Source of the DNA: Solirubrobacterales bacterium
GTDB lineage: Bacteria; Actinomycetota; Thermoleophilia; Solirubrobacterales; 70-9
NCBI GenBank assembly: GCA_021155855.1
Contig: JAJNAZ010000001.1
Span: forward strand, 186,001 to 250,000
Direction: 5' to 3'
Length of the DNA: 64,000 nucleotides
Shown here: piece by piece, positions 1 to 64,000 of the stretch
Position numbering within the stretch: the stretch's first letter is position 1
How the letters are laid out: each line of letters opens with the position of its first letter
The notes under the pieces: generated by a model
What the model saw: the letters and a program-made list of their open reading frames with translations, nothing else
Database searches by the model: none
Told to the model about the DNA's origin: nothing
Position numbers and translations under genes: made by a program

Positions 1-799
1 TGCGGGCTTTCTTCAGCCCCGCCTTGCGACGCTCCTTCTTGCGCGCGTCCCGGGTCAGCAGCCCGCGGCGCTTGAGCTCCGGTCGCAGCTCGGGGTCGAC
101 CTCGCACAACGCCCGCGCGACACCGTGGCGGACGGCGCCGGCTTGGCCGGTGATCCCGCCGCCGTGGACGCGGACCTGGACGTTGACGCTCGACTCGTAC
201 CCGGCCGTGAGCAGTGGCTGGCGCGCGACGGCGCGCAGGTACTGGCGCGGGAAGTACTCGTCGAGGGAGCGGCTGTTGACCTCGAAGCCGCCGTCGCCGG
301 GACGCAGGATCACCCGGGCGATCGAGCTCTTGCGCTTGCCCGTCGCCTGGATCTGCTGGCCCGCAGGGATCTCGACCTGGGGGCCGCTGCGTGCGACCGG
401 CTCATCGCCGGCATCCTCCTCGGCCTCGAGCCGGGCTCGCTCCTCCTCCTCGGCCTCGAGCCGGGCTCGCTCCTCGGCGCTCAGCTCGCGTTCGGGCTCG
501 ATCGCGATCGGCTCCAGCTCGGCTCCGGGCGGCTGGTCCTTGGCCTTGGGCTTCTCGCCGCTCGGCGTCGCGGCCGGGGGCTGATCGGCGGCGGGCTGCT
601 CGGCCTGCTCGGGCTCGGCCTGCTCGGGCTCGGCCTGCTCAGCCTCCGGCTCCGGGTCACCTTCCGGTGGCGGCTCGTGCTGCTCGGCGGCAGGCTGCTC
701 GGGCTCGGGCTGCTCGGCGGCGGGGACGTCACCCTCGGGCTGCGCCTCAGGCTCCGTCGCCTCGGGCTGCTCGTTGGTCTCGTTCGGCTCGTCGGTCAT
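1..799 (-). CDS. rpsI: 30S ribosomal protein S9 with long acidic N-terminal extension (3' end cut by window)
   Basis: S9 is a small-subunit protein whose C-terminal tail reaches the ribosomal P site. 266 codons are visible. Residues from about 150 onward match the S9 fold, with the QATGKRKSSIARV start of the domain, the GGGITGQAGA loop and a basic end KKERRKAGLKKAR; the last few residues lie outside the window. The first roughly 150 residues are an unusual extension rich in Glu, Pro, Ala and Gln, built partly from repeats (EPEQA units and two EERARLEAEE units). S9 is normally about 130 residues. The ATG overlaps the rplM stop by one base (TGATG), so translation is probably coupled. An internal start near residue 150 cannot be excluded, but high-GC codon use continues through the extension. 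Confidence 0.95.
   Translation of the reverse strand, partial: MTDEPNETNEQPEATEPEAQPEGDVPAAEQPEPEQPAAEQHEPPPEGDPEPEAEQAEPEQAEPEQAEQPAADQPPAATPSGEKPKAKDQPPGAELEPIAIEPERELSAEERARLEAEEEERARLEAEEDAGDEPVARSGPQVEIPAGQQIQATGKRKSSIARVILRPGDGGFEVNSRSLDEYFPRQYLRAVARQPLLTAGYESSVNVQVRVHGGGITGQAGAVRHGVARALCEVDPELRPELKRRGLLTRDARKKERRKAGLKKAR
414..475. repeat. 30-nt tandem direct repeat inside rpsI
   Basis: Two exact copies with a 30-nt period (414-445 and 444-475) encode two EERARLEAEE decapeptides in the acidic S9 extension. The period is a multiple of three, so copy-number change would keep the reading frame. Confidence 0.85.
602..640. repeat. 15-nt in-frame repeat inside rpsI
   Basis: The unit ggcctgctcgggctc occurs at 602-616 and 617-631, and a partial third copy follows to 640. 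On the coding strand it gives repeated EPEQA pentapeptides in the S9 extension. Confidence 0.8.
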
Positions 800-1233
800 C
801 AGGTTTCGATCTCCATCGGCTTCGGCTTTTGGGCGGCGTGCGGGTGCTCGGGCCCGGCGTAGATCTTGAGCTTGCCGAGCTGCTGACGGGCGAGGCGATT
901 GCGGGGCAGCATTCCACGCACGGCCTTGCGGATCACATCTTCGGGCCGGCGGTCGAGCATCTCGCCCAGGGTCCGAGAGCGAACGCCGCCCGGGTGGCCG
1001 GTGTGACGGTAATAGACCTTGTCGGCGCGCTTGTTCCCCGTCACCGCGATCTTCTCGGCGTTGACGACGACGACGAAGTCCCCGGTGTCGCAGTGCGGGG
1101 TGTACTCGGGCTTGCGCTTGCCGCGCAGGGTGTCGGCGATCTGCGTCGCCAGCCGGCCGAGCGTCTTGCCCTCGGCGTCGATCAGATGCCAGTCGCGCTG
1201 GCGGTTCGCGGGTGTGGCGACGTAGGTCTTCAT
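799..1233 (-). CDS. rplM: 50S ribosomal protein L13
   Basis: L13 is an early-assembling large-subunit protein. The 144-residue product has the family's usual length and landmarks: [20 protein letters not shown] at the start, a GRLAT segment, [18 protein letters not shown], and the C-terminal GMLPRNRL plus [11 protein letters not shown] block. The ATG at 1233 is chosen because it gives the conserved N-terminus; longer in-frame readings extend into the riboswitch region. It is the first gene of the classic rplM-rpsI pair, and its stop overlaps the rpsI start. No clear Shine-Dalgarno sequence is visible. The leader 1234-1290 is GC-rich and can fold, but I do not recognise a known L13 leader motif. 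Confidence 0.97.
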
Positions 1234-1293
1234 CTTCGGAGTGCGGCGCGCGAAAGCCGCGCTGCGGCAGGCGCCGGCACGCGCGGCCGGCTG

Positions 1294-1299
1294 ATGATA
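1294..1299 (-). promoter_or_regulatory. Candidate -10 element for rplM-rpsI
   Basis: TATCAT on the minus strand lies about 60 nt before the rplM start, in the only AT-rich spot of the intergenic region. No good -35 hexamer is visible at the usual spacing, so this rests on the -10 match alone. Confidence 0.35.
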
Positions 1300-1353
1300 G
1301 ATGACTGTCGGCGATGTGTTCGCGCGCTGAAGCGCGCACGCCTGGCCCGCGGT

Positions 1354-1359
1354 TATACT
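1354..1359 (+). promoter_or_regulatory. Candidate -10 element for the riboswitch-M23 transcript
   Basis: TATACT is the best -10 match in the region and sits just before the first conserved riboswitch bases. Transcription would start near 1366. No convincing -35 is seen. Confidence 0.5.
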
Positions 1360-1361
1360 GC

Positions 1362-1533
1362 CGCCCGCAAGATCCTGCCTAATTCCGCGTCGCTCGGCGC
1401 GGAAGCGGGGGAACCGATGGGACGGTGTCGAAGACCGTCCCAGGGGCGAATCGGGCCCCAGCATCTCGGCCCGTAGCGCCGCTCTTTCGGCGCGAGCCCG
1501 TCAGCTAACTCCGCAGGCTCGAGAAAGAGAGGC
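1362..1533 (+). promoter_or_regulatory. c-di-AMP riboswitch (ydaO/yuaA type)
   Basis: The leader carries the ordered conserved blocks of the ydaO-type aptamer: ATTCCGCG (1382-1389), GCGGGGGAACCGATGG from about 1406, GGGGCGAATC (1443-1452), and GAGCCCGTCAGCTAACTC followed by GCAGGCTCGAGA (about 1494-1524). Aptamers of this class bind cyclic di-AMP and in Actinobacteria commonly precede genes for cell-wall hydrolases, which fits the two M23 peptidases directly downstream. In the best-studied members, ligand binding turns expression off. The 3' part contains GAGAGG just before the ATG at 1544, so the ribosome site could be masked by the fold; whether control acts on transcription or translation cannot be read from the sequence. 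Confidence 0.9.
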
Positions 1534-1543
1534 TCGTACCCGG

Positions 1544-2692
1544 ATGCAGCCGACAACGCCCGCGGGGCGCGGATGGCGAAGACTGATTGCGACTGCCGCC
1601 GGCGCGGGGGCGATCTGCTTCGGAGCCGGGATCGCGTCGGCCAGCGGCGGCGGCGGCGTCAACGTGGCCGACCCGCCGCGACTCTCCGACGTGATCTGCG
1701 TCCAGACCTGCGCGGGCGCGCGCCGGGCGACCGTTGGCTCCCGGGTCCGGCTCGAGGGCCGGCATCTCGAGGCCGTCCAGGAGGTTCGGTTCGCAGGCGG
1801 CGGCGGGCGCATCGGCGTCGCGCCGGCCGCGGTCGGCGCCGGAGCGGTGGAGGCGATGGTTCCGAGTGGCGCGGTCACCGGCACCGTCGCCGTTGACGCG
1901 TACGGAAGCGAGGCCGAGACACCCGTTGCGCTCGAGATCGTCTCCGCTGGAGCAATGCCCGAGGGCTCAGACTTCAAGCTCACCTCGGCCGCGGCGAAGC
2001 CGCGGAAGACCTACTACGACGGGGCCAAGCCGCCGCAGGTCGCATACCTGTTCCAGGGCCAGGCGAGCACCGACGTCCGCATCGACGTCGTCGACCGTGC
2101 GACGAAGGAGGCGGTGCGCACCTGGGTCGTCGAGGACGCAGTGCCCAACGCCGAGAATGTCGCCGAATGGGACGGCCGCACCAGCGAAGGCGCGGTGGCC
2201 CCGAACGGGAAGTACAAGTTCCGGATCGGCAACGCCGCCGGCACCGCCGTCGAAACCACCGCCGACTCCCGCTTCGGCTTCTACAAGTACCGCTTTCCGA
2301 TCCGCGCCGAGCATGGTTACGGGGACGGCTACGGGGCCGGTCGCGGGCACCAGGGCCAGGACGTGTTCGCAAACTGCGGCACCACCCTGCGCGCGGTGCG
2401 CGGCGGGCGGGTGCAGTGGAACAAGAGCCACTCGGCGGCCGGCAACTACCTGGTGATCGACGGGAAGCGGACGAAGAAGGACTTCATGTATGCGCACATG
2501 CTCGCCCCCTCGCCGCTGCAGGAGGGCGACCGCGTGCGAACCGGGCAGCGGATAGGCCAGGTCGGCGACTCCGGCAACGCCTCCGGCTGCCATTTGCACT
2601 TCGAGGCCTGGTCGGGACCCGGTTGGTACGAGGGCGGCCACGCGTTGTCGTCCGTGCGGCGGATGCTGAAGACCTGGGACGCCTGGAGCTGA
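1544..2692 (+). CDS. Secreted M23 family metallopeptidase with TIG-like and FlgD-like domains
   Basis: This is a predicted extracellular peptidoglycan endopeptidase of 382 residues. A basic start and hydrophobic stretch (residues about 12-35, ending near ASASG) form a signal peptide. An IPT/TIG-like beta domain follows (about 45-130), then a FlgD-Ig-like module (about 160-240, with EWDGRTSEG and APNGKYKFRIG). The C-terminal M23 domain keeps the zinc and catalytic motifs HQGQD and HLHFE. Placement behind the c-di-AMP riboswitch supports a wall-remodelling role. The last bases overlap the proposed start of a paralogue, so the two are probably co-expressed. The substrate bond is not known. Confidence 0.9.
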   Translation: MQPTTPAGRGWRRLIATAAGAGAICFGAGIASASGGGGVNVADPPRLSDVICVQTCAGARRATVGSRVRLEGRHLEAVQEVRFAGGGGRIGVAPAAVGAGAVEAMVPSGAVTGTVAVDAYGSEAETPVALEIVSAGAMPEGSDFKLTSAAAKPRKTYYDGAKPPQVAYLFQGQASTDVRIDVVDRATKEAVRTWVVEDAVPNAENVAEWDGRTSEGAVAPNGKYKFRIGNAAGTAVETTADSRFGFYKYRFPIRAEHGYGDGYGAGRGHQGQDVFANCGTTLRAVRGGRVQWNKSHSAAGNYLVIDGKRTKKDFMYAHMLAPSPLQEGDRVRTGQRIGQVGDSGNASGCHLHFEAWSGPGWYEGGHALSSVRRMLKTWDAWS

Positions 2693-3513
2693 GACGGACG
2701 GGGGCCGCGGCGCTCGGCGCGGCGGCCGTGGCCGCCTCCGCGTCGCTCGCGGCGGGCGGGGCGAGCGGCGGCGGCGGCACCGGGGCGGGCTTCGAGCTTC
2801 GATCCGCGAAGGTGCGCCCGGCGCTCGCCTTCTTCGACGGCGAGCGGCGCCTGCGGCTGCGCTATTCGTTTCGCGCCGAGCGGGCGCTCGACCTGGTCGT
2901 CCGGGTGGTCCGAGCCGGCGACGGCAGGACCGTGCGGCGCTGGGTCGGACATGACCTGGCCCCCGGCCGCATGCATCGCCGCCGCTGGGACGGCCGCCGC
3001 GGCGACCGCGGGGTTCCCGCCGACGGCTCGTATGAGTTCCGCATCGGCCCCACGGGTCATCGCGGCGCCCGGGCGGGCCGCTTCGAGTTTCACGACCATC
3101 GCTTCCCCGTGGCCGGCCGCTACTCCTACGGCGATCGCTTCGGCGCGCCGCGCAGTGGGGGGCGCGTGCACGAGGGACAGGACCTGCCGTCGCCCTGCGG
3201 GACGCCGCTGCTCGCCGCCCGGGGCGGGCGCGTCCAGGCGCGTGGCTACAGCGAGGCGCTCTATGGACACTGGGTGCTGATCGACGGGCTGGCGACCCGC
3301 CACGACCACTTCTACGCCCACCTCGAGGCACCGTCCGGGGTCGGTGACGGCGACCGCGTCCGGACCGGCGAGCGGATCGGCCGGGTCGGCAAGACCGGCA
3401 ACGCCCGGTCCGAGTTCTGCCAGCTTCATTTCGAGCTCTGGCCGCGTGGCTACCGCAACGGGAGCCCCAGGGACCCGCTGGCGCCGTTGCGGGACTGGGC
3501 CGGTTTCGCCTAG
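2689..3513 (+). CDS. Second M23 family metallopeptidase, tandem paralogue, probable CTG start
   Basis: This paralogue of the preceding protein (about 274 residues) lacks the TIG-like domain but keeps the FlgD-like module (RRWDGRRGDRG, PADGSYEFRIG) and the M23 domain with HEGQD and QLHFE. No in-frame ATG or TTG lies near the beginning. The reading that gives a proper signal peptide (RRTGAAALGAAAVAASASLA) begins at CTG 2689, which overlaps the upstream TGA as CTGA; the alternative GTG at 2728 would leave the export signal too short. The coding frame is certain, the start is not. It should be controlled by the same riboswitch transcript as its neighbour. Confidence 0.82.
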   Translation: MRRTGAAALGAAAVAASASLAAGGASGGGGTGAGFELRSAKVRPALAFFDGERRLRLRYSFRAERALDLVVRVVRAGDGRTVRRWVGHDLAPGRMHRRRWDGRRGDRGVPADGSYEFRIGPTGHRGARAGRFEFHDHRFPVAGRYSYGDRFGAPRSGGRVHEGQDLPSPCGTPLLAARGGRVQARGYSEALYGHWVLIDGLATRHDHFYAHLEAPSGVGDGDRVRTGERIGRVGKTGNARSEFCQLHFELWPRGYRNGSPRDPLAPLRDWAGFA

Positions 3514-3560
3514 GGCCCCGGTGCGGCGGCGCCGGCTCGGTTACGGGTACCTTGGCGCGC

Positions 3561-4967
3561 GTGAAACGGGGGAGCGCAGCGTCGGAGACGCGGGAGTACG
3601 GGCGCTCGGCCGCCCTGCTGACGCTGGCCCTCGGCTCGGCCGGCCTGCTCGCGTATGCGTTCTTCGCGGTCGCCTCGCACACGCTCGACCGCGACGAATA
3701 CGGCGAGATCGTCGTGCTCTGGTCCGTGGTCTTCGTCGCCGCCTCGACCCTGTTCCGGCCGATCGAGCAGTTGCTCTCGCGGACGCTCGCCGAGCGCGAG
3801 GAGGTCGGCGAGGACACGGGCCACGTGCTCCGGATCGCCGCACTGATCCAGGCGGCGCTCTCGTTGGCCGCCGTCGCATTGCTGCTGCTGCTTCGCGACC
3901 CAATCTCCGACCACCTGCTCGAGGGCGGGGCGACGCTGTACTGGGTATTGGTCGTCGCCCTGGTCGGCTTCGGAGGAGCTTTCTTCGCCCGCGGGTTCCT
4001 CGCCGGCCGGCGCCAGTTCGGGCTCTACGCCAGCCTGCTGGTGATCGAGGGGACCGCGCGACTCGCGTTCGCGCTTGCGGTCGCGGTCGGGATCGCGGAC
4101 GGGATCGAGGCGGTGGCGCTGGGGATCTGCGCCGCGCCGCTGGCCGGAGTCGCGGTGATCCCGCTCGCCCTGCGGCGACGAGGCATCGGGGGCGCGGGCG
4201 AGCGTCGCGAGCGACGGTCCGGCGAAACCGGCGGCGGATCGCAGCTCGCCTCGCCGACCGAGCCCGAGTTCACGCTCTCGCGCGGCGGCGCCTTCGCCGC
4301 GGCGGTGCTGTTGATGATGCTCAGCGAGCAGATCATCATCAGCTCGGGCGCCCTCTTCGTCCGCGCCGCCGAGGGCGCCGCCGCGGCCGGCTTCATCTTC
4401 AACGTGCTGATGGTCGCGCGCGCGCCGCTGGTCCTCTTCCAGGCGATCGCTGCCAGCCTGCTGCCGCACCTGACCCGCCTGCGAACGCGCGGCGACCCCA
4501 GCGGCGCCGAGGCATTCCGGATGTCGGTGAACACGACCCTGCTCACGGTCGCGGGCTTCGCCGTGCTGACCACGATCGGGGTGCTTGCCGTCGGCCCGGA
4601 GGCGATGCAGCTCGCCTTCGGCGACAAGTTCACCTACGACCGCGCCGGGCTGGCGATCGTCGCGGTCGGCATGGGGTTCTATCTCTCCGCGGCCGCCCTC
4701 AACCAGGCGGCGCTCGCACAGGGCCAGGCGCGGCGCGCCGCCGCCTGCTGGGTGCTCTGCGCGACGGCGTTCATCGTCTTCAACCTGGCCGCGCCGCTCG
4801 ACCCGTACCGCACCGTCGAGGTCGGCTTCGCCGGCGCAGCGGCCCTGCTGGCCGGCCTGCTCTACCTGCTCTACGCCCACCCGCGCCCCGTGGTCGCGGA
4901 TGCATTCGAGCCGGGATCGGCGCGCGAGATCGAGGCCCGGCTCGCCGCCGCCGATGAGATCGGGTAG
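3561..4967 (+). CDS. Polysaccharide/lipid flippase-like membrane protein (MOP superfamily)
   Basis: A 468-residue polytopic membrane protein resembling Wzx-type flippases, which move lipid-linked saccharides across the membrane. Hydrophobic helices are spread over the whole length, for example near residues 17-37, 90-112, 135-152 and 255-280; a charged cytoplasmic loop with GGAGERRERR lies near the middle. GTG 3561 is chosen over TTG 3552 because a TACCTT hexamer (3548-3553) stands 7 nt before it, the spacing seen at many starts here. The neighbours do not reveal the substrate; a lipid II or exopolysaccharide role is a guess. Confidence 0.75.
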   Translation: MKRGSAASETREYGRSAALLTLALGSAGLLAYAFFAVASHTLDRDEYGEIVVLWSVVFVAASTLFRPIEQLLSRTLAEREEVGEDTGHVLRIAALIQAALSLAAVALLLLLRDPISDHLLEGGATLYWVLVVALVGFGGAFFARGFLAGRRQFGLYASLLVIEGTARLAFALAVAVGIADGIEAVALGICAAPLAGVAVIPLALRRRGIGGAGERRERRSGETGGGSQLASPTEPEFTLSRGGAFAAAVLLMMLSEQIIISSGALFVRAAEGAAAAGFIFNVLMVARAPLVLFQAIAASLLPHLTRLRTRGDPSGAEAFRMSVNTTLLTVAGFAVLTTIGVLAVGPEAMQLAFGDKFTYDRAGLAIVAVGMGFYLSAAALNQAALAQGQARRAAACWVLCATAFIVFNLAAPLDPYRTVEVGFAGAAALLAGLLYLLYAHPRPVVADAFEPGSAREIEARLAAADEIG

Positions 4968-5067
4968 CGGCGCCCCCGCGCGCCCGCGCGCCGCGACGGC
5001 CGGGCGATGAATTGGATCGCCGCGCGCGGTCTACGCTCGTGAAACCGAACCAGACCAGGAGGGGCCC

Positions 5068-5409
5068 ATGCCTGCCGATGACCGCTTGCAGCTCGTGCGT
5101 GATGCCTACGGCGCCTACGAGTCCGGTGATCGTGAGCTGATCGAGAGGCTGCTTGCCGACGATTTCACCTTCTTCAGCCCTCCGGACCCGGGAATCGACC
5201 GGGCGACGTACTTCGAGCGCTGCTGGCCGAACGCCGAGCTGATCGAGGCCTACGAGCTCACGCGCCTCGTCGAGGCGGGGGATGAGGTCGTCGTGACCTG
5301 CGAGGCCTTAAAGACGGATGGGCGCCGGTTTCGCAACACCGAGGTGTTCACGTTCGACGGCGACAAGATCCGGATGGTCGAGGTCTATTTCGGCTGGGAC
5401 CTCGAGTGA
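5068..5409 (+). CDS. SnoaL-like / NTF2-fold protein
   Basis: The 113-residue protein has the cone-shaped NTF2/SnoaL pattern: helix-rich start (VRDAYGAYESGDRELIERLL), then DDFTFFSPPDPG, and paired C-terminal strands VVVTCEALKTDG, EVFTFDGDKIRMVEVYFGW. This fold hosts isomerases, hydrolases and binding proteins, so no reaction can be named. The start is secure: CCAGGAGGGG lies just upstream of the ATG. TACGCT at 5032-5037 is a plausible -10. The gene stands alone between convergent neighbours. Confidence 0.8.
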   Translation: MPADDRLQLVRDAYGAYESGDRELIERLLADDFTFFSPPDPGIDRATYFERCWPNAELIEAYELTRLVEAGDEVVVTCEALKTDGRRFRNTEVFTFDGDKIRMVEVYFGWDLE

Positions 5410-5432
5410 GGCGCGCGCCGGGCCCGGGGGCG

Positions 5433-7124
5433 CTACTCCCACTCGATCGTCGCCGGTGGCTTCGAGGAGATGTCGAGCGTGACCCGGTTGACGTGCGGGA
5501 TCTCGTTGATGATCCGGCTCGAGACCCGCTCGAGCAGGTCGTAGGGAAGCCGCGCCCAGTCGGCCGTCATCGCGTCCTGAGAGGTGACGGCGCGGATCAC
5601 GATCGGGTAGGCATAGGTGCGCCCGTCGCCCTGGACGCCGACCGAACGCACCACCGGGAGCACGCAGAACGACTGCCACAGGTCGCGGTAGAGGCCGGCG
5701 GCGCGGATCTCCTCCTGGAGGATCGCGTCGGCCTCGCGCAGGATCGTGAGCCGCTCCGCGTTGACCTCGCCGCCGACGATGCGGATGCCGAGCCCGGGCC
5801 CGGGGAACGGCTGGCGCCAGACGACGCGCTCGGAGAGGCCGAGCTCGGCGGCCACCGCCCGGACCTCGTCCTTGAACAGCATCCGCAGCGGCTCGACCAG
5901 GTCGAGGCCCAGGTCCTCGGGAAGGCCGCCGACGTTGTGGTGCGACTTGATCGTGTCCGCGGTGCGCCCGTCGCCGCCGGACTCGATCACGTCCGAGTAC
6001 AGCGTTCCCTGGACCAGGTAGCCGACGTCGGGCAGGCGCTCGGCCTCCTCCTCGAACACGCGGATGAACTCCTCGCCGATGATCTTGCGTTTGCGCTCGG
6101 GGTCGTCGATCCCTGCGAGCCGATCGAGGAAGCGCTCCTGGGCCTCGACGTGCACGAGGTTGACCCCTAGCTCACGCATCGCCTCCACCACCTGCTCGGC
6201 CTCGTTCTTGCGCATCAGGCCGTGGTCGACCAGCACACAGGTGAGCTGGTCGCCGATCGCGCGATGAACGAGCGCCGCCGCGGTCGCCGAATCGACCCCG
6301 CCGGAGAGGCCGCAGATGACGCCGGCGTCGCCGACCTGGGCACGGATGCTCGCGATCTGCTCGGTGATCACCGAGGCCGGCGACCAGCCCTCCCGGCAGC
6401 CGGCAATCTCGCGCAGGAAGCGATCGAGGACCTGGGTCCCGTACGGGGTGTGGACGACCTCGGGGTGGAACTGGATCCCGTAGAGGCCGCGCTCGACCTG
6501 TTCGCAGGCGGCGACCGGTGAGCCGGGGCTCGCGGCCAGGGGGACGAAGCCCGGCGGCGGCTCGAAGACCGAGTCGCGGTGGCTCATCCAGCACTGCTGC
6601 TCGGCGGGGAGGCCCGCGAGCAGGCGACCACCGTCGCCGGCGAGGGTGAGCTCGGTGCGGCCGAACTCGCCCGCCTCCGCCGCCTCGACGCGGCCGCCGA
6701 GCGAACGCACCATCGCCTGCATGCCGTAACAGATGCCGAGCACCGGGATGCCGAGCTCGAGCAGCTCCCGCCGCAGCGCCGGAGCACCGTCGGAATAGAC
6801 CGAGGCCGGGCCACCGGAGAGCACCAGCGCCCGCGGCGCGCGTTCGCGGATCAGCTCGAGCCCGGTGTCGTGTGGAAGCAGCTCGGCGTAGACCCCGCAC
6901 TCACGAATCCGCCGCGCGATCAGCTGTGAATACTGACCGCCGAAGTCGAGCACGAGCACCTCCTCGTGCGCGACCTCGGGAGGCCCGACCTCGACCGCGT
7001 CCGCGCTCGCCGGCGCCGCGGGAAGCGCGGGGTCGCCCTCGACCAGCCGCCCGCGTGAAGTCTCGGTGCGGCGCACCTCCTCCCTGGCCTCGGCCTCGGG
7101 AGCGAGGACCGGCCGCTCAGTCAT
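5433..7124 (-). CDS. guaA: GMP synthase (glutamine-hydrolysing)
   Basis: Converts XMP to GMP using glutamine and ATP in purine synthesis. The 563 residues comprise an N-terminal extension (1-55, acidic and Pro/Ala-rich, not typical of the family), a class I glutamine amidotransferase domain (about 56-245, nucleophile C132 in GICYGMQ, H220 and E222 in QFHPEV), the ATP-pyrophosphatase domain with the P-loop SGGVDS (274-279), and the C-terminal dimerisation domain ending in PPATIEWE. The start overlaps the end of guaB3 by 8 nt, so the two guanine-nucleotide genes form an operon led by guaB3. Confidence 0.97.
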
Positions 7125-8322
7125 CCGAGACGGCTACTCCCGCCGAGACCCGGGCATGGCCGTTGGAGCCCATGCCCACCGACTGCTGGCGCTGGAGCTG
7201 CTTGCCCTCGGTCTGCAGCGAGGGAGCGATCATCACCTCGGCGCGCTGGAAGTCGCGGATGTCCTCGTAACCACAGGTCGCCATCGAGGTCCGCAGCGCG
7301 CCCATCAGGTTGAAGGTGCCGTCGTTCTCGTGCGCCGGACCCATCAGGATCTCCTCCAGGGTTCCGTCCTGCTCGGTCGCGACTCGGGTCCCACGTGGCA
7401 GCGAGGGATGAAAGGTCGCCATCCCCCAGTGAAAGCCCCGGCCCGGCGCCTGCTTGGCGCGCGCCAGCGGCGAGCCGATCATCACCGCGTCGGCGCCGCA
7501 GGCGATCGCCTTCGAGACGTCGCCGCCGGTGCGCATCCCGCCGTCGGCGATCACGTTGCAGTACTCGCCCGTCTCGAGCATGTGCTGGGCCCGGGCGGCG
7601 GCGACGTCGGCGATCGCGGTCGCCTGCGGAACGCCGAGTCCGAGCACGCCCCGGGTGGTACATGCGGCGCCGGGGCCGACGCCGACGAGCACGCCGACCG
7701 CGCCGGTGCGCATCAGGTGCAGGCCGGTGGAATACGAGGCGCAGCCGCCGACGATCGTCGGCACCGGGACGTCGCCGATGAACTCCTTCAGGTTCAGGGG
7801 CTCGGACTTCGACGAGACGTGCTCGGCGGAGATCACGGTCCCCTGGATGACGAGGATGTCGAGCCCGGCCTCGAGGGCCAGCTCGTAGTGCTCGGTGACC
7901 CGCTGCGGGGTCAGCGAGCCCGCCGCGACGGCGCCCGCGGCCTTGATCTCCTCGACCCGGCTCGCGATCAGCTCGGGCTGCAGCGGCGTCTCGTAGATCT
8001 CCTGCATCTTGCGGGTCGCGAGCTCCGGCGGAGCGGAAGCGATCTCGGCGAGGCGCTCGTCCGCGTCCTCGTAACGGCTCCAGATCCCCTCGAGGTTGAG
8101 CACCCCGAGACCGCCGAGGCGGTTGAGCTCGATCGCCGTCCCCGGGTTGACCACGCCGTCCATCGCCGAGGCGAGCAGCGGCAGCTCGAAGCGGTACGGC
8201 CCCAGGGTCCAGGAGATGTCGACGTCGTCGGGGTCGCGCGTTCGCCGTGAGGGCACGATCGCGATGTCGTCGAACCCGTAGGCCCGCCGACCCTTCTTGC
8301 CGCGCCCGATCTCTACTTCCAT
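7117..8322 (-). CDS. guaB3: IMP dehydrogenase/GMP reductase family protein, GuaB3 type
   Basis: A 401-residue TIM-barrel enzyme of the IMPDH/GMPR superfamily lacking the CBS pair of classical IMP dehydrogenase. The catalytic cysteine loop is present ([13 protein letters not shown]221), and the overall pattern matches actinobacterial GuaB3 proteins, including PQATAIAD directly after the loop. Cyanobacterial GuaB3 is reported to act as an IMP dehydrogenase as I recall; activity in Actinobacteria is less settled. It is transcribed with guaA. A TAGGTT hexamer (8329-8334) stands 6 nt before the ATG, suggesting a leaderless mRNA. No other guaB is in the window. Confidence 0.93.
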
Positions 8323-8462
8323 TCCAGAAACCTACGCCTGTTCGCGGACGAATAAAGCCCCTGGCAACGGGCCCGGAAAGCCGCTTGTTGCGGGTTCAAG
8401 ACCCCGTCAGCCGAGGTCCCGGCGATGATAACAGCGGTCAAACCGCCGCCCGGCGGCGCCCG
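8323..8462. other. Intergenic region between guaB3 and the glycosyltransferase
   Basis: It holds the presumed guaB3 promoter (-10 at 8329-8334). A segment near 8388-8403 resembles a tRNA T-arm, but no tRNA can be built around it. Nothing else is recognised. Confidence 0.5.
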
Positions 8463-9188
8463 TCAACGCGCGTACTTGCGCGAGCGCAGCACGCGGCTGC
8501 GGTGCAGGACCAGCCGCAAAGCGGCCCACAGGGTCTTCATCCCGTAGACGGTCGCCGCCCCCAGCCGGATCGAGGAGCCGTCCTCGAAGTAGCGTGTCCG
8601 CGCGGGGACCTCGGCGATGCGGAAGCCGAAGTGGGAGGCCTGCATGAGCAGCTCGGAGTCGAAGCTGAAGTCAATCTCGTTGCGCAGGAACGGCACGCTC
8701 AAGAGCAGGTCCTGGCGATAGGCGCGATACCCCGTGTGCAGGTCGGTGAGCCGCGTCCCGAGGACGCGGTTCTCGATCGTGGTCAGAGCCCGGTTCGCGA
8801 CCCGCTTGTAGAGCGGCATCCCCGCTCGCCGTGCTGCGCCGGGCTCGAGCATCCTCGAGCCGAGGACGAGATCCGCCTCGTCGGCGGCGATCGGGGCGAT
8901 CAGCTTCGGGATCAGCTCAGGCTCGTACTGGCCGTCAGGGTGCAGCATGACGACGATCTCCGCCCCCCTCTGCAGCGCCTCCAGATAGCAGGTCTTCTGG
9001 TTGCCGCCGTAGCCGACGTTGTGGGGATGCCAGACGACGTGGACGTCGAGCTCACGCGCGATCGTCAGCGTCTCGTCGGTCGAGCGATCGTCGACGAGGA
9101 TGATCTCGTTGACGAACTCGCGCGGGATCGCCGCGACGGTCGCCGCCAGCGTCCGAGCCGCGTTCCAGGCCGGCATGACGACGACCAC
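8463..9188 (-). CDS. Family 2 glycosyltransferase (DPM1/DPG synthase-like)
   Basis: A GT-A fold transferase of about 241 residues that uses a nucleotide sugar, perhaps with polyprenyl phosphate as acceptor. Visible motifs are VVVVMPAWNAARTL at the start, IILVDDRSTDET, the GYGGNQKTCYLEAL segment, the metal-binding MLHPDGQY in place of DADGQ, and the polyprenyl-type block LTDLHTGYRAYR. GTG 9188 is chosen because it places the nucleotide-binding strand at the N-terminus; CTG 9242, overlapping the upstream TGA, would add 18 residues with poor codon bias. It follows the sugar kinase gene by 50 nt. No transmembrane helices are apparent. Confidence 0.83.
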   Translation of the reverse strand: MVVVMPAWNAARTLAATVAAIPREFVNEIILVDDRSTDETLTIARELDVHVVWHPHNVGYGGNQKTCYLEALQRGAEIVVMLHPDGQYEPELIPKLIAPIAADEADLVLGSRMLEPGAARRAGMPLYKRVANRALTTIENRVLGTRLTDLHTGYRAYRQDLLLSVPFLRNEIDFSFDSELLMQASHFGFRIAEVPARTRYFEDGSSIRLGAATVYGMKTLWAALRLVLHRSRVLRSRKYAR

Positions 9189-9238
9189 GCGCGCCGCCGG
9201 GCTCGACGCCGAATCGATCGCAGCTCCGGCTCGAGCGA

Positions 9239-10198
9239 TCAGTGCACGCCCGCGGGGATCTCGAGCTCGCGGACGTCGACCCGCGGCAGCAGCCGGTCGA
9301 CCTCGCGCCGGTCGAGGGTCCCGGCGCCGAGGTGCTGGGTCGACTCGGCGCCGCAGGCGACGCCGAAGGCGAGGCACTCGCGCGGCGTCGCGCCTTCGTA
9401 GCGTGCCGCGGTGTAGCCGGCGAGAAAGGAGTCGCCGGAGCCGACCGTGGCGACCGGCTCGAGCGCTTCGATCGTGGCCTCGAAGCGCCGTCGCTCGGCG
9501 CCCTCGCCGACGATCGCGACGCATCCCTCGGCGGTGGTCACGATCGCCTCGCCGGCGCCCATCTCGAGCAGCCCGGTGAGCCCGAGCGCGAGATCGTCGG
9601 AGTCGTTGAACTCGTGGCCGACCGCCTCCTCGGCCTCGGGCACGTTGGGGGCGACGACGGCGGGCTCGGCCCGCAGGCCGGCCCGCATCTGCTCGCCGTC
9701 GGTGTCGAGGACGGTGAGCACGCCGAGGCCGCGCAACTCGGCGATCAAACGGGCGTAGAGGTCCTCTGACGCGCCCGGGGGGACGCTCCCGGCGAGCAGG
9801 CAGATCGATGCGCCCTTGGCGAGATAGAGCAGCCGCTCGACGAACAGCTCGACCTCCTCGGCGGAGACCTCGGGGCCGCGCTCGTTGATCTCGGTCTGCT
9901 CGCCCGAGGTCGGGTCGATCACGGCCAGGTTGGTGCGCGACTCGCCGGCGATCCGGGTAAAGGCGGTCATCACCGACTCCTGGCGGAGCTGGTCGAGCAG
10001 CCGCGTCCCGGTCGCCCCGCCGGCGAGCCCGGTGGCGATCACCGGCCGGCCGAGCAGCCGCAGCGCCCGGGCGACGTTGACGCCCTTGCCCCCGGCGACC
10101 GTGCGCGCCTCGACCGCGCGATGGCGCTGGCCGAGGCGGAAGTTCGGGACCGCGATCGTGCGGTCGACAGCGGCGTTGAGTGTGACGGTCAGGATCAC
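9239..10198 (-). CDS. 1-phosphofructokinase family hexose kinase (PfkB/FruK/LacC type)
   Basis: The 319-residue PfkB-family sugar kinase has the FruK/LacC signature at the start (LTVTLNAAVDRTI), the GGKGVNVARAL substrate motif (37-46) and the ATP/anion-hole motif VGSGDSFLAGY, with D256 as catalytic base. Family members phosphorylate fructose-1-phosphate, tagatose-6-phosphate or 6-phosphofructose; without a neighbouring PTS the substrate is open. GTG 10198 is chosen because it gives the conserved N-terminus and overlaps the dacA stop (GTGA), which implies coupling to dacA. Confidence 0.88.
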   Translation of the reverse strand: MILTVTLNAAVDRTIAVPNFRLGQRHRAVEARTVAGGKGVNVARALRLLGRPVIATGLAGGATGTRLLDQLRQESVMTAFTRIAGESRTNLAVIDPTSGEQTEINERGPEVSAEEVELFVERLLYLAKGASICLLAGSVPPGASEDLYARLIAELRGLGVLTVLDTDGEQMRAGLRAEPAVVAPNVPEAEEAVGHEFNDSDDLALGLTGLLEMGAGEAIVTTAEGCVAIVGEGAERRRFEATIEALEPVATVGSGDSFLAGYTAARYEGATPRECLAFGVACGAESTQHLGAGTLDRREVDRLLPRVDVRELEIPAGVH

Positions 10199-11421
10199 GC
10201 TCGCGGTAAATCTACCGAGCCGCCGCGTCGCCGCCGGTCGTACAGCGCCAGCGCCCCCGCGAACAGCAGCGCCAGGCCGCCGACAGCAATTCCCCAGGCG
10301 ATCACCCGCGAGCCGGGGACGGCCGCGTCGAAGCGCTCGAGCACGGTCGCCTCTCCCACCGAGCGGGCAGCCAGCAGCGCGACCCGCTCGGCGGGCTCGC
10401 CGTCGAGCGTGACCGTTGCCCGACCGAGTCGCTCGCCGCGGTCGACCGGGCCCTCGACCTCGCCCGGCGCGGCGACCCGGACGTCGATCTCCTGGTCGCG
10501 CCGCACGGTCAGGCGCACCGCCTGCGCGCTCAGCAAGGGCAGTGTCTCGTCCTGCCATCGCACCCCGGGGGCGGCGAGGCGCTCGCGATCGGAGAGGACC
10601 CGCCGGCGCTCATACAGCGAGAAGCCGTAGTCGAGCAGCTCGAGGGTGGCCGCGTCGCGTTCGGACTCGCTCGGCGCCCCGAGCACCGCCGAGACCAGCT
10701 GCACCCCGTCGCGCTCCGCGGATCCGACGAGCACGTTGCCGGCGCCGAGCGTGTAACCGGTCTTGACCCCGTTTACGTACGGCACCGTGTGCACGAGGTT
10801 GTTGCGGTTGACCACCGTCCGCGACCGGGCGCCGCTTCGAAGCACCGCCTCGGGCGCGTCGAAGATCCGTCGGAAGACCCGGTCCTCGCGCAGCTCTAGC
10901 GTCAAGTCGACGAGATCACGGGCGCTGGAGAAGTTGCCCGGCTCGTCGAGGCCGATCGGATTCGCGTACGAGGTGTCGTCGAGCGCAAGCCCCTTCGCCG
11001 CCCGGTTCATGCGGCGGACGAAGGCGGCCTCGGAGCCGGCCGCGGCCTCGGCGAGGGCCACGGCCGCGTCGTTGCCGGAGGCGAGGATGAGTCCGTAGAG
11101 CAGGTCGCGGACCTCGATCCGCTCACCCTCGGTGAGGCCGAGCAGCGATTCCGCCGTGGTGGCGACGTAGGCCGGGGCGACCACCGTCTGTCCGAGCCCG
11201 AGCCGTTCGCGGGCGACGTAGGCGGTCATCAGCTTGGTGGTCGAGGCGACCGGATAGGAGCGCTTCGGGCGTCGCGAGGCGAGTACCTCGCCATCCTCGG
11301 CATCGACCAGCAGCCACGCCCGCGCGGCGACCTCGGGCGGGGCCGCCGGAGCGGCCGGGGCGGCGACGACAAATACCGAGAGCAGCGCCGCGACGAACGC
11401 CGCCCCGAACGCACGGACCAT
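10195..11421 (-). CDS. dacA: D-alanyl-D-alanine carboxypeptidase (peptidase S11)
   Basis: A secreted low-molecular-weight penicillin-binding protein that trims terminal D-Ala from peptidoglycan. Of 408 residues, 1-28 form a signal peptide. The active-site triad is complete: SxxK as STTK (S60, K63), SxN as SGN (115-117) and KTG (220-222). A C-terminal PBP5-like beta domain follows, then a membrane helix near 370-392 and a basic tail, so it is anchored on the outside of the membrane. Its ATG overlaps the TAA of the LysM gene (TAATG). The gene is shown under the common DacA name; DacF is equally possible. Confidence 0.93.
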   Translation of the reverse strand: MVRAFGAAFVAALLSVFVVAAPAAPAAPPEVAARAWLLVDAEDGEVLASRRPKRSYPVASTTKLMTAYVARERLGLGQTVVAPAYVATTAESLLGLTEGERIEVRDLLYGLILASGNDAAVALAEAAAGSEAAFVRRMNRAAKGLALDDTSYANPIGLDEPGNFSSARDLVDLTLELREDRVFRRIFDAPEAVLRSGARSRTVVNRNNLVHTVPYVNGVKTGYTLGAGNVLVGSAERDGVQLVSAVLGAPSESERDAATLELLDYGFSLYERRRVLSDRERLAAPGVRWQDETLPLLSAQAVRLTVRRDQEIDVRVAAPGEVEGPVDRGERLGRATVTLDGEPAERVALLAARSVGEATVLERFDAAVPGSRVIAWGIAVGGLALLFAGALALYDRRRRGGSVDLPRA

Positions 11422-11867
11422 TAGTTGCCCTCGGCCAGGGCCTTGCACCCCTCGAAGCGCAGATCGACGCACGAGCCGACCTGGATCAGCTGCGGGTCGA
11501 GGTTCTCGTTCAGCCGCATCAGCCGCTCGATCGGGATGCAGGTGCGGGCGGCGACGACGCTCAGGTCCTCGCCGAGCTCGATCACGTAGAAGCCGTCCTC
11601 GACCGCCTGCTCGGCGTCCGGCCGGCAGCCCGGCGACGCCTGCCGGCGCCCGTCCCGCCCGTTGTCTGGATCGTCCGACGAGCTCAGCGAGCCCGTGACC
11701 ACGAACACGATCGCCGCCGCGGCCGCCACCAGCGCCAGCGGCGCGAGGATCCGGGCCGCCCAGCCCGTCGGCTTGGGATTCGGAGGCCTGCGCCCGCCCT
11801 GTCGAGCTTCCATCGGGCGAGGAATCGTAGGCGGTTGAGCGCCTCCAACATGGGCGGAACCGCTCAT
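11421..11867 (-). CDS. Membrane-anchored LysM domain protein
   Basis: This small bitopic protein (148 residues from ATG 11867, or 130 from ATG 11813) has a basic Pro-rich N-terminus, one transmembrane helix (ILAPLALVAAAAAIVFVVTG), a charged linker and a C-terminal LysM module (FYVIELGEDLSVVAAR to GSCVDLR). LysM binds glycan strands, so the domain should face the wall. Two cysteines in the module (CIPIE and GSCVDL) could form a disulphide. It is translationally joined to dacA, suggesting a common role in wall maturation. Neither start has a Shine-Dalgarno sequence; the choice is tentative. Confidence 0.72.
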   Translation of the reverse strand: MSGSAHVGGAQPPTIPRPMEARQGGRRPPNPKPTGWAARILAPLALVAAAAAIVFVVTGSLSSSDDPDNGRDGRRQASPGCRPDAEQAVEDGFYVIELGEDLSVVAARTCIPIERLMRLNENLDPQLIQVGSCVDLRFEGCKALAEGN

Positions 11868-11926
11868 CTCGGACGAGCGGGAGGCCGCGTGAATCCCCGC
11901 TCGGGCGGCGGTCCATCTCGGCCGAG

Positions 11927-12805
11927 TCAGCGCAGCCGCCAGAGCTGGTCGCGAAGCTGCGCGGCGGCGGCCGCGGAATCCTCGGCGCCAGCGATCGAGC
12001 GCGAGGCGGGCACCAGGATCGAGGCCGGGTGCGTTGCGAGCGCCGGTGCCAGCGCCGCGGGGCGACCGCCCTGGGCGCCGACTCCGGGGAGGAGAAAGAT
12101 CGCCGCCGGCATCAGCTTGCGCAGCCGCGCTAAATGGCGCGGCTCGGTGGCGCCGACGACGGCACCCATCCCGCTCAGGCCAGCGGACCCCGCGAGCCGC
12201 GGCGCGCGCTCCGCGACCAGCCGCGCGAGCCGTTCGAACAGCGGCGCCTCGGGTGCCGGCAGGTCGAGCAGGTCGGCGGCGCCCGGATTCGAGGTTCGCA
12301 CGAGCGCGAACACCCCCGCTCCGGCTTCGGCCGCCGAGTCGATCAGCGGCTCGAGCGCGTCGCCGCCGAGCAGCGGGGACACGGTCGCCGCGTCGGCGCC
12401 GAGGCCCGTGACCGGCCCCCACGGCGTCTCGATGCCGCCGAACAGCGCCTGCCCGTAAGCGGCGGCGGTCACCGGCACGTCGCCGCGCTTGCCGTCGGCG
12501 ATCACCAGCAGGCCGGCGTCGCGAGCGACCGCGGCCACGTTCTCGAGCGCGCGCCAGCCGGCCGAGCCGAGACGCTCGAAGCAGGCGAGCTGCAGCTTGG
12601 CCGCGACGCAGAACGGCCCGGCGCGTTCGATCAGCTCGCGAGCGCTCGCGACGACCGCGGCCGACGCCGCTGCGGCGGGCGAATCGCCCTCATCCGTCCG
12701 CGGTTTTGCCGGCAATGCAGCCGGATCGGGATCGATGCCCAGGCAGACCTGACTGCGCCGCTCCTCGACGAGGGCGGCGAGCCGATCGGAGAACGGTGCG
12801 CTCAG
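11927..12805 (-). CDS. pyrF: Orotidine 5'-phosphate decarboxylase, apparently CTG-initiated
   Basis: Final enzyme of UMP synthesis, type 2 family. From CTG 12805 the product is 292 residues, with the family N-terminus SAPFSDRLAALVEERR, the phosphate/substrate strand VCLGIDPDP (20-28), the catalytic ADGKRGD block (K106, D109) and a C-terminal LPGVGAQGG phosphate-binding loop. The first in-frame ATG, GTG or TTG is TTG 12715, which would remove VCLGIDPDP, and a stop lies just upstream of CTG 12805 in the same frame. CTG is therefore the only near-standard initiator that keeps the enzyme intact. It lies 7 nt behind the HU stop; no Shine-Dalgarno is visible. Confidence 0.9.
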   Translation of the reverse strand: MSAPFSDRLAALVEERRSQVCLGIDPDPAALPAKPRTDEGDSPAAAASAAVVASARELIERAGPFCVAAKLQLACFERLGSAGWRALENVAAVARDAGLLVIADGKRGDVPVTAAAYGQALFGGIETPWGPVTGLGADAATVSPLLGGDALEPLIDSAAEAGAGVFALVRTSNPGAADLLDLPAPEAPLFERLARLVAERAPRLAGSAGLSGMGAVVGATEPRHLARLRKLMPAAIFLLPGVGAQGGRPAALAPALATHPASILVPASRSIAGAEDSAAAAAQLRDQLWRLR

Positions 12806-12812
12806 CGGGGTT

Positions 12813-13085
12813 CTAGCCCTTGACCTTCGACTTCAGCCCGGCGCCCGCCGAGAACTTCGGCACCCGGCCTCCGGCGATCGTGATCCGCTCGCCTGTGCGC
12901 GGATTGACCCCCTGGCGCGGTCCGCGCTCGGCAACGCTGAACTTGCCGAAGCCGGTGAAGTTGACCTCACCGCCGCCGGCGAGCGTGTCGGAGATCCCGT
13001 CGAGAACCGCCTCGACGGCGTCGGCAGCCGCCTTCTTGCTCGCGAAGTCCCCGGAGATGCTGTCTACGAATTCGGACTTGGTCAA
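12813..13085 (-). CDS. hup: HU family DNA-binding protein
   Basis: A 90-residue nucleoid protein that bends DNA as a dimer. It shows the family landmarks: LTKSEFVDSIS at the start, ADAVEAVLDGISDTL, the GEVNFTGFGKFSVAERGPRQG turn, and the beta-arm GVNPRTGERITIAGGRVPKF. TTG 13085 is chosen because AAGGAG sits at the right distance upstream and the resulting length is exactly typical. TAGATT at 13120-13125 is a possible -10. There is no Lys/Ala-rich C-terminal tail of the mycobacterial type. pyrF follows immediately and may be co-transcribed. Confidence 0.95.
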   Translation of the reverse strand: MTKSEFVDSISGDFASKKAAADAVEAVLDGISDTLAGGGEVNFTGFGKFSVAERGPRQGVNPRTGERITIAGGRVPKFSAGAGLKSKVKG

Positions 13086-13205
13086 TGTGGTCTCCTTCTC
13101 GTCTGTGGGTCGGCCGCGCAATCTAACAACGCGGTCTGACGCTGAAGTCCGCCCCCGGGCCAAGGACGCGCGTCCGAGTCTTGCGGATCCGGGTCTCGGC
13201 GAGCG

Positions 13206-14858
13206 CTACATCCGCTCCGGGGCGCCGACCCCGAGCAACCCGAGCGTGGTCGCGATCGTGCGCATCGTGGCCACGCAGAGTCCGAGCCGGGCGGCCTCGG
13301 TGCCGGGCTCGGCGCCGACCACCCGGCAGTCGCGGTAGAAGGCGTGGAAGTCGGCCGCGGTGGCCGTCGCGTAGGCGCAGAGACGATGCGGGGCGCGGCG
13401 CTCGGCAGCGGTCGCAACCTCGGCGGGCAGCTCGAGCAGGCGGCGGACCAGCGCCCGCTCGGTGGGCTCGGCGGGCGCCAGCAGGGCGCTCTCGGCGGAG
13501 GCCGCGTCGGCGATCGTTTCCGGCTCGGCGACCGCAGCCCTCCCCTCGTCGGCCGCCTTGCGCAGGATGCTGGCGATGCGGGCGTGCGCGTACTGGACGT
13601 AGTAGACCGGGTTGTCCTGCGAGGTCGAGCGGGCCAGCTCGAGGTCGAGATCGACCGCCGTGTCGTGGCTGCGCTGGAGCAAGAAGAAGCGGGTAGCGTC
13701 GGTGCCGATGTCCTCGATCAGCTCGTCGAGGGTGACGAACTCGCCCTTGCGCTTCGACATCCGCGCCCGCTCGCCGCCCTCGACGATGCCGACGAGCTGC
13801 ATGATCGGCGCCTCGTAGCGGTCGGGGTCGGTGCCCATGGCGGCGAACGCCGCCCGCATCCGGGGAACGTAGCCATGGTGATCGGCGCCCAGCGGCGTCA
13901 GCATCAGCTCGGCGCCACGGTCGATCTTGTCCCGGTGGTAGGCGACGTCGGCGGCGAAGTAGGTCGGCTCGCCGTCGGCCCTGATCAGGACCCGGTCCTT
14001 GTCGTCGGAGAAGTCCGTGGTCCGCAACCAGACCGCCCCCTCGCTGTCGTAGACGTGCCCGCGCTCCCGCAGCTCGGCGAGCGTCGCCTCCAGCCCGCCC
14101 GACTCGTGCAGGCTGCGCTCGGAGAACCAGGTGTCGAAGCGGATGCCGAAGCGGCTCAGGGTCGCCTCGATCCGCGTTCGCATCGCCTCGGTGCCGAGCC
14201 GGCCCAGGGCGTCGAGATCGTCCGGGTCGGCGCCGGACCCCAGCTTCTCGGCGAGCTCGCGCACGTAGTCGCCCGAGTAGCCGCCCGGCGGGGGCTCCTG
14301 ATCACGCATCCGGGCCGCGATCGACTCGGCGAACAGGCGCACCTGGCTGCCGGTGTCGTTGAGGTAGTACTCACGCTCGACCCGCTGCCCGGTGAACTCC
14401 AGCAGGCGGGCGAGCGAGTCGCCGTAGGCCGCGCCCCTGCCACCCGCGGCCGTCACCGGGCCGGTCGGGTTGGCGCTCACGAACTCGACCAGAACCCACT
14501 CGTCGCCCGCCGGCTCCGCGCGACGGTCGCGGACGAGCAGGTCGGCGACGGCCTCACGATGCCAGCCATCGGAGAGGAAGAGATTCAAGAACCCCGGGCC
14601 GGCGACCTCGACGCGCTCGGCACTGGCGCCGAGCCGCGCGACGAGCTCCTCTCGCATGCGCGCGGCGACCTCCCGCGGTGGTGTGCCGACCGCCGGCGCG
14701 AGCAGCATCGCGGCGTTGGTCGAGTAGTCGCCGAGCTCCGGTTTCGGCGGCCGCTCCAGCGTCAGCCGACGCCCGGCGTCACCGTCCAACCGCGCCGCGG
14801 CCCCCTCGATCGCCGCCCGCAACACCGCGAGCGGGTCGGGTGTCTGCTCGGCTGCCAT
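13206..14858 (-). CDS. argS: Arginyl-tRNA synthetase with non-canonical HIGH motif
   Basis: Charges tRNA-Arg. The 550-residue protein has the class Ia layout: an N-terminal Add-1 domain, the catalytic Rossmann fold starting at VLVEFVSANPTGP (about 122-134), the KMSKS-equivalent RMSKRKGEF, and a C-terminal anticodon-binding alpha domain ending in TLGLLGVGAPERM. The position that normally reads HVGH after NPTGP is TAAG here (136-139), so both histidines of the HIGH motif are missing; the rest of the domain looks intact. A TAGACT hexamer 6 nt before the ATG suggests leaderless transcription. No other argS is in the window. Confidence 0.94.
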   Translation of the reverse strand: MAAEQTPDPLAVLRAAIEGAAARLDGDAGRRLTLERPPKPELGDYSTNAAMLLAPAVGTPPREVAARMREELVARLGASAERVEVAGPGFLNLFLSDGWHREAVADLLVRDRRAEPAGDEWVLVEFVSANPTGPVTAAGGRGAAYGDSLARLLEFTGQRVEREYYLNDTGSQVRLFAESIAARMRDQEPPPGGYSGDYVRELAEKLGSGADPDDLDALGRLGTEAMRTRIEATLSRFGIRFDTWFSERSLHESGGLEATLAELRERGHVYDSEGAVWLRTTDFSDDKDRVLIRADGEPTYFAADVAYHRDKIDRGAELMLTPLGADHHGYVPRMRAAFAAMGTDPDRYEAPIMQLVGIVEGGERARMSKRKGEFVTLDELIEDIGTDATRFFLLQRSHDTAVDLDLELARSTSQDNPVYYVQYAHARIASILRKAADEGRAAVAEPETIADAASAESALLAPAEPTERALVRRLLELPAEVATAAERRAPHRLCAYATATAADFHAFYRDCRVVGAEPGTEAARLGLCVATMRTIATTLGLLGVGAPERM

Positions 14859-14981
14859 TGGTCGAGTCTAGGCGCGGTCCGAGGGTGGCGGCTGACGACC
14901 GACGGGAGCGGGCGGGCGCCGCCGGCGGGCGGATCGCCGCGAGCCCGGCGCCTCCGCCACCTCACCAATAGGCTCCCGCCG

Positions 14982-15920
14982 ATGCGGGCCTTGGTCACCG
15001 GCGGCGCCGGGTTCATCGGATCGCATCTGGTGGACGCCCTCGCGGCGCGTGGCGATCGGGTGCTGGCGCTCGACGACCTGAGCTCCGGACGGCGCGAGAA
15101 CCTCGCCCGCGCCTGCGACGCCGGCGCCGAGCTGCTCGAGGGCAGCGTCACCGACGAGGCTGCGCTCGCGGAGGCGTTCGAGCGCGGCCGGCCCGAGCTC
15201 GTCTTCCATCTCGCCGCCCAGATCGACGTCCGCCGCTCGGTCTCCGACCCGGCCTTCGACCTCGACGTCAATGCCGGCGCCACGATCAAGCTGCTCGAGC
15301 GCGCTCGCGTGGCGGGGGTCGCGCGCTTCGTCTTCGCCTCGACCGGGGGGGCGATCTACGGCGAGGGCGAAGGGCGTGACCTGCCGCTGCCCGAGGACTC
15401 CGATTGCCGCCCCGACGCCCCCTACGGCCAGTCGAAATACGCCGCCGAGGGCTATCTCGGCCTCTACCGGCGACTGCATGGCCTCGCGACGATCGCCCTG
15501 CGGCTCGGCAACGTCTACGGGCCGCGCCAGGACCCCCACGGCGAGGCCGGCGTGGTCGCGATCTTCTGCAACGCCCTTCGCGAGGGCCGGCTCCCACGCG
15601 TGTTCGGGGACGGTGAACAGACCCGCGACTACGTCTACGCGGCCGACGTCGTCGGCGCCTTCGTCACCGCCGCCGAGCGCGGCGGGGCCGGCCCGTACAA
15701 CATCGGCACGGGAGTCGAGACCAGCGTCATCGACCTCGGGCGCCGGATCGCGGCCGCGTTCGATCGCGAGTTCGAGTTCGAGCCGGCCCCGGCGCGCCTC
15801 GGTGAGATCCAGCGGATCTCGATCGATCCGTCGCTCGCCGGCCGCGAGCTCGGCTGGGCCGCGGGCCAGGACCTCGACCGCGGCCTCGCGATCACTGCGG
15901 ATTGGTTTCGGGGCGACTGA
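14982..15920 (+). CDS. NAD-dependent sugar epimerase/dehydratase (UDP-glucose 4-epimerase-like)
   Basis: An extended short-chain dehydrogenase of 312 residues acting on a nucleotide sugar. It has the NAD-binding GGAGFIG (7-13), FASTGGAIYGE, and the catalytic YxxxK as Y148-GQS-K152, plus a substrate domain with RLGNVYGPRQDP. GalE is the closest named family, but dTDP-glucose dehydratases and UDP-glucuronate epimerases share these motifs. TAGGCT (14969-14974) stands 7 nt before the ATG, as expected for a leaderless mRNA. Its 3' end overlaps the convergent protease gene by 29 bp. Confidence 0.87.
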   Translation: MRALVTGGAGFIGSHLVDALAARGDRVLALDDLSSGRRENLARACDAGAELLEGSVTDEAALAEAFERGRPELVFHLAAQIDVRRSVSDPAFDLDVNAGATIKLLERARVAGVARFVFASTGGAIYGEGEGRDLPLPEDSDCRPDAPYGQSKYAAEGYLGLYRRLHGLATIALRLGNVYGPRQDPHGEAGVVAIFCNALREGRLPRVFGDGEQTRDYVYAADVVGAFVTAAERGGAGPYNIGTGVETSVIDLGRRIAAAFDREFEFEPAPARLGEIQRISIDPSLAGRELGWAAGQDLDRGLAITADWFRGD

Positions 15921-17190
15921 CGCCGCTCGTGGCAGCCTCCGCGTCGCCTTCGCGCTCGTACGCCAGCGCGGCACCGATTCGCTCGACCGTCGGCGGGTGG
16001 GTGGCGAACAGCGCCGAGTAGAGCCCGGGCGGGTCGGGGTCCGAGAGATTCGTGCGCGCCAGGCGCAGCTGGAGATCGATCAGCGCCCGCGGATCGTTGG
16101 TGAGCTCGAGCGCGAAGGCGTCGGCGCTCGCTTCGACCTTGCGCGAGAGCTGGTTGCCGGGCACCGTGAGGGCCAGGGTGGCGAGCGAGAGTGCGAACAG
16201 GTAGGCGGGGATCGCGGCGGGCCTCGCCGGGTCGGCGCCCCCCCGCCGGGCGAGCGCGGTGCCGAGCTCGCGCGTGAACAGCATTCCGAGCGGGGCGACC
16301 ATCAGGATGTAGGCGAGGCCGCGTGGAATGTCGTCATGCGCCACATGGCCGAGCTCGTGAGCGACCACCGAGGCGACCTCCTCGCGGTCGGCCTCGGCGA
16401 GCAGGTTGTCGTACAAAACGACGCGCTTGGTCGGCCCGAGGCCCCCGACGTAGGCGTTCAACGAGGTGACCCGGCGGCTGGCGTCGACCCGGTAGACCTC
16501 GCCGATCTCGACCCCCGCGCGCTCCCCCAGGGCGAGCACCTCGGTGCGAGTCGGACTCCGGTCCGGCAACGGCTCGAAGCGGTTGAAGATCGGCGCGAGG
16601 ACCACCGGCGCGATCCAGACGAAGATCACCGCCAGGGCCCCGGCGAGCGCGGCGCCCGGGAGCCACCAGGCGCGCGGCACGCGGCGGATCAGCGCCATCA
16701 GCAGGGCGGCACCGGCGGCGGTGAGCACGGCGCTGATTCCGGTCGACCGCACGACGTCCCACAGCCACGGCCCAAGCGACTGCGAGGAGAGCCCCGCATC
16801 GACCGCGCGCTCGTGGGCGACGAGCCGGGTCGGCAGGGTGGCGGCGCTGGTCAGCACCGCAACCCCGGCGCCGGCCACGGCGGCGCCGAGGATCGGGCGT
16901 GCCGCGAGCCGCGCGAGGCCGCGGCGCACCGGGGCCGGGCGGCCGAGGGCAACCGCGATCAGCACCGCCCCCTCGATGCCGAGCCCGGCGAGCAGCAACC
17001 AGCGCTGCCCGTCGCGATACGCATGTGCCCGGTCGAGCGCCGCTGCCCCGAAGTAGTCCTGCTCGGCCACCGGGAGCGGCTCCGGCGGTTCGTCGCGGGG
17101 GCTTAGCAGCCAGACCGCGAGCTCGGCGACGACGATCATCGCCACGGCGGCCCCGCCCACACGCGCAGCGGTCGAGCCCGCCAACCTCAT
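15892..17190 (-). CDS. M48 family membrane metalloprotease (Ste24/CAAX protease 1-like)
   Basis: A 432-residue integral membrane zinc protease with about six hydrophobic segments. The zinc site is complete: HExxH as H278-ELGH and the third ligand E353 in KVEASADAFA, followed by D357. Sequence around NAYVGGLGPTKRVVLYDNLL is typical of Ste24/HtpX relatives. The size and the long N-terminal membrane part fit Ste24-like proteins better than HtpX. A membrane quality-control role is family inference. The promoter appears to be shared with the divergent phosphoesterase gene, only 23 bp away. Confidence 0.88.
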   Translation of the reverse strand: MRLAGSTAARVGGAAVAMIVVAELAVWLLSPRDEPPEPLPVAEQDYFGAAALDRAHAYRDGQRWLLLAGLGIEGAVLIAVALGRPAPVRRGLARLAARPILGAAVAGAGVAVLTSAATLPTRLVAHERAVDAGLSSQSLGPWLWDVVRSTGISAVLTAAGAALLMALIRRVPRAWWLPGAALAGALAVIFVWIAPVVLAPIFNRFEPLPDRSPTRTEVLALGERAGVEIGEVYRVDASRRVTSLNAYVGGLGPTKRVVLYDNLLAEADREEVASVVAHELGHVAHDDIPRGLAYILMVAPLGMLFTRELGTALARRGGADPARPAAIPAYLFALSLATLALTVPGNQLSRKVEASADAFALELTNDPRALIDLQLRLARTNLSDPDPPGLYSALFATHPPTVERIGAALAYEREGDAEAATSGVSRPETNPQ

Positions 17191-17197
17191 CGCCGCC

Positions 17198-17204
17198 TAC
17201 GATA
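17198..17204. promoter_or_regulatory. Overlapping divergent -10 elements (M48 protease / phosphoesterase)
   Basis: TACGATA reads as TACGAT rightward and TATCGT leftward. The leftward hexamer ends 8 nt before the protease ATG (17190), the rightward 10 nt before TTG 17214. With only 23 bp between the start codons there is no room for two separate promoters with leaders, so a shared bidirectional element with nearly leaderless mRNAs is the simplest reading. Confidence 0.55.
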
Positions 17205-17213
17205 GTCCGCTCC

Positions 17214-17969
17214 TTGCTGCTGGCGATCCTCAGCGATATCCACGCGAACCTGCCCGCGCTCGAAACCGTCCTCGACGAGATCGAAGGCGCGGGGGTCGAC
17301 GAGGCGTGGTGCCTCGGCGACGTCGTCGGCTATGGCGCGCAGCCGAACGAGTGCGCCGAGCTGGTCCGCGAGCACTGCTCGATCTGCCTGGTCGGCAACC
17401 ACGACCTCGCGGCACTCGACGAGCTCGATATCTCGACCTTCTCCCCTGCGGCCGCTGCCGCGGTGCGCTGGACGCGCGATGCGATGAGCGAACGGACGAC
17501 CGCCTTTTTGCGCTCTCTGGCGCCGGCCGAGGAGGGGCGCGAGGTGGCGCTCTACCACGCTTCGCCGCGCGACCCGGTGTGGGAGTACGTTCTTTGGCCC
17601 GACCAGGCGGCCGAGTGCATCCGGGTCCAGGCGAGCCGCGTGAGCTTCATCGGCCACTCACACGTCGCGCTGTTCTTCGCCCTGCCAGAGGACAGCGACA
17701 GCGCCCACGGACAGCGACCCGACGCGCGCGGGGCCCAGGCCGGTGCCGGCACCAGCCTCGAAGTCGGCCGCGGCCGCTGGCTGATCAATCCCGGCAGCGT
17801 GGGCCAGCCGCGCGACGGCGACGCGCGTGCCGCTTGGCTCGAGCTTGACACCGACGCCTGGAAGGCCACCTTTCACCGCGCCGAGTACGACATCGACCGG
17901 GCGGCCGATGCGATCGTCGCCAGCAACCTGCCCGAGCATCTGGCGCGAAGGCTCTACGTCGGCCAATGA
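17214..17969 (+). CDS. Calcineurin-like metallophosphoesterase (YfcE/MJ0936-like)
   Basis: A cytoplasmic phosphodiesterase of 251 residues with the dinuclear metal motifs in order: SDIHANLPAL, CLGDVVGYG, GNHD, and GHSHVALF, then NPGSVGQPRDG near the C-terminus. This set is typical of the small YfcE-type subgroup; the natural substrate is unknown. TTG 17214 is the only standard start close to the conserved SDIHAN block. The ATGA at 17966 lets the next frame begin immediately, but the better start of the next gene is further down. Confidence 0.87.
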   Translation: MLLAILSDIHANLPALETVLDEIEGAGVDEAWCLGDVVGYGAQPNECAELVREHCSICLVGNHDLAALDELDISTFSPAAAAAVRWTRDAMSERTTAFLRSLAPAEEGREVALYHASPRDPVWEYVLWPDQAAECIRVQASRVSFIGHSHVALFFALPEDSDSAHGQRPDARGAQAGAGTSLEVGRGRWLINPGSVGQPRDGDARAAWLELDTDAWKATFHRAEYDIDRAADAIVASNLPEHLARRLYVGQ

Positions 17970-18022
17970 GGCGCTTGACGACGCTTCGGGGCGCTCTCAG
18001 GCCACTCTCTAGACTCGCCGCG

Positions 18023-18625
18023 ATGCGGGGGCGAACCCAGATCACCCTGCTCGCGTGCCTGTGCGCGGCCGCGCTGGCCGGCTGCGGCTCGGAGGACGAG
18101 GGGACCATTCCGCAGGACGACTCCGATCGCCTGATCACGCTGCTCGACGGGATCAATGAGAACGTCGCGGGCGGCAACTGCGATATCGCACGCGACCAGG
18201 TGGACGAGTTCACCGGCGCGGTCAACGACCTGCCCGCCGAGGTCGACGACGAGGTCAAGCAGGGCATTCAGGAGGCCGCGGCCCGGCTCGCCGAGCTCAG
18301 CGACGACCCGAGCCAGTGCGAGGAGACGACGGGCGAGACCGGCTTCGACCAGGTCGAGCCGACGACGGAGCCGACGACGACCGAGGCGCCGACCACCACC
18401 GAAACGACGATTACCGAGACCGAGGAGGAGGCTCCTGCGGACACGGGCGAGGAGGACGGCGGCGGCCCGAGCCAAGGCCCGGGCGGCGGCTCGAGCGGCC
18501 CGGGCCCGGGCGGCGCAGGCCCGACGAGCGGCGAGACCGGAGCGGGCGAGGTCACGATCGAGCCCCCTACCGAGGAGCCCCCGACCAGCGGCGGCATCGG
18601 CGAAGAGAAGGTCCCGCGACCGTGA
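18023..18625 (+). CDS. Lipoprotein with Thr/Glu- and Gly/Pro-rich C-terminus
   Basis: The 200-residue protein begins with a lipoprotein signal: basic MRGRTQ, hydrophobic core, lipobox LAGC. A short helical domain (about 30-105, two conserved-looking cysteines in NCDIA and SQCEE) is followed by a long low-complexity tail of Thr/Glu and then Gly/Pro/Ser. Function is unknown; such tails often span the wall. ATG 18023 gives the signal peptide directly, and TAGACT (18010-18015) lies 7 nt before it. It overlaps the kinase gene by GTGA, so a sensor or substrate role for that kinase is possible but unproven. Confidence 0.75.
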   Translation: MRGRTQITLLACLCAAALAGCGSEDEGTIPQDDSDRLITLLDGINENVAGGNCDIARDQVDEFTGAVNDLPAEVDDEVKQGIQEAAARLAELSDDPSQCEETTGETGFDQVEPTTEPTTTEAPTTTETTITETEEEAPADTGEEDGGGPSQGPGGGSSGPGPGGAGPTSGETGAGEVTIEPPTEEPPTSGGIGEEKVPRP

Positions 18626-19866
18626 ACACGACGATCTCCGACCGCTACGAGCTCGGCGACCGACTCGGGTCTGGGGGAATGTCGACCGTCTACCGGGCGA
18701 CCGATCTGGTGCTCGAGCGCACGGTCGCGGTCAAGATCCTCGCCGAGCACCTCTCAGACGACGACAAGTTCGTCGCCCGCTTCCGCCGCGAGGCGCTGGC
18801 GGTCGCGAAGCTGATCCACCCCAACATCGTCCAGGTCTACGACACCGGGGTCGATCTGGGCCGCCACTACATCGTCATGGAGTACGTCGAGGGCAAGTCC
18901 GCGGCCCAACTGCTTCAGATCAAGGGTCGAATGGGCCCCGACTCCGCGGCCGAGGTCGGGATCCAGTCCTGTGCCGGGCTCGAGTACGCCCACCGCCAGG
19001 GGATCATCCACCGCGACGTCAAGCCGGGGAACCTGATGGTGATCGGCGGGCCGGCCGGCCGGCGCCGGCGCGACAGCTCGGCGCACGAGCCCCCGACCGG
19101 CGAGATGACGGTGAAGCTGACCGACTTCGGGATCGCCCGGGCCAGCGCGCAGACCCGGCTCACCCAGGTCGGCTCGGTGGTCGGCACCGCCGCCTACCTC
19201 GCGCCCGAGCAGGCGCGTGGCGAGGAGGCGACGCCCGCCTCGGACGTGTTCGCGCTCGGGGTGGTGCTCTACCAGCTGCTCACCGGCCGCCTGCCGTGGG
19301 AGGGCTCGACCCTGGCCGAGCTCGCGATCCGGCGCGAGAACGAGCGGCCGCTGTCCCCGACCTCATACGACACCGAGGTGCCCGAGACCCTCTCGCGGGC
19401 CGTCCTGCGCTCGCTCGAGGGTGACCTCGCGGCGCGATACTCGAGCGCCCGCGAGCTCTCCCGGGCGCTCGAGGCCGGGCTGGCCGGCCGCGAACCCCCG
19501 CCGCCCTCCGACGAGCTGCCGACCAACATGCTCGGCACGGCGCCCACCGAGGCGACGAGGCGGATCGAACGCGAGCCCGCGACCCCGGTCGCGCCGCATC
19601 CGGTGGCTCCGCGAAGGCGCCCGGCCCCGGTGGCCGCACCGCGGCCCACACCCGCCGACGCCCGACCCAAGCGCTCGGCGGCGAGCAGGCTCGGACGGGC
19701 GATCGGGATCCTGCTCCTGATCGCGATCCTCGCGGCGGTGATCGCCGGCGCGGTGCTGCTGCTCACCGAAGCGGGGCAGGACACCGACATCGGCCAGCTG
19801 ATCGAAGACGAGCTCGACGACCAGATTCAGTCGCTCGAGGACTTCATTCGGGAGAACACGCGGTAG
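18622..19866 (+). CDS. Membrane Ser/Thr protein kinase (PknB-type)
   Basis: The 414-residue Hanks-type kinase has the Gly-rich loop LGSGGMSTVY (15-24), catalytic Lys K38 in VAVKIL, HRDVKPGN (D132), DFG (168-170) and APE in YLAPEQARGE. A Pro/Ala/Arg-rich linker leads to one transmembrane helix (about 357-381) and a short acidic extracellular tail without PASTA repeats. Between HRDVKPGN and DFG there is an extra segment (GGPAGRRRRDSSAHEPPTGE) not usual for the family; it contains serines that could be phosphorylated. The GTG overlaps the lipoprotein stop. Substrates are unknown. Confidence 0.93.
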   Translation: MNTTISDRYELGDRLGSGGMSTVYRATDLVLERTVAVKILAEHLSDDDKFVARFRREALAVAKLIHPNIVQVYDTGVDLGRHYIVMEYVEGKSAAQLLQIKGRMGPDSAAEVGIQSCAGLEYAHRQGIIHRDVKPGNLMVIGGPAGRRRRDSSAHEPPTGEMTVKLTDFGIARASAQTRLTQVGSVVGTAAYLAPEQARGEEATPASDVFALGVVLYQLLTGRLPWEGSTLAELAIRRENERPLSPTSYDTEVPETLSRAVLRSLEGDLAARYSSARELSRALEAGLAGREPPPPSDELPTNMLGTAPTEATRRIEREPATPVAPHPVAPRRRPAPVAAPRPTPADARPKRSAASRLGRAIGILLLIAILAAVIAGAVLLLTEAGQDTDIGQLIEDELDDQIQSLEDFIRENTR

Positions 19867-19879
19867 GGAGAGGAGCCGG

Positions 19880-21115
19880 CTACGCCGGTTGCTCGGTGCT
19901 CGTCGCTCGTTGCTCGGCACCCCACGGCGTCTCACCGGCGAGGATCTCGGCGCGGTAGCGGGCGAAGCCTTGCGCCCTGATCGCGCTGCGGGCTCCGGCG
20001 ACGAGGCGCTCGAGGAAGGTCAGGTTGTGCACGGTCAACAGCCGACCCGCGGTCAGCTCCTCGGCGCGGGCCAGATAGTGCAGGTAGGCGCGGCTGTGGC
20101 GGGCACAGGTCGGACAGGGACAGCCCTCGACCAGCGCGCCGGCATCGGTTGCCGAGGCCGACCTGGCGACGTCGAAGCGAAACCGCTTCTCGGGCAACGG
20201 CGCGAGCGCCGTCCCGTGGCGGGCGAGCCGGGTCGGAACGGCGCAGTCGAAGAGATCGATGCCGCGTTCGATCCCGGCGAGCAGGTCGTCGGGCTCCCCG
20301 ATTCCGAGCAGGTGCTTGGGCGCCGACGCGGGCAGCATCGGCGCGGTCATCTCGAGCACCCGGTGCATCTCGTCCTTGTCGCGCCCGAGGGTGCCGCCGA
20401 TCGCGAGGCCGTCGACGCCCGTCGCGGACACGAACGCGGCGGAGTCGCGCCGGAGGTCCTCGTGGACGCCGCCCTGCACGATCCCGAACACGGCCTGGCC
20501 GGCGGGCCCGCGCTCCGCGTGCCAGTCGAGGCAACGACCGAGCCAGCGGTGGGTGCGCTCGGTCGAGCGTGCGGTGTAGTCGCGGGCAGCGTGGTAGGGC
20601 GTGCACTCGTCGAAGGCGAGCGCGATGTCGGAGCCGAGCGCCGCCTGCACGGCCATCGACTCCTCGGGGCCCATGAACCGCTCACGGCCGTCGATATAGG
20701 AGCGGAAGGCGACGCCGCGCTCGGAGATCTCGAGCACCCCACCGCCCGATCCCGAGCCTCCGCGACGGCCCTTGATCTCATCGGAGACGTTGCCGTGTGC
20801 AAGCGAGAAGACCTGAAAGCCCCCGGAATCGGTGATCAATGCGCCCTCCCAGCCGATGAACCGATGCAGGCCGCCGAGCTCGGCGATCCGTTCGGCGCCC
20901 GGCGAGAGGTAGAGGTGGAAGGTGTTGGCGAGGATCAGCTCGAAGCCAAGCCCGGCAACGTCGTCCATGCCCAGGGTGCGGACCGCCCCGCGGGTGGCGA
21001 GGGGAATGAAGGCGGGGGTCTCGATGACCCCGTGCGACGTGCGCAGCCGCCCCGTGCGGGCGGCTGCGTCGCGCTTCTCGATCTCGAACTCGAGCCGTTC
21101 CGGATCGCTGCGCAC
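19880..21115 (-). CDS. tgt: tRNA-guanine transglycosylase (queuine tRNA-ribosyltransferase)
   Basis: Exchanges the anticodon-loop G34 for a queuine precursor in tRNAs with GUN anticodons. The 411-residue protein shows TPAFIPLATRGAV, catalytic DSGGFQVF (D96), GIVQGG, the nucleophile region FDCAVPTRLARHGT, and the zinc site CPCPTC plus downstream His. Tgt is not universal in Actinobacteria, so the queuosine pathway may be present; no other pathway gene is in the window. TAGGCT (21124-21129) stands 8 nt before the GTG start. A 13-bp gap separates it from the convergent kinase. Confidence 0.95.
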   Translation of the reverse strand: MRSDPERLEFEIEKRDAAARTGRLRTSHGVIETPAFIPLATRGAVRTLGMDDVAGLGFELILANTFHLYLSPGAERIAELGGLHRFIGWEGALITDSGGFQVFSLAHGNVSDEIKGRRGGSGSGGGVLEISERGVAFRSYIDGRERFMGPEESMAVQAALGSDIALAFDECTPYHAARDYTARSTERTHRWLGRCLDWHAERGPAGQAVFGIVQGGVHEDLRRDSAAFVSATGVDGLAIGGTLGRDKDEMHRVLEMTAPMLPASAPKHLLGIGEPDDLLAGIERGIDLFDCAVPTRLARHGTALAPLPEKRFRFDVARSASATDAGALVEGCPCPTCARHSRAYLHYLARAEELTAGRLLTVHNLTFLERLVAGARSAIRAQGFARYRAEILAGETPWGAEQRATSTEQPA

Positions 21116-21136
21116 GACCCGGGAGCCTAGGGGCTG

Positions 21137-21622
21137 TTACCCGTCGCTCTCGGTCTTGCTCTCGGTCGCGGAGCCGTTCACGGCCGTGCGCCCGATCGCG
21201 ACCCGATGCGGCTTGCGCTGCTCGGGCTTCGGGATTCGCACCTCGAGCACGCCGTCGGTGAACTCCGCATGGACGCTTTCGGCGTCGATGCCCTCGGGCA
21301 GCGTCATCGAGCGCGAGAAGTGGCCGAACGCCCGCTCGACGCGGTAGAACCCCTCGGACTTCTCCTCGTGCTCGGCCTCGCGCTCACCGGAGACGGTGAG
21401 CACGCCGTCCTTGATCTCGATCTCGACGTCGTCCTCGCTCAGGCCGGGCAGATCGGCCCTGAGCACGAGGTGATCCTCGGTCTCGACCAGATCCATCGCC
21501 GGCACCCAGCGGCGCGTGCGCCCGGTGCCCGCGCCGTTGCCGAAGAAGGCGTCGAAAACGCGGTTGACCTCCGACTGAAGCGAGTCGACCTCGCGCGTCG
21601 GCTCCCATCGTACGATTGCCAT
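21137..21622 (-). CDS. hsp20: Small heat-shock protein Hsp20 (alpha-crystallin family)
   Basis: An ATP-independent holdase of 161 residues. The alpha-crystallin domain runs from DLVETEDHLVLRADLPG to GVLEVRIPKPE, with the signature GVLTVSGERE and the C-terminal V-R-I-P assembly motif. The N-terminal arm WEPTREVDSLQSEVNRVFDAFF is typical of bacterial class A members. The ATG at 21622 is secure: AGGAGG precedes it. A well-formed sigma70-like promoter lies upstream, with its -35 inside the gpmI stop region. I found no CIRCE or HAIR operator. Confidence 0.96.
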   Translation of the reverse strand: MAIVRWEPTREVDSLQSEVNRVFDAFFGNGAGTGRTRRWVPAMDLVETEDHLVLRADLPGLSEDDVEIEIKDGVLTVSGEREAEHEEKSEGFYRVERAFGHFSRSMTLPEGIDAESVHAEFTDGVLEVRIPKPEQRKPHRVAIGRTAVNGSATESKTESDG

Positions 21623-21668
21623 CTCGAATCCTCCTGCTGACTCACGGGATAGATAAAACCTGAGCCGA

Positions 21669-21697
21669 TTTATAGCAGGTAATTGGATGGGAATCAA
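21669..21697 (-). promoter_or_regulatory. hsp20 promoter, TTGATT-N17-TATAAA
   Basis: On the minus strand the -35 TTGATT occupies 21697-21692 and the -10 TATAAA 21674-21669, with an ideal 17-bp spacer. Transcription would start about 40 nt before the hsp20 ATG. The -35 covers the stop codon of gpmI, so hsp20 has its own promoter embedded in the end of the glycolytic operon. Confidence 0.75.
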
Positions 21698-23238
21698 CCC
21701 ATTTCGACGAGCGAGATGCCGGTCATCGCCGCCGGGAGCTCGATCCCGAGCAGCGCCAGCGCGGTCGGGGCGACGTCGGCGAGCACGCAACCCTCGGCGA
21801 GCTCGAGGTCCGGGACGGTGACCACGAGCGGGACCGGGTTGAGCGAATGGGCGGTGTTCGGCGAGCCGTCGGGCTCGAGCATCTGCTCGGCGTTGCCGTG
21901 GTCGGCGGTGACCATGCAGGCTCCGCCTCGGTCATGCACGGTGGCCACGACCCGCCCGAGCTGGGCGTCGACCGCCTCGATCGCCGCGATTGCCGCCGGG
22001 ATCGAGCCGGTGTGTCCGACCATGTCGGAATTGGCGAAGTTGATGATCCCGAACCTGTAGCCGTCGGCGGACCAGCGGTCGCAGAATGCGGTCGCGGCCG
22101 CCTCGGCGCTCATCTCCGGTCTCTGGTCATAGGTGGGCACGTCGCGCGGCGAATCGACCAGGCGGCGCTCCTCCCCCTCCCACTCCCGCTCGCGCCCGCC
22201 GTTGAAGAAGTAGGTCACGTGAGCGTATTTCTCGGTCTCGGCGACGTGGAGTTGGCGCTCACCGCGCGCCGCGAGCACCTCCGCGAGCGTGGTTTCGGGC
22301 TCCCGAGGCGCGAACGCCACCGGGTAGTCCCAGTCCTCCTGATACTCGGTCAGGGTCGTCAGCACGACGGTCGGTGCCTCACCGCGATCGAGCTCGTCGA
22401 AGTCGGGCTCGGCGAGCGCCCGCACGAGCTGGCGGGCGCGATCCGGCCTGAAGTTGAGGTGGATGACGACGTCGCCGTCGGCGACCCCGTCGTAGTCGCC
22501 GATCACGGTCGGGCGGATGAACTCGTCCGTCTCGCCGCGCTCGTGAGCCGCGGCGACGGCGGCAGCGGCCGACGCCGCCCGCAGGCCCTCGGCGTGCACG
22601 ATCGCGTCGTAGGCCAGCTTCGTCCGCTCCCAGCGGCGGTCGCGGTCCATCGCGTAGTAGCGGCCGCTGACGGTGCCGATCCGCCCGGCGCGACGCAGCC
22701 AGCGCTCGAGCTCTTCGATGTAGCCGGGCGCCGACTTGGGCAGCGTGTCGCGGCCATCGGTGAACGCGTGCACGACGAGATCGGAGACGCCCTCCTGGGC
22801 GGCGAGCTCGATACAGGCCTCGATGTGCTCCCAACCCGAATGCACGCCGCCGTCGGAGACCAATCCACAAAGGTGGAGCCGGCCGCGGGGGCTGCGGCGG
22901 GCGGAGTCGCAAGCCGCCTTCAGCGCCTCGTTCTCGAACAGGCTGCCGTCGGCGACCGCCTCGTCGATCCGGGCAAGGTCCTGCTTCACGATCGCGCCGG
23001 CGCCCAGGTTCATGTGGCCGACCTCCGAGTTGCCCATCTGCCCGTCGGGGAGACCGACATCGCGGCCGCTCGCCGACAGGGCCGTGTGTGGGTAGCGCTT
23101 CCAGAGCTGGTCGAAGACCGGCGTCGCGGCCCGGCTGACCGCGTTGCCGGGACCGTCGGGGGCCAGCCCCCAGCCGTCGAGGACCACCAGGCAGAGCGAC
23201 GCGACCGGCAGCTCGGAGGCGCCCGGCGGGATGCTCAC
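21694..23238 (-). CDS. gpmI: 2,3-bisphosphoglycerate-independent phosphoglycerate mutase
   Basis: Interconverts 3- and 2-phosphoglycerate with two Mn ions. The 514 residues match the family length. Motifs: LDGWG (metal ligand D21), GNSEVGHMNLG with phosphoserine S71, CGLVSDGGVHS, HAFTDGRDT, FRPDRARQL, NSDMVGHTG and TADHGNAEQM. GTG 23238 overlaps the tpiA TGA (GTGA); an upstream reading would run through tpiA. It closes the operon VOC-gap-pgk-tpiA-gpmI, so lower glycolysis is gathered in one unit; enolase is not in the window. Confidence 0.97.
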   Translation of the reverse strand: MSIPPGASELPVASLCLVVLDGWGLAPDGPGNAVSRAATPVFDQLWKRYPHTALSASGRDVGLPDGQMGNSEVGHMNLGAGAIVKQDLARIDEAVADGSLFENEALKAACDSARRSPRGRLHLCGLVSDGGVHSGWEHIEACIELAAQEGVSDLVVHAFTDGRDTLPKSAPGYIEELERWLRRAGRIGTVSGRYYAMDRDRRWERTKLAYDAIVHAEGLRAASAAAAVAAAHERGETDEFIRPTVIGDYDGVADGDVVIHLNFRPDRARQLVRALAEPDFDELDRGEAPTVVLTTLTEYQEDWDYPVAFAPREPETTLAEVLAARGERQLHVAETEKYAHVTYFFNGGREREWEGEERRLVDSPRDVPTYDQRPEMSAEAAATAFCDRWSADGYRFGIINFANSDMVGHTGSIPAAIAAIEAVDAQLGRVVATVHDRGGACMVTADHGNAEQMLEPDGSPNTAHSLNPVPLVVTVPDLELAEGCVLADVAPTALALLGIELPAAMTGISLVEMG

Positions 23239-23991
23239 GCGGCCTCGCAGATCGCGAGGAAGTCCTCGGGGTCCAGCGATGCGCCACCGACGAGACCGCC
23301 GTCGACATCGGGCTGCGCGAAGAGACCGGCTGCGTTGCCGGGTTTCACCGAGCCGCCGTAGACGATCCGGATCCTTGCGGCGACAGCCGAATCGCGCACC
23401 GCGATCCGCGATCGGATCAGCGCGATCGCCTCCTGCGCCTGCTCGGTCGTGGCCGTGCGACCGGTGCCGATCGCCCAAATCGGCTCGTAGGCGATCACGA
23501 CGCCGGCGAGCTTCGGGTCCGGGACCGCGGCCAGGTCGGCATCCACCTGGCGCGCCAGCACGGCCTCGGTCTCGCCGGCATCGCGTTCGGCCTCGCTCTC
23601 GCCGACGCAGAGGATCGGCAGCAGCTCGGCCGACAGCAGCGCCGGAACCTTGCGCGCCAGCGCCTCGTCGGTCTCGCAGAAGAGCGCCCGGCGCTCGGAG
23701 TGGCCGACGACCGCGCCGGCGACGTCCAGCTCGCGCAGCATCGGGATCGAGATTTCCCCGGTGAATGGCCCCGCCTCCTGCTCGTGGACGTTCTGCGCCG
23801 CGATCCGGATCGGCGAGCGGCGCGTGCGCTCGACTGCCGCGGCGAGCGCCGTCGCGGGCGGGCAAAGCACCAGGTCGACCTCGCCGAGATTGCCGATCGA
23901 ACCAAGAAAGCGGTCGAGGAAGTCCTCGGTCTCCGCGACCGTCTTGTACATCTTCCAGTTCGCCGCGACCAGCGGCCGGCGTTGCGACGCG

Positions 23992-23999
<8 letters not shown>
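23235..23999 (-). CDS. tpiA: Triosephosphate isomerase
   Basis: Interconverts dihydroxyacetone phosphate and glyceraldehyde 3-phosphate. The 254-residue TIM barrel has NWKMYK (K16), the catalytic His in VVGHSERR, the catalytic Glu in AYEPIWAIGTG, the phosphate loop region and the C-terminal YGGSVKPGN and GGLVGGASL. The ATG lies inside the end of pgk (8-nt overlap), indicating coupling. Nothing unusual was noted. Confidence 0.98.
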
Positions 24000-26610
<2,611 letters not shown>

Positions 26611-26657
26611 CCGCGGCACTCTACCCCGGTGCGGACGGCTACCAGCGGCCGATCTCG

Positions 26658-27431
26658 CTACCGCGATCGCGGCGTCCAGCGGAAGAACCGGATCGCCAGC
26701 AGCAGCCCGACGGCCCCCCAGGCGGCGACGATCGCCAGGTGCCCCCACTCGAATCCGGGGCCGCTCGTGTTCGGGTCGAAGGCGGTGAAGAAGGCCTCGA
26801 AGAAGTGGCGGATCGGGAACAGGTCGGCGACTCTGAGCACCCCGTCCGGGATCTCGGTCTCGGGGATGAAAACCCCGGAGAGGAAGTAGAGCGGCAGCAC
26901 GGCGACGTTCGAGATCGGCGCCGCGGCATCCTCGGAGGGAATCACCGCCGTCAGCGCGACACCGAGGCAGCAGAACGCGGCGGCGCCGATCGCCAGCGTC
27001 ACCAGAACAGCCGGCAGGCGCTCCCAGGGCACCTCGACGCCGTAGAGCAACCGGCCGACCGCGGTGACCACGACCAGCAGCAGCATCGAGACCACGATCG
27101 CATTGCCGATCCGGCCGGCGAAGAAGACCCAGTTTGGCAGCGGTGTCCCGCGCCCTCGCTTGAGGATGCCGTTCTCACGGTCGACGGTCAGCGAGATAGC
27201 GAGGCTTTGCATCGTCGCCGAGACGACCGCGAGGGTGACGATCGCCGGCACGTAGTAGGTGGTGGTCTTGATCCCGCCGAGCTCGTCGAGGGTGTCGTTG
27301 CCGAAGATGGTCGAGAAGATGACCAGGAAGATCAGCGGCAGGGCGACGGTGAAGAAGACCGAGGCGGGGTTGCGCCAGAAGACCTTCTGGTCGAAGCGGA
27401 ACTGGTGCGCCGCGAGCCGCGCGGCGGTCAT
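26658..27431 (-). CDS. ABC-2 type transporter permease
   Basis: A 257-residue membrane subunit with six hydrophobic helices. The region FRFDQKVFWRNPASVFFTVALP at the start and VLPLYFLSGVFIP near the C-terminal half are typical of the DrrB/ABC-2 drug or lipid exporter family. Its ATG overlaps the ATPase stop by 4 nt, so the two subunits are coupled and should form the exporter. The substrate is unknown. Confidence 0.9.
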   Translation of the reverse strand: MTAARLAAHQFRFDQKVFWRNPASVFFTVALPLIFLVIFSTIFGNDTLDELGGIKTTTYYVPAIVTLAVVSATMQSLAISLTVDRENGILKRGRGTPLPNWVFFAGRIGNAIVVSMLLLVVVTAVGRLLYGVEVPWERLPAVLVTLAIGAAAFCCLGVALTAVIPSEDAAAPISNVAVLPLYFLSGVFIPETEIPDGVLRVADLFPIRHFFEAFFTAFDPNTSGPGFEWGHLAIVAAWGAVGLLLAIRFFRWTPRSR

Positions 27432-28342
27432 CGCTCGTCCTCCGCGGCCGTGCGGGTGAGCTCCAGGTAGATGTCCTCGAGGCTCGGGCGGTGCACCTCC
27501 AGCCCCTCGAGCTCGAGCGAGCGCTCAAGCGCCCAGCCGGTGAGCCGATGCAGCACCTCGACCGGCGAGGACGTCGTGATCTGGAGCTCGCCGTTCACCC
27601 CTGGGTTTGCCTGCAGACCCTCCGGAAGCTCGCCAGCGTCCCGTTCGAGCCGGAAGCGGATCGATGCCGGCCGGCGCTCACGGTCGCCGAGCTCGTCCGG
27701 GCGGCCCTCGGCGACGATTTCGCCGTCGGCGATGATCGCCACCCGGTCGGCGAGCCGCTGCGCCTCGTCCATGTAGTGGGTGGTGAGAAAGACGCTCTTC
27801 CCGAGCTGCTTGAGGTTCGCGATCACGGCCCAGAACTGGCGTCGGGCCGAGGGGTCGAACCCGGTCGTCGGCTCGTCGAGGAAGAGCAGCTCCGGATCGC
27901 CGATCAGCGCCACCCCGACGTCGAGGCGGCGGAGCTGCCCCCCCGAGAGGCTGCCCGCGCGCGCGTGGGCCTTCGCCGTCAGCCCGACATGGTCGATCGT
28001 CTCGGCGAGCCCCAGCGGCGCGCGGTAGTAGCCGGCGTAGAGCTCGAGCGTCTCGCGGACGGTGAGCTCGGATCGCATCCGGCACTGCTGGAGCACGATT
28101 CCGATGCGCTCGCGCCAATCCCGCGTCGGCGAGGCCGGGTCCTGGCCGAGGACCGCGACCTCGCCGCCGGTACGGGGCCGGTAACCCTCGAAGATCTCGG
28201 CGGTGGTCGTCTTCCCGGCACCATTGGGACCGAGGAAGGCGAAGACCTCGCCCGCCGCGACCTCGAGATCGATGCCCCGCACGGCTTCGAAGTCGCCGTA
28301 GACCTTGCGCAGGCCGACGGCGGTGATCACCGGGGTCGCCAT
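27428..28342 (-). CDS. ABC transporter ATP-binding protein (DrrA-like)
   Basis: The 304-residue ATPase has Walker A GPNGAGKTT (from about 38), the Q-loop in VLQQCRM, signature LSGGQLRRLDVG, Walker B LLFLDEPT and the H-loop in TTHYMDEA. A C-terminal DrrA-type extension (about 225-304) follows. It pairs with the downstream permease. TAGAAT (28352-28357) lies 9 nt before the ATG. Together with the VOC gene, the pair occupies the interval between rapZ and gap where yvcK and whiA are found in many Actinobacteria. Confidence 0.93.
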   Translation of the reverse strand: MATPVITAVGLRKVYGDFEAVRGIDLEVAAGEVFAFLGPNGAGKTTTAEIFEGYRPRTGGEVAVLGQDPASPTRDWRERIGIVLQQCRMRSELTVRETLELYAGYYRAPLGLAETIDHVGLTAKAHARAGSLSGGQLRRLDVGVALIGDPELLFLDEPTTGFDPSARRQFWAVIANLKQLGKSVFLTTHYMDEAQRLADRVAIIADGEIVAEGRPDELGDRERRPASIRFRLERDAGELPEGLQANPGVNGELQITTSSPVEVLHRLTGWALERSLELEGLEVHRPSLEDIYLELTRTAAEDER

Positions 28343-28421
28343 CGGTGCGGCATTCTAGGAGCCGTGCGCGGTAGCAAGGGACCGGCGCCGCTGGTCACCG
28401 CGCGGGTCGTGGCTCAGCCCT

Positions 28422-29318
28422 CTAGCCGAGCTCGACGTCGCGGTGCACCACCCGCAGCGAAATGTCCTTGCGGCTGGCGAGGTGGCGGGCGATCCGATCG
28501 GCGATCGTCACCGAGCGGTGGCGCCCGCCGGTACAGCCGATCGCGATCGTCAGGTGGCTTTTGCCCTCAGCGAGGTAGGCGGGCAGCAGGAAGTCGAGCA
28601 GCGGCAGCAGGCGCTGGTAGTACTCGCTCGCGAGCTCGCCCGCCTCGACGTGCTCGACCACCTGCGGATCGCGGCCGGTGAGCGGTCGTAGGTCCTCCCG
28701 GTAGTGCGGGTTGGGCAGGAAACGGACGTCGAAGACGAGGTCCGCATCGCGTGGCGGGCCGTTCTTGAACCCGAAGGTGAGGATCGTCAGCGCCAGCTTC
28801 GAGCTCGCGCGCCGGTCGAGCAGATCGGTCGTGATTCGCCTGCGCAGCATCGCCCCGGTGAGTCCCGAGGTGTCCATGACCACATCGGCGCGCTCGCGAA
28901 GCGGCCCGAGGATCTCGCGCTCGGCCCGGATGCCCTCGACCACGCGCCCGTCGGGCGCCAGCGGATGGCGGCGACGCGTCTCCTTGAACCGGTCGACGAG
29001 TGCCTCCTCGTCCGCCTCGAGGAAGAGCACCGTGGGGTCGAGCCCGCCCTCGGTGAGCTCGCCGAGGACCGCCAGCAGGTCGGCGAAGTAGTCACCGCCG
29101 CGAACGTCGGTGACCACCGCGGCCCTGCGCACCCCGCTGCCCCGATGGCGGAAGAGCTCGCCCAGCGAGGCGATCATCCGCGGCGGCAGGTTGTCGACGC
29201 AAAAGTAGCCGGAATCCTCGAAGGCAGCGATCGCCTCGGACTTGCCGGCGCCCGAGTAGCCGGTGATCACGAACAGGTCGACCGGTTTGCCGAGCAGGTT
29301 CTCGGCGCCGGCGCTCAT
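28422..29318 (-). CDS. rapZ: RapZ/YvcJ family nucleotide-binding protein
   Basis: The 298-residue protein has an N-terminal P-loop GYSGAGKS (about 20-27), Walker-B-like VDNLPP, and the conserved C-terminal domain with DVRFLPNPHY, LTGRD and GCTGGRHRSV. In E. coli RapZ is an adaptor for RNase E acting on GlmZ and senses glucosamine-6-phosphate; Gram-positive homologues bind and hydrolyse nucleotides with a less clear role. It follows uvrC by 43 nt, the conserved order. The usual next genes yvcK and whiA are absent here. Confidence 0.95.
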   Translation of the reverse strand: MSAGAENLLGKPVDLFVITGYSGAGKSEAIAAFEDSGYFCVDNLPPRMIASLGELFRHRGSGVRRAAVVTDVRGGDYFADLLAVLGELTEGGLDPTVLFLEADEEALVDRFKETRRRHPLAPDGRVVEGIRAEREILGPLRERADVVMDTSGLTGAMLRRRITTDLLDRRASSKLALTILTFGFKNGPPRDADLVFDVRFLPNPHYREDLRPLTGRDPQVVEHVEAGELASEYYQRLLPLLDFLLPAYLAEGKSHLTIAIGCTGGRHRSVTIADRIARHLASRKDISLRVVHRDVELG

Positions 29319-29361
29319 CGCGCTCGCCCGGTCTCCACCGCGATCATGCCGCCGTGCCGCC

Positions 29362-31269
29362 TTACCCCGCCCTGTTGAGCTGCCGGTGGATCTCGCGGGC
29401 GAGCTTGCCCGGGATCCCGGGAACCGCCTCGAGCTCCTCGCGCGATGCCACCACCAGCCGCTCCGGGGAGCCGAAGTGCTCGAGCAGGGCCCGCTTGCGA
29501 ACCGGCCCGACCCCGCGCAGCTCGTCGAGCAGCGACGTCGTCATCGCCTTACCGCGTCGTCTGCGGTGGTGCTCGATCGCGAACCGGTGCGCCTCGTCGC
29601 GCACCCGCTGCAGCAGCCGCAGGGCCTCGGAGTCGGACGGGATCTCGAGCGGCGCCGAGTGGCCCGGGACGAATACCTGCTCGAGTCGCTTCGCGAGCCC
29701 GATCACCGCGGTGCCCCGCTCGACCAGCGGGCCAAGCGCCCGCAGACCCGCCGAGAGCTGCCCCTTGCCGCCGTCGATCACGATCAGGTCGGGGACCGAG
29801 GCGAAGCTCTCGTCGCGGCCGGAGTCGTGCGGTGAGCGATCGGCCTGCTCGAGCAGCTGGGCGACCCGGCGCCCGAGCACCTCCTCGATCGACGCGAAGT
29901 CGTCGGACCCGGTCGAGCGGTCGCCGCGCACGCGGAATCTGCGGTAGTCGGCCTTCTTCGGCGCTCCGCCCGCAAAGACGACCATCGAGGCGACGGTGTG
30001 CTCGCCGCCGATGTTGGAGACGTCGAAGCCCTCGAGCCGCACGGGGAGGGTCTCGAGTCCGAGCGCGTCCTGGAGCGCCGACAGGGCGTCGACCCGCTGC
30101 GCTCGTCGGCGCTCCTGTCGCAGCTTGTCCTGGGCCAGCGCCAGCACCGCGTTTCGCTCGGCGAGCTCGCGCAGGCGGCGCTTCGAGCCCCGCTCGGCGA
30201 CCCTCACCTCGACCGGCCCGCCGCGGCGGGCGGCGAGCGCCTCGGCGACCAGCGGCGCTCGCTCGCTCAGCGCCGGCCCGGCGACCACCAGCCGCGGCAC
30301 CACCGGCGCCGCGGAGTAGTACTGGGCGAGGAACTCCTCGGTCACCTCGCCCTCGTCGCGCTCGGCCTCGTTGGCGAGATAGAAGCCGTGCCGCTCCGCC
30401 AGCACGCCGTCACGGACTTGGAACACCTGCGCGTTCGCCTCCGTGCCCTCGACCGCGACCGCGATCAGGTCGGCGCTGTCGAGCGACTCGCCGGCGACGC
30501 TGCGGCGCTCCATCAGCGATCGCACGGCCGCGAGGCGATCACGGAGAACCGCGGCCCGCTCGAACTCCTCCTCCGCGGCCGCCTCGGCCATCTTGCGCTC
30601 GAGGTCGCGCTCGACGTCGCGATATCGGCCGGAGAGGAAGTCGACGATCGCGTCGATGCCGCGCCGATACTCCTGACGATCGACGTAGCCGACGCACGGG
30701 GCCCCGCAGCGCTTGATGTAATAGTCGAGGCAGGGCACCCCGGAGCGTCGACCGGGCTCGGGCCCCTCGCACGTGCGGTACTGGAACAACCGCCCGAGCA
30801 GGTCGAGCGTCTCGCGAACGCGCTTTGCCGACGAGTAGGGGCCGAAGTAGATCCGCGCCGAGCGATGCCGCTCGCGGGTGAAGTAGACCCGCGGGAACTC
30901 CTCGTCGAGGCTGATCCCGATGTAGGGATACGACTTGTCGTCGCGCAGGCGGATGTTGAAGCGCGGGCGATGCCGCTTGATGAACTGCTGCTCGGCGAGC
31001 AGCGCCTCCGCCTCGGTCTCGGTCACGAGGAAGTCGATCGAGGCGACCCGGCCGATCATCTCGCCGCCGCCCGAGGTCGACTTGCCGCCGAAATGCCCCG
31101 CGACCCGCTTGCGGATCGAGGTCGCCTTGCCGACATACAGCACCGCTCCCTTGGCGTCCTTGAACTGGTAGACGCCCGGCTGGTCGGGGAGTTTGCGCCG
31201 CTGCTCGTCGAGGCTCGCCGCCGCGTCCGCTCGTCGCAGCTCCCCCTTTTCGTCGTTCGGCCGGTTCAC
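29362..31269 (-). CDS. uvrC: Excinuclease ABC subunit C
   Basis: Makes both incisions in nucleotide excision repair after UvrA/UvrB. The 635 residues contain the GIY-YIG domain (PGVYQFKD, VLYVGKA, about 32-110), a Cys cluster in CLDYYIKRCGAPCVGY, a UVR motif near 210-245, the RNase H-like endonuclease domain (EGFDVSNIGG, IDGGKGQLSAG) and C-terminal HhH repeats (LRGVGPVRKRALLEHFG). GTG 31269 is chosen because TAACCT stands 7 nt before it and the length is typical; a longer upstream reading has no homologous content. Confidence 0.96.
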   Translation of the reverse strand: MNRPNDEKGELRRADAAASLDEQRRKLPDQPGVYQFKDAKGAVLYVGKATSIRKRVAGHFGGKSTSGGGEMIGRVASIDFLVTETEAEALLAEQQFIKRHRPRFNIRLRDDKSYPYIGISLDEEFPRVYFTRERHRSARIYFGPYSSAKRVRETLDLLGRLFQYRTCEGPEPGRRSGVPCLDYYIKRCGAPCVGYVDRQEYRRGIDAIVDFLSGRYRDVERDLERKMAEAAAEEEFERAAVLRDRLAAVRSLMERRSVAGESLDSADLIAVAVEGTEANAQVFQVRDGVLAERHGFYLANEAERDEGEVTEEFLAQYYSAAPVVPRLVVAGPALSERAPLVAEALAARRGGPVEVRVAERGSKRRLRELAERNAVLALAQDKLRQERRRAQRVDALSALQDALGLETLPVRLEGFDVSNIGGEHTVASMVVFAGGAPKKADYRRFRVRGDRSTGSDDFASIEEVLGRRVAQLLEQADRSPHDSGRDESFASVPDLIVIDGGKGQLSAGLRALGPLVERGTAVIGLAKRLEQVFVPGHSAPLEIPSDSEALRLLQRVRDEAHRFAIEHHRRRRGKAMTTSLLDELRGVGPVRKRALLEHFGSPERLVVASREELEAVPGIPGKLAREIHRQLNRAG

Positions 31270-31371
31270 GGGCTCAAGGTTACGGACGCCGCAAGGCGGA
31301 CCTTGAAAGCGCGGGCGCCGGCGATCGCGTGCGCCACTACTCTCCGGCGACCCCCGAGCAAGGAGCCGCAG

Positions 31372-32199
31372 ATGAGCACCACGACCGTCCCCAGCCCACC
31401 GGAGCTGAGCACGCTCTCGATCGAGATCGAGGGCGAGATCGGCACCCTGACGCTCGAGCGCCCGAAGGCGCTCAACGCGATCAGCCCGGAGATGATCGGA
31501 GAGCTCGTGCTCGCCTCCGCGTGGCTCGCGGACCGCGCGCCGCTGCGGGGGCTGATCGTCACCGGCGCCGGACGCGCCTTCTCTGCGGGCGGGGACGTGA
31601 CCTGGTTCAAGGGTGGTCTCGAGGATTCCGAGCTCGACCTGCCCTCGGACGTGCGCCGAGGGGCCGATGTCCTGCACCAGGCGATCGTCGATTTCCGCCG
31701 CATCCCCTACCCGGTGATCGGCGCGATCAACGGCGTAGCCGCCGGCGCGGGGTTCTCCCTGGCGCTGATGTGCGATCTCCGCATCGCCTCGGCCGACGCC
31801 GCGTTCGTCTGCGCCTACGGTCGCATCGGCGCCTCGCCCGACGGCGGCATGACCTACTTCTTGCCCCGGGTAGTCGGTCCCGCGAAGGCGCTCGAACTGC
31901 TGCTCGAGGACCCGCTGATGTCGGCCGAGCAGGCGCTTGAGCTCGGTCTCGTCTCGCGCGTCGTCGCCGCCGACGCGCTCATCGACCAGGCCCGGGCCGA
32001 GGTCGACAAACTGGCCGCGAAGGCCCCCCACTACGTGCGCACGGCGAAGCGGCTCGTCGCCCAGAGCCTGGACAACACGCTCGCCGATCATCTGCAAGTC
32101 GAACGGCACGGGATCGCCGACTCGATGGCCACCGAGGACCTGCGCGAGGGCGTGACCGCCTTCTTCGACGGCCGCGAGCCGAAGTTCACCGGCGATTAG
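31372..32199 (+). CDS. Enoyl-CoA hydratase/isomerase family protein (crotonase fold)
   Basis: A 275-residue crotonase with the oxyanion-hole segments GRAFSAGGDV and NGVAAGAGFSLAL and the family block CDLRIASADAAF. At the catalytic-glutamate position the sequence reads GASPDGGMTYFLPR, where hydratases usually have two Glu residues; D replaces one, so it may be an isomerase rather than a hydratase. The start has AAGGAG in front of ATG 31372, and TACTCT (31338-31343) is a possible -10. The cupredoxin gene follows 33 nt later. Confidence 0.88.
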   Translation: MSTTTVPSPPELSTLSIEIEGEIGTLTLERPKALNAISPEMIGELVLASAWLADRAPLRGLIVTGAGRAFSAGGDVTWFKGGLEDSELDLPSDVRRGADVLHQAIVDFRRIPYPVIGAINGVAAGAGFSLALMCDLRIASADAAFVCAYGRIGASPDGGMTYFLPRVVGPAKALELLLEDPLMSAEQALELGLVSRVVAADALIDQARAEVDKLAAKAPHYVRTAKRLVAQSLDNTLADHLQVERHGIADSMATEDLREGVTAFFDGREPKFTGD

Positions 32200-32232
32200 A
32201 GTTTGTGAGGACCCGAGGAAAGGATCGTGCGG

Positions 32233-32664
32233 ATGAAGAAGCTTGCGCTGGTGCTCTCGCTGTTCGCCCTTGCGGCGTTCGGCATCGCGGCCTGTGGCGG
32301 CGACGACGATGAGGACGAGCCCACGGAGGCCGCGACGACGACGGAGACGACCGACACCGGTGACGACACCGGTGGCGGCGGAGCCGTCTCGCTGACCGCC
32401 GATCCCGACGGCGCCCTGGCATACGAGCAGGACTCTGCGACCGCGCCCGCGGGCACGGTGACGATCGAGTTCGACAACCCCGCCATGATCGGCCACGACG
32501 TCGTGGTCGAGGATGCGGACGGCAACGAGCTCGCCCGCACCGACGTGATCACCGAGGACACGACCACCGCCGAGGGCAAGTTCGAGCCCGGCGACTACAC
32601 CTTCTACTGCTCGGTCGACGGCCACCGTGACGCCGGCATGGAAGGCACGCTGACGGTCGAGTAG
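32233..32664 (+). CDS. Cupredoxin-like lipoprotein
   Basis: A secreted lipoprotein of 143 residues (GTG 32227 would add two). A signal peptide with lipobox IAAC is followed by an acidic Thr-rich linker, then a plastocyanin/azurin-type domain. Type-1 copper ligands can be assigned to His in IGHDVVVE and C, H, M in YCSVDGHRDAGM, so it may carry electrons outside the membrane. AAAGGA lies at a suitable distance before the ATG. The crotonase gene upstream is in the same direction but no functional link is apparent. Confidence 0.85.
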   Translation: MKKLALVLSLFALAAFGIAACGGDDDEDEPTEAATTTETTDTGDDTGGGGAVSLTADPDGALAYEQDSATAPAGTVTIEFDNPAMIGHDVVVEDADGNELARTDVITEDTTTAEGKFEPGDYTFYCSVDGHRDAGMEGTLTVE

Positions 32665-32686
32665 AGCAACTGCGGGTTCGCCGCTA

Positions 32687-33154
32687 CTACGGGACCAGGG
32701 CGCGGCCGACGTTCTCGGCTACGCAGACGGGCTTCTCGCCGCCCTCGCGCTCGAGCGTGAACTTGGTGACGATGTGCCACCAGCCGTCGCCGAGCTCGTC
32801 CACCGATTGCACCTCGGCGGTCGCGCGCACCCGGGCGCCGGCGGGCACCGGCGCCGGGAAGCGGACTTTGTTCCAGCCGTAGTTGATGCCCATGCTCACA
32901 CCCTCCTGCCGGATCAGCTGGCGGCGAAAGCCGTCGATCAGCGACAGGGTCAGGTTGCCGTGCGCGACCGTGGTCCCGAACGGGCTCTCACGCTCGGCCC
33001 GCTCGACGTCGACGTGGATCCACTGGTCGTCGCGCGAGACCTCAGCGAACTTGTCGATGTCGGACTGCGTGACCTCGATCCAGTCGCTGGGACCGATCGG
33101 CTTTCCGATCAGCTCCCGCAGCTGATCGATTCCGGTGACCGTCAGCGGCGCCAT
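32687..33154 (-). CDS. MaoC-like (R)-specific enoyl-CoA hydratase
   Basis: The 155-residue hot-dog fold protein has the MaoC hydratase motif: FAEVSRDDQWIHVDVE with the catalytic Asp and His positions, PFGTTVAHG and NYGWNKVRFPAPVPAG. Proteins of this length (NodN-like) hydrate 2-enoyl-CoA. TAGGCT (33163-33168) stands 8 nt before the ATG, giving a leaderless start. It converges with the cupredoxin gene 22 nt away. Confidence 0.9.
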   Translation of the reverse strand: MAPLTVTGIDQLRELIGKPIGPSDWIEVTQSDIDKFAEVSRDDQWIHVDVERAERESPFGTTVAHGNLTLSLIDGFRRQLIRQEGVSMGINYGWNKVRFPAPVPAGARVRATAEVQSVDELGDGWWHIVTKFTLEREGGEKPVCVAENVGRALVP

Positions 33155-33250
33155 GCCACCGCAGCCTAGCCTCGTCGGCGCCTCAGCCTCACGCTCGGGC
33201 CCGCCTCGGCGATCTTGCCGCCGCCTGCGCTTCGGCTTCAGCCTCAGGAC

Positions 33251-33538
33251 TCAACGCTTCAGCTCGATCTCGACGAAGACCGCCCGCTCATCGGCACCGC
33301 TGACGACGTCATGCGCGGTGCCCGCCGTTCCGAGATAGGGCATACCTGCGACCTGGTTGATCTCCCCTTCGCAGCCATCGACATCGGTCACCGTGAAGGT
33401 CCCGCCCGTGATCGGCACCACGATGTAGTCGAACTCGTGTCGGTGCTGGCCGGTCGCGGCCCCGGGTCCCTCGAACGTCCAGGTGGTCACCCGCACCCGA
33501 TCGTTGTCGACGCTGACGGTTCCTCGCGCCGCTGTCAT
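33251..33538 (-). CDS. Small cupin-domain protein
   Basis: A 95-residue single-domain cupin: QHRHEFDYIVVPITGG carries the first metal motif (H, H, E, with the hydrophobic stretch) and TAHDVVSGADERAVFVEIELK the second (His). The enzyme activity, if any, is unknown. ATG 33538 starts directly on the fold; GTG 33616, which overlaps the upstream TGA as GTGA, is a coupled alternative adding 26 residues of reasonable composition. I keep the shorter form. Confidence 0.72.
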   Translation of the reverse strand: MTAARGTVSVDNDRVRVTTWTFEGPGAATGQHRHEFDYIVVPITGGTFTVTDVDGCEGEINQVAGMPYLGTAGTAHDVVSGADERAVFVEIELKR

Positions 33539-33612
33539 CCCGGCGGAGTATCCCGTGTGGGGCGAGGTCGGGTGGCCTGCGACGATCGCGAGCCGGCGGG
33601 GGCTTTCGGGGG

Positions 33613-35613
33613 TCACTCGACCAGCCGAACCTCGAGCTGCGGCGGCGCCGCGATCGCGCCGGCGCCGGCCATCAGTCCTAGGATGCGCGCGACGTAGGCC
33701 CGGGTCTCGGGATACGGGGGAATGCAGGAACAGGCCTCGACCGGGGCCGGACCGGCGTTGTAGGCGGCGAGCGCGAGCGGGACCTGGCCGAACTGAGCGA
33801 GCAGGTCGCTCATCAGGTGGGCCTGCGCGTCGATCGCGGCCTCGGCGTCGAACGGGTCGTCGAGACCGTAGGCGGCCGCGGTTCCGGGCATGAACTGGGC
33901 GATCCCGTTCGCCCCGGCGGACGAGACCGCGAACGGGTTGAAGTTCGACTCCGCCATCAGCTGGGCGGCGAGCAGGGCGGCGGAGACATTCCAGCGGCGA
34001 GCGGCCTCGGCAATCGGCTTGCGGTACCGCGCGGGCACGTACGCCGGCAGGCCGCCGCCGGCACTCGCCGACCCGGCGCCGTCGCCGCCGTCGGCGCCGA
34101 CGTTGTCGCCCGCCGCCGAGCATGGCGCCGGCCCGCGGCTGTAGCCGAAGTGCCAAGGCTCCCACGCGTACCGCTTCAGAAAGCCGAACCGGCCCGCGTT
34201 CGCGGCCAGCCATCCATAGGCGCTCGGGGGACCGAGGTCGAGCTCGGTGGCGCAGCGGTGCAGTGAGGTGCCCGGGGGCGCCACCCATTGAGGGTCGGGG
34301 TTTTGGGCGAACAGCGCCGCCTGCTCGGCGTCGGAGCGAAAGCCCGAGTTGACGATCAGCGACAGCCCTTCGGTGCGGGCGGCGGCGGCCGCGAGGCGGT
34401 CGAAGGCCGCGGCTACGTCCGGTCGCATCGGCACCCCCTGGCGATGGGCCAACGGCCCCGCGTAGCCGCCGCCGCTGGCGGTCGCGGGTGCGCCGGCGGG
34501 CGCCGCACCGCCCGCCGGCGGCACCGCCTCAGCCTCCGCCTCGGCGGCGACCGGCAGTTCGCCAAGCGCTCCGACCGCGAGCGATGCGGTGACCTCTGCC
34601 CGCACGCGCAGCGGCGCGAACGAATCGGCGTCGGGAAACTCGACCTCCAACCTCCTGGGCGCGATCCCATTGCGCTCTCCCGCTTTGCGGGCCGCGCGTG
34701 AGGCGCGGCGGAGGTACTCACTGGTGCCGAGGTGTGCCGGGTTCACCGAGCCATCCGGACGCCGCGCGGCCGTGAACAGGCGCTCGAAATCGTCGCGCAT
34801 CGAGCGCGCGGCCGAGAGCGCAACGAGGTCGGCCGCCCGTTGGGTGCGCGACTTGCCGGTGGTGGCGCCGCCGAAGGCGGCCAGCAGCAGCGCGCAGAAG
34901 ATCAGCGCCAGGACCCCGCCGAGGGCGAGCGGCAGCGCCTGACCCGAGTCGGCGGCCAACCGCGTGGCGAGGCGGGCCGTCCGCCGCCCGGGTGGACCCG
35001 GCCCCGATCCGCCGGCGAGGCCGCGAGCGAGTCGCGTCGCCCGCCGGGAGGCCTCACCGCCTGGATCGATTCCGGCGAGCGCGCGGCGAGCCGCCACCCG
35101 ACCCGGGGGGCGCGGCGCGACGCGCACCCGCAGGCCGGCGGCTCGCAGCTCCGCGACGGCAAGCGCGGCGAGCGCCCGCTGGGCGGGAAGCTCAGCGCGA
35201 ACGAGAGCTGCGCTCGGCGCCACGGTGTCGGACTCGAGCGCCGCCCGAACGCCCGTCGGCGGTAGGTGTACGAGCGCCGCTCGCTCGGGCCCCGCCGCAT
35301 CGAGAGCCAGCCCGAGCCGCTCGAGCCACTCCTCGCCCCCGAGCGGCACCCAGACGAGCCGCCCCCGAGCCGCGGCCTCGAGATCCGCGTCGCGCAGCCT
35401 TTGCTCGAGCGAGCGCGAGGAGTCCGAGGCGAGCATCGTCGGGCCGCGGCTCTGTCCCGCTCCCACCTCAGCCAGCAATACCGCACCGCCGGCGCCGGCG
35501 CGTCGCTCGGCGTTTTCGGCCGTCGCCAGCTCTACCGCGACGGCGGCCGCCGTCGCCAGGCCCCCACGGGCGCCGGGCAGCTCGGTCGAGAGAATCAGGC
35601 GAGGCGCGCTCAA
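33613..35613 (-). CDS. TadE-like membrane anchor fused to VanY carboxypeptidase and SLT lytic transglycosylase
   Basis: A single 666-residue frame with four parts. Residues 1-220 are not recognised (alpha/beta-like, no Walker motif). Residues 220-270 form a TadE/TadG-like segment, DSGQALPLALGG plus a membrane helix (228-249) and QRAADLVALSAARSM. Residues 395-492 are a peptidase M15B (VanY/DacB) domain with H452, D459 and EPWHF (H488). Residues 545-645 are a lytic transglycosylase domain, catalytic E555 in QLMAESNFNP and GIAQFMPGT, AAYNAGP. The TTG start overlaps the TGA of the upstream TadE gene. Both a peptide-cleaving and a glycan-cleaving activity would sit on one anchored chain. Confidence 0.85.
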   Translation of the reverse strand: MSAPRLILSTELPGARGGLATAAAVAVELATAENAERRAGAGGAVLLAEVGAGQSRGPTMLASDSSRSLEQRLRDADLEAAARGRLVWVPLGGEEWLERLGLALDAAGPERAALVHLPPTGVRAALESDTVAPSAALVRAELPAQRALAALAVAELRAAGLRVRVAPRPPGRVAARRALAGIDPGGEASRRATRLARGLAGGSGPGPPGRRTARLATRLAADSGQALPLALGGVLALIFCALLLAAFGGATTGKSRTQRAADLVALSAARSMRDDFERLFTAARRPDGSVNPAHLGTSEYLRRASRAARKAGERNGIAPRRLEVEFPDADSFAPLRVRAEVTASLAVGALGELPVAAEAEAEAVPPAGGAAPAGAPATASGGGYAGPLAHRQGVPMRPDVAAAFDRLAAAAARTEGLSLIVNSGFRSDAEQAALFAQNPDPQWVAPPGTSLHRCATELDLGPPSAYGWLAANAGRFGFLKRYAWEPWHFGYSRGPAPCSAAGDNVGADGGDGAGSASAGGGLPAYVPARYRKPIAEAARRWNVSAALLAAQLMAESNFNPFAVSSAGANGIAQFMPGTAAAYGLDDPFDAEAAIDAQAHLMSDLLAQFGQVPLALAAYNAGPAPVEACSCIPPYPETRAYVARILGLMAGAGAIAAPPQLEVRLVE

Positions 35614-35963
35614 CCCGCATCCTCCGGGAGCCGCACCCAGGCGGTCGAGCTGACCTCGAGCGCGCGGCCGACCGCCGCCAGCGGTGACGGCGGGTGCAGG
35701 CGGACGGTCAGCCGCCCACCCTCGACCTCGACCTCGACCCTGTCGCCGGTCCAATCCGGCAACGCCGCCTCGACCGCGGGCTCGGCCGGCAGATCCGAGG
35801 CGAGCGCGATCGCACCCGCCTCGGCGGCACCGTCGGCGAGGGTCAGGGAGTACCCGGCGGCGAGTAGCTGCAGGCAGAGGACGGCCGCAAGCAGGATCGC
35901 GGGGATTGCGGCGAGCGCTTCGACCGATGCCTGGCCGCGCTCATCCACCGGCGGCCTCCCCAA
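35610..35963 (-). CDS. TadE-like pilus assembly protein
   Basis: The 117-residue protein starts with DERGQASVEALAAIPAILLA, the GQASVE leader-peptide-like block and hydrophobic helix typical of TadE/TadF pseudopilins, then an extracytoplasmic beta-rich domain. No pilus ATPase or assembly gene is in the window. It overlaps the second TadE-like gene upstream by 23 nt and the fusion gene downstream by 3 nt (TTGA), so the three form a tightly coupled unit. Confidence 0.78.
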   Translation of the reverse strand: MGRPPVDERGQASVEALAAIPAILLAAVLCLQLLAAGYSLTLADGAAEAGAIALASDLPAEPAVEAALPDWTGDRVEVEVEGGRLTVRLHPPSPLAAVGRALEVSSTAWVRLPEDAG

Positions 35964-36288
35964 CCTCCAGCGCTGATGCGGCCCGAACCGCGATGTCCGG
36001 CACCCCCGGCAGCACTGCCGGCGCCCTCACGGTCACCTCGACCGGCCCGGCCGTTTCGATCTGAGCTCCGCGCTCGAGCCATAGCGGCAGCGCGCTGAGC
36101 GCGGCACGCTCGGCGTCGCCGCCCACATGGGCCGCCCGGGCGCCGGCGCGCGCCGCGTCGCCGGCGCTCCAGAGCGCGTAGCCGGCGATCGCGAGCTGCG
36201 CGACGGCGAGCAGGACGCAGATCAGGATCGGCGCCACCGCGACCAGCTCGGCCGCCGCCTGCCCGTCCTCCGCGCGATCGCGTCGCAT
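35941..36288 (-). CDS. TadE-like protein, first gene of the cluster
   Basis: A 115-residue TadE family member: EDGQAAAELVAVAPILICVL gives the GQAAAE block and single helix, then ARAGARAAHVGGDAERAAL and a small domain. ATG 36288 is preferred over the upstream start at 36366 because GGGAG lies about 9 nt before it. It shares its arrangement with the next gene; the two may form a minor pseudopilin pair. Confidence 0.75.
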   Translation of the reverse strand: MRRDRAEDGQAAAELVAVAPILICVLLAVAQLAIAGYALWSAGDAARAGARAAHVGGDAERAALSALPLWLERGAQIETAGPVEVTVRAPAVLPGVPDIAVRAASALEVGEAAGG

Positions 36289-36420
36289 GACGCGACACTC
36301 CCACCGGGCGCTTCGCCCGGGTCGCCATCGACGTGCCAGAAGGCGATCGATTCGTGCGCGGATCACGGTCGGCTCCCCGTCCGCCGCGGCGAGTCGGAGC
36401 GCTTGGAAACCGGCGTCAGC

Positions 36421-36774
36421 TCAGTAGCTCGACCGCGCCTCGGTCCAGACCCTGACGATTGCGAAGATCGAGGCGCCGAGGACGGCGAGCCAGATCAGCA
36501 GGCCGCCGCCGCTCCCGGTGAGCTCGTCGGTGCCCGCGATCATCAGCACGATCGCGCCGATCGCCGCCAGCAGCAGCGCCCGCTGGCGCTCCTCGAGCTG
36601 CAGGTAGGTGAACCGGTACTGGCGGTACAGCTGCCAGCCCATGAATCCGATCAGGGCGAGAAAGGTGATGCTGAGGGCGGCGACGATCGCCCGCGCGGCG
36701 TTGTCGCCCCCCGGAACGACGGCAACGATCAACGCCAGCACGGCGATGATCGCGATGTTGCGAGCCACGCGCAT
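36421..36774 (-). CDS. Three-helix membrane protein, function unknown
   Basis: The 117-residue protein has hydrophobic helices at about 6-21, 30-50 and 65-81 plus a fourth near 90-107, and a short basic loop RQYRFTYLQLEERQRAL. No family is recognised. TAGCCT (36784-36789) lies 9 nt before the ATG, which supports the start. Neighbours give no clue to function. Confidence 0.7.
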   Translation of the reverse strand: MRVARNIAIIAVLALIVAVVPGGDNAARAIVAALSITFLALIGFMGWQLYRQYRFTYLQLEERQRALLLAAIGAIVLMIAGTDELTGSGGGLLIWLAVLGASIFAIVRVWTEARSSY

Positions 36775-36821
36775 CAGGACCGAAGGCTAACGCCGTCCTC
36801 GTTCACCTAAAGCGCTGGCGG

Positions 36822-37067
36822 CTATTTGGTCGTCATCACGATCACCCCGAAGACGATCGTGGCGGCGGTGGCGAGCAGCCCGAGCAGCGCCAGGCCGGCG
36901 GAGAGCGCCGACTCGAGCGGCCGCCCCTCGCGGCTCGCCTCGGCGAACCGGGCCACGCCGAGGATGGCGAGCGAGAACACCAGGGTCGTGCCGACGCCGG
37001 CGACGAAGGCGGCGACGATCGTCTGCCAGAGGGCGGTGGTGTCAACGATGGTCGCGATCACGGTCAC
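36822..37067 (-). CDS. Small two-helix membrane protein next to pit
   Basis: An 81-residue protein with helices at about 15-40 (IVAAFVAGVGTTLVFSLAIL) and 58-78 (GLALLGLLATAATIVFGVIV) separated by a charged loop. GTG 37067 begins 4 nt after the pit stop, so it is very probably co-transcribed with pit and DUF47 and could be an accessory of phosphate transport; this rests on location only. Confidence 0.7.
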   Translation of the reverse strand: MTVIATIVDTTALWQTIVAAFVAGVGTTLVFSLAILGVARFAEASREGRPLESALSAGLALLGLLATAATIVFGVIVMTTK

Positions 37068-37071
37068 CCGA

Positions 37072-38169
37072 CTAAGTCGCCGGCACCGGCGTGCCCTGGC
37101 GGATCCGGCGGGCGAACGCGAGCGCGACCAGGGCGAGCCCCACCGCGGTCACCACCAGCGGGCCGACCGCGCCCGGGAACAGGTCGGTGAACAGATACGT
37201 GACCCCGCCGATCGCCGCGGCTGCGGGGAGCGTCAGCAACCAGGCGGTGACGATGTTGCCCGCGACGCCCCAGCGGACCGCCGACAGCCGCTTACCGGCC
37301 CCGGCCCCCATCACCCCGCCCGCGATCACCTGAGTGGTGGAGAGCGGGAAGCCGAAGTGGGACGAGGTGAGAATCACCGCCGCGCCGGCGCCCTGGGCCG
37401 AGAACCCCTGCGCCGGGTCCATCTTGATGATCTTCGTCCCCATCGTCCTGATGATCCGCCAACCGCCCGAGTAGGTTCCGAGCGCGATCGCCGACGCTGC
37501 GGAGACGATCACCCAGGTCGGCGGATCGGCGCCGGCGCTGAGGTTGCCGTTCGCGACCAGCGCGAGTGCGATCACCCCCATCGTCTTCTGCGCGTCGTTG
37601 GTGCCGTGCCCGAGCGCCAGCAGCCCACCCGAGATCACCTGGCCGAAGCGGAATCCCCGCGTCACCGGCCCCGGGCGCTGGCGGCCGAGGATCCGGTAGC
37701 AAACGACGATCGCGAATCCGCCGACCACGAACGCGAGCACCGGTGCCACCAGGGCCGGGATCAGCACCTTGCCGAGGATCCCGTCGCCGAACACTGCATC
37801 GGCGCCGGCGGCGACGAAGGTGGACCCGACGACGCCGCCGATCAGCGCATGCGAGCTCGACGACGGCAGGCCGAAGTACCAGGTGATCAGGTTCCACGCG
37901 ATCGCGCCGACCAGTCCGGCGAAGATCACCGTGGTCGTGATCGCGATCGGGTCGACGACGTCCTCGGCGATCGTCGCTGCAACCTCGAGCGAGATGAAGG
38001 CGCCGGCGAAGTTGAGCACCGCAGCGAACCCGACCGCGATCCGCGGCGACATCGCCCGGGTCGAAATCGAGGTAGCGACCACGTTGGCGGTGTCGTGAAA
38101 CCCGTTGGTGAAGTCGAACGCCAGCGCCGTCACGACGACGATCCCGAGGATGAGCTCGGCCTCGCTCAA
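37072..38169 (-). CDS. pit: Inorganic phosphate transporter, PiT family
   Basis: A low-affinity metal-phosphate/proton symporter of 365 residues with about ten helices. Both halves carry the duplicated PiT signature: FDFTNGFHDTANVVATSIST near the start and GHGTNDAQKTMGVIAL in the middle. The DUF47 gene lies 11 nt upstream and is the usual partner of PiT transporters. The stop at 37072 is followed after 4 nt by the small membrane gene. Confidence 0.95.
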   Translation of the reverse strand: MSEAELILGIVVVTALAFDFTNGFHDTANVVATSISTRAMSPRIAVGFAAVLNFAGAFISLEVAATIAEDVVDPIAITTTVIFAGLVGAIAWNLITWYFGLPSSSSHALIGGVVGSTFVAAGADAVFGDGILGKVLIPALVAPVLAFVVGGFAIVVCYRILGRQRPGPVTRGFRFGQVISGGLLALGHGTNDAQKTMGVIALALVANGNLSAGADPPTWVIVSAASAIALGTYSGGWRIIRTMGTKIIKMDPAQGFSAQGAGAAVILTSSHFGFPLSTTQVIAGGVMGAGAGKRLSAVRWGVAGNIVTAWLLTLPAAAAIGGVTYLFTDLFPGAVGPLVVTAVGLALVALAFARRIRQGTPVPAT

Positions 38170-38180
38170 GGCAAATCAGG

Positions 38181-38801
38181 TCACGCGTTCTTGATCACGA
38201 TGCCCTCAAGGATGTGGGCCGCGCTCTCGGTGGCGTCGACGGCCCGCTCCAGCCTGAGGAAGATGTCCCGCCAGCGGATCACGAACATCGGGTCGATCCC
38301 GTTCGCGAACAGCGAGGCGACCGCGTCACGATAGAGGCGGTCGCCCTCGTTCTCGAGCCGGTGGATCTCGATCCAGTAGCGGTCGAGATCCTTGAACCCG
38401 CGAAGGTTCTCGAGCGCCGCCGCTAGCTGCTCGCATGACTTGACCAGCACGTCGGCGATCGCCAGCGACTGCTCCATCGGCGCCTCGATTCGGTAGAGGC
38501 CCATGAAGTCGGCGGTCTCCTCGATGTAGTCCACGATGTCGTCGAGTTGCGTCGCCAGCCCATAGATGTCGCCACCGTCGATCGGGGTGACGAAGGTGGT
38601 GTTCACCCGCTGCACGATCGCGTGCGTGATCTTGTCGCCCTCCTGCTCGGCGAGCAGGATCTCGCGTGCGATGCCGGCCTCGTCGGGCCAGCCTTCGAGC
38701 ATCTGCTTCAAGAGACGCGCTGCGTGCACGCTGTTGTGCCCGGCCTGGTTGAAGAGGTCGAAGAAGACGCGGTCGCGCGGAACCAGCGAGGGCAGCTGCA
38801 C
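38181..38801 (-). CDS. DUF47 PhoU-like regulator of phosphate transport
   Basis: The 206-residue all-helical protein shows the DUF47/PhoU-like pattern: FFDLFNQAGHNSVHAARLL, EQEGDKITHAIVQRVNTTFVTPIDGGDIYGLATQLDD (metal-binding acidic side chains) and RLENEGDRLYRDAV. Such proteins are encoded with PiT transporters and are thought to control them. ATG 38801 lies 9 nt after the wecB stop, so wecB, DUF47, pit and the small gene may share a transcript. Confidence 0.93.
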   Translation of the reverse strand: MQLPSLVPRDRVFFDLFNQAGHNSVHAARLLKQMLEGWPDEAGIAREILLAEQEGDKITHAIVQRVNTTFVTPIDGGDIYGLATQLDDIVDYIEETADFMGLYRIEAPMEQSLAIADVLVKSCEQLAAALENLRGFKDLDRYWIEIHRLENEGDRLYRDAVASLFANGIDPMFVIRWRDIFLRLERAVDATESAAHILEGIVIKNA

Positions 38802-38810
38802 GGCGCGAAT

Positions 38811-39878
38811 CTACCGCCCCGCGAGGATGTCGGCGATGCGCTGAGCCGCTCTCCCGTCCCATTTCTGCGGAGCCTGCGGTGGCTTCGCCGGGACGGCGGG
38901 CAGGAGGTCGGGGATCTCGGCGATCCGCTGCGGGGCGAGTCCGAGCACGGTATTGGTGCCCGCGCGGACGGTCACCGGGCGCTCGGTGTTGTCGCGCAGG
39001 GTGAAGCACGGAATCCCGAGGTAGGTCGTCTCCTCCTGGATCCCGCCCGAGTCGGTGAGCACCCCCGCCGCATCGGCCTCGAGCGAGAGGAAGTCGAGAT
39101 AGCTGATCGGGTCGACCAGGATCACCGCTCGATCCCGGCCGTAGCCGAGCATCTTGCGAGTCCGGGGGTGGACGGGGAAGACGACGGGCATCGTGGCGGC
39201 GACGCGGTCGAGCGCTTCCATCGCCTCGCTCAGCAGAGGTCCGTCGACGAGCGCCGGCCGATGCAGGGTGGCGAGCAAGTAGCCGCCGGGCTCGAGTCCC
39301 AGCTCGCGTGCCGCCTCACGGGCGCGAAAGCGCCGCTCGAGCGCGACCAGGGTGTCGATCATCGTGTTGCCGACGAAGCGCTGGCGCTCGGCCGGGACGC
39401 CCTCGGCGCGCAGGTTGTCCTCGGCCTCGGCCGAGTGCAGGAACAGGAGCTCGGAGAGGTGGTCGGCGACGACGCGGTTGATCTCCTCCGGCATCGTGCG
39501 GTCGAAGCTGCGCAGTCCCGACTCGACATGGGCGACCGCGATCCCGAGCCGATCGGCGCAGAGAGCGGCGGCGAGGGTCGAGTTGACGTCGCCCGGGACC
39601 AGGACCATGTCGGGGCGCTCGGCGCGAAGCACCGGCTCGAGCCGCTCCAGCACCCGCGCCGCCTGCTCGGCATGGGTCCCCGAGCCGACCCCGAGCATGT
39701 GGTCGGGCTCGGGCACGCCGAGCTCCTCGAGGAAGATCTCGGACATCGCCCGGTCGTAGTGCTGGCCCGTGTGCACGATCACCGAGCTCTGCGGACCGAG
39801 GCGCTCGCGCGTAGCGGCGATCACCGGCGCCATCTTGACGACGTTGGGTCGAGTCCCGAGGACGTGAACGAGACGCAT
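38811..39878 (-). CDS. wecB: UDP-N-acetylglucosamine 2-epimerase (non-hydrolysing)
   Basis: Converts UDP-GlcNAc to UDP-ManNAc for surface glycans. The 355-residue GT-B fold protein has VLGTRPNVVKMAPVI, the TGQHYD motif, VPGDVNSTLA, HVESGLRSFDRTMPEEINR, HPRTRKML and the C-terminal LTDSGGIQEETTYLGIPC, all family hallmarks. ATG 39878 lies 8 nt after the stop of a 48-codon gene. No linked glycan cluster is in the window. Confidence 0.95.
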   Translation of the reverse strand: MRLVHVLGTRPNVVKMAPVIAATRERLGPQSSVIVHTGQHYDRAMSEIFLEELGVPEPDHMLGVGSGTHAEQAARVLERLEPVLRAERPDMVLVPGDVNSTLAAALCADRLGIAVAHVESGLRSFDRTMPEEINRVVADHLSELLFLHSAEAEDNLRAEGVPAERQRFVGNTMIDTLVALERRFRAREAARELGLEPGGYLLATLHRPALVDGPLLSEAMEALDRVAATMPVVFPVHPRTRKMLGYGRDRAVILVDPISYLDFLSLEADAAGVLTDSGGIQEETTYLGIPCFTLRDNTERPVTVRAGTNTVLGLAPQRIAEIPDLLPAVPAKPPQAPQKWDGRAAQRIADILAGR

Positions 39879-39886
39879 CGTCGGAT

Positions 39887-40033
39887 CTAAAGGTGACGCT
39901 CGAAGCCGACCTGCTCGGAGACCACCGGCTCGAACAGCTCCCCGACGTAGATCTCGCAGTGGGCGCGGGCACTGACCTGGTTGCGGGCCTCCTTCGCGTC
40001 GCCGGAGCGAAAGGCGGTCTGATCGCGTCCCAA
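39887..40033 (-). CDS. 48-residue protein, unknown, between phhB and wecB
   Basis: From TTG 40033 the frame runs 48 codons to a TAG, with strongly GC-biased third positions, as in the neighbouring genes. The product is soluble and charged: GRDQTAFRSGDAKEARNQVS, then HCEIYVGELFEP and VSEQVGFERHL. It begins 1 nt after the phhB stop and ends 8 nt before wecB, the spacing of a real operon gene. I do not recognise a family. A remnant of a larger gene is possible but the reading frame is intact. Confidence 0.55.
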   Translation of the reverse strand: MGRDQTAFRSGDAKEARNQVSARAHCEIYVGELFEPVVSEQVGFERHL

Positions 40034-40034
40034 G

Positions 40035-40316
40035 TCAGGCGAGCGCGTCGATCCGCCCGGCGAGCTCGAAGTCGGCCGCCGTCAACCCGCCGGCCGCGTG
40101 GTTGGTGATCGAGATCCTGACCTCGCTCCAGGAGAGCGTCAGGTCGGGGTGATGTCCCATCTCCTCGGCCGGCTCGACGAGCGCGCGGACGAACTCGACC
40201 GAGCCGACGAAGTCGCCCCGATCGAAGGTCTTCGTGATCGTGTCACCCTCGCGCGCCCAGCCATCGAGCTCGGCCAGCCGCGCCTCGATCTCCTCGTCTG
40301 ACAGCAGCTCCGCCAT
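40035..40316 (-). CDS. phhB: Pterin-4a-carbinolamine dehydratase family protein
   Basis: The 93-residue protein has the PCD/DCoH layout: LLSDEEIEARLAELDGW, a DFVGSVEFVRALVEPAEEMGHHPDLTL core with the catalytic H-H-P-D block, and the ITNHAAGGLTAADFELAGRI tail containing the second His. It may recycle a pterin cofactor or act as a molybdopterin-related dehydratase, as many bacterial members do. The ATG has TAAGGT 8 nt upstream, part of a promoter shared with the divergent BtuF-like gene. Confidence 0.92.
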   Translation of the reverse strand: MAELLSDEEIEARLAELDGWAREGDTITKTFDRGDFVGSVEFVRALVEPAEEMGHHPDLTLSWSEVRISITNHAAGGLTAADFELAGRIDALA

Positions 40317-40324
40317 CCCCTTGA

Positions 40325-40334
40325 ACCTTATCCT
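40325..40334. promoter_or_regulatory. Overlapping divergent -10 elements (phhB / BtuF-like gene)
   Basis: The sequence ACCTTATCCT reads TATCCT rightward (40329-40334, 7 nt before GTG 40342) and TAAGGT leftward (40330-40325, 8 nt before ATG 40316). The two hexamers share the central TA. Only 25 bp separate the start codons, so both mRNAs would be leaderless. Confidence 0.55.
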
Positions 40335-40341
40335 CGTTCGG

Positions 40342-41262
40342 GTGCGGATCGCCAGCCTCGTCCCCTCGGCCACCGAGGCCTTGTACGCGCTCGGCCTCGG
40401 CGATTCGGTGGTCGCGGTCACGCACGAGTGCGATCACCCCGACGCCGTGCGCGCGCTGCCGCGGCTGACCTCGAGCGTGATCGAGGACGGGGTTGCCCCG
40501 GCCGAGGTCGACGCCAGGGTGCGGAAGATGACCGCGCGCGGCGCCTCGCTCTATCGCCTCGACGAGGCGCGGCTGGCGGCGGTCGAGCCCGACCTGATCG
40601 TGACCCAGGCGCTGTGCGCGGTCTGCGCGGTCTCCTTCGACGACGTGCGCGCCGTTGCCGCGCGGCTGCCGGGCGCGCCGGCGGTGATCTCGCTCGACCC
40701 GGCGACGCTCGACGAGGTGCTCGACGATCTGCTCCGGCTCGGAGAGGCGACCGGCGACGTGGCCAGGGCCCAGCGCCTGCGCGGGGAGCTCGCCGCCCGG
40801 CTCGATGCCGTCGCCGAAGCGATCGCCGGCGCGAGCAGGCCCCGGGTCGCCGCGCTCGAGTGGCTCGACCCGGTCTACGCCGGCGGCCACTGGGTGCCGG
40901 AGATGGTCGCGCTCGCCGGGGGCGATGACGTGCTCGGCGAACCGGGCCGCAAATCGCGGGTCGTGGGCTGGGACGAGGTTGCGGCGGCGGCGCCCGAGGT
41001 GGTCGTGGTGATGCCCTGCGGCCTCCATGCGCCCGGGGCCGCCGGGCAGGCGCGCGCCCACGCCGACCGCCTGCGCTCGCTCGGAGCCGAGCTGGTTCTG
41101 GCCGTGGACGCCGCCTCGTCGTTCTCGCGCCCGGGGCCGCGCCTCGTCGACGGGATCGAGCTGCTCGCCCACCTGCTGCACCCCGACGCGGTCGACGACC
41201 CGGCCACCGTAGCCTCGGAGCGGCTCTGGGGCGAAGCGCTGCGCGCTTCCCGGGGGGACTAG
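40342..41262 (+). CDS. Cobalamin-binding-like protein (BtuF family, no signal peptide)
   Basis: The 306-residue periplasmic-binding-protein fold of the BtuF/FepB type has RIASLVPSATEALYALGLG at the start, EPDLIVTQALCAVCAVS in the first lobe and VYAGGHWVPEMVALAGGDD in the second. It lacks a signal peptide or lipobox, as do many actinobacterial relatives, so it probably acts in the cytoplasm; its ligand is unproven. The CxxC in CAVC is notable as a possible metal or disulphide site. It converges on the rhomboid gene with a 4-nt overlap. Confidence 0.82.
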   Translation: MRIASLVPSATEALYALGLGDSVVAVTHECDHPDAVRALPRLTSSVIEDGVAPAEVDARVRKMTARGASLYRLDEARLAAVEPDLIVTQALCAVCAVSFDDVRAVAARLPGAPAVISLDPATLDEVLDDLLRLGEATGDVARAQRLRGELAARLDAVAEAIAGASRPRVAALEWLDPVYAGGHWVPEMVALAGGDDVLGEPGRKSRVVGWDEVAAAAPEVVVVMPCGLHAPGAAGQARAHADRLRSLGAELVLAVDAASSFSRPGPRLVDGIELLAHLLHPDAVDDPATVASERLWGEALRASRGD

Positions 41263-42131
41263 CCGCGCAGCAGGGCGGGCACGCCCGCCTCGGCGGCGAG
41301 CAGGGATCCGATCACGGCGACCACGCACAGCGCCACCAGGGCGATCCCCTCGATCAGCATCGGGCTCGGCGTCCGGCGGCGCTCGAGCATCGTCACCGAC
41401 AAAGCCGCCAGCCCGCCGCCGATCAGCCCGCCCAGGTGGCCGCCGATGCTGATCCCGGGGATGCTGAAGGTGAAGACCAGATTGATGATCACGAAGAACC
41501 CGATCTGCGAGGCGAGCTCGTCGAGCCCGCGGTGGCGGGCGATCAAGAACGCGGCCGCCATCAACCCGAAGACGCCACCAGATGCGCCGACAGTGAGCTG
41601 GTCGGGGTCGAGCAGCAGCGCGCCACAGGAGCCGGCGAGGACGGAGGCGGCGTAGATGCCGACGAAGCGCGCCGTGCCGATCGCCGGCTCGAGCAGGGCG
41701 CCGAGAATATAGAGGGCGAACATGTTCAAGCCCAGGTGCAAGAGGCCGGAGTGCAAGAACGCCGAGGTAACGATCCTGTACGGCTCGCCCTCGGCGACGC
41801 CGACCGGCTGACCGAGCGCGTCACGCGCATATGCGATCAGCCCGCCGTCGACCATCACGGTGCCGGCCGGGCGACCATCGAGGAGGTCCGCCCCACTGGC
41901 GATCTCGGCGACGAAGGCGGCGACGCAGAGCCCGATCAGCGCGTAGGTCGCCGGAGCGTCGGAGCGGCTCGAAGCGCCGGCGGGGGCGCGCACGGTGGTG
42001 CGCTGGCGCGCGCATTCCGGGCACCGCATCCCGACCGGGGTCGAGGTCATGCAGTCGGGACAGATCGGGCGGCCGCAGTTGGAGCACGAGACATTGGTCT
42101 CGCGCCCGGGATGTCGATAGCAGGTGGCCAC
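41259..42131 (-). CDS. Rhomboid family intramembrane serine protease with N-terminal zinc-ribbon
   Basis: A 290-residue protease that cleaves membrane proteins within the bilayer. Residues 1-42 form a B-box-like zinc-binding module (CYRHPGRE, CSNCGRPICPDC, MRCPEC). The rhomboid core follows with the SAFLHSGLLHLGLNM region, catalytic serine S184 in GASGGVFG and His H232 in GGHLGG. The domain combination is common in Actinobacteria. GTG 42131 is chosen because it precedes the first zinc ligand; the longer upstream reading is Arg-rich and belongs to other frames. Confidence 0.92.
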   Translation of the reverse strand: MATCYRHPGRETNVSCSNCGRPICPDCMTSTPVGMRCPECARQRTTVRAPAGASSRSDAPATYALIGLCVAAFVAEIASGADLLDGRPAGTVMVDGGLIAYARDALGQPVGVAEGEPYRIVTSAFLHSGLLHLGLNMFALYILGALLEPAIGTARFVGIYAASVLAGSCGALLLDPDQLTVGASGGVFGLMAAAFLIARHRGLDELASQIGFFVIINLVFTFSIPGISIGGHLGGLIGGGLAALSVTMLERRRTPSPMLIEGIALVALCVVAVIGSLLAAEAGVPALLRG

Positions 42132-42162
42132 GAGCCGCCGCACTATATGGGGCGCCGGCGCT

Positions 42163-42891
42163 CTATCCGAGGGGCGCCTCGAGCAGCGGCTGTGTCGTCG
42201 GCTGGGGGCCTCCGGGGCGCGGCTCGGCGGTGACCAGAACCGCATCGGCACCCTCCAGCGGTCCCGGCACGGCGGCCTCGGCGCTGCCGTCCATGCCGAG
42301 GACGAATGTGCTTCGAGGCTCCAGCACCCCGGCCCGCTTAACCCAGACCGCGTAGACCTCGTCGCGGTCGAGCTTGGGCATCTCGTTGACGTGCAGGGTC
42401 GCGGAGTCGCCGTGGCGCTCGAGCGTCGCCGAGACCTGGGCGGCCTGCGGCCCGAGCGGCATCGCGCTCACCAGCCCCTTGGTCTCCTCACCCGACCCGC
42501 GCAACAGGTACCCGACCGCGACACCGACCGTGAGCACGATCAGCACGGTCATCGCGGCGGCCGGCCGGGCCATCAGCCCTGCCAACCTCTGCCACCACAG
42601 CGCGCGCTCGGGCTCCCGGCGCACGGCCGCGTCCCCCGCTGTCGTCGCCTCGGCGCGGACGGTCGCGAGCAGGTTCTCGCGCAGGCTCGCGGGCGGGGTC
42701 CGCTGTTCCACCGACGCCGGCAGCAGATCGACCGCCGAACGCAGCGATCGGACGCGCTCGCGACAGCTCTCGCACTCGTCGATGTGGCACTCGAGCTCTG
42801 CCGTCTCGGAGGCGTCGAGGGCGCCCAGCGCGTAGGCGGCGAGATCGTCGTAAAGACGCTCTGAGTCTGCGTGCCACTCGGCCCGGGTCAT
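42163..42891 (-). CDS. rskA: Anti-sigma factor, RskA-like, with zinc-binding domain
   Basis: The 242-residue single-pass regulator has an N-terminal cytoplasmic anti-sigma domain with the HxxxCxxC motif (HIDECESC near 36-43), a helix at about 110-130 (AAMTVLIVLTVGVAVGYLL) and an extracytoplasmic RskA C-terminal domain (LHVNEMPKLDRDEVYAVWV). It should bind the sigma factor encoded 52 nt upstream and release it after regulated proteolysis. Confidence 0.92.
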   Translation of the reverse strand: MTRAEWHADSERLYDDLAAYALGALDASETAELECHIDECESCRERVRSLRSAVDLLPASVEQRTPPASLRENLLATVRAEATTAGDAAVRREPERALWWQRLAGLMARPAAAMTVLIVLTVGVAVGYLLRGSGEETKGLVSAMPLGPQAAQVSATLERHGDSATLHVNEMPKLDRDEVYAVWVKRAGVLEPRSTFVLGMDGSAEAAVPGPLEGADAVLVTAEPRPGGPQPTTQPLLEAPLG

Positions 42892-42943
42892 ATCAGTGGC
42901 CTCCTCGGCGGCCGGGCTCGGCTTCGTCCTGTCGGACTCCGGC

Positions 42944-43558
42944 TCACGGGAGCACCTCGGACGAGCGCTTGGCCCCCATCCGCTCCGCCAGCGTTGCCCT
43001 GATCTTCTCCAGCCCGAGCCTCATCCGCCCCTTAACCGTTCCCAGCGGCATCCCGAGCATGTCAGCGATCTCGGAGTGGGTGAAGCCGCCGAAGTAGGCG
43101 AGGCCGATCACCTCCGATTGCTCGGCCGGCAGCTCGCCCAGGGCGCCGCGTACCCGCAGTGAGGTCTCGCGCCGGATCGCCTCCGAGTCGGTGAGCTGCT
43201 CGCCGGGCTTGGTGTCGAGCACGGCATCGTCGTCGAGGTCGAGCTTCGGCGCCGAGCTCGCGGCCCGGCGCAGCGCATCGATCGCCCGGTTGCGAACGAT
43301 CCCGAGCGTCCACGAGCGCACGCTCCCGCGGGTGGCGTCGAAGCGGGCGCCGCTGCGCCACACCGAGAGGAAGGCCTCCTGGGTGACGTCCTCGGCGACC
43401 TCCGGGTCGCCGACGATTCGGTGGGCGAGCGAATACGCGGCGCCGCCGTGGCGATCGTAGAGGACGGCGAAGGCGTCGGCGTCCTTGCGCTCGACGAGCG
43501 TCATCAGGTCCTCGTCGGCGAGTCGTTGCAGCGCCTCCGGTGTGAGGGTCGGATTCAT
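42944..43558 (-). CDS. sigK: ECF RNA polymerase sigma factor, SigK-like
   Basis: The 204-residue ECF sigma factor has region 2 (AFAVLYDRHGGAAYSLAHRIVGD, the VTQEAFLSVWR segment) and region 4 (LPAEQSEVIGLAYFGGFTHSEIADMLGMPLGTVKGRMRLGLEKI). The pairing with a RskA-type anti-sigma gene is the SigK layout of Actinobacteria. I did not find a convincing ECF-type autoregulatory promoter upstream. Confidence 0.93.
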   Translation of the reverse strand: MNPTLTPEALQRLADEDLMTLVERKDADAFAVLYDRHGGAAYSLAHRIVGDPEVAEDVTQEAFLSVWRSGARFDATRGSVRSWTLGIVRNRAIDALRRAASSAPKLDLDDDAVLDTKPGEQLTDSEAIRRETSLRVRGALGELPAEQSEVIGLAYFGGFTHSEIADMLGMPLGTVKGRMRLGLEKIRATLAERMGAKRSSEVLP

Positions 43559-43665
43559 CTTCGGGCCCGTATCCGTGTTGTCCTACGCGCCCGCCCGGGC
43601 TTCGGATCATGCCGTCCGCCCGGACGTGGATAGTCTCGCCGACCCGCTTCCTCAAGGAGGGATCC

Positions 43666-44091
43666 ATGGCCGGATCGAGTCCCGCAAGGCTTTACTGCAC
43701 GCTCGTCGGCGCGGTCCTGGTGGTCGTCGGGATCATTGGCTTCTTCTACAGCGCCGGGTTCGAAACCGGGGTCGCCGGGGTGTCGAAGGACACCGACGAC
43801 ATCTTCGGCATCCTCGCCGTCAACGGCTGGCACAACGTCGTCCACATCCTGCTCGGGGTGCTCGCCCTGGTCGCGGCGGGCTCGCCCTCGGGCGCCCGGA
43901 CCTACTGCCTCGCGATCGGCCTCGTCTACGTCGTGCTCGCCCTCTGGGGCATCATCGACGACGACGGGATCATCATCGGCCTGCTGCCGCTCAACGACGA
44001 GGACAACGTCCTGCACCTGGTGCTCGGCCTGACCGGGATCGCCGCGGGCGCGGCAACACCGAGCGCCGAGGGTCGCGCACGGCCCGCTTAA
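43666..44091 (+). CDS. DUF4383 membrane protein
   Basis: The 141-residue protein has four hydrophobic helices and the DUF4383 pattern: ARLYCTLVGAVLVVVGIIGF, then VNGWHNVVHILLGVLALVA, and EDNVLHLVLGLTGIAAG. Function is unknown. The ATG 43666 has a good AAGGAGGG ribosome site and TAGTCT (43631-43636) is a possible -10. The gene lies between two ECF sigma loci and diverges from sigK, so it may be a sigma target. Confidence 0.85.
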   Translation: MAGSSPARLYCTLVGAVLVVVGIIGFFYSAGFETGVAGVSKDTDDIFGILAVNGWHNVVHILLGVLALVAAGSPSGARTYCLAIGLVYVVLALWGIIDDDGIIIGLLPLNDEDNVLHLVLGLTGIAAGAATPSAEGRARPA

Positions 44092-44179
44092 CCTGCTCCA
44101 CCGATCCGGGCATCGTCTCGGACGGAGCGCCGATCTCGCCCGGGAGGCGAACGAGGCGCCGATCGCCCGGGGCCATCGC

Positions 44180-44512
44180 TCAGCGCAGCTCGCGAAGCAA
44201 GCGCTGCGTGGACAAGCGCAGACCGCCCGGACGCCGGCGGCGACGCAGCTCGACGAGCACCAGCGCGCCGGCGGCCGCGCCGCCGACGGCGACCGCGGCC
44301 ACCGGTCGCACCCAGTTGCGCGGGTCGCGGAGCGCCTCGAGCTCGCCCTCGGAGAGCTCGTCGGCCCAGGTCTCCAGCCGGGCGGCGGCCTGCTCGGCGA
44401 TCGCCGACAGCGTCGCCTCCATCCGCGTCGCCAAGTCCTCGGGCGGGTCGATCGGGCGCAGCGCGTCGGCGAGCAGACGCTCGAGGTTCAGGTCTCCGGC
44501 GGCCTCAGTCAT
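44180..44512 (-). CDS. Small single-pass membrane protein downstream of an ECF sigma factor
   Basis: A 110-residue protein: an acidic helical N-terminus (LERLLADALRPIDPPEDLATRMEATL), a hydrophobic helix at about 71-87 and a basic tail. Its start lies 8 nt inside the preceding sigma gene, the position an anti-sigma factor usually takes. It has no HxxxCxxC zinc motif. An anti-sigma role is inference from context. Confidence 0.72.
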   Translation of the reverse strand: MTEAAGDLNLERLLADALRPIDPPEDLATRMEATLSAIAEQAAARLETWADELSEGELEALRDPRNWVRPVAAVAVGGAAAGALVLVELRRRRRPGGLRLSTQRLLRELR

Positions 44513-45071
44513 TCGTCATCAGCTCCTCCAGCTGCTTGATCGCCCTGTGGATCAGCACCTTGGTCGCTCCGTCGGTACGGCCGAGCGCGCGGGCGATCTC
44601 GCGGTTCGACATCCCAAGCGCGAAGCGCATGATCAGCGCATCCCGCCGATCCTCGGGCAGCTCGTCGAGACGGTCGATCACCTCGCGTAGCTGCTCGCGA
44701 CCCTCGACCACCCGCTCGGTGGCGTGCGGATGCGAGGGCGGCTCGACCGCGTCGAGCGCGGCGGTCGGCTTGCGGGCCCGATCGCGGTGGTAGTTCGAGG
44801 CCAAGTTGTGAGCGATGCGGATCAGCCATGGTCGCAGCGGCCGTCCATCCGACTCGCGTTGTGCCCGCTCGAAGTGACGGTAGGCCTGCAGGAAGGCCTG
44901 CTCGGTCAGGTCCTCGGCGTCGTGATGGTTGCCGACCCGGTAGTAGGCATACGAGTACACGTCGCGAAGATGAGCGCGGTAGAGATCCTCGAAGGCGCGG
45001 TCGAGCTCCGCCTTCGACAGGGGGGCGGCCGCGACCGCTTCGGTCGGACGCTGCTCGCTTTCCTCGCTCAC
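44505..45071 (-). CDS. ECF RNA polymerase sigma factor
   Basis: The 188-residue protein has region 2 (FEDLYRAHLRDVYSYAYYRVGN, AEDLTEQAFLQAYRH) and region 4 (LPEDRRDALIMRFALGMSNREIARALGRTDGATKVLIHRAIKQLEEL). TAGGCT (45078-45083) stands 6 nt before the GTG. It forms a two-gene unit with the small membrane protein. Its regulon is unknown. Confidence 0.92.
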   Translation of the reverse strand: MSEESEQRPTEAVAAAPLSKAELDRAFEDLYRAHLRDVYSYAYYRVGNHHDAEDLTEQAFLQAYRHFERAQRESDGRPLRPWLIRIAHNLASNYHRDRARKPTAALDAVEPPSHPHATERVVEGREQLREVIDRLDELPEDRRDALIMRFALGMSNREIARALGRTDGATKVLIHRAIKQLEELMTND

Positions 45072-45101
45072 CGCTCAAGCCTAAACCTCACCAACCGGGC
45101 A

Positions 45102-46814
45102 CTACGCCGCCCTTCGGGCACGCTCCGCTCGGCGCAGGCCCGCCACCCACTCAGCGGGGTCGATCTCTCCCTCGATCAGGGCGGCTAGCCCCTCGAGGCT
45201 CGGGGCTTCGACCCCCGCCGCGGCGACCGTCTCGGCGATCAGCGGCACCGAGTCGAGCGCCTCGGAAGCCTGGCCGATGCGGCTCTCGATCTTTTCCACC
45301 GCGACACCGGCGCCGAGCAGCTCGCCCGCCTGGCGGTTGCGGCTCTTCGGGGCGAGCACGGTCGCCGTCAGGTCACCGACCCCGGCGAGCCCGGCGAAGG
45401 TCTCCAGCCGCGCCCCGCGGACGAGCCCGAACTCCACGCACTCCCGCCAGACCCCGGCGGCGGCGATCCCGGCGGCGTTGAGGCCGAAGCGCTGGGCCGC
45501 GGCGGCGGCGAGCACGGCAGCGTTCTTCGACGCGCCCGCGACCTCGACCCCCGCGACGTCGTCGGTCCGCTCGCAGACCAGGCCGGCGCGATCGAAGACC
45601 TCGCCCAGCATCGTGCGCAGGTCGGCGTCGGCGCTTCCGAGCACCAGTGCCGCCATCCCCGCGACCGCCTCGCGGGCGTGTGCCGGGCCGCCGAGCGAGG
45701 CGATCGCGCGAGCGCGGACGCGCTCGGAGACATAGTCGTGTGGCAGCGCTCCCATCGGCTGGACGAAGCCCTTCGACAGCAGCAGCACCGATGCACGCGA
45801 GCCGATCCGATCGCCGAGCCCGCCGACCACGTTCGGCAGCGCCTTCGACGGCACCGCGAGGCAGACCAAATCGCAGCCGGCGAGTTCGATCTCGGCGGCT
45901 CGCTTGACCTCGAGGCCGTCCGGCAGCTTCACACCCGCCAGGTAGCTCGCGTTCTCCCCCTGCCTCAGGATCTCGTGGGCCTTCTCCTCGGTGCGGGTGC
46001 CGAGCGCGACCTCGAGCCCGCCGCGGGCAAGCAGGACGGCGACCGTGGTCCCCCAGCTCCCGGCACCGATCACCGCCGCCTTGCGCAGCGGCGGCAGGCC
46101 GCCGAGCCACTCCCACTGCAGCTCGATGTTGGGCCAGATGCGATCGGTGACCGTCGCCGCGAGCCCCGACGAGTGCCGCTCGGTGTGCGGGAAGGCCATC
46201 GGCCTGCCGGCGCGCAGTTTCACCTTGCGGGGGCGGATGCGCCACCCGCGCCGGACCTGATCGGAGCCCTGGACGGCGACAGGGAGCACCGCCGCCCCGG
46301 TCTCGAGTGCCAGCCTGCCGACCCCCCGCTTCGGCCGCCCCAGCGAACCGGTTCGGATCCGGGTGCCCTCGGGGAAGATGACCACCGTGCCGCCGCGCGC
46401 GAGGATCAGTCGGGCTGTTTCCATGGCCGTCTCGTCCGACTGCCCGCGGCGGATCGGAAAGGCGCCCAGCCGGGAGAGGATCCAGCCGCACCAGCGCTTC
46501 TCGAACAGCTCCACCTTGGCGACGAACTGCATCCGCCGGCGCCACGGCAACAGCACCCCGATCACGAACGGGTCGAGGAAGCTGCGGTGGTTGGAGGCGA
46601 CGATCATCCCGCCCCGCATGCGAGCGTGTTCGCGCCCGGTCCGCTGGAGCCGGAACCAGGCCAGGAACACCGGCATGAGCACGGCGCGGGCGAGGTAGTA
46701 GAGGGTGCGGTTGGTACCGCGGCGACGAGCGTAGGCGTGGTAGCGCTCGAAGCGCTCCCGGCTGATCACCTCGTCGCTGCGCGGCGGCGCGGAGCGCCGC
46801 GGACCCTCGTGCAT
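45102..46814 (-). CDS. Fusion of acylglycerol-phosphate acyltransferase (PlsC-like) and glycerol-3-phosphate dehydrogenase (GpsA)
   Basis: One 570-residue frame joins two enzymes of phospholipid synthesis. Residues about 40-235 are a PlsC-type acyltransferase with NHxxxxD as N75-HRSFL-D81 and PEGTR (148-152). Residues about 242-570 are a complete NAD(P)-dependent glycerol-3-phosphate dehydrogenase with GAGSWGTT (250-257), catalytic K430 in GASKNAAVL, GVGDLTAT and SRNRQAGELL. GpsA makes glycerol-3-phosphate, the backbone later acylated. No stop or internal ribosome site separates the halves. ATG 46814 is preferred to GTG 46832. The two activities are sequential in the pathway but not adjacent steps. 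Confidence 0.92.
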   Translation of the reverse strand: MHEGPRRSAPPRSDEVISRERFERYHAYARRRGTNRTLYYLARAVLMPVFLAWFRLQRTGREHARMRGGMIVASNHRSFLDPFVIGVLLPWRRRMQFVAKVELFEKRWCGWILSRLGAFPIRRGQSDETAMETARLILARGGTVVIFPEGTRIRTGSLGRPKRGVGRLALETGAAVLPVAVQGSDQVRRGWRIRPRKVKLRAGRPMAFPHTERHSSGLAATVTDRIWPNIELQWEWLGGLPPLRKAAVIGAGSWGTTVAVLLARGGLEVALGTRTEEKAHEILRQGENASYLAGVKLPDGLEVKRAAEIELAGCDLVCLAVPSKALPNVVGGLGDRIGSRASVLLLSKGFVQPMGALPHDYVSERVRARAIASLGGPAHAREAVAGMAALVLGSADADLRTMLGEVFDRAGLVCERTDDVAGVEVAGASKNAAVLAAAAAQRFGLNAAGIAAAGVWRECVEFGLVRGARLETFAGLAGVGDLTATVLAPKSRNRQAGELLGAGVAVEKIESRIGQASEALDSVPLIAETVAAAGVEAPSLEGLAALIEGEIDPAEWVAGLRRAERARRAA

Positions 46815-46878
46815 GCATGTGCCTACACGCACACGCGCGCGGCGTTACTGCCTGCAGGCGCGCAGCCGGCGAGCCGGG

Positions 46879-47886
46879 TTACCAGGCCGACTCGATCAGC
46901 TCGCGGATCGCAGCCGCGTCGGGAGGATTCGGCGTCCTGGAGAGCTCCTTGCGAGCGAGGATCCCCTTGACCGCATCGTCGATGCGGTCGTGGTCGGCGC
47001 CGAGCTCCGAGAGCCGCCGAGGCCCGCCGCCGAGCTCCTCGATTCGGGCCATGAGGCCGGCCTGCTTGGTGCCCAGTGCCCGAGCCAGCGCGGTCATCTG
47101 CTTGCTCGCCCGCGATCGCATCGCCTCCATCGTCCCCGGCAACATGGTCGCGTTCGTCTCCGCGTGCGGGATCCAGAACACGCGTACCAGCGTCTGGCAG
47201 ACGACGTGATGGATCGCGAACAGGGCCGAGTCGAGTCCGTAGGCACAGAGGACCGAGCCGAGCGCCAGCTGGGCCGGTTCGCGCTCGGCGCGCTCGGTAT
47301 CCAGCGCCTTCGCAAGCAGGGTCGCGCCGCGCAGGGCCGTCATCGTCGAGACCGGATTGGTGAGCGGCGTGTAAAGCGAGTCGGCGCCATGCGCGAGCGC
47401 GTTCATCGCGCTCGCCCGCAAGCGCCGCTCCGGCAAGGTCACCATCACCGGCGGGTCGGCGAGCACGAGCTGCGGGCGCACCAGTCCGGCCGCCGCCTCG
47501 TGCTCGTCCGGGAGCCGGTGGATGCGGGTCATCTCGGCGCCGGAGAGCGTCGTCGGCAGCCCCGCGACCCGGCGTCCGCGCACGGCGGCGATCGCCTTCG
47601 CGGCGTCGATCACCCGGCCGCCGCCGAGCGCGACCAGGTCGCCGTCGCCCGCGTCCGCGATCAGGCGGGCGGCGACCTCGTTCACCGGTCCCGGCGGCAC
47701 GTGGTGAAAGCGCGAGGCATCCTCGGCAAGCGCAACCGGAGCCGCCCCCATCGCCCGCTCGGTGGTCAGCAGCTCGTAGCGCTCGAACCGGTTCTCGGCG
47801 AGAAGCTCCGGCGAGTCGGCGATAACCCCGGCGCGGAAGTGGATCGTCCGCTCCCCATCGCGCCAGGTGAACTCCGTCTCACTCAA
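46879..47886 (-). CDS. Iron-containing alcohol dehydrogenase / maleylacetate reductase-like protein
   Basis: The 335-residue protein of the Fe-ADH family has the cofactor motif GGGRVIDAAKAIA (about 90), LPTTLSGAEMTR, and the metal-ligand helices NALAHGADSLY and AIHHVVCQTLVR. Maleylacetate reductase is the best guess from AIHHVVCQTL; dehydroquinate-type relatives are possible. TTG 47886 starts 2 nt behind the tRNA-Thr gene; no other standard start gives full length. If RNase Z or E cuts after the tRNA, the mRNA would begin almost at its start codon. Confidence 0.83.
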   Translation of the reverse strand: MSETEFTWRDGERTIHFRAGVIADSPELLAENRFERYELLTTERAMGAAPVALAEDASRFHHVPPGPVNEVAARLIADAGDGDLVALGGGRVIDAAKAIAAVRGRRVAGLPTTLSGAEMTRIHRLPDEHEAAAGLVRPQLVLADPPVMVTLPERRLRASAMNALAHGADSLYTPLTNPVSTMTALRGATLLAKALDTERAEREPAQLALGSVLCAYGLDSALFAIHHVVCQTLVRVFWIPHAETNATMLPGTMEAMRSRASKQMTALARALGTKQAGLMARIEELGGGPRRLSELGADHDRIDDAVKGILARKELSRTPNPPDAAAIRELIESAW

Positions 47887-47887
47887 G

Positions 47888-47960
47888 AGCCCGGAGTGGG
47901 ACTCGAACCCACAACCTTTCGCTTACAAGGCGAATGCTCCACCAGTTGAGCTATCCGGGC
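47888..47960 (-). tRNA. tRNA-Thr (anticodon TGT)
   Basis: The cloverleaf closes: acceptor GCCCGGA/TCCGGGC, D-arm with TAGCTCAACTGGTGGAGC, anticodon stem TTCGC/GCGAA around loop CTTGTAA (anticodon TGT), and T-arm GTGGGTTCGAGTCCCAC. The discriminator base is T and CCA is not encoded. It lies just after sigH and directly before the Fe-ADH gene. Confidence 0.97.
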
Positions 47961-47973
47961 GGGTGGCCTGCTC

Positions 47974-47979
47974 AATGTA
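47974..47979 (-). promoter_or_regulatory. Candidate -10 for tRNA-Thr
   Basis: TACATT on the minus strand lies 13 nt before the mature tRNA 5' end, which would leave a short 5' leader for RNase P. No matching -35 is obvious. Confidence 0.35.
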
Positions 47980-48067
47980 CGCGGTGATGCGGAGCGTGGG
48001 TGGGGCCGGGTGTGGTGGCCGGTCCGGCACGATCAGCCCCGACTCGGCCCGCCTCCCCTGCTGCCCG

Positions 48068-48092
48068 ATCCGCGCCGCACGGCGCGGCGGAT
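48068..48092 (-). terminator. Hairpin after sigH, possible terminator
   Basis: Directly behind the sigH stop the minus strand can fold CCGCGCC around GTGC with GGCGCGG, flanked by ATCCG/CGGAT with a bulge. There is no T-run, so a factor-dependent or weak terminator is possible. Confidence 0.4.
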
Positions 48093-48794
48093 CTAGACCA
48101 GCACCTCGCGTCCCGAGATGTGCGCGGCGACCTTGCGCTTGACGCGCTGCAGCGCGTTGTCGACCGTCTTCGTGTCGCATTCGAGCCGTTCGCCGATCTG
48201 CTCGTAGGAATAGCCGTCGAGATAGAGCGCGAGGACACGGCTCTCGAGCTCCGAGAGCACGCTCGACAGGCAGGAGACGAGCGCCTTGAGCTCCTCGCTG
48301 GCGATCACCCGCTCCGAGGGCTCCTCCGAGATCGCCCCCGGCAGGATCTCCTCCAGTGTCGTCTCGGCCTCGCCCGACGCCGCCGGCGACTGGGCGAAGG
48401 AGACGTACTGGTTGAGTGGCGCGTGCTTGTTGCGGCTCGCGGTCTTGACTGCGGTGATGATCTGGCGGGTGATGCAGAGCTCGGCGAAGTTGCGAAAGCT
48501 CGACTCACGGTCGGAGCGGAAGTCGCGAATCGCCTTGTAGAGGCCGACGAGACCTTCCTGGATGAGGTCCTCGGAATCACCGCCGAGCAGGAAATAGGAG
48601 GACGCCTTGAGCCGGACGAAGCCGCGGTAGCGCTTGACGATCCGCTCGTAGGCGTTGGCGCTGCCGCGCTTGGCCAGCGCGACCAGATACGTGTCCTCAA
48701 GCTCCGGTTGAGAGTCAGCTCGGCGCGCGTTGTTGTGGGCGCCGGCGAGGGCGGGCATCGGTGTTGATGCGAATTCCTGGGTAGGCACGGCCAC
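48093..48794 (-). CDS. sigH: RNA polymerase sigma factor, SigH/sigma-30 family
   Basis: The 233-residue sigma factor resembles Bacillus SigH: region 2 with AYERIVKRYRGFVRLKASSYFLLGGDSEDLIQEG and FAELCITRQIITAVKTASRNKH, and region 4 with ELESRVLALYLDGYSYEQIGERLECDTKTVDNALQRVKRK. GTG 48794 is preceded by GGAGG. The order cysS-rlmB-sigH matches the Firmicutes locus; here tRNA-Thr follows. It has its own promoter within a roughly 220-bp leader region. Confidence 0.93.
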   Translation of the reverse strand: MAVPTQEFASTPMPALAGAHNNARRADSQPELEDTYLVALAKRGSANAYERIVKRYRGFVRLKASSYFLLGGDSEDLIQEGLVGLYKAIRDFRSDRESSFRNFAELCITRQIITAVKTASRNKHAPLNQYVSFAQSPAASGEAETTLEEILPGAISEEPSERVIASEELKALVSCLSSVLSELESRVLALYLDGYSYEQIGERLECDTKTVDNALQRVKRKVAAHISGREVLV

Positions 48795-49017
48795 TGGTCC
48801 TCCATCGGTTGAATTGGAACCTGTGGCGCCGCGTACCTCCCGATAGGGCGCCTCTCCTCGGGTGTCAGCGGGTCGGAGCTCGACCTTTAGTTCACCCTTA
48901 TGCGCGGCAGTCTAAGCCCACCGGCATAGTTCTGTCAACCTGCGCTTCACGCGGCGCAAGATCCGTTGCAGATTCGGGGCTCCGTCCGGCGCCGTCGCTA
49001 GTGCCCGCCGGGGCGCG
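48795..49017 (-). other. sigH leader region
   Basis: A leader of about 105 nt separates the promoter from the sigH start. It contains a GGCGCC pair (about 48823 and 48855) that could form a hairpin near the ribosome site. No coding sequence of note is seen. Confidence 0.5.
48909..48938 (-). promoter_or_regulatory. sigH promoter, TTGACA-N18-TAGACT
   Basis: A perfect -35 TTGACA (48938-48933) and -10 TAGACT (48914-48909) with an 18-bp spacer. It is the best sigma70-type promoter in the window after that of hsp20 and gives sigH an entry point independent of cysS-rlmB. Confidence 0.8.
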
Positions 49018-49677
49018 CTACACGCGACCGCGCTGGCGGGCGGACTCGAACAGCAACGCCGCGGCCGCGGCGGAGACGTTCAGTGACGCGACCCTCCCGC
49101 GCACCGGGATCGAGATCAGCCGATCACAACTCGCCGCCACCCGGCGGCGCAGGCCCTTGCCCTCGCTGCCGAGCACGAGCACGACCTTGCCGGTCAGATC
49201 GGTCTGGGTGTAGGGGGCCTCGGCGCCGGCCTCGGCGCCGTAGTTCCAGGCGCCGGCATCCTTCGCCCGCGCGAGCCAATCGGCGAGGTTTTGGACCCGC
49301 GCCACCGGCAGATGCTCGACGGCGCCCGCGGAGGCCTTGCAGGCGGCCGGTGTGATCGAGGCCGAGCGCCGGGCCGGGATCACCACCCCGGTCGCGCCCG
49401 CGGCCTCGGCGGAGCGGCACACGGCGCCGAGGTTGTGCGGGTCCTGGACCTGATCGAGCGCGACAACCAGCGCCTCGGGTGGCTCGAGCAGGGCGGCGGC
49501 CTCGGCATACGGATACGGGTCGACCTCCGCGACGACGCCCTGATGGTTCGGCGAGCCCGCGAGTCGCGTGAGCTCGGATGGGTCGATCTCGGCGCTGGTC
49601 CAGACGCGGCGCACTCGCCGGCGGCCGCGCTTGGCCTCCGCCACCGGGCGCCGCCCGTAGACGATCTCGGCGGTCAC
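49018..49677 (-). CDS. rlmB: 23S rRNA 2'-O-methyltransferase RlmB/TrmH family
   Basis: A SPOUT-class methyltransferase of 219 residues: N-terminal substrate domain, then LDQVQDPHNLGAVCRSAEAAG, VLVLGSEGKGLRR and the C-terminal knot ISIPVRGRVASLNVSAAAA. The knot motifs assign it to the RlmB/TrmH family; the target ribose is likely in 23S rRNA. GTG 49677 overlaps the cysS stop (GTGA). Confidence 0.92.
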   Translation of the reverse strand: MTAEIVYGRRPVAEAKRGRRRVRRVWTSAEIDPSELTRLAGSPNHQGVVAEVDPYPYAEAAALLEPPEALVVALDQVQDPHNLGAVCRSAEAAGATGVVIPARRSASITPAACKASAGAVEHLPVARVQNLADWLARAKDAGAWNYGAEAGAEAPYTQTDLTGKVVLVLGSEGKGLRRRVAASCDRLISIPVRGRVASLNVSAAAAALLFESARQRGRV

Positions 49678-51032
49678 GGCCGTCGCAGCAGCCGTGCGCC
49701 GTCCGGTGTATCGCGCACCAGCCAGCCGCGCTCCTCGAGCCGATCCCGGATCTCGTCGGCGAGGTCGAAGTCCCGTGCGGCCCGGGCCCGCTCTCGCTCC
49801 GCGAGCAGGAGCTTCGAGTCGCGATCGACCGACTCCTCGACCCGGGCCAGCGACTCGAGCCCGATGATCTCCAACAGCTCCTCGATCACGGCGTGGGCGC
49901 CGGGAAGCGGGCGGCGATGGCCCTCGGCGACGAGGTCGTAGAGGACCGCGACCGCACGCGGCGTGTTGAAGTCGTCCGCGAGCGCCGAGAGGAATTCCTC
50001 CCGTGCCTCGACGACCTCGGGATCGTCGGGCCCGTCCGCCCGCTCGACCTCGCGAAAGAAGTCGCGGACGCGCTCATTGCTGGCCCGCGCCTGCGCGAGC
50101 GCCTGCTCGCCGAAGGAGAGCGGCTGGCGATAGTGACCCGAGATCAAAAAGCCGATCACCGCCTCGGGGCCGAAGCGCTCGATCGCCTCGTGGAGCATGA
50201 ATACGTTGCCGACCGACTTCGCCATCTTCGCCTCGGGGCCGGTAAGGACCATCCCGTTGTGCATCCAAATCCGCGCCAGCGGCCGACCCCGGGCCGCCTC
50301 GGTCTGGGCGATCTCGTTCTCGTGGTGGGGGAAGATGAGATCCGACCCACCGCCGTGGATCGCGAAATCGACCCCGAGCAGCTTCTCGGCCATCGCCGAG
50401 CATTCGATGTGCCAGCCGGGCCTACCCTCCCCCCACGGCGACGGCCAGGCCACGTCCTCCCCCTCCTTGCGCGCCTTCCAGAGCGCGAAGTCGAGCGGAT
50501 CCTCCTTCAGCCGCGCGGTTCCCGCCTCCTCACCCTGGTCCATCTCCGCCGGGTCGCGATTCGAGAGCTTGCCGTAGCCGACGAAGCTGCGGACGCGGAA
50601 GTAGACGTCACCACTCGACTCGTACGCGTGCCCGGCCTCGATCAGGGTTTCGATCAGGGCGACGATCTCGGGGATCGTCTCGGTGGCGAGCGGCTCCGCG
50701 TCGGGGCGGCCAAGCCCGAGCGCCTCGGTGTCCTCGAGGTAGAGCCGCGTCATCTCCTCCGCATGCGCGGCCGAATCCACTCCTAGCTCGCGGGCGGCGT
50801 CGTAGATCTTGTCGTTGACGTCGGTGACGTTGATCACCAGCGACGGCTGATAGCCCTGATGGGCGAGGAAGCGCCGCAGGAGCATGAAGATCACGAACGG
50901 TCGGGCGTTGCCGACGTGGATGCGCGAGTAGACGGTCGGGCCGCAGGCATAGATGCCGACCTGCGGCGGATCGCCCGCCTCGAGCGCCGTCACATCGCCG
51001 CCGAGCGTGTCCTTGATCCTCACCTCGCGCAC
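49674..51032 (-). CDS. cysS: Cysteinyl-tRNA synthetase
   Basis: Charges tRNA-Cys. The 452-residue class Ia enzyme has the zinc/cysteine site at YACGPTVYSRIHVGNAR (with HIGH as HVGN), the GWHIECSAMA block, HHENEIAQ and the KMSKS motif as KMAKS. The length is typical. TAGCAT (51039-51044) stands 6 nt before the GTG start. In many Actinobacteria ispF lies directly upstream; here about 6.5 kb separate them. Confidence 0.97.
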   Translation of the reverse strand: MREVRIKDTLGGDVTALEAGDPPQVGIYACGPTVYSRIHVGNARPFVIFMLLRRFLAHQGYQPSLVINVTDVNDKIYDAARELGVDSAAHAEEMTRLYLEDTEALGLGRPDAEPLATETIPEIVALIETLIEAGHAYESSGDVYFRVRSFVGYGKLSNRDPAEMDQGEEAGTARLKEDPLDFALWKARKEGEDVAWPSPWGEGRPGWHIECSAMAEKLLGVDFAIHGGGSDLIFPHHENEIAQTEAARGRPLARIWMHNGMVLTGPEAKMAKSVGNVFMLHEAIERFGPEAVIGFLISGHYRQPLSFGEQALAQARASNERVRDFFREVERADGPDDPEVVEAREEFLSALADDFNTPRAVAVLYDLVAEGHRRPLPGAHAVIEELLEIIGLESLARVEESVDRDSKLLLAERERARAARDFDLADEIRDRLEERGWLVRDTPDGARLLRRP

Positions 51033-51169
51033 GTTGCGATGCTATGCGGCACGAGCCGCTCGTGGGGCGCGGCTCGCCGGCGCCCGATCGGACCCGATCG
51101 ACGCTATTTGCAGCTTGCCCCCGGTGCCCCGGCGGAGGCGCCCGATCCGGCCGTTAACGTGGCGCGGCG

Positions 51170-52462
51170 ATGGGCAGGGCAGACGCGCAGGCGGCGACCG
51201 CCTCGCTGAAGGATCAGCGTCGGCGGCGAGTCAAGCGGGTATTCGCTGAGCTCCCGGGGCGCTATCTCGGGGCCGCCGCCGACTTCGACGCGACCTTCCA
51301 GATCCGGCTCGGCGACGTCGGTCGCACCTGGGAGGTGCGCGCCCATGGCTCGCGCTGTGACGTCCACCCCTCCCTGACCCGCGACCCGGACGTCGTCATC
51401 GGCACCGACGCCTCCACCTGGCTGGCACTACGCGACGGGCGCATGTCGGGCCTCGACGCTTTCGCCGAGGGCCGTCTCTACGCCCGCGGCGATCTCGACC
51501 TCGCGCTCGGGTTCGAGGGTTTGTTCCGCCTTCCCGGGGAGCGCGACCCGCTGCTGCGAATCACCGCGACCGAGACAGCCGCGGGCAGGATCACCACACT
51601 GGTCGCCGGGGACGGGCCCCGGCAGGTCCTCTGCCTGCACGGGCTGGGCGCGAACAAGGCGTCCTTCTTCGAGACGGTCGCCGCGCTGGCGCCCGACTGC
51701 ACCGTGCACGCGCTCGACCTTCCCGGGTTCGGCTCGTCCGCGAAGCCCGCGCGGGCCCCCTACAACGCACTCTGGTTCGCCGCCGCGGTCCAAAGCTACA
51801 TGGACGCGATGGCGATCGACGAGGCGCACCTGGTCGGGAACTCGATGGGCGGGCGGATTGCGCTCGAGGTCGCGTTCGTCGCCCCGGCGCGGGTCGCGAG
51901 CCTCAGCCTGCTCGCCCCCGCGCTCGCCTTCCGGCGCCGCCGTGAGCTCGTGCCGCTGGTGCGCTTGCTGCGCCCGGAGCTGGCTGCGATCCCGCATCCA
52001 CTGCGCACCGCCACCGTCCGCGAGCAGCTCCGGGGTCTGTTCGCCCGGCCCGAGCGGCTCGACCCCGCCGCCGCCGAGATCGCCGTCAACGAGTTCTGCC
52101 GCACCTACCGCTCGCGGGCGGCGCGGGTGGCGTTCTTCGCCGCCGCGCGGAACATCTATCTGGAAGAGCCACACGGCGCGGACGGCTTCTACGCCCGGCT
52201 CGCCGGACTCGAGCCCCCGGCCCTGTTCATCTGGGGCGATCGAGACCGGATCGTTCCAGCGGCCTTCGCTCGCCACGTCGAGCGCGCGTGCCCGCGGTCG
52301 TGCCAGGTCGTCCTCGCCGAGTGTGGCCACGCTCCCCAGGTCGAGCTCGCGGAGCGAACCAATCGGCTGGTCCGGGATCAGATCGAGTCGTGCGCGCCGG
52401 GGGCCGCGGTGGCACCCCCGCGGCGGCTGGCGGACGCGATCGGCCGGCGCGCCGCGGTCTGA
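51170..52462 (+). CDS. SCP2-like sterol-carrier domain fused to alpha/beta hydrolase
   Basis: The 430-residue protein has an N-terminal SCP2 lipid-binding domain (about 40-125: FQIRLGDVGRTWEVRAHG, LALRDGRMSGLDAFAEGRLYARGDLDLAL) and a C-terminal alpha/beta hydrolase (about 145-415) with the oxyanion strand VLCLHGLGANK, nucleophile S225 in VGNSMGGR, an acid in WGDRDRIVP and the catalytic His in CGHAPQVE. A lipid ester may be carried and cleaved by one chain. TAACGT (51155-51160) lies 9 nt before the ATG. It opens the rightward lipid-related set. Confidence 0.88.
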   Translation: MGRADAQAATASLKDQRRRRVKRVFAELPGRYLGAAADFDATFQIRLGDVGRTWEVRAHGSRCDVHPSLTRDPDVVIGTDASTWLALRDGRMSGLDAFAEGRLYARGDLDLALGFEGLFRLPGERDPLLRITATETAAGRITTLVAGDGPRQVLCLHGLGANKASFFETVAALAPDCTVHALDLPGFGSSAKPARAPYNALWFAAAVQSYMDAMAIDEAHLVGNSMGGRIALEVAFVAPARVASLSLLAPALAFRRRRELVPLVRLLRPELAAIPHPLRTATVREQLRGLFARPERLDPAAAEIAVNEFCRTYRSRAARVAFFAAARNIYLEEPHGADGFYARLAGLEPPALFIWGDRDRIVPAAFARHVERACPRSCQVVLAECGHAPQVELAERTNRLVRDQIESCAPGAAVAPPRRLADAIGRRAAV

Positions 52463-52500
52463 TCCGACCACCTTGCCCTGGTGCACATAGAATCGCGTCG

Positions 52501-53508
52501 ATGGCTGATCCGGCGATTCTCGCCGAGCGGGCGAAGAAGAATGGTGGCGGCGAGGCCGGCGCGGGCGAGGGCTCGAGCTCCTTTGCGGAGCGGATGGCGC
52601 CGCTGGGAGTCGCCGGGGACGCATTCGCCCGGGTCGGCGGCGGGGTCGCCGACGCCGCGACGGCGGTCGCCGGAGGGATCGTGGGACGAGTCGGGCGCCG
52701 GATCGGCCAGGTCCTGAGCGCCGACCTCGACGACCGCGACCCCGACTACATCCGCGAGAACCTGCCCCTCTCCTGGCTCGCGGCGACGCTCTGGTATCGC
52801 GCCGAGGTGCGCAACATGGGCAACGTGCCCGAGCGGGGGGCGGTGCTACTGGTCGGCAACCACACCGGCGGCAACATGTCGCCCGAGGTGATCGTGCTGC
52901 CGCTGGCCTTCTCGACCTACTTCGGCGTCGAGCGGCCCTTCTACCAGCTCGCCCACAACCTCGTCCTCGCCTCCCCCCTGGGCCCGTTCCTGCGCCGCTA
53001 CGGCGCGATGCCGGCCTCGCACGAGCATGCGCGAGAGGCACTGCGCTCGGGGGCCGCCGTGCTCGTCTTCCCCGGCGGGGACTGGGAGGTCCACCGGCCG
53101 TCCTGGGAGGGCAACCGGGTCGACTTCGCCGGTCGCACGGGCTTCGTCAAGCTCGCCCTCTCGGAGAACGTCGAGATCGTTCCGGTGGTCACGATCGGCG
53201 GTCAGGAGACGGCGCTGTTCCTCAGCCGCGGCGCCTGGCTCGCGAAGCTGACCCGGGCGGACAGGCTGTTGCGGCTGAAGGTGATTCCTATTTCGCTCGC
53301 GCTTCCGTGGATTCTCAACGTCGGCGATCTGCTCGGCCATCTGCCGCTGCCGGCCAAGATCACGATCGAGGTGCTGCCGCCGATCGACCCGCACGAGCGC
53401 TTCGGTCACGAACCGGACCCCGACGAGGTCTACGAGCACGTCATCGGGGTGATGCAAGAGGCGCTCGACGGGCTCGCCGCAGAGCGCCGGTTTCCGGTGA
53501 TCGGCTGA
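52501..53508 (+). CDS. Lysophospholipid acyltransferase-like protein (LPLAT, MGAT-like)
   Basis: The 335-residue protein shows LPLAT features: VLLVGNHTGGNMSPEV instead of the usual NHxxxxD, and the downstream VFPGGDWEVHRPS. This NHxGG arrangement is seen in the MGAT-like clade; residues 1-90 are a low-complexity and helical lead. TAGAAT (52488-52493) stands 7 nt before the ATG, giving a leaderless start. The stop overlaps the next ATG (TGATG). The acyl acceptor is unknown. Confidence 0.85.
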   Translation: MADPAILAERAKKNGGGEAGAGEGSSSFAERMAPLGVAGDAFARVGGGVADAATAVAGGIVGRVGRRIGQVLSADLDDRDPDYIRENLPLSWLAATLWYRAEVRNMGNVPERGAVLLVGNHTGGNMSPEVIVLPLAFSTYFGVERPFYQLAHNLVLASPLGPFLRRYGAMPASHEHAREALRSGAAVLVFPGGDWEVHRPSWEGNRVDFAGRTGFVKLALSENVEIVPVVTIGGQETALFLSRGAWLAKLTRADRLLRLKVIPISLALPWILNVGDLLGHLPLPAKITIEVLPPIDPHERFGHEPDPDEVYEHVIGVMQEALDGLAAERRFPVIG

Positions 53509-54002
53509 TGCGTCTGAACGAGTCGACGATCGTCTCGGCCTCGCCGAAGCTGATCTGGGACTACATCGCCGACCCGGGCAACGCGCTCCACTACATGTCG
53601 GGCGTCACCCGCTGGGAGGTGGTCTCCGAGCGGCGCTCGGGGCTCGGGGCTCGTTACCGGATGCTGATCCAGGTCGGCTCGGCCGAGGTCGGCGGGCTGA
53701 TCGAGGTGGTCGAGTTCAGCCCCGAGCGCGACATGGCCTGGTCGTCGGTGACCGGCGTCGACCAGCGTGGACGCTGGCGCCTGCGCGGGGTCGGCGGTAG
53801 TCGCACCCGGGTCGAGTTCCGCTTCGCCTATGGCGTCGCCGGCGCCGGGATCACCGGCTACATCTCCGAGCTGGTCGCGGCGCCCTCTCTGCGTCGGCAC
53901 CTACGGCGCTCGCTGCAGCTGCTCAAGCGCCAGGTCGAGCACGAGAGGCTGCGCCGGGACGCCGCCGCACGGCAAGCCACGCCCGAGGCGACAACGGCCT
54001 AG
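53508..54002 (+). CDS. SRPBCC family protein (polyketide cyclase/dehydrase-like)
   Basis: The 164-residue protein has the START/Bet v1-like SRPBCC fold: NESTIVSASPKLIWDYIADPGN, the VGGLIEVVEFSPERDMAW strands, GSRTRVEFRF and a long C-terminal helix. Such proteins bind hydrophobic ligands. It is translationally coupled to the acyltransferase by a 1-nt overlap, supporting a lipid role. Confidence 0.84.
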   Translation: MRLNESTIVSASPKLIWDYIADPGNALHYMSGVTRWEVVSERRSGLGARYRMLIQVGSAEVGGLIEVVEFSPERDMAWSSVTGVDQRGRWRLRGVGGSRTRVEFRFAYGVAGAGITGYISELVAAPSLRRHLRRSLQLLKRQVEHERLRRDAAARQATPEATTA

Positions 54003-54028
54003 CGGCCGCGACTGCTCGGCTCAGCCCG

Positions 54029-54370
54029 TCAGCTCCGCTTGCGGTTCACCGCTGTCAGCAGCTGCCGCTTGCTCATCTTCGAGCGCCCCGAGATCTTCAG
54101 CCGCTTGGCTTCGTTGTAGAGCTGCTCGCGGGTGCGCCCGCCCGGGCCGGATCCCGAGCGCTTGCCGCCGCGGCGACCCGACGAGATGTCGCGAGTCGAG
54201 CTGCGCGAGCCGGTACGGGATTCGCCGGCACGCGCCCTCTCCTTGTTCACGGTCCGCGCCGCGATCTCCTCGGCGCGGCGCGCCGAGCGGCCCTGCTTGC
54301 GCTCGCTCTTCTTCACGTGCTCGTACTGGCGGGCGCGCTTGCTGCCCTTCTTGACTCCGCGTGGTGGCAT
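54029..54370 (-). CDS. Basic Rho_N-like protein (annotated elsewhere as plasmid stabilisation protein)
   Basis: A very basic 113-residue protein: an N-terminal Lys/Arg-rich tract (KKGSKRARQYEHVKKSERKQ), a Ser/Arg/Gly-rich middle, and a C-terminal helical Rho_N/SAP-like segment TREQLYNEAKRLKISGRSKM. A nucleic-acid-binding role is likely; the plasmid name is historical and there is no plasmid context. The ATG at 54370 is preceded by a strong AGGAGG. Confidence 0.8.
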   Translation of the reverse strand: MPPRGVKKGSKRARQYEHVKKSERKQGRSARRAEEIAARTVNKERARAGESRTGSRSSTRDISSGRRGGKRSGSGPGGRTREQLYNEAKRLKISGRSKMSKRQLLTAVNRKRS

Positions 54371-54380
54371 CGTCTTCCTC

Positions 54381-55904
54381 CTAGTCGTCAGTTGGTGGGC
54401 GCTTGGGTTGAAGCGGGTGCACTGCCGGCCCGGTGAGGACCGCGCCGCCGGTCTCGAAGCGGGAACCGTGGCAGGGGCAGTCCCAGGTGCGCTCGGCATC
54501 GTTCCAACGCACGATGCAGCCAAGGTGGGTGCAGCGTGCGGAAACCGCGTGCAATCTCCCGGCGTCGTCGCGATGGACGGCCGTCTGGCCGAGCCCGTCG
54601 CCGATCACCCGGCCCTCCCCGGGTGCCAGGCCGGCCACGCCCCCGCGCTTGACGCGATCGGCGAAGAAGTGCAGCCCCGCGTCGGCGTTGTGCTTCAGCA
54701 GCTCGGGCGCCGAGCCGACCGGAGGTATTCGCCAAGGGTCAAACGACGCGGTCCACGGATGCTCGCGGCCGAGCGCCTCGTCGGCGAGCATCCGCGCCGC
54801 CGCGGTACCCATCGCGAGGCCCCACTTGCGCATCCCGGTCGCGGTCAGGACCCGATGCGAGAACGGCCACGCCCTGCCGATGTAGGGCAGGCCGTCCTCC
54901 GGCATGTAGTCGTGCGCGGACCAGCGATGCTCGAAGCCGGCGACGTCGAACCGCTCGCGTGCATAGCGCTCCAGGGCCTTGAAGCGCCGGACAGGGTCGC
55001 CCCTGCCGAGCACGTGCGACTCACCGCCGACGATCAACAGCTCCTCGTCGTTCCAGCGGGCGGCGCGCAGCGAGCGACCCGGCTGCTCGGCCTGCAGGTA
55101 CATCCCCAGCGGCGGCTGGGTGCGAACCCGCACGCTGGTCGCGTAGGAGCGCATCGGGTAGGCACGGGCGAAGAACAGCCCCCGGTCGAGGAACGGCAGC
55201 TGGGTGGCGACGATCACGCGCTCGGCCAGCACCGCCTGCCCCGCCTCGGTTCGCACCCGTGCGCCGGTCAGACCGACGGCCCGGGTCCGCTCAAACACGC
55301 TCGTCCCCCCCTTCTCCAGCGCCGCGGCGATGCCGAGCAGGTACTTGACCGGGTGAAACTCGGCCTGTCGCTCGACACGCACGGCGGCGGCAACCTCGAA
55401 CGGCAGATCCGTCTTCTCCACGTAGGCGGCCGACAGCCCCGCTGCTGTCGCGGCCTCGGCCTCGGCCTCGATCTCGCCGCGGCGCGCCGGGTCCTCGGTG
55501 TAGGTGAAGTTCGGCTTGCGGCGAAGCTCGCAGTCGATCCCGAGCTCGCTCGCCAGCCGCTCGACCCTTTCCACTCCCCATTCGTTCGCCTCGCCGTAGA
55601 TCTGGGCGACGTCGCGGCCGTGGGTGGAGGTGATCGTGTCGTAGCTGAGGCCGTGCAGCGAGGACAGCTTCGCGGTCGTGTTGCCGCTCACCCCCGACGC
55701 CACCCGCCGGCCCTCGAGCACGGCCACCTCGGCGCCCCCCCGCTGCAGCTCCAGCGCCGCGGTCAGGCCGACGATCCCGCCGCCGATGACGGCGACGTCG
55801 ACCTCGAGGTCGCGCTTGAGCGGCGGGCGCTGCGGGTGCTCAGCGCCGTCCAGCCACAGCGACACGCCGGTGCCGGGCAGGCCCTGAATCGTCTCGGCGC
55901 CCAT
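54381..55904 (-). CDS. FAD-dependent oxidoreductase with C-terminal Rieske domain
   Basis: The 507-residue enzyme joins a DAO-type flavoprotein to a Rieske cluster. The FAD site is VAVIGGGIVGLTAALELQRGG (about 37-57), with GVSGNTTAKLSSLHG after it. The Rieske [2Fe-2S] ligands are CTHLGC and CPCHGSRF near 455-480. The combination is known in bacteria and may pass electrons from a reduced substrate through the cluster; the substrate is unknown. It lies 10 nt upstream of the Rho_N-like gene. Confidence 0.9.
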   Translation of the reverse strand: MGAETIQGLPGTGVSLWLDGAEHPQRPPLKRDLEVDVAVIGGGIVGLTAALELQRGGAEVAVLEGRRVASGVSGNTTAKLSSLHGLSYDTITSTHGRDVAQIYGEANEWGVERVERLASELGIDCELRRKPNFTYTEDPARRGEIEAEAEAATAAGLSAAYVEKTDLPFEVAAAVRVERQAEFHPVKYLLGIAAALEKGGTSVFERTRAVGLTGARVRTEAGQAVLAERVIVATQLPFLDRGLFFARAYPMRSYATSVRVRTQPPLGMYLQAEQPGRSLRAARWNDEELLIVGGESHVLGRGDPVRRFKALERYARERFDVAGFEHRWSAHDYMPEDGLPYIGRAWPFSHRVLTATGMRKWGLAMGTAAARMLADEALGREHPWTASFDPWRIPPVGSAPELLKHNADAGLHFFADRVKRGGVAGLAPGEGRVIGDGLGQTAVHRDDAGRLHAVSARCTHLGCIVRWNDAERTWDCPCHGSRFETGGAVLTGPAVHPLQPKRPPTDD

Positions 55905-55940
55905 GGACGGCGGGTACCCCGGGCGGGAAACCGAAAACGA

Positions 55941-57602
55941 TCAGGCGAGCTCGCGCTTGAGGATCTTGCCGGTCGCGTTGCGGGGCAGCGAGTCGAGAAA
56001 CTCGACCTCGCGCGGAACCTTGTAGCCGGCGAGGTTCTGCTTCACGTGGCCGTTGAGCTCGTCATCGGTCACCGAGCCGTGCTCGGTGAGGACGACGAAG
56101 GCCTTCAGCCGCTGGCCGAACTCCTCGTCGTCAACGCCGATCACGGCAACCTCCTTGACCGCGTCGTGGCCGGCGAGCAGGTCCTCGACCTCGCGCGGGA
56201 AGACGTTCTCGCCGCCGGAAACGATCATCTCGTCCTCGCGACCGTCGATGAACAGGCGTCCCCCCTCGTCGAAATGCCCGACATCGCCGGAGGAGAGCAG
56301 GCCCTCATATTCGTCCTTCGACCCACCGCCGGTGTAACCCTCGAAGGCCATCTCGTTGCCGACGAACACCCGGCCCGTTTCCCCGGTCGGGAGCTCGCTT
56401 TCCCCCGCGGAGTCGACGATCCTGACCCTGGTGCCCCGGGGCGGCTTGCCGGCGGTGCCGGGCGCCTCGCGCAGGTCCTCGGGCGTCGCGATCGTCGCCC
56501 AGGCGACCTCGGTCGAGCCGTAGAGGTTGTAGAGGTTGTCGCCGAAGTGATCCATCCACTTGGTCGCCAGCGGTCCCGGCAGCGCCGAGCCGCTCGCGGC
56601 GGTGACGCGGAGGGTCGGCAGCTCATAGGAGGCCAGTGTCGGCTCGGGGAGCTGGAGGATGCGCTGCATCATCACCGGGACGACCACCAGCGCACTCGCC
56701 TCATTCTCCTCGACCGCCCGCAGCGTCCGCTCGGGATCGAACCGGCGCTGCAGCACGTAGGTCGAGTTCAGCGACAGCCCGAGCATGAAGTGAGCGAATC
56801 CCCAGGAGTGGAACAGGGGCGCGGCGATCACGGTTGTCTCCTCGGCCTTGAGCGGGATCCGCGAGAACATCGCCGCCAGCGGGGCGAGGCTTTCGGGCGC
56901 CCCGCGCTGGGCGCCCTTGGGCGTGCCGGTGGTCCCGGAGGTGAGGATGACGAAGCGAGCGGACTCGGCCGGCGGATCGAGATCCGCGTTGCCGTCGGAC
57001 CCGTCGATCAGCTCGTCGATCGTCGTGTCACCGCTGGAGCCGTCCTCGCGCCAGCCGACGAAGCTCGTCAGCCTCTGGCTCGCTTCGTCGAGAAGCTCGG
57101 CAAACTCCTCGTCGTAGATCAGCGCAGCCGGTCGCTCCCGCTCGACCACGCCGGCGAGCTGCGGCCCGGAGAACGCCGTGTTCATATAGAGCCCGTGCGC
57201 GCCGAGCTTCGAGACCGCCAGGGTCGCATCGACAAAGCGGCGATGGTTACGGCACATGATCGCGATCCCGTCGCCGGGGTCGACTCCCCTCGCGGCAAGC
57301 GCGCGCGCGAGCGCGTTCGAGCGCCGGTGCATCTCGGCGAAGCTGACCGTGCCATCCTCGTCGACGATCATCGTCCGGTCCGGGTTGTGGATCGCCGCGC
57401 TCGCAACTCCGGCGGCGGGCGAGGCGCCCCATCGGCGCAGCTCACGCAGCATCCGTACCAGCTTGTCCGGGCGCACCGGGCGCACCACCCCGGCCTCGGC
57501 CAGCGCGACGAGGTTGAATGGCACGTCGGGCAGCGGGCCGAGCGACCCGACCTTGACCCGGCGCAGCAGCCCGCCAGGCGAGGCGAGTTGACCGAGATCC
57601 AT
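55941..57602 (-). CDS. AMP-dependent acyl-CoA synthetase
   Basis: Activates a carboxylic acid, probably a fatty acid, to its CoA thioester. The 553-residue ANL-family protein has the phosphate loop LTSGTTGTPKG (about 223-233), LYGSTEVAWATI, GDVGHFDEGG, the hinge DEMIVSGGENVFP and the C-terminal catalytic Lys in NATGKILKREL. It resembles FadD-type enzymes of Actinobacteria. TAGAGT (57611-57616) lies 8 nt before the ATG. It is part of the lipid-related set between ispF and cysS. Confidence 0.93.
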   Translation of the reverse strand: MDLGQLASPGGLLRRVKVGSLGPLPDVPFNLVALAEAGVVRPVRPDKLVRMLRELRRWGASPAAGVASAAIHNPDRTMIVDEDGTVSFAEMHRRSNALARALAARGVDPGDGIAIMCRNHRRFVDATLAVSKLGAHGLYMNTAFSGPQLAGVVERERPAALIYDEEFAELLDEASQRLTSFVGWREDGSSGDTTIDELIDGSDGNADLDPPAESARFVILTSGTTGTPKGAQRGAPESLAPLAAMFSRIPLKAEETTVIAAPLFHSWGFAHFMLGLSLNSTYVLQRRFDPERTLRAVEENEASALVVVPVMMQRILQLPEPTLASYELPTLRVTAASGSALPGPLATKWMDHFGDNLYNLYGSTEVAWATIATPEDLREAPGTAGKPPRGTRVRIVDSAGESELPTGETGRVFVGNEMAFEGYTGGGSKDEYEGLLSSGDVGHFDEGGRLFIDGREDEMIVSGGENVFPREVEDLLAGHDAVKEVAVIGVDDEEFGQRLKAFVVLTEHGSVTDDELNGHVKQNLAGYKVPREVEFLDSLPRNATGKILKRELA

Positions 57603-57626
57603 CGCGCTTAACTCTACGCGCCGCCG

Positions 57627-58085
57627 CTATCCGGAGGCGCCGATGAGCACGACCGCCACGCACGCGATCCCCTCGCCCCGTCCGACCCACCCCATGCCCT
57701 CGTTCGAGCTCGCCTTGACGCTCACCGGCGCCCCCAGGGTGGCGGAGAGGTTGCGCTCCATCTCCCCGCGATGCGGGCCGAGCCGCGGCGACTCGCAGAT
57801 CACGCTCGCGTCGACGTTGATCACGGGACCACCGAGGAGGCCGAGCACGGTGCGCAGCAGATCGAGCGAGTCGGCATCGCGCCAGCGGTCGTCATCAGGC
57901 GGAAAGTGGGTCCCGAGGTCGCCCATCCCGGCGGCTCCGAGCAGTGCGTCGATCACGGCGTGGGTGAGGACATCGGCGTCGGAGTGACCCCCGAGCCCGG
58001 CCTCGTGCTCGATTTCGACCCCGCCCAGCACCAGTCGGCGCCCGGGCGCGAAGCGGTGGCTGTCATAGCCGACCCCGATTCTCAT
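57627..58085 (-). CDS. ispF: 2-C-methyl-D-erythritol 2,4-cyclodiphosphate synthase
   Basis: Fifth step of the MEP isoprenoid pathway. The 152 residues have the metal and substrate motifs GVGYDSHRF, GGHSDADVLTHAVIDALLGA, GDLGTHFPPDD and the C-terminal KASSNEGMGWVGRGEGIA. The ATG overlaps the PHP gene stop (ATGA). The usual neighbour ispD is 2.2 kb away, separated by the PHP gene and a divergent membrane-protein pair. Confidence 0.97.
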   Translation of the reverse strand: MRIGVGYDSHRFAPGRRLVLGGVEIEHEAGLGGHSDADVLTHAVIDALLGAAGMGDLGTHFPPDDDRWRDADSLDLLRTVLGLLGGPVINVDASVICESPRLGPHRGEMERNLSATLGAPVSVKASSNEGMGWVGRGEGIACVAVVLIGASG

Positions 58086-58906
58086 CCGAGCGGCTCCAGC
58101 CGGCGCTCGCGGCGCTCGAAGACCGCGATCTCCTCGACCCCCCAGCCGTGCATCGCCTCGATCGCCCGGTCGTAGTCCCGGCCGACCTCCTCGGGCGCAT
58201 GGGCATCCGAGGAGAGTGAGAACGCGGCGCCCGCCTCGACGCACATCGCCGCGAACGCCGGAGCCGGATAGAGCTCGGCGACGGGCTTGCGCAGCCCGGC
58301 GGTCGAGACCTCAACCGCGACGCCGGCCTCGGCGATCGCCTCGACCGCCGGCTCGTAGTGAAAGCGCGGGTCGCGGTCGGGCGCCGGCCGGGCACGACCC
58401 CAGACCTTGACCAAGTCGGGGTGGGCGACGACGTCGTAGAGCCCCGACCGGACCAGCTCGGCCAGGGCCTCGAAGTAGCGGCGCCAGATCCGATCCGGGT
58501 CGCCGCCCCGCTCCCAGATGTCGTAGCCGTCGTGGTCGACGGCGCGGTCACCGACGAAGTGGACCGAGCCGAGCACGTAGTCGAACTCGCGCGCCTCGAG
58601 CAGGGCGGCGATCCTGTCCTCACGACCGGGGACGTGATCCATCTCGATCCCGAGCCGCAGCGGGCTCGCGGCGACGAAATCGCAGTACGAGTCCAGATCG
58701 CCGACGGCCTGCTCGCGCCAGAACTCGTGGTCCCAGACGTCGAGCGCTGCGGTGAACCGGTAGACGTGCTCGGACACCCCGAGCTCCTCGACGCCGGCCT
58801 CCCGTGCCGCCTGGAGGTAGCGGTCTACGTTGCCGGGGGTGAAGTAGCGCTCGGCGCTCGCTTCGAGCTCGTCCGGTCGCAGGTGAACGTGGTAGTCCGT
58901 GAGCAT
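58082..58906 (-). CDS. PHP-domain phosphatase (histidinol-phosphatase HisK-like)
   Basis: The 274-residue PHP-fold protein has DYHVHLRP near the start, GVSEHVYRF, LGIEMDHVPG, VLGSVHFVGD, VVAHPDLVKVWG and SSDAHAPEEVG, which supply the metal-binding His/Asp set. The size and order match the HisK/YtvP type. No other histidine gene is in the window. It shares a promoter element with the divergent DUF389 gene and is coupled to ispF. Confidence 0.88.
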   Translation of the reverse strand: MLTDYHVHLRPDELEASAERYFTPGNVDRYLQAAREAGVEELGVSEHVYRFTAALDVWDHEFWREQAVGDLDSYCDFVAASPLRLGIEMDHVPGREDRIAALLEAREFDYVLGSVHFVGDRAVDHDGYDIWERGGDPDRIWRRYFEALAELVRSGLYDVVAHPDLVKVWGRARPAPDRDPRFHYEPAVEAIAEAGVAVEVSTAGLRKPVAELYPAPAFAAMCVEAGAAFSLSSDAHAPEEVGRDYDRAIEAMHGWGVEEIAVFERRERRLEPLG

Positions 58907-58913
58907 CCGCCGG

Positions 58914-58920
58914 TACGCTA
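58914..58920. promoter_or_regulatory. Symmetric divergent -10 element (PHP gene / DUF389 gene)
   Basis: TACGCTA reads TACGCT rightward (58914-58919) and TAGCGT leftward (58920-58915). Each hexamer is exactly 8 nt from its start codon (ATG 58928 and ATG 58906), with 21 bp between the start codons. This is the most symmetric of three such elements in the window. Confidence 0.6.
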
Positions 58921-58927
58921 GCCGCCG

Positions 58928-59962
58928 ATGGTCCACATGCGGATCGTGGTGCCGAGCTACCAGTCCGAGCACGTGCTCGAGCTGCTGCAGCATCTGCCCT
59001 CGGCGTGCAACGTGATCTTCCTCGAGCGCGCGGCCCGCAAGCCCGAGGGCGACGTGATCCTCTTCGACGTCGCCCGCGAGGACGCGAGCGTGATCGTCTC
59101 CGATTTGCGCGAGCTCGACGTCGACACGGAGGGTTCGATCGCTATCGAGCACATCGACTCCGCGATCTCGGCGGTGGCGGCGGCTGCGGAACGGGCGGCC
59201 GAGGGCAGCCCCGGAGACGCCGTCGTCTGGGAGGAGGTCGAGTCGCGGACCTCGGAGAACATCGAGCTCAACGGCGTCTTCCTCGCCTTCTTCGCCCTCT
59301 CCTGCCTGATCGCCTCGGTCGGCATCCTGCTCGACTCGCCGATCCTGATCATCGGCGCGATGATCGTCGGTCCGGAGTTCGGGCCGATCGCCGGGCTCTG
59401 CGTCGCTCTGGTCCAGCGCCGCCGGGACGTCGCCCGGCGCTCGTTCACCGCGCTCGCGGTGGGCTTTCCGGTCGGGATCACCGCCGCCTTCCTGTTCGCG
59501 CTCATCGTCCGCGCCGTCGACCTGACCCCAGCCGGCTTCACGGTCGTCGACCACCCGCTGACCGACTTCATCTCCGACCCCGACGAGTTCTCGTTCATCG
59601 TCGCGGTCTTCGCCGGCATCGTCGGCATGCTCTCGCTGACCGCCGCCAAGTCGGGGGCGCTGGTCGGCGTCCTGGTCTCGATCACCACGATCCCGGCGGC
59701 CGCCAACATCGGCGTCGCCGCCGCCTACACCGAGTGGTCGGAGTGGCGCGGGGCGATGCTGCAGTTGACGCTCAACCTGACCGCGATCCTGCTCGCCGGG
59801 GTCGCCACCCTGTTCGTGCAGCGGCTCGTCTACGTGCGCCGCCGCCACGCCCATCTGCACGACTCGGCCCGCGAGGCCGCCGGCCTGCCGCTGGGGCGAA
59901 GCCGGCGCGTCGGCGGCGCGACCTACGGCCGTGCCACCGGCGAGGGCGAGGCGCCCCGGTGA
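58928..59962 (+). CDS. DUF389 membrane protein
   Basis: The 344-residue protein has an N-terminal cytoplasmic regulatory-like domain (about 1-105) and a membrane part with six helices, including FLAFFALSCLIASVGILLDSP and the family block LIIGAMIVGPEFGPIAGLCVAL. Function of DUF389 is unknown. ATG 58928 or 58937 are both possible; the first fits the promoter spacing. The stop overlaps the next gene (GTGA). Confidence 0.88.
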   Translation: MVHMRIVVPSYQSEHVLELLQHLPSACNVIFLERAARKPEGDVILFDVAREDASVIVSDLRELDVDTEGSIAIEHIDSAISAVAAAAERAAEGSPGDAVVWEEVESRTSENIELNGVFLAFFALSCLIASVGILLDSPILIIGAMIVGPEFGPIAGLCVALVQRRRDVARRSFTALAVGFPVGITAAFLFALIVRAVDLTPAGFTVVDHPLTDFISDPDEFSFIVAVFAGIVGMLSLTAAKSGALVGVLVSITTIPAAANIGVAAAYTEWSEWRGAMLQLTLNLTAILLAGVATLFVQRLVYVRRRHAHLHDSAREAAGLPLGRSRRVGGATYGRATGEGEAPR

Positions 59963-60129
59963 GCCGCACGGCCGCCGATCTTGGCCTCTTCGCCGTCGCC
60001 TTCGCCGGCGCGACCGGACTCGCCGAGCTGTTCGGCGCCGCGAACATGGGCACGGCGCTCAGCTTCGGCGTGCTCGCGTTCACGGCGGCGCTGATCTGGG
60101 TGCTGCGGCGACCGAACGACCGGCGATGA
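59959..60129 (+). CDS. 56-residue two-helix membrane protein
   Basis: A short frame coupled by GTGA to the DUF389 gene: helix one SRTAADLGLFAVAFAGATGL, a short loop with AANMG, helix two TALSFGVLAFTAALIWVL, and a basic end RRPNDRR. Codon bias matches real genes here. It may be a small partner of the DUF389 protein; no family is recognised. Confidence 0.65.
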   Translation: MSRTAADLGLFAVAFAGATGLAELFGAANMGTALSFGVLAFTAALIWVLRRPNDRR

Positions 60130-60160
60130 GTCCCGAGGCGCGCCGCAGTCTCAGGAATGA

Positions 60161-60235
60161 ATTGCGAACGAGGTCGGGATCGAGATCGGCTTGTTCACCG
60201 ATCCCGAGGGCCACGTTATCGGCGTCGTCAAGTAA
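60161..60235 (+). pseudogene. C-terminal remnant of a VOC-family gene
   Basis: In one frame the sequence reads VGIEIGLFTDPEGHVIGVVK followed by TAA, the typical last strand and end of a glyoxalase/VOC protein. A stop (60158-60160) precedes it and the rest of the gene is missing, so only about 24 codons of a former gene survive. The remnant is on the opposite strand to the IspD-VOC fusion next to it and does not match that VOC tail closely. Confidence 0.6.
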
Positions 60236-60306
60236 CGACGGTCACCGCGGCGCCCCCGAGGGGGGGCAAGGGCGTGCCTTCGTCTGCCCGCGGGCCGAAC
60301 GGGAAT

Positions 60307-61401
60307 TCAGCGGCCCAGCTCGATGTGGCTGTGGACGTTGATCACCGTGCCGTCGGGGTCCTCGACGAAGAAGCGCCTGATCCCCCAGGGCTCGTCGGTG
60401 AGCGGATAGACGACCGGCAGGCCGAGCCGCTGCGCCTCGGCGTGCACGGCGTCGACGTCGGCGACCTCAATCGCGATCGTGGTCCGGTGAGTCTCGGGGT
60501 CCCACTCGCGCTGCTCCTCGGAGCCGACGGTGAGCTCCGAGGTCGGGTGCGATGGCGAGGCGAGCATCAGAAAGCCCTGCTCGTCCATCGCCACCATCAG
60601 GCCGAGGAAGTCAGCGTAGAACGCCCTGCTCGCGTCGAGGTCGCGCGCGACGACGTTCGGCATCACCCGCCTGATCCATCTCCGCGGCCGCTCGCGCTCA
60701 CGTTCGGCGAGCAGCAGCTCCGCCAGCCGGAGGTCGGCACCGGTGGTCACCTTCAGGTTTTCCGCCGGCGCCGGCTCGACCAGGACCGTGCCTCCCCGCC
60801 GCTCGACCAGGACCGCGTCGTCGGTCGCTTCGGCAAGCGCGCCCGAGGAGGCGGCGTGCGCGTCGCGCAGGCGCCGGGCCCGGAACAGCTGCGGGGTCTG
60901 CGCCGCCCACAGCTGCTCGCGGTCCTCGGTGGCCTGCACCGTGGCGGAATCGGCGACCCGCTTGATCGTGTCGGTGACGGGCGCCGCGGCGATCACCCCG
61001 TCGGCCCCGGGACTCGAGCCGAGCCTCGTGATCAGCGCCTCGATCAGCTCGGGCGTGACCAGTGGCCGCGCCGCGTCGTGGACGGCGACCAGATCGGTCT
61101 CGACCCACTCCAGCCCGACGCCCACCGACTCCCCGCGGCTCGATCCCCCGGTCACAACCGTGATCGGGAGCTCGCCCCCGGCCTCGGCGGCGGCGCCCTC
61201 GAGCGCACCCTCGTAGCCGGCGGGCGCGGCGATCACCGCGGCGCGGACGCTCGCCGCGGCGGCGAACGCCTCCACGCACCAAGCGATCAGGGGACGGTCG
61301 GCGGCCACCACCAGCGCCTTCGGACCGCCGGCTCCGAGCCTGGCGCCGGAGCCGGCGGCCGCGATCACCGCCGTTGCCTGGAGGCCCTCAGCGGGCGCCA
61401 T
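60307..61401 (-). CDS. ispD: 2-C-methyl-D-erythritol 4-phosphate cytidylyltransferase fused to a VOC domain
   Basis: Residues 1-235 are IspD, third step of the MEP pathway: AAAGSGARLG (15-24) for CTP, AVHDAARPLV (106-115), PVTDTIKRV and NLKVTTGADL. Residues 246-364 form a VOC module (MPNVVARDLDASRAFYADFLG, FFVEDPDGTVINVHSHIE). There is no stop between them; the linker is Arg/Glu-rich. An ATG at the VOC start (60663) could serve as an internal start, so two products are possible. The IspD half looks fully functional. carD lies 10 nt upstream. Confidence 0.92.
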   Translation of the reverse strand: MAPAEGLQATAVIAAAGSGARLGAGGPKALVVAADRPLIAWCVEAFAAAASVRAAVIAAPAGYEGALEGAAAEAGGELPITVVTGGSSRGESVGVGLEWVETDLVAVHDAARPLVTPELIEALITRLGSSPGADGVIAAAPVTDTIKRVADSATVQATEDREQLWAAQTPQLFRARRLRDAHAASSGALAEATDDAVLVERRGGTVLVEPAPAENLKVTTGADLRLAELLLAERERERPRRWIRRVMPNVVARDLDASRAFYADFLGLMVAMDEQGFLMLASPSHPTSELTVGSEEQREWDPETHRTTIAIEVADVDAVHAEAQRLGLPVVYPLTDEPWGIRRFFVEDPDGTVINVHSHIELGR

Positions 61402-61411
61402 GGGCGGCCCG

Positions 61412-62005
61412 TTAGGCCGTGGCCTTGGCGCCGAAGCGCTCCTCCAGCAACTCGTCGATGTACTCCTCGGCGCCCTCCTCATCCTTGTCGAGCGCGTACA
61501 TGAACTCCGAGGCGAGGATCTTCTTCGCCCGCGTGTACATCTGCTTTTCGCCGGTGGACAGGCCCTTCTCCCACTCGCGGATCGCGAGGTTGCGGACGAC
61601 CTCGGCGAGCTCGTAGACGTCGCCGGTCTTGATCTTCTCGCGGTTGTACTTGAAGCGACGGTTCCAGTTCTTGGGCATCTCGGACACCTCACCGGTGAGC
61701 ACGTCGATCACGCGCCGCACCTGCTCCTCGTCGATCACCCGTCGCAGTCCGGCGCGGTGCGCGTTCTCGCACGGCACCATCACCGTCATGTCGTTGTGCA
61801 GGATCTTGATCGTCAGGTAATCCCGCGATTCGCCCATCATGTCGCGCGTTTCCTTCTTCAGCACGACCCCGGCACCGTGGTGCGGGTAGACGACGTTGTC
61901 GCCGACCTCGTACTCGCACACGGTGGTGTCGAGCTCGATCTCGGCCGCGGAGTCCTCTACTGCTACCTCTGTGATGTCTGCCTCCTCAATCAGCGACGGC
62001 CGCAT
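61412..62005 (-). CDS. carD: CarD-family transcriptional regulator
   Basis: Binds RNA polymerase beta and stabilises open complexes. The 197-residue protein has an N-terminal extension (1-30, acidic), the RNAP-interaction domain (YEVGDNVVYPHHGAGVV, YLTIKILHNDMTVMVP) and the helical DNA-binding domain (NWNRRFKYNREKIKTGDVYELAEVVRNLA, with the conserved Trp). Mycobacterial CarD is about 162 residues, so the extension is distinctive. It lies 15 nt after disA. Confidence 0.96.
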   Translation of the reverse strand: MRPSLIEEADITEVAVEDSAAEIELDTTVCEYEVGDNVVYPHHGAGVVLKKETRDMMGESRDYLTIKILHNDMTVMVPCENAHRAGLRRVIDEEQVRRVIDVLTGEVSEMPKNWNRRFKYNREKIKTGDVYELAEVVRNLAIREWEKGLSTGEKQMYTRAKKILASEFMYALDKDEEGAEEYIDELLEERFGAKATA

Positions 62006-62020
62006 CTGCGGCCGCCTGGT

Positions 62021-63124
62021 TCACGCGTAACGGTCGACGATGTCGACCTCCTGAAGCCTGCGGAGTCCCTCGCGGATCTCCTTCGCCCGACCCTCGCCGA
62101 CCCCCTCGACCGCGATCAACTCGGCGTCCGAGGCCGCCATCAGCGCCTCGAGGTCACCGAAGTGGTTGACCACCTTCTGCGCCACCAGGCGGGGAAGACG
62201 CGGCACGCTCGCCAGCGCTCGGTAGCCGCGCGAGCTGACCGGGAAATCGAGCGTGTTGGTCTTGCGGTCGTAACCGAGCAGCTCGGCCAGGCGCCCGAAA
62301 TCGAGCAATTCGGTGTGCGGCAAGGTTGCCAGCTCGGCGAGCACCTGCTCGATCGCGGGCTCGGACCCCGTCGCGCTGTAATCGCGAACGAGCGCCGCGC
62401 GGTCGGCCATCACCCCGACGACGGTCTCCTCGAGCTGCATCTCGATCAGCCGCCCCTCGGCCCCGAGCTCGATGATGTAGCGCTCGACCTCGGCCGCCAT
62501 CCGCGTCACCAGCTCGGCACGCTGGAGGGCGGAGAGCACGTCGTAGAGGACGACGCCGCCGGCAAACTCGAGCGCCGTCAGTCGCCCGGCGACCTGGTCG
62601 AGGCGCGAGCGGTACTTCTCCAGCGTCGCCAGGCCCTGGTTCGCCTTCGAGAGCACCGTGGGGATGTCCTGGAGGATGTACTTGAAGCCCTCGACGTAGA
62701 GCGAGACCACGTCCCGGCGCTGCGAGATCGCGATCACCAGCGCCTTGGTCTGCTTCGAGACGCGCTCGGCGGTGCGGTGGCGGGTGCCCGTCTCCATCGA
62801 GAGGATGGTCGGGTCCGGCATCAGCTGCACGTTCGCCCAGCCGATCGTCTCGGCGCCCGGCGGCAGCACGATCGCGCCGTCCATCTTCGCCAGCTGGTAC
62901 AGCAACGCCGGGGCGTAGTCGACGTCGAGCTTGATCCCGCCCGAGAACAGGAACGAGACCTCGTCGGCTTCGGCGATCAGGATCAGCCCGCCGGTGCGCG
63001 CGTGGATGATGTTGTCGATCCCCTCGCGCAAGGGGGTGCCGGGCGCGACCATGTCGAGCGCCCGCAGAAGCCGGGGATCCTGGCGCGCCTCCAGCTCGTT
63101 CAACTCATCCCCGGCGTGCGGCAC
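62021..63124 (-). CDS. disA: Diadenylate cyclase / DNA integrity scanning protein DisA
   Basis: Makes c-di-AMP from two ATP. The 367 residues contain the DAC domain with the DGA motif (D82 in KMDGAIVL) and GTRHRTAERVSKQ (RHR at 115-117), a linker spine, and C-terminal HhH repeats for branched DNA (LASVPRLPRLVAQKVVNHFG, EGVGEGRAKEIREGL). GTG 63124 is the start. Two inverted repeats lie upstream. The product is the ligand of the riboswitch at 1362-1533, so this gene likely supplies the signal. Confidence 0.97.
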   Translation of the reverse strand: MPHAGDELNELEARQDPRLLRALDMVAPGTPLREGIDNIIHARTGGLILIAEADEVSFLFSGGIKLDVDYAPALLYQLAKMDGAIVLPPGAETIGWANVQLMPDPTILSMETGTRHRTAERVSKQTKALVIAISQRRDVVSLYVEGFKYILQDIPTVLSKANQGLATLEKYRSRLDQVAGRLTALEFAGGVVLYDVLSALQRAELVTRMAAEVERYIIELGAEGRLIEMQLEETVVGVMADRAALVRDYSATGSEPAIEQVLAELATLPHTELLDFGRLAELLGYDRKTNTLDFPVSSRGYRALASVPRLPRLVAQKVVNHFGDLEALMAASDAELIAVEGVGEGRAKEIREGLRRLQEVDIVDRYA

Positions 63125-63127
63125 TTA

Positions 63128-63202
63128 GCCATGATGGCAAACACCTGCTGGTCGGGCGTCCAGCCCAATCCCGGGTGGAGAGGTCGGATTGGCGCTTGTC
63201 AA
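63128..63202 (-). promoter_or_regulatory. Region upstream of disA with inverted repeats and a TTGACA
   Basis: From distal to proximal: TTGACA (63202-63197), an inverted repeat CCAATCC-N14-GGATTGG (63192-63165), and a palindrome GCCAT-C-ATGGC (63138-63128) just before the GTG. No -10 is found at the usual distance from TTGACA, because the inverted repeat fills that space. Operator sites or a stem for the radA transcript are possible. Confidence 0.4.
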
Positions 63203-63256
63203 GGGGTGGGCCCGCGGCGGCGCAACCGAGCGTCGAGTTGCAGGGTCGTGACCGCG

Positions 63257-64000
63257 TCAAGCTGCCTGTACGCGGGGGCGCCCGGGCATGAATGCGTCGC
63301 CGAGCGCGGCCCGGACGGTCTGCGCCGGCGCGAGGCCGTCGACGCGCTCGCTCGCCGGCGGCGCGAGCACCGGACCGAGTCCGAACTTGAGCGCCTCGGC
63401 GACCCGTCGCTCGGCGTGGCCGACCGCGCGCAGCTCGCCGGTGAGCCCGACCTCGCCAAAGCATGCAAGCGGGCGCCCATCGGTGCCGGCGAGCGGCTCG
63501 CCGCGGTGCGCGGAGGCGAGCGCCAGCGCCACCGCGAGGTCGGCTCCCGGCTCCTCGACCCGCACCCCGCCGGCGACGTTGACGAACACGTCGGCGCCCG
63601 CGAGCGAGGGGCCGCCGTGGCGCGAGAGCACGGCCAGCACCATCGCCATCCGGTTGCGATCGATCCCGTTCGCGACCCGCCGCGGCGGCACGATCTCGGT
63701 CGGCGCGACCAGCGCCTGGACCTCGACCAGCAACGGCCGCGTGCCCTCCATCGAGCAGAGAACGACCGAGCCGGCGGTCGCGCTCGCCTCGCCGGCGAAG
63801 CGCGCGGACGGGTCGACGACCTCGACCAGGCCGCCGGAGCGCATCTCGAACACACCCACCTCGCTGGTAGCGCCGAAGCGATTCTTGAGCGCCCGCACGG
63901 TGCGGAAGCTGCGCTCGCGCTCGCCCTCGAAGAAGAGCACGCAGTCGACAAGGTGCTCGAGCACCCGCGGTCCCGCCACCGCGCCCTCCTTGGTCACGTG
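63257..64000 (-). CDS. radA: DNA repair protein RadA, C-terminal part (5' end cut by window)
   Basis: A RecA-like branch-migration helicase of recombination. The visible part is about 247 residues: HVTKEGAVAGPRVLEH at the window edge, the RadA-specific KNRFG motif in LKNRFGATSEVG, and the Lon-like C-terminal domain (GADVFVNVAGGVRVEEP, GEVGLTGELRAV). The zinc finger and Walker A lie outside. The order radA-disA-carD is conserved in Actinobacteria. Confidence 0.95.
   Translation of the reverse strand, partial: HVTKEGAVAGPRVLEHLVDCVLFFEGERERSFRTVRALKNRFGATSEVGVFEMRSGGLVEVVDPSARFAGEASATAGSVVLCSMEGTRPLLVEVQALVAPTEIVPPRRVANGIDRNRMAMVLAVLSRHGGPSLAGADVFVNVAGGVRVEEPGADLAVALALASAHRGEPLAGTDGRPLACFGEVGLTGELRAVGHAERRVAEALKFGLGPVLAPPASERVDGLAPAQTVRAALGDAFMPGRPRVQAA

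What the first reader, a model, noticed from the sequence alone, without database searches (positions are those of the whole stretch)
33613..35613. One polypeptide joins a TadE-like anchor, VanY carboxypeptidase and lytic transglycosylase
All catalytic residues are present in both enzyme domains (H452, D459, H488; E555), in one 666-residue frame coupled to two TadE-like genes. Peptide and glycan cleavage on a pseudopilin-like anchor suggests a dedicated tool to open the wall for a surface structure. Residues 1-220 match no family I know. I am not aware of this architecture being described.
Basis: partly seen in the sequence, partly recalled or inferred. Interest (0 to 1): 0.7.

Follow-up and report, generated by a model that had tools for sequence, protein, structure and literature searches.

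The report
Pilus-linked wall-cutting protein in soil bacteria
A soil actinobacterium makes one membrane protein that joins a pilus-assembly anchor to two enzyme domains expected to cut or trim the cell wall; the same arrangement is kept across its whole order, and it may be the missing tool that lets a "Tad" pilus pass through the wall.

Summary
One 666-residue frame (33613-35613, minus strand) carries a PF13400 Tad (TadE/G-like) membrane segment, a VanY (M15B) domain and an SLT transglycosylase domain, directly downstream of two TadE-like genes. The fused frame is intact in the sister genome (71% identity); 72 of 81 close genomes have a strong match and catalytic residues are almost always invariant. 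In our samples it is confined to Solirubrobacterales plus one other family of its class.

New here: residues 1-215 are a separate gene in many relatives, between tadE and the hydrolase gene. Profile comparisons chain them to TadZ/CpaE (MinD-like), and gene content is reciprocal: no TadZ ATPase lies near tadA in 20 of 20 enzyme-bearing Solirubrobacterales loci, but it does in 7 of 7 loci of family f10, where tadE runs straight into the hydrolase gene. The genome's tadA-tadB-tadC-cpaB genes lie on another contig without tadE; its only TadE-family hit is here. So this looks like the split-off minor-pilin half of a Tad system whose TadG-like protein gained two wall-active domains. A 2025 paper states that no wall hydrolase had been reported with Tad pili. 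Wall opening for a pilus is inferred, not shown.

The parts
33613..35613 (-). Fused CDS, 666 aa: TadZ-like N domain + Tad (TadG-like) membrane/pseudopilin segment + VanY + SLT
34969..35613 (-). Residues 1-215: probable degenerate TadZ/CpaE-like (MinD-superfamily) domain without Walker A lysine; separate gene in many relatives
   Evidence: Profile chain: searches (N vs f2 E 4.6e-8; f2 vs f3 E 7.6e-10; f3 vs TadZ E 3e-6), shuffled controls; synteny; reciprocal gene content. Direct N vs TadZ comparison negative
34804..34944 (-). Residues 224-270: PF13400 Tad segment with a single transmembrane helix and a QRAADL-type motif
   Evidence: E 4.3e-5; invariant Q258, D262; model pLDDT mostly 60-90 over a long helix 226-280 followed by a helix and beta strands to 364
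34141..34428 (-). Residues 396-491: VanY domain (M15B), H452, D459, E485, H488
   Evidence: E 8.8e-13; invariant residues
33739..34017 (-). Residues 533-625: SLT lytic transglycosylase domain, E555-S556, GIAQFMP, AYNAGP
   Evidence: E 9.9e-20; Foldseek top hits are GH23-type enzymes and lytic transglycosylases, E about 0.01, on a low-confidence model
33616..33636 (-). Conserved C-terminal tail (consensus LEVRLV)
   Evidence: strand 661-664 predicted
35610..35963 (-). TadE-like minor pilin 1; stop overlaps the start of the fused gene
35941..36366 (-). TadE-like minor pilin 2 (probable ATG start near 36288)
   Evidence: Pfam TadE E 8.1e-6; the only PF07811 hit in the genome
36421..36774 (-). Small multi-helix membrane protein, conserved partner upstream of the tadE pair
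   Evidence: Homologues in 37 loci of the same neighbourhood; similar gene in f10 loci

Best explanation
The protein is the TadG-like component of a Tad (type IVc) pilus or pseudopilus system and carries its own cell-wall enzymes. A single membrane helix and pseudopilin-like domain place it in the inner-membrane assembly complex, together with two TadE-like minor pilins encoded just upstream and with TadA, TadB, TadC and a CpaB-like protein encoded on another contig. Its N-terminal cytoplasmic domain is a degenerate TadZ/CpaE homologue that probably ties the enzyme to the TadA side or to a site in the cell. Outside the membrane the VanY domain trims stem peptides (lowering cross-linking) and the SLT domain cleaves glycan, making a local opening in the wall for the filament. 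Shown: one intact frame, the domains, conserved catalytic residues, the operon, the split of tad genes over two loci, the reciprocal absence of tadZ. Inferred: TadZ ancestry of the N domain, enzyme activity, physical coupling, and pilus passage as the purpose.
For: Domains above cut-off and Rv3654c/Rv3655c-type hits. Conserved operon membrane protein-tadE-tadE-[N]-Tad/VanY/SLT, often with stop/start overlaps, between phoU-pit and uvrC-rapZ. Own genome has one TadA (TIGR03819, E 1e-105), TadB, TadC and CpaB (TIGR03177, E 2e-15) on contig 61, without tadE or tadZ beside them; its only TadE-family hit is in this window. A TadZ ATPase lies by tadA in 7 of 7 f10 loci and in single f7, f11 and g38 loci, but in 0 of 20 enzyme-bearing Solirubrobacterales loci, where weak hits cover only the receiver part of the profile; in f10 tadE runs straight into Tad-VanY-SLT in 3 of 4 loci. 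The N domain was fused to or split from the hydrolase repeatedly: 5 changes on the tree, at least 3 forced. Class survey: TadA in 111 of 133 genomes with the hydrolase and in 72 of 167 without (relatedness not controlled). G064 (no T2SSE hit) and G079 (no T2SSF hit), both at least 95% complete, also lack the hydrolase. An M23 peptidase gene lies inside the operon in G052.
Against: No activity, localisation or phenotype data. No major Flp pilin was recognised in the own genome, so a true filament is not demonstrated. The block was never found next to tadABC. Genera g38 and g40 contain genomes with Tad but without this protein, and 22 genomes have it without a detected TadA (some probably through incompleteness, and only 6 candidates per genome were scored). 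The direct N-domain versus TadZ profile comparison is negative, and structure models of the N domain are unusable (pLDDT mostly below 45).
Confidence: 0.55

Rival explanations
1. General cell-wall remodelling enzyme: the Tad segment is merely a membrane anchor, and the protein serves growth or division, not a pilus.
For: Never linked to tadABC and embedded next to housekeeping genes uvrC-rapZ; 22 genomes have it without detected TadA.
Against: It follows two TadE-like genes, a family known from Tad systems; no other TadE-family hit exists in the own genome; tadZ is missing from the tadA locus where the N gene occurs at this locus.
Confidence: 0.22
2. A Tad-derived pseudopilus for DNA uptake or protein secretion rather than an extended pilus; the hydrolases open the wall for that apparatus.
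For: No major Flp pilin found; two tadE genes; in Micrococcus luteus tad genes, including distal ORFs with weak PF13400 similarity, are needed for transformation (PMC4322843).
Against: Small pilins are easily missed by HMM and six-frame searches; competence genes were not examined.
Confidence: 0.18
3. The extra domains are non-catalytic wall-binding modules that anchor the Tad complex to peptidoglycan.
For: One orthologue (G055, L063) has lost E555 and a stretch of the SLT domain while keeping VanY.
Against: VanY metal-binding and catalytic residues are invariant in all sequences compared, and E555 in all but that one.
Confidence: 0.05

Closest known systems
TadG / PF13400 proteins of Tad (type IVc) pili, and Rv3654c-type TadE-like proteins of Actinobacteria
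   Same: PF13400 segment, one membrane helix, position after tadE; a canonical tadG of family f7 (L157) has the same segment
   Different: Pfam finds no VanY or SLT domain in that canonical tadG; here both follow the pseudopilin-like part, and a TadZ-like domain may be fused in front
TadZ/CpaE, Ssd (TIGR03815)
   Same: Weak profile similarity through intermediates; genomic complementarity
   Different: The window copy lacks a recognisable P-loop and is fused to the membrane protein; intermediates have a lysine-less GCGAST-like loop
Specialised lytic transglycosylases of flagellar and secretion systems (VirB1, FlgJ, BB0259)
   Same: SLT domain tied to an envelope-spanning machine; the best NCBIfam hit is the flagellar BB0259 model (below its cut-off)
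   Different: Those belong to other machines and are separate enzymes; here the enzyme is part of the pseudopilin-like component and adds a VanY domain
VanY / M15B carboxypeptidases
   Same: SxH...D and ExWH motifs, PF02557
   Different: Part of a pilus-type membrane protein, no resistance context seen

Membership tests
Tad (type IVc) pilus system, TadG-like component | PF13400 segment with one membrane helix | tested here: met
   E 4.3e-5, above cut-off; 4 of 7 further orthologues match at E <= 0.01 and 3 pass the cut-off
Tad (type IVc) pilus system, TadG-like component | Encoded next to TadE/TadF minor pilins | tested here: met
Tad (type IVc) pilus system, TadG-like component | Genome encodes TadA, TadB, TadC and a prepilin peptidase | tested here: met
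   on other contigs
Tad (type IVc) pilus system, TadG-like component | Flp major pilin | tested here: inconclusive
   No convincing hit in the own genome; method insensitive for short pilins
Tad (type IVc) pilus system, TadG-like component | Needed for piliation | not testable with these tools
   Needs a mutant
TadZ/CpaE (MinD-like) for residues 1-215 | Significant match to a TadZ/MinD family model or profile | tested here: not met
   No Pfam hit; direct profile comparison negative; similarity only through intermediate families
TadZ/CpaE (MinD-like) for residues 1-215 | Walker A motif with lysine | tested here: not met
   Absent in the window copy, GCGAST-like loop without lysine in f3 members
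TadZ/CpaE (MinD-like) for residues 1-215 | MinD-like fold | tested here: inconclusive
   Models of too low confidence
VanY / M15B peptidase | PF02557 match and H, D, E, H metal/catalytic residues | tested here: met
SLT (GH23-type) lytic transglycosylase | PF01464 match with catalytic E and AYNAG motif | tested here: met
VanY and SLT enzymes | Activity on peptidoglycan | not testable with these tools
   Needs zymography and muropeptide analysis

The most novel reading that the evidence does not exclude
A dedicated wall-opening device built into the base of a Tad pilus: a TadZ-derived positioning domain, a TadG-type pseudopilin and two wall enzymes in one membrane-spanning chain, so that placing the machine and opening the wall are one molecular act.
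Probability: 0.35. Interest if true: 0.72.

Novelty: new variant of a known kind. Interest (0 to 1): 0.58.

Why it matters
A 2025 structural study of the Tad alignment complex notes that no peptidoglycan hydrolase or lytic transglycosylase had been reported with the Tad pilus and suggests that enzymes may be recruited from other processes (PMC12307814). Here a TadG-like protein carries two such domains covalently and is conserved across an order of actinobacteria. It may also join, in one chain, the two components (TadZ and TadG) that a review found curiously alternating in monoderm Tad systems (PMC6916266). Cultured species such as Conexibacter arvalis make the question directly testable.

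Tried and rejected
Frameshift or assembly artefact: rejected, the fused frame is seen in the sister genome and other genera. A wholly new family for residues 1-220: no longer the simplest reading after profile chaining and reciprocal gene content. The f3 profile against sequences of solved structures gave only chance-level hits. Linkage to tadABC was looked for and not found. Phage origin: PHROGs hits are nearly all to the SLT domain, and conserved synteny with uvrC-rapZ argues for vertical descent.

Full report
WHAT IS THERE. The frame 33613-35613 on the minus strand encodes 666 residues from a TTG that overlaps the TGA of the upstream gene. Pfam finds, above curated cut-offs, a Tad segment (PF13400, about residues 224-270), VanY (PF02557, about 396-491) and SLT (PF01464, about 533-625) (that scan began one codon later, so its numbers are one lower). 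In the most distant set of eight the VanY residues are again invariant, while E555 is lost in one (L063, genome G055), whose SLT domain is partly deleted. Upstream are two TadE-like genes and a small membrane protein.

CONSERVATION. The sister genome has the fused frame at 71% identity. Of 81 genomes (own included), 74 have a match and 72 a strong one (E <= 1e-65), nearly all to the Tad-VanY-SLT part. In a class sample of 300 genomes, strong matches fall in the four families of the order and in one further family, f10. In 396 genomes of the phylum, matches outside the class cover only the SLT domain. Named records place it in Solirubrobacterales, including the cultured Conexibacter arvalis. 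The neighbourhood phoU-pit-small membrane protein-tadE-tadE-[N]-Tad/VanY/SLT-...-uvrC-rapZ is conserved in the order, and the block recurs in f10 with uvrC and rapZ downstream.

RESIDUES 1-215. Pfam and NCBIfam do not recognise them. In many relatives they are a separate gene of about 180-260 residues between tadE and the hydrolase gene, often with a stop/start overlap. On a tree of the enzyme domains the fused or separate state changed five times, with at least three changes forced by supported branches. Profile comparisons link the window family to the f2 genes (E 4.6e-8), f2 to f3 (E 7.6e-10), and f3 to TadZ/CpaE (E 3e-6; 1.5e-4 after column cleaning). Real scores exceed all of 60 column-shuffled controls for N-f3 and f3-TadZ, but the direct N-TadZ comparison does not. 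f3 members have a P-loop-like GCGAST stretch without the lysine. Gene content is reciprocal. A TadZ ATPase (TIGR03815-like) lies next to TadA in 7 of 7 f10 loci, where Tad/VanY/SLT follows tadE without an intervening gene in three of four loci read (the fourth, G179, has an unexplained gap of about 800 bases), and in the single f7, f11 and g38 loci read, which lack the enzyme. In 20 of 20 Solirubrobacterales loci from enzyme-bearing genomes no TadZ ATPase lies there; the weak matches cover only the receiver part of the profile (positions up to 114 of 358). I take this as good but indirect evidence that the N domain is a relocated, degenerate TadZ. The structure models were too poor to test the fold.

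LINK TO A TAD MACHINE. The own genome has one T2SSE-type ATPase, a TadA (TIGR03819, E 1e-105), with two TadB/C proteins and a CpaB (TIGR03177, E 2e-15), on contig 61, with no TadE there. The genome's only TadE-family hit is in this window. A prepilin peptidase is present. No major Flp pilin was recognised. In the class sample 111 of 133 enzyme-bearing genomes have TadA and 72 of 167 others do; Fisher p 4e-13, but relatedness is not controlled. Some genera (g38, g40) include genomes with Tad but without the enzyme.

HOW IT MAY WORK. The N domain precedes the membrane helix, and the stretch before the helix is on average rich in Arg/Lys, so it is probably cytoplasmic and the enzymes face the wall. 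The segment after the helix start was modelled with the best confidence of the chain as a long helix followed by a helix and strands, pilin-like in outline. I infer that the protein sits in the Tad assembly complex, that SLT cuts glycan and VanY trims peptides, and that this makes a local gap. VanY enzymes are more often carboxypeptidases than endopeptidases (established knowledge), so 'peptide cleavage' may mean reduced cross-linking.

NOVELTY. Specialised transglycosylases are known for other envelope machines, but a 2025 paper states that none had been reported for Tad (PMC12307814). Literature searches found no description of this architecture; most subscription journals are not held. All parts are known families, so I rate it a new variant of a known kind.

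Noticed in passing
L036 7701-8513 (genome G052): A gene with an M23 peptidase domain (E 3.8e-22) and a FlgD-Ig domain lies between the N gene and the Tad-VanY-SLT gene: a third wall enzyme in the same operon.
   Followed up: no
L168 8646-9161 (genome G288): A CAP-domain (PF00188) protein gene sits between the N gene and the Tad-VanY-SLT gene.
   Followed up: no
L063 6211-7371 (genome G055): Natural loss of the SLT active site (E555 and surrounding residues) with VanY intact, in a small genome.
   Followed up: partly
window 33616-33636: The extreme C-terminal LEVRLV-type tail is conserved across the order after a variable linker; predicted strand, function unknown.
   Followed up: no
L052 10547-13032 (own genome, contig 61): A CpaB/RcpC homologue occurs with tadABC in a presumed single-membrane bacterium (secretin not searched for); a macro-domain gene, a sensor-kinase-like gene and a response regulator lie alongside.
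   Followed up: no
L160 7043-7839 (genome G179): Gap of about 800 bases between tadE and the Tad-VanY-SLT start, unlike genome G178 of the same genus where they overlap; content unclear.
   Followed up: no
L158 (genome G251, genus g38): This Solirubrobacterales genus lacks the hydrolase and its tad cluster has an intact-P-loop TadZ, a TadE-like gene and an Flp-like gene nearby, suggesting replacement of one Tad type by another.
   Followed up: partly
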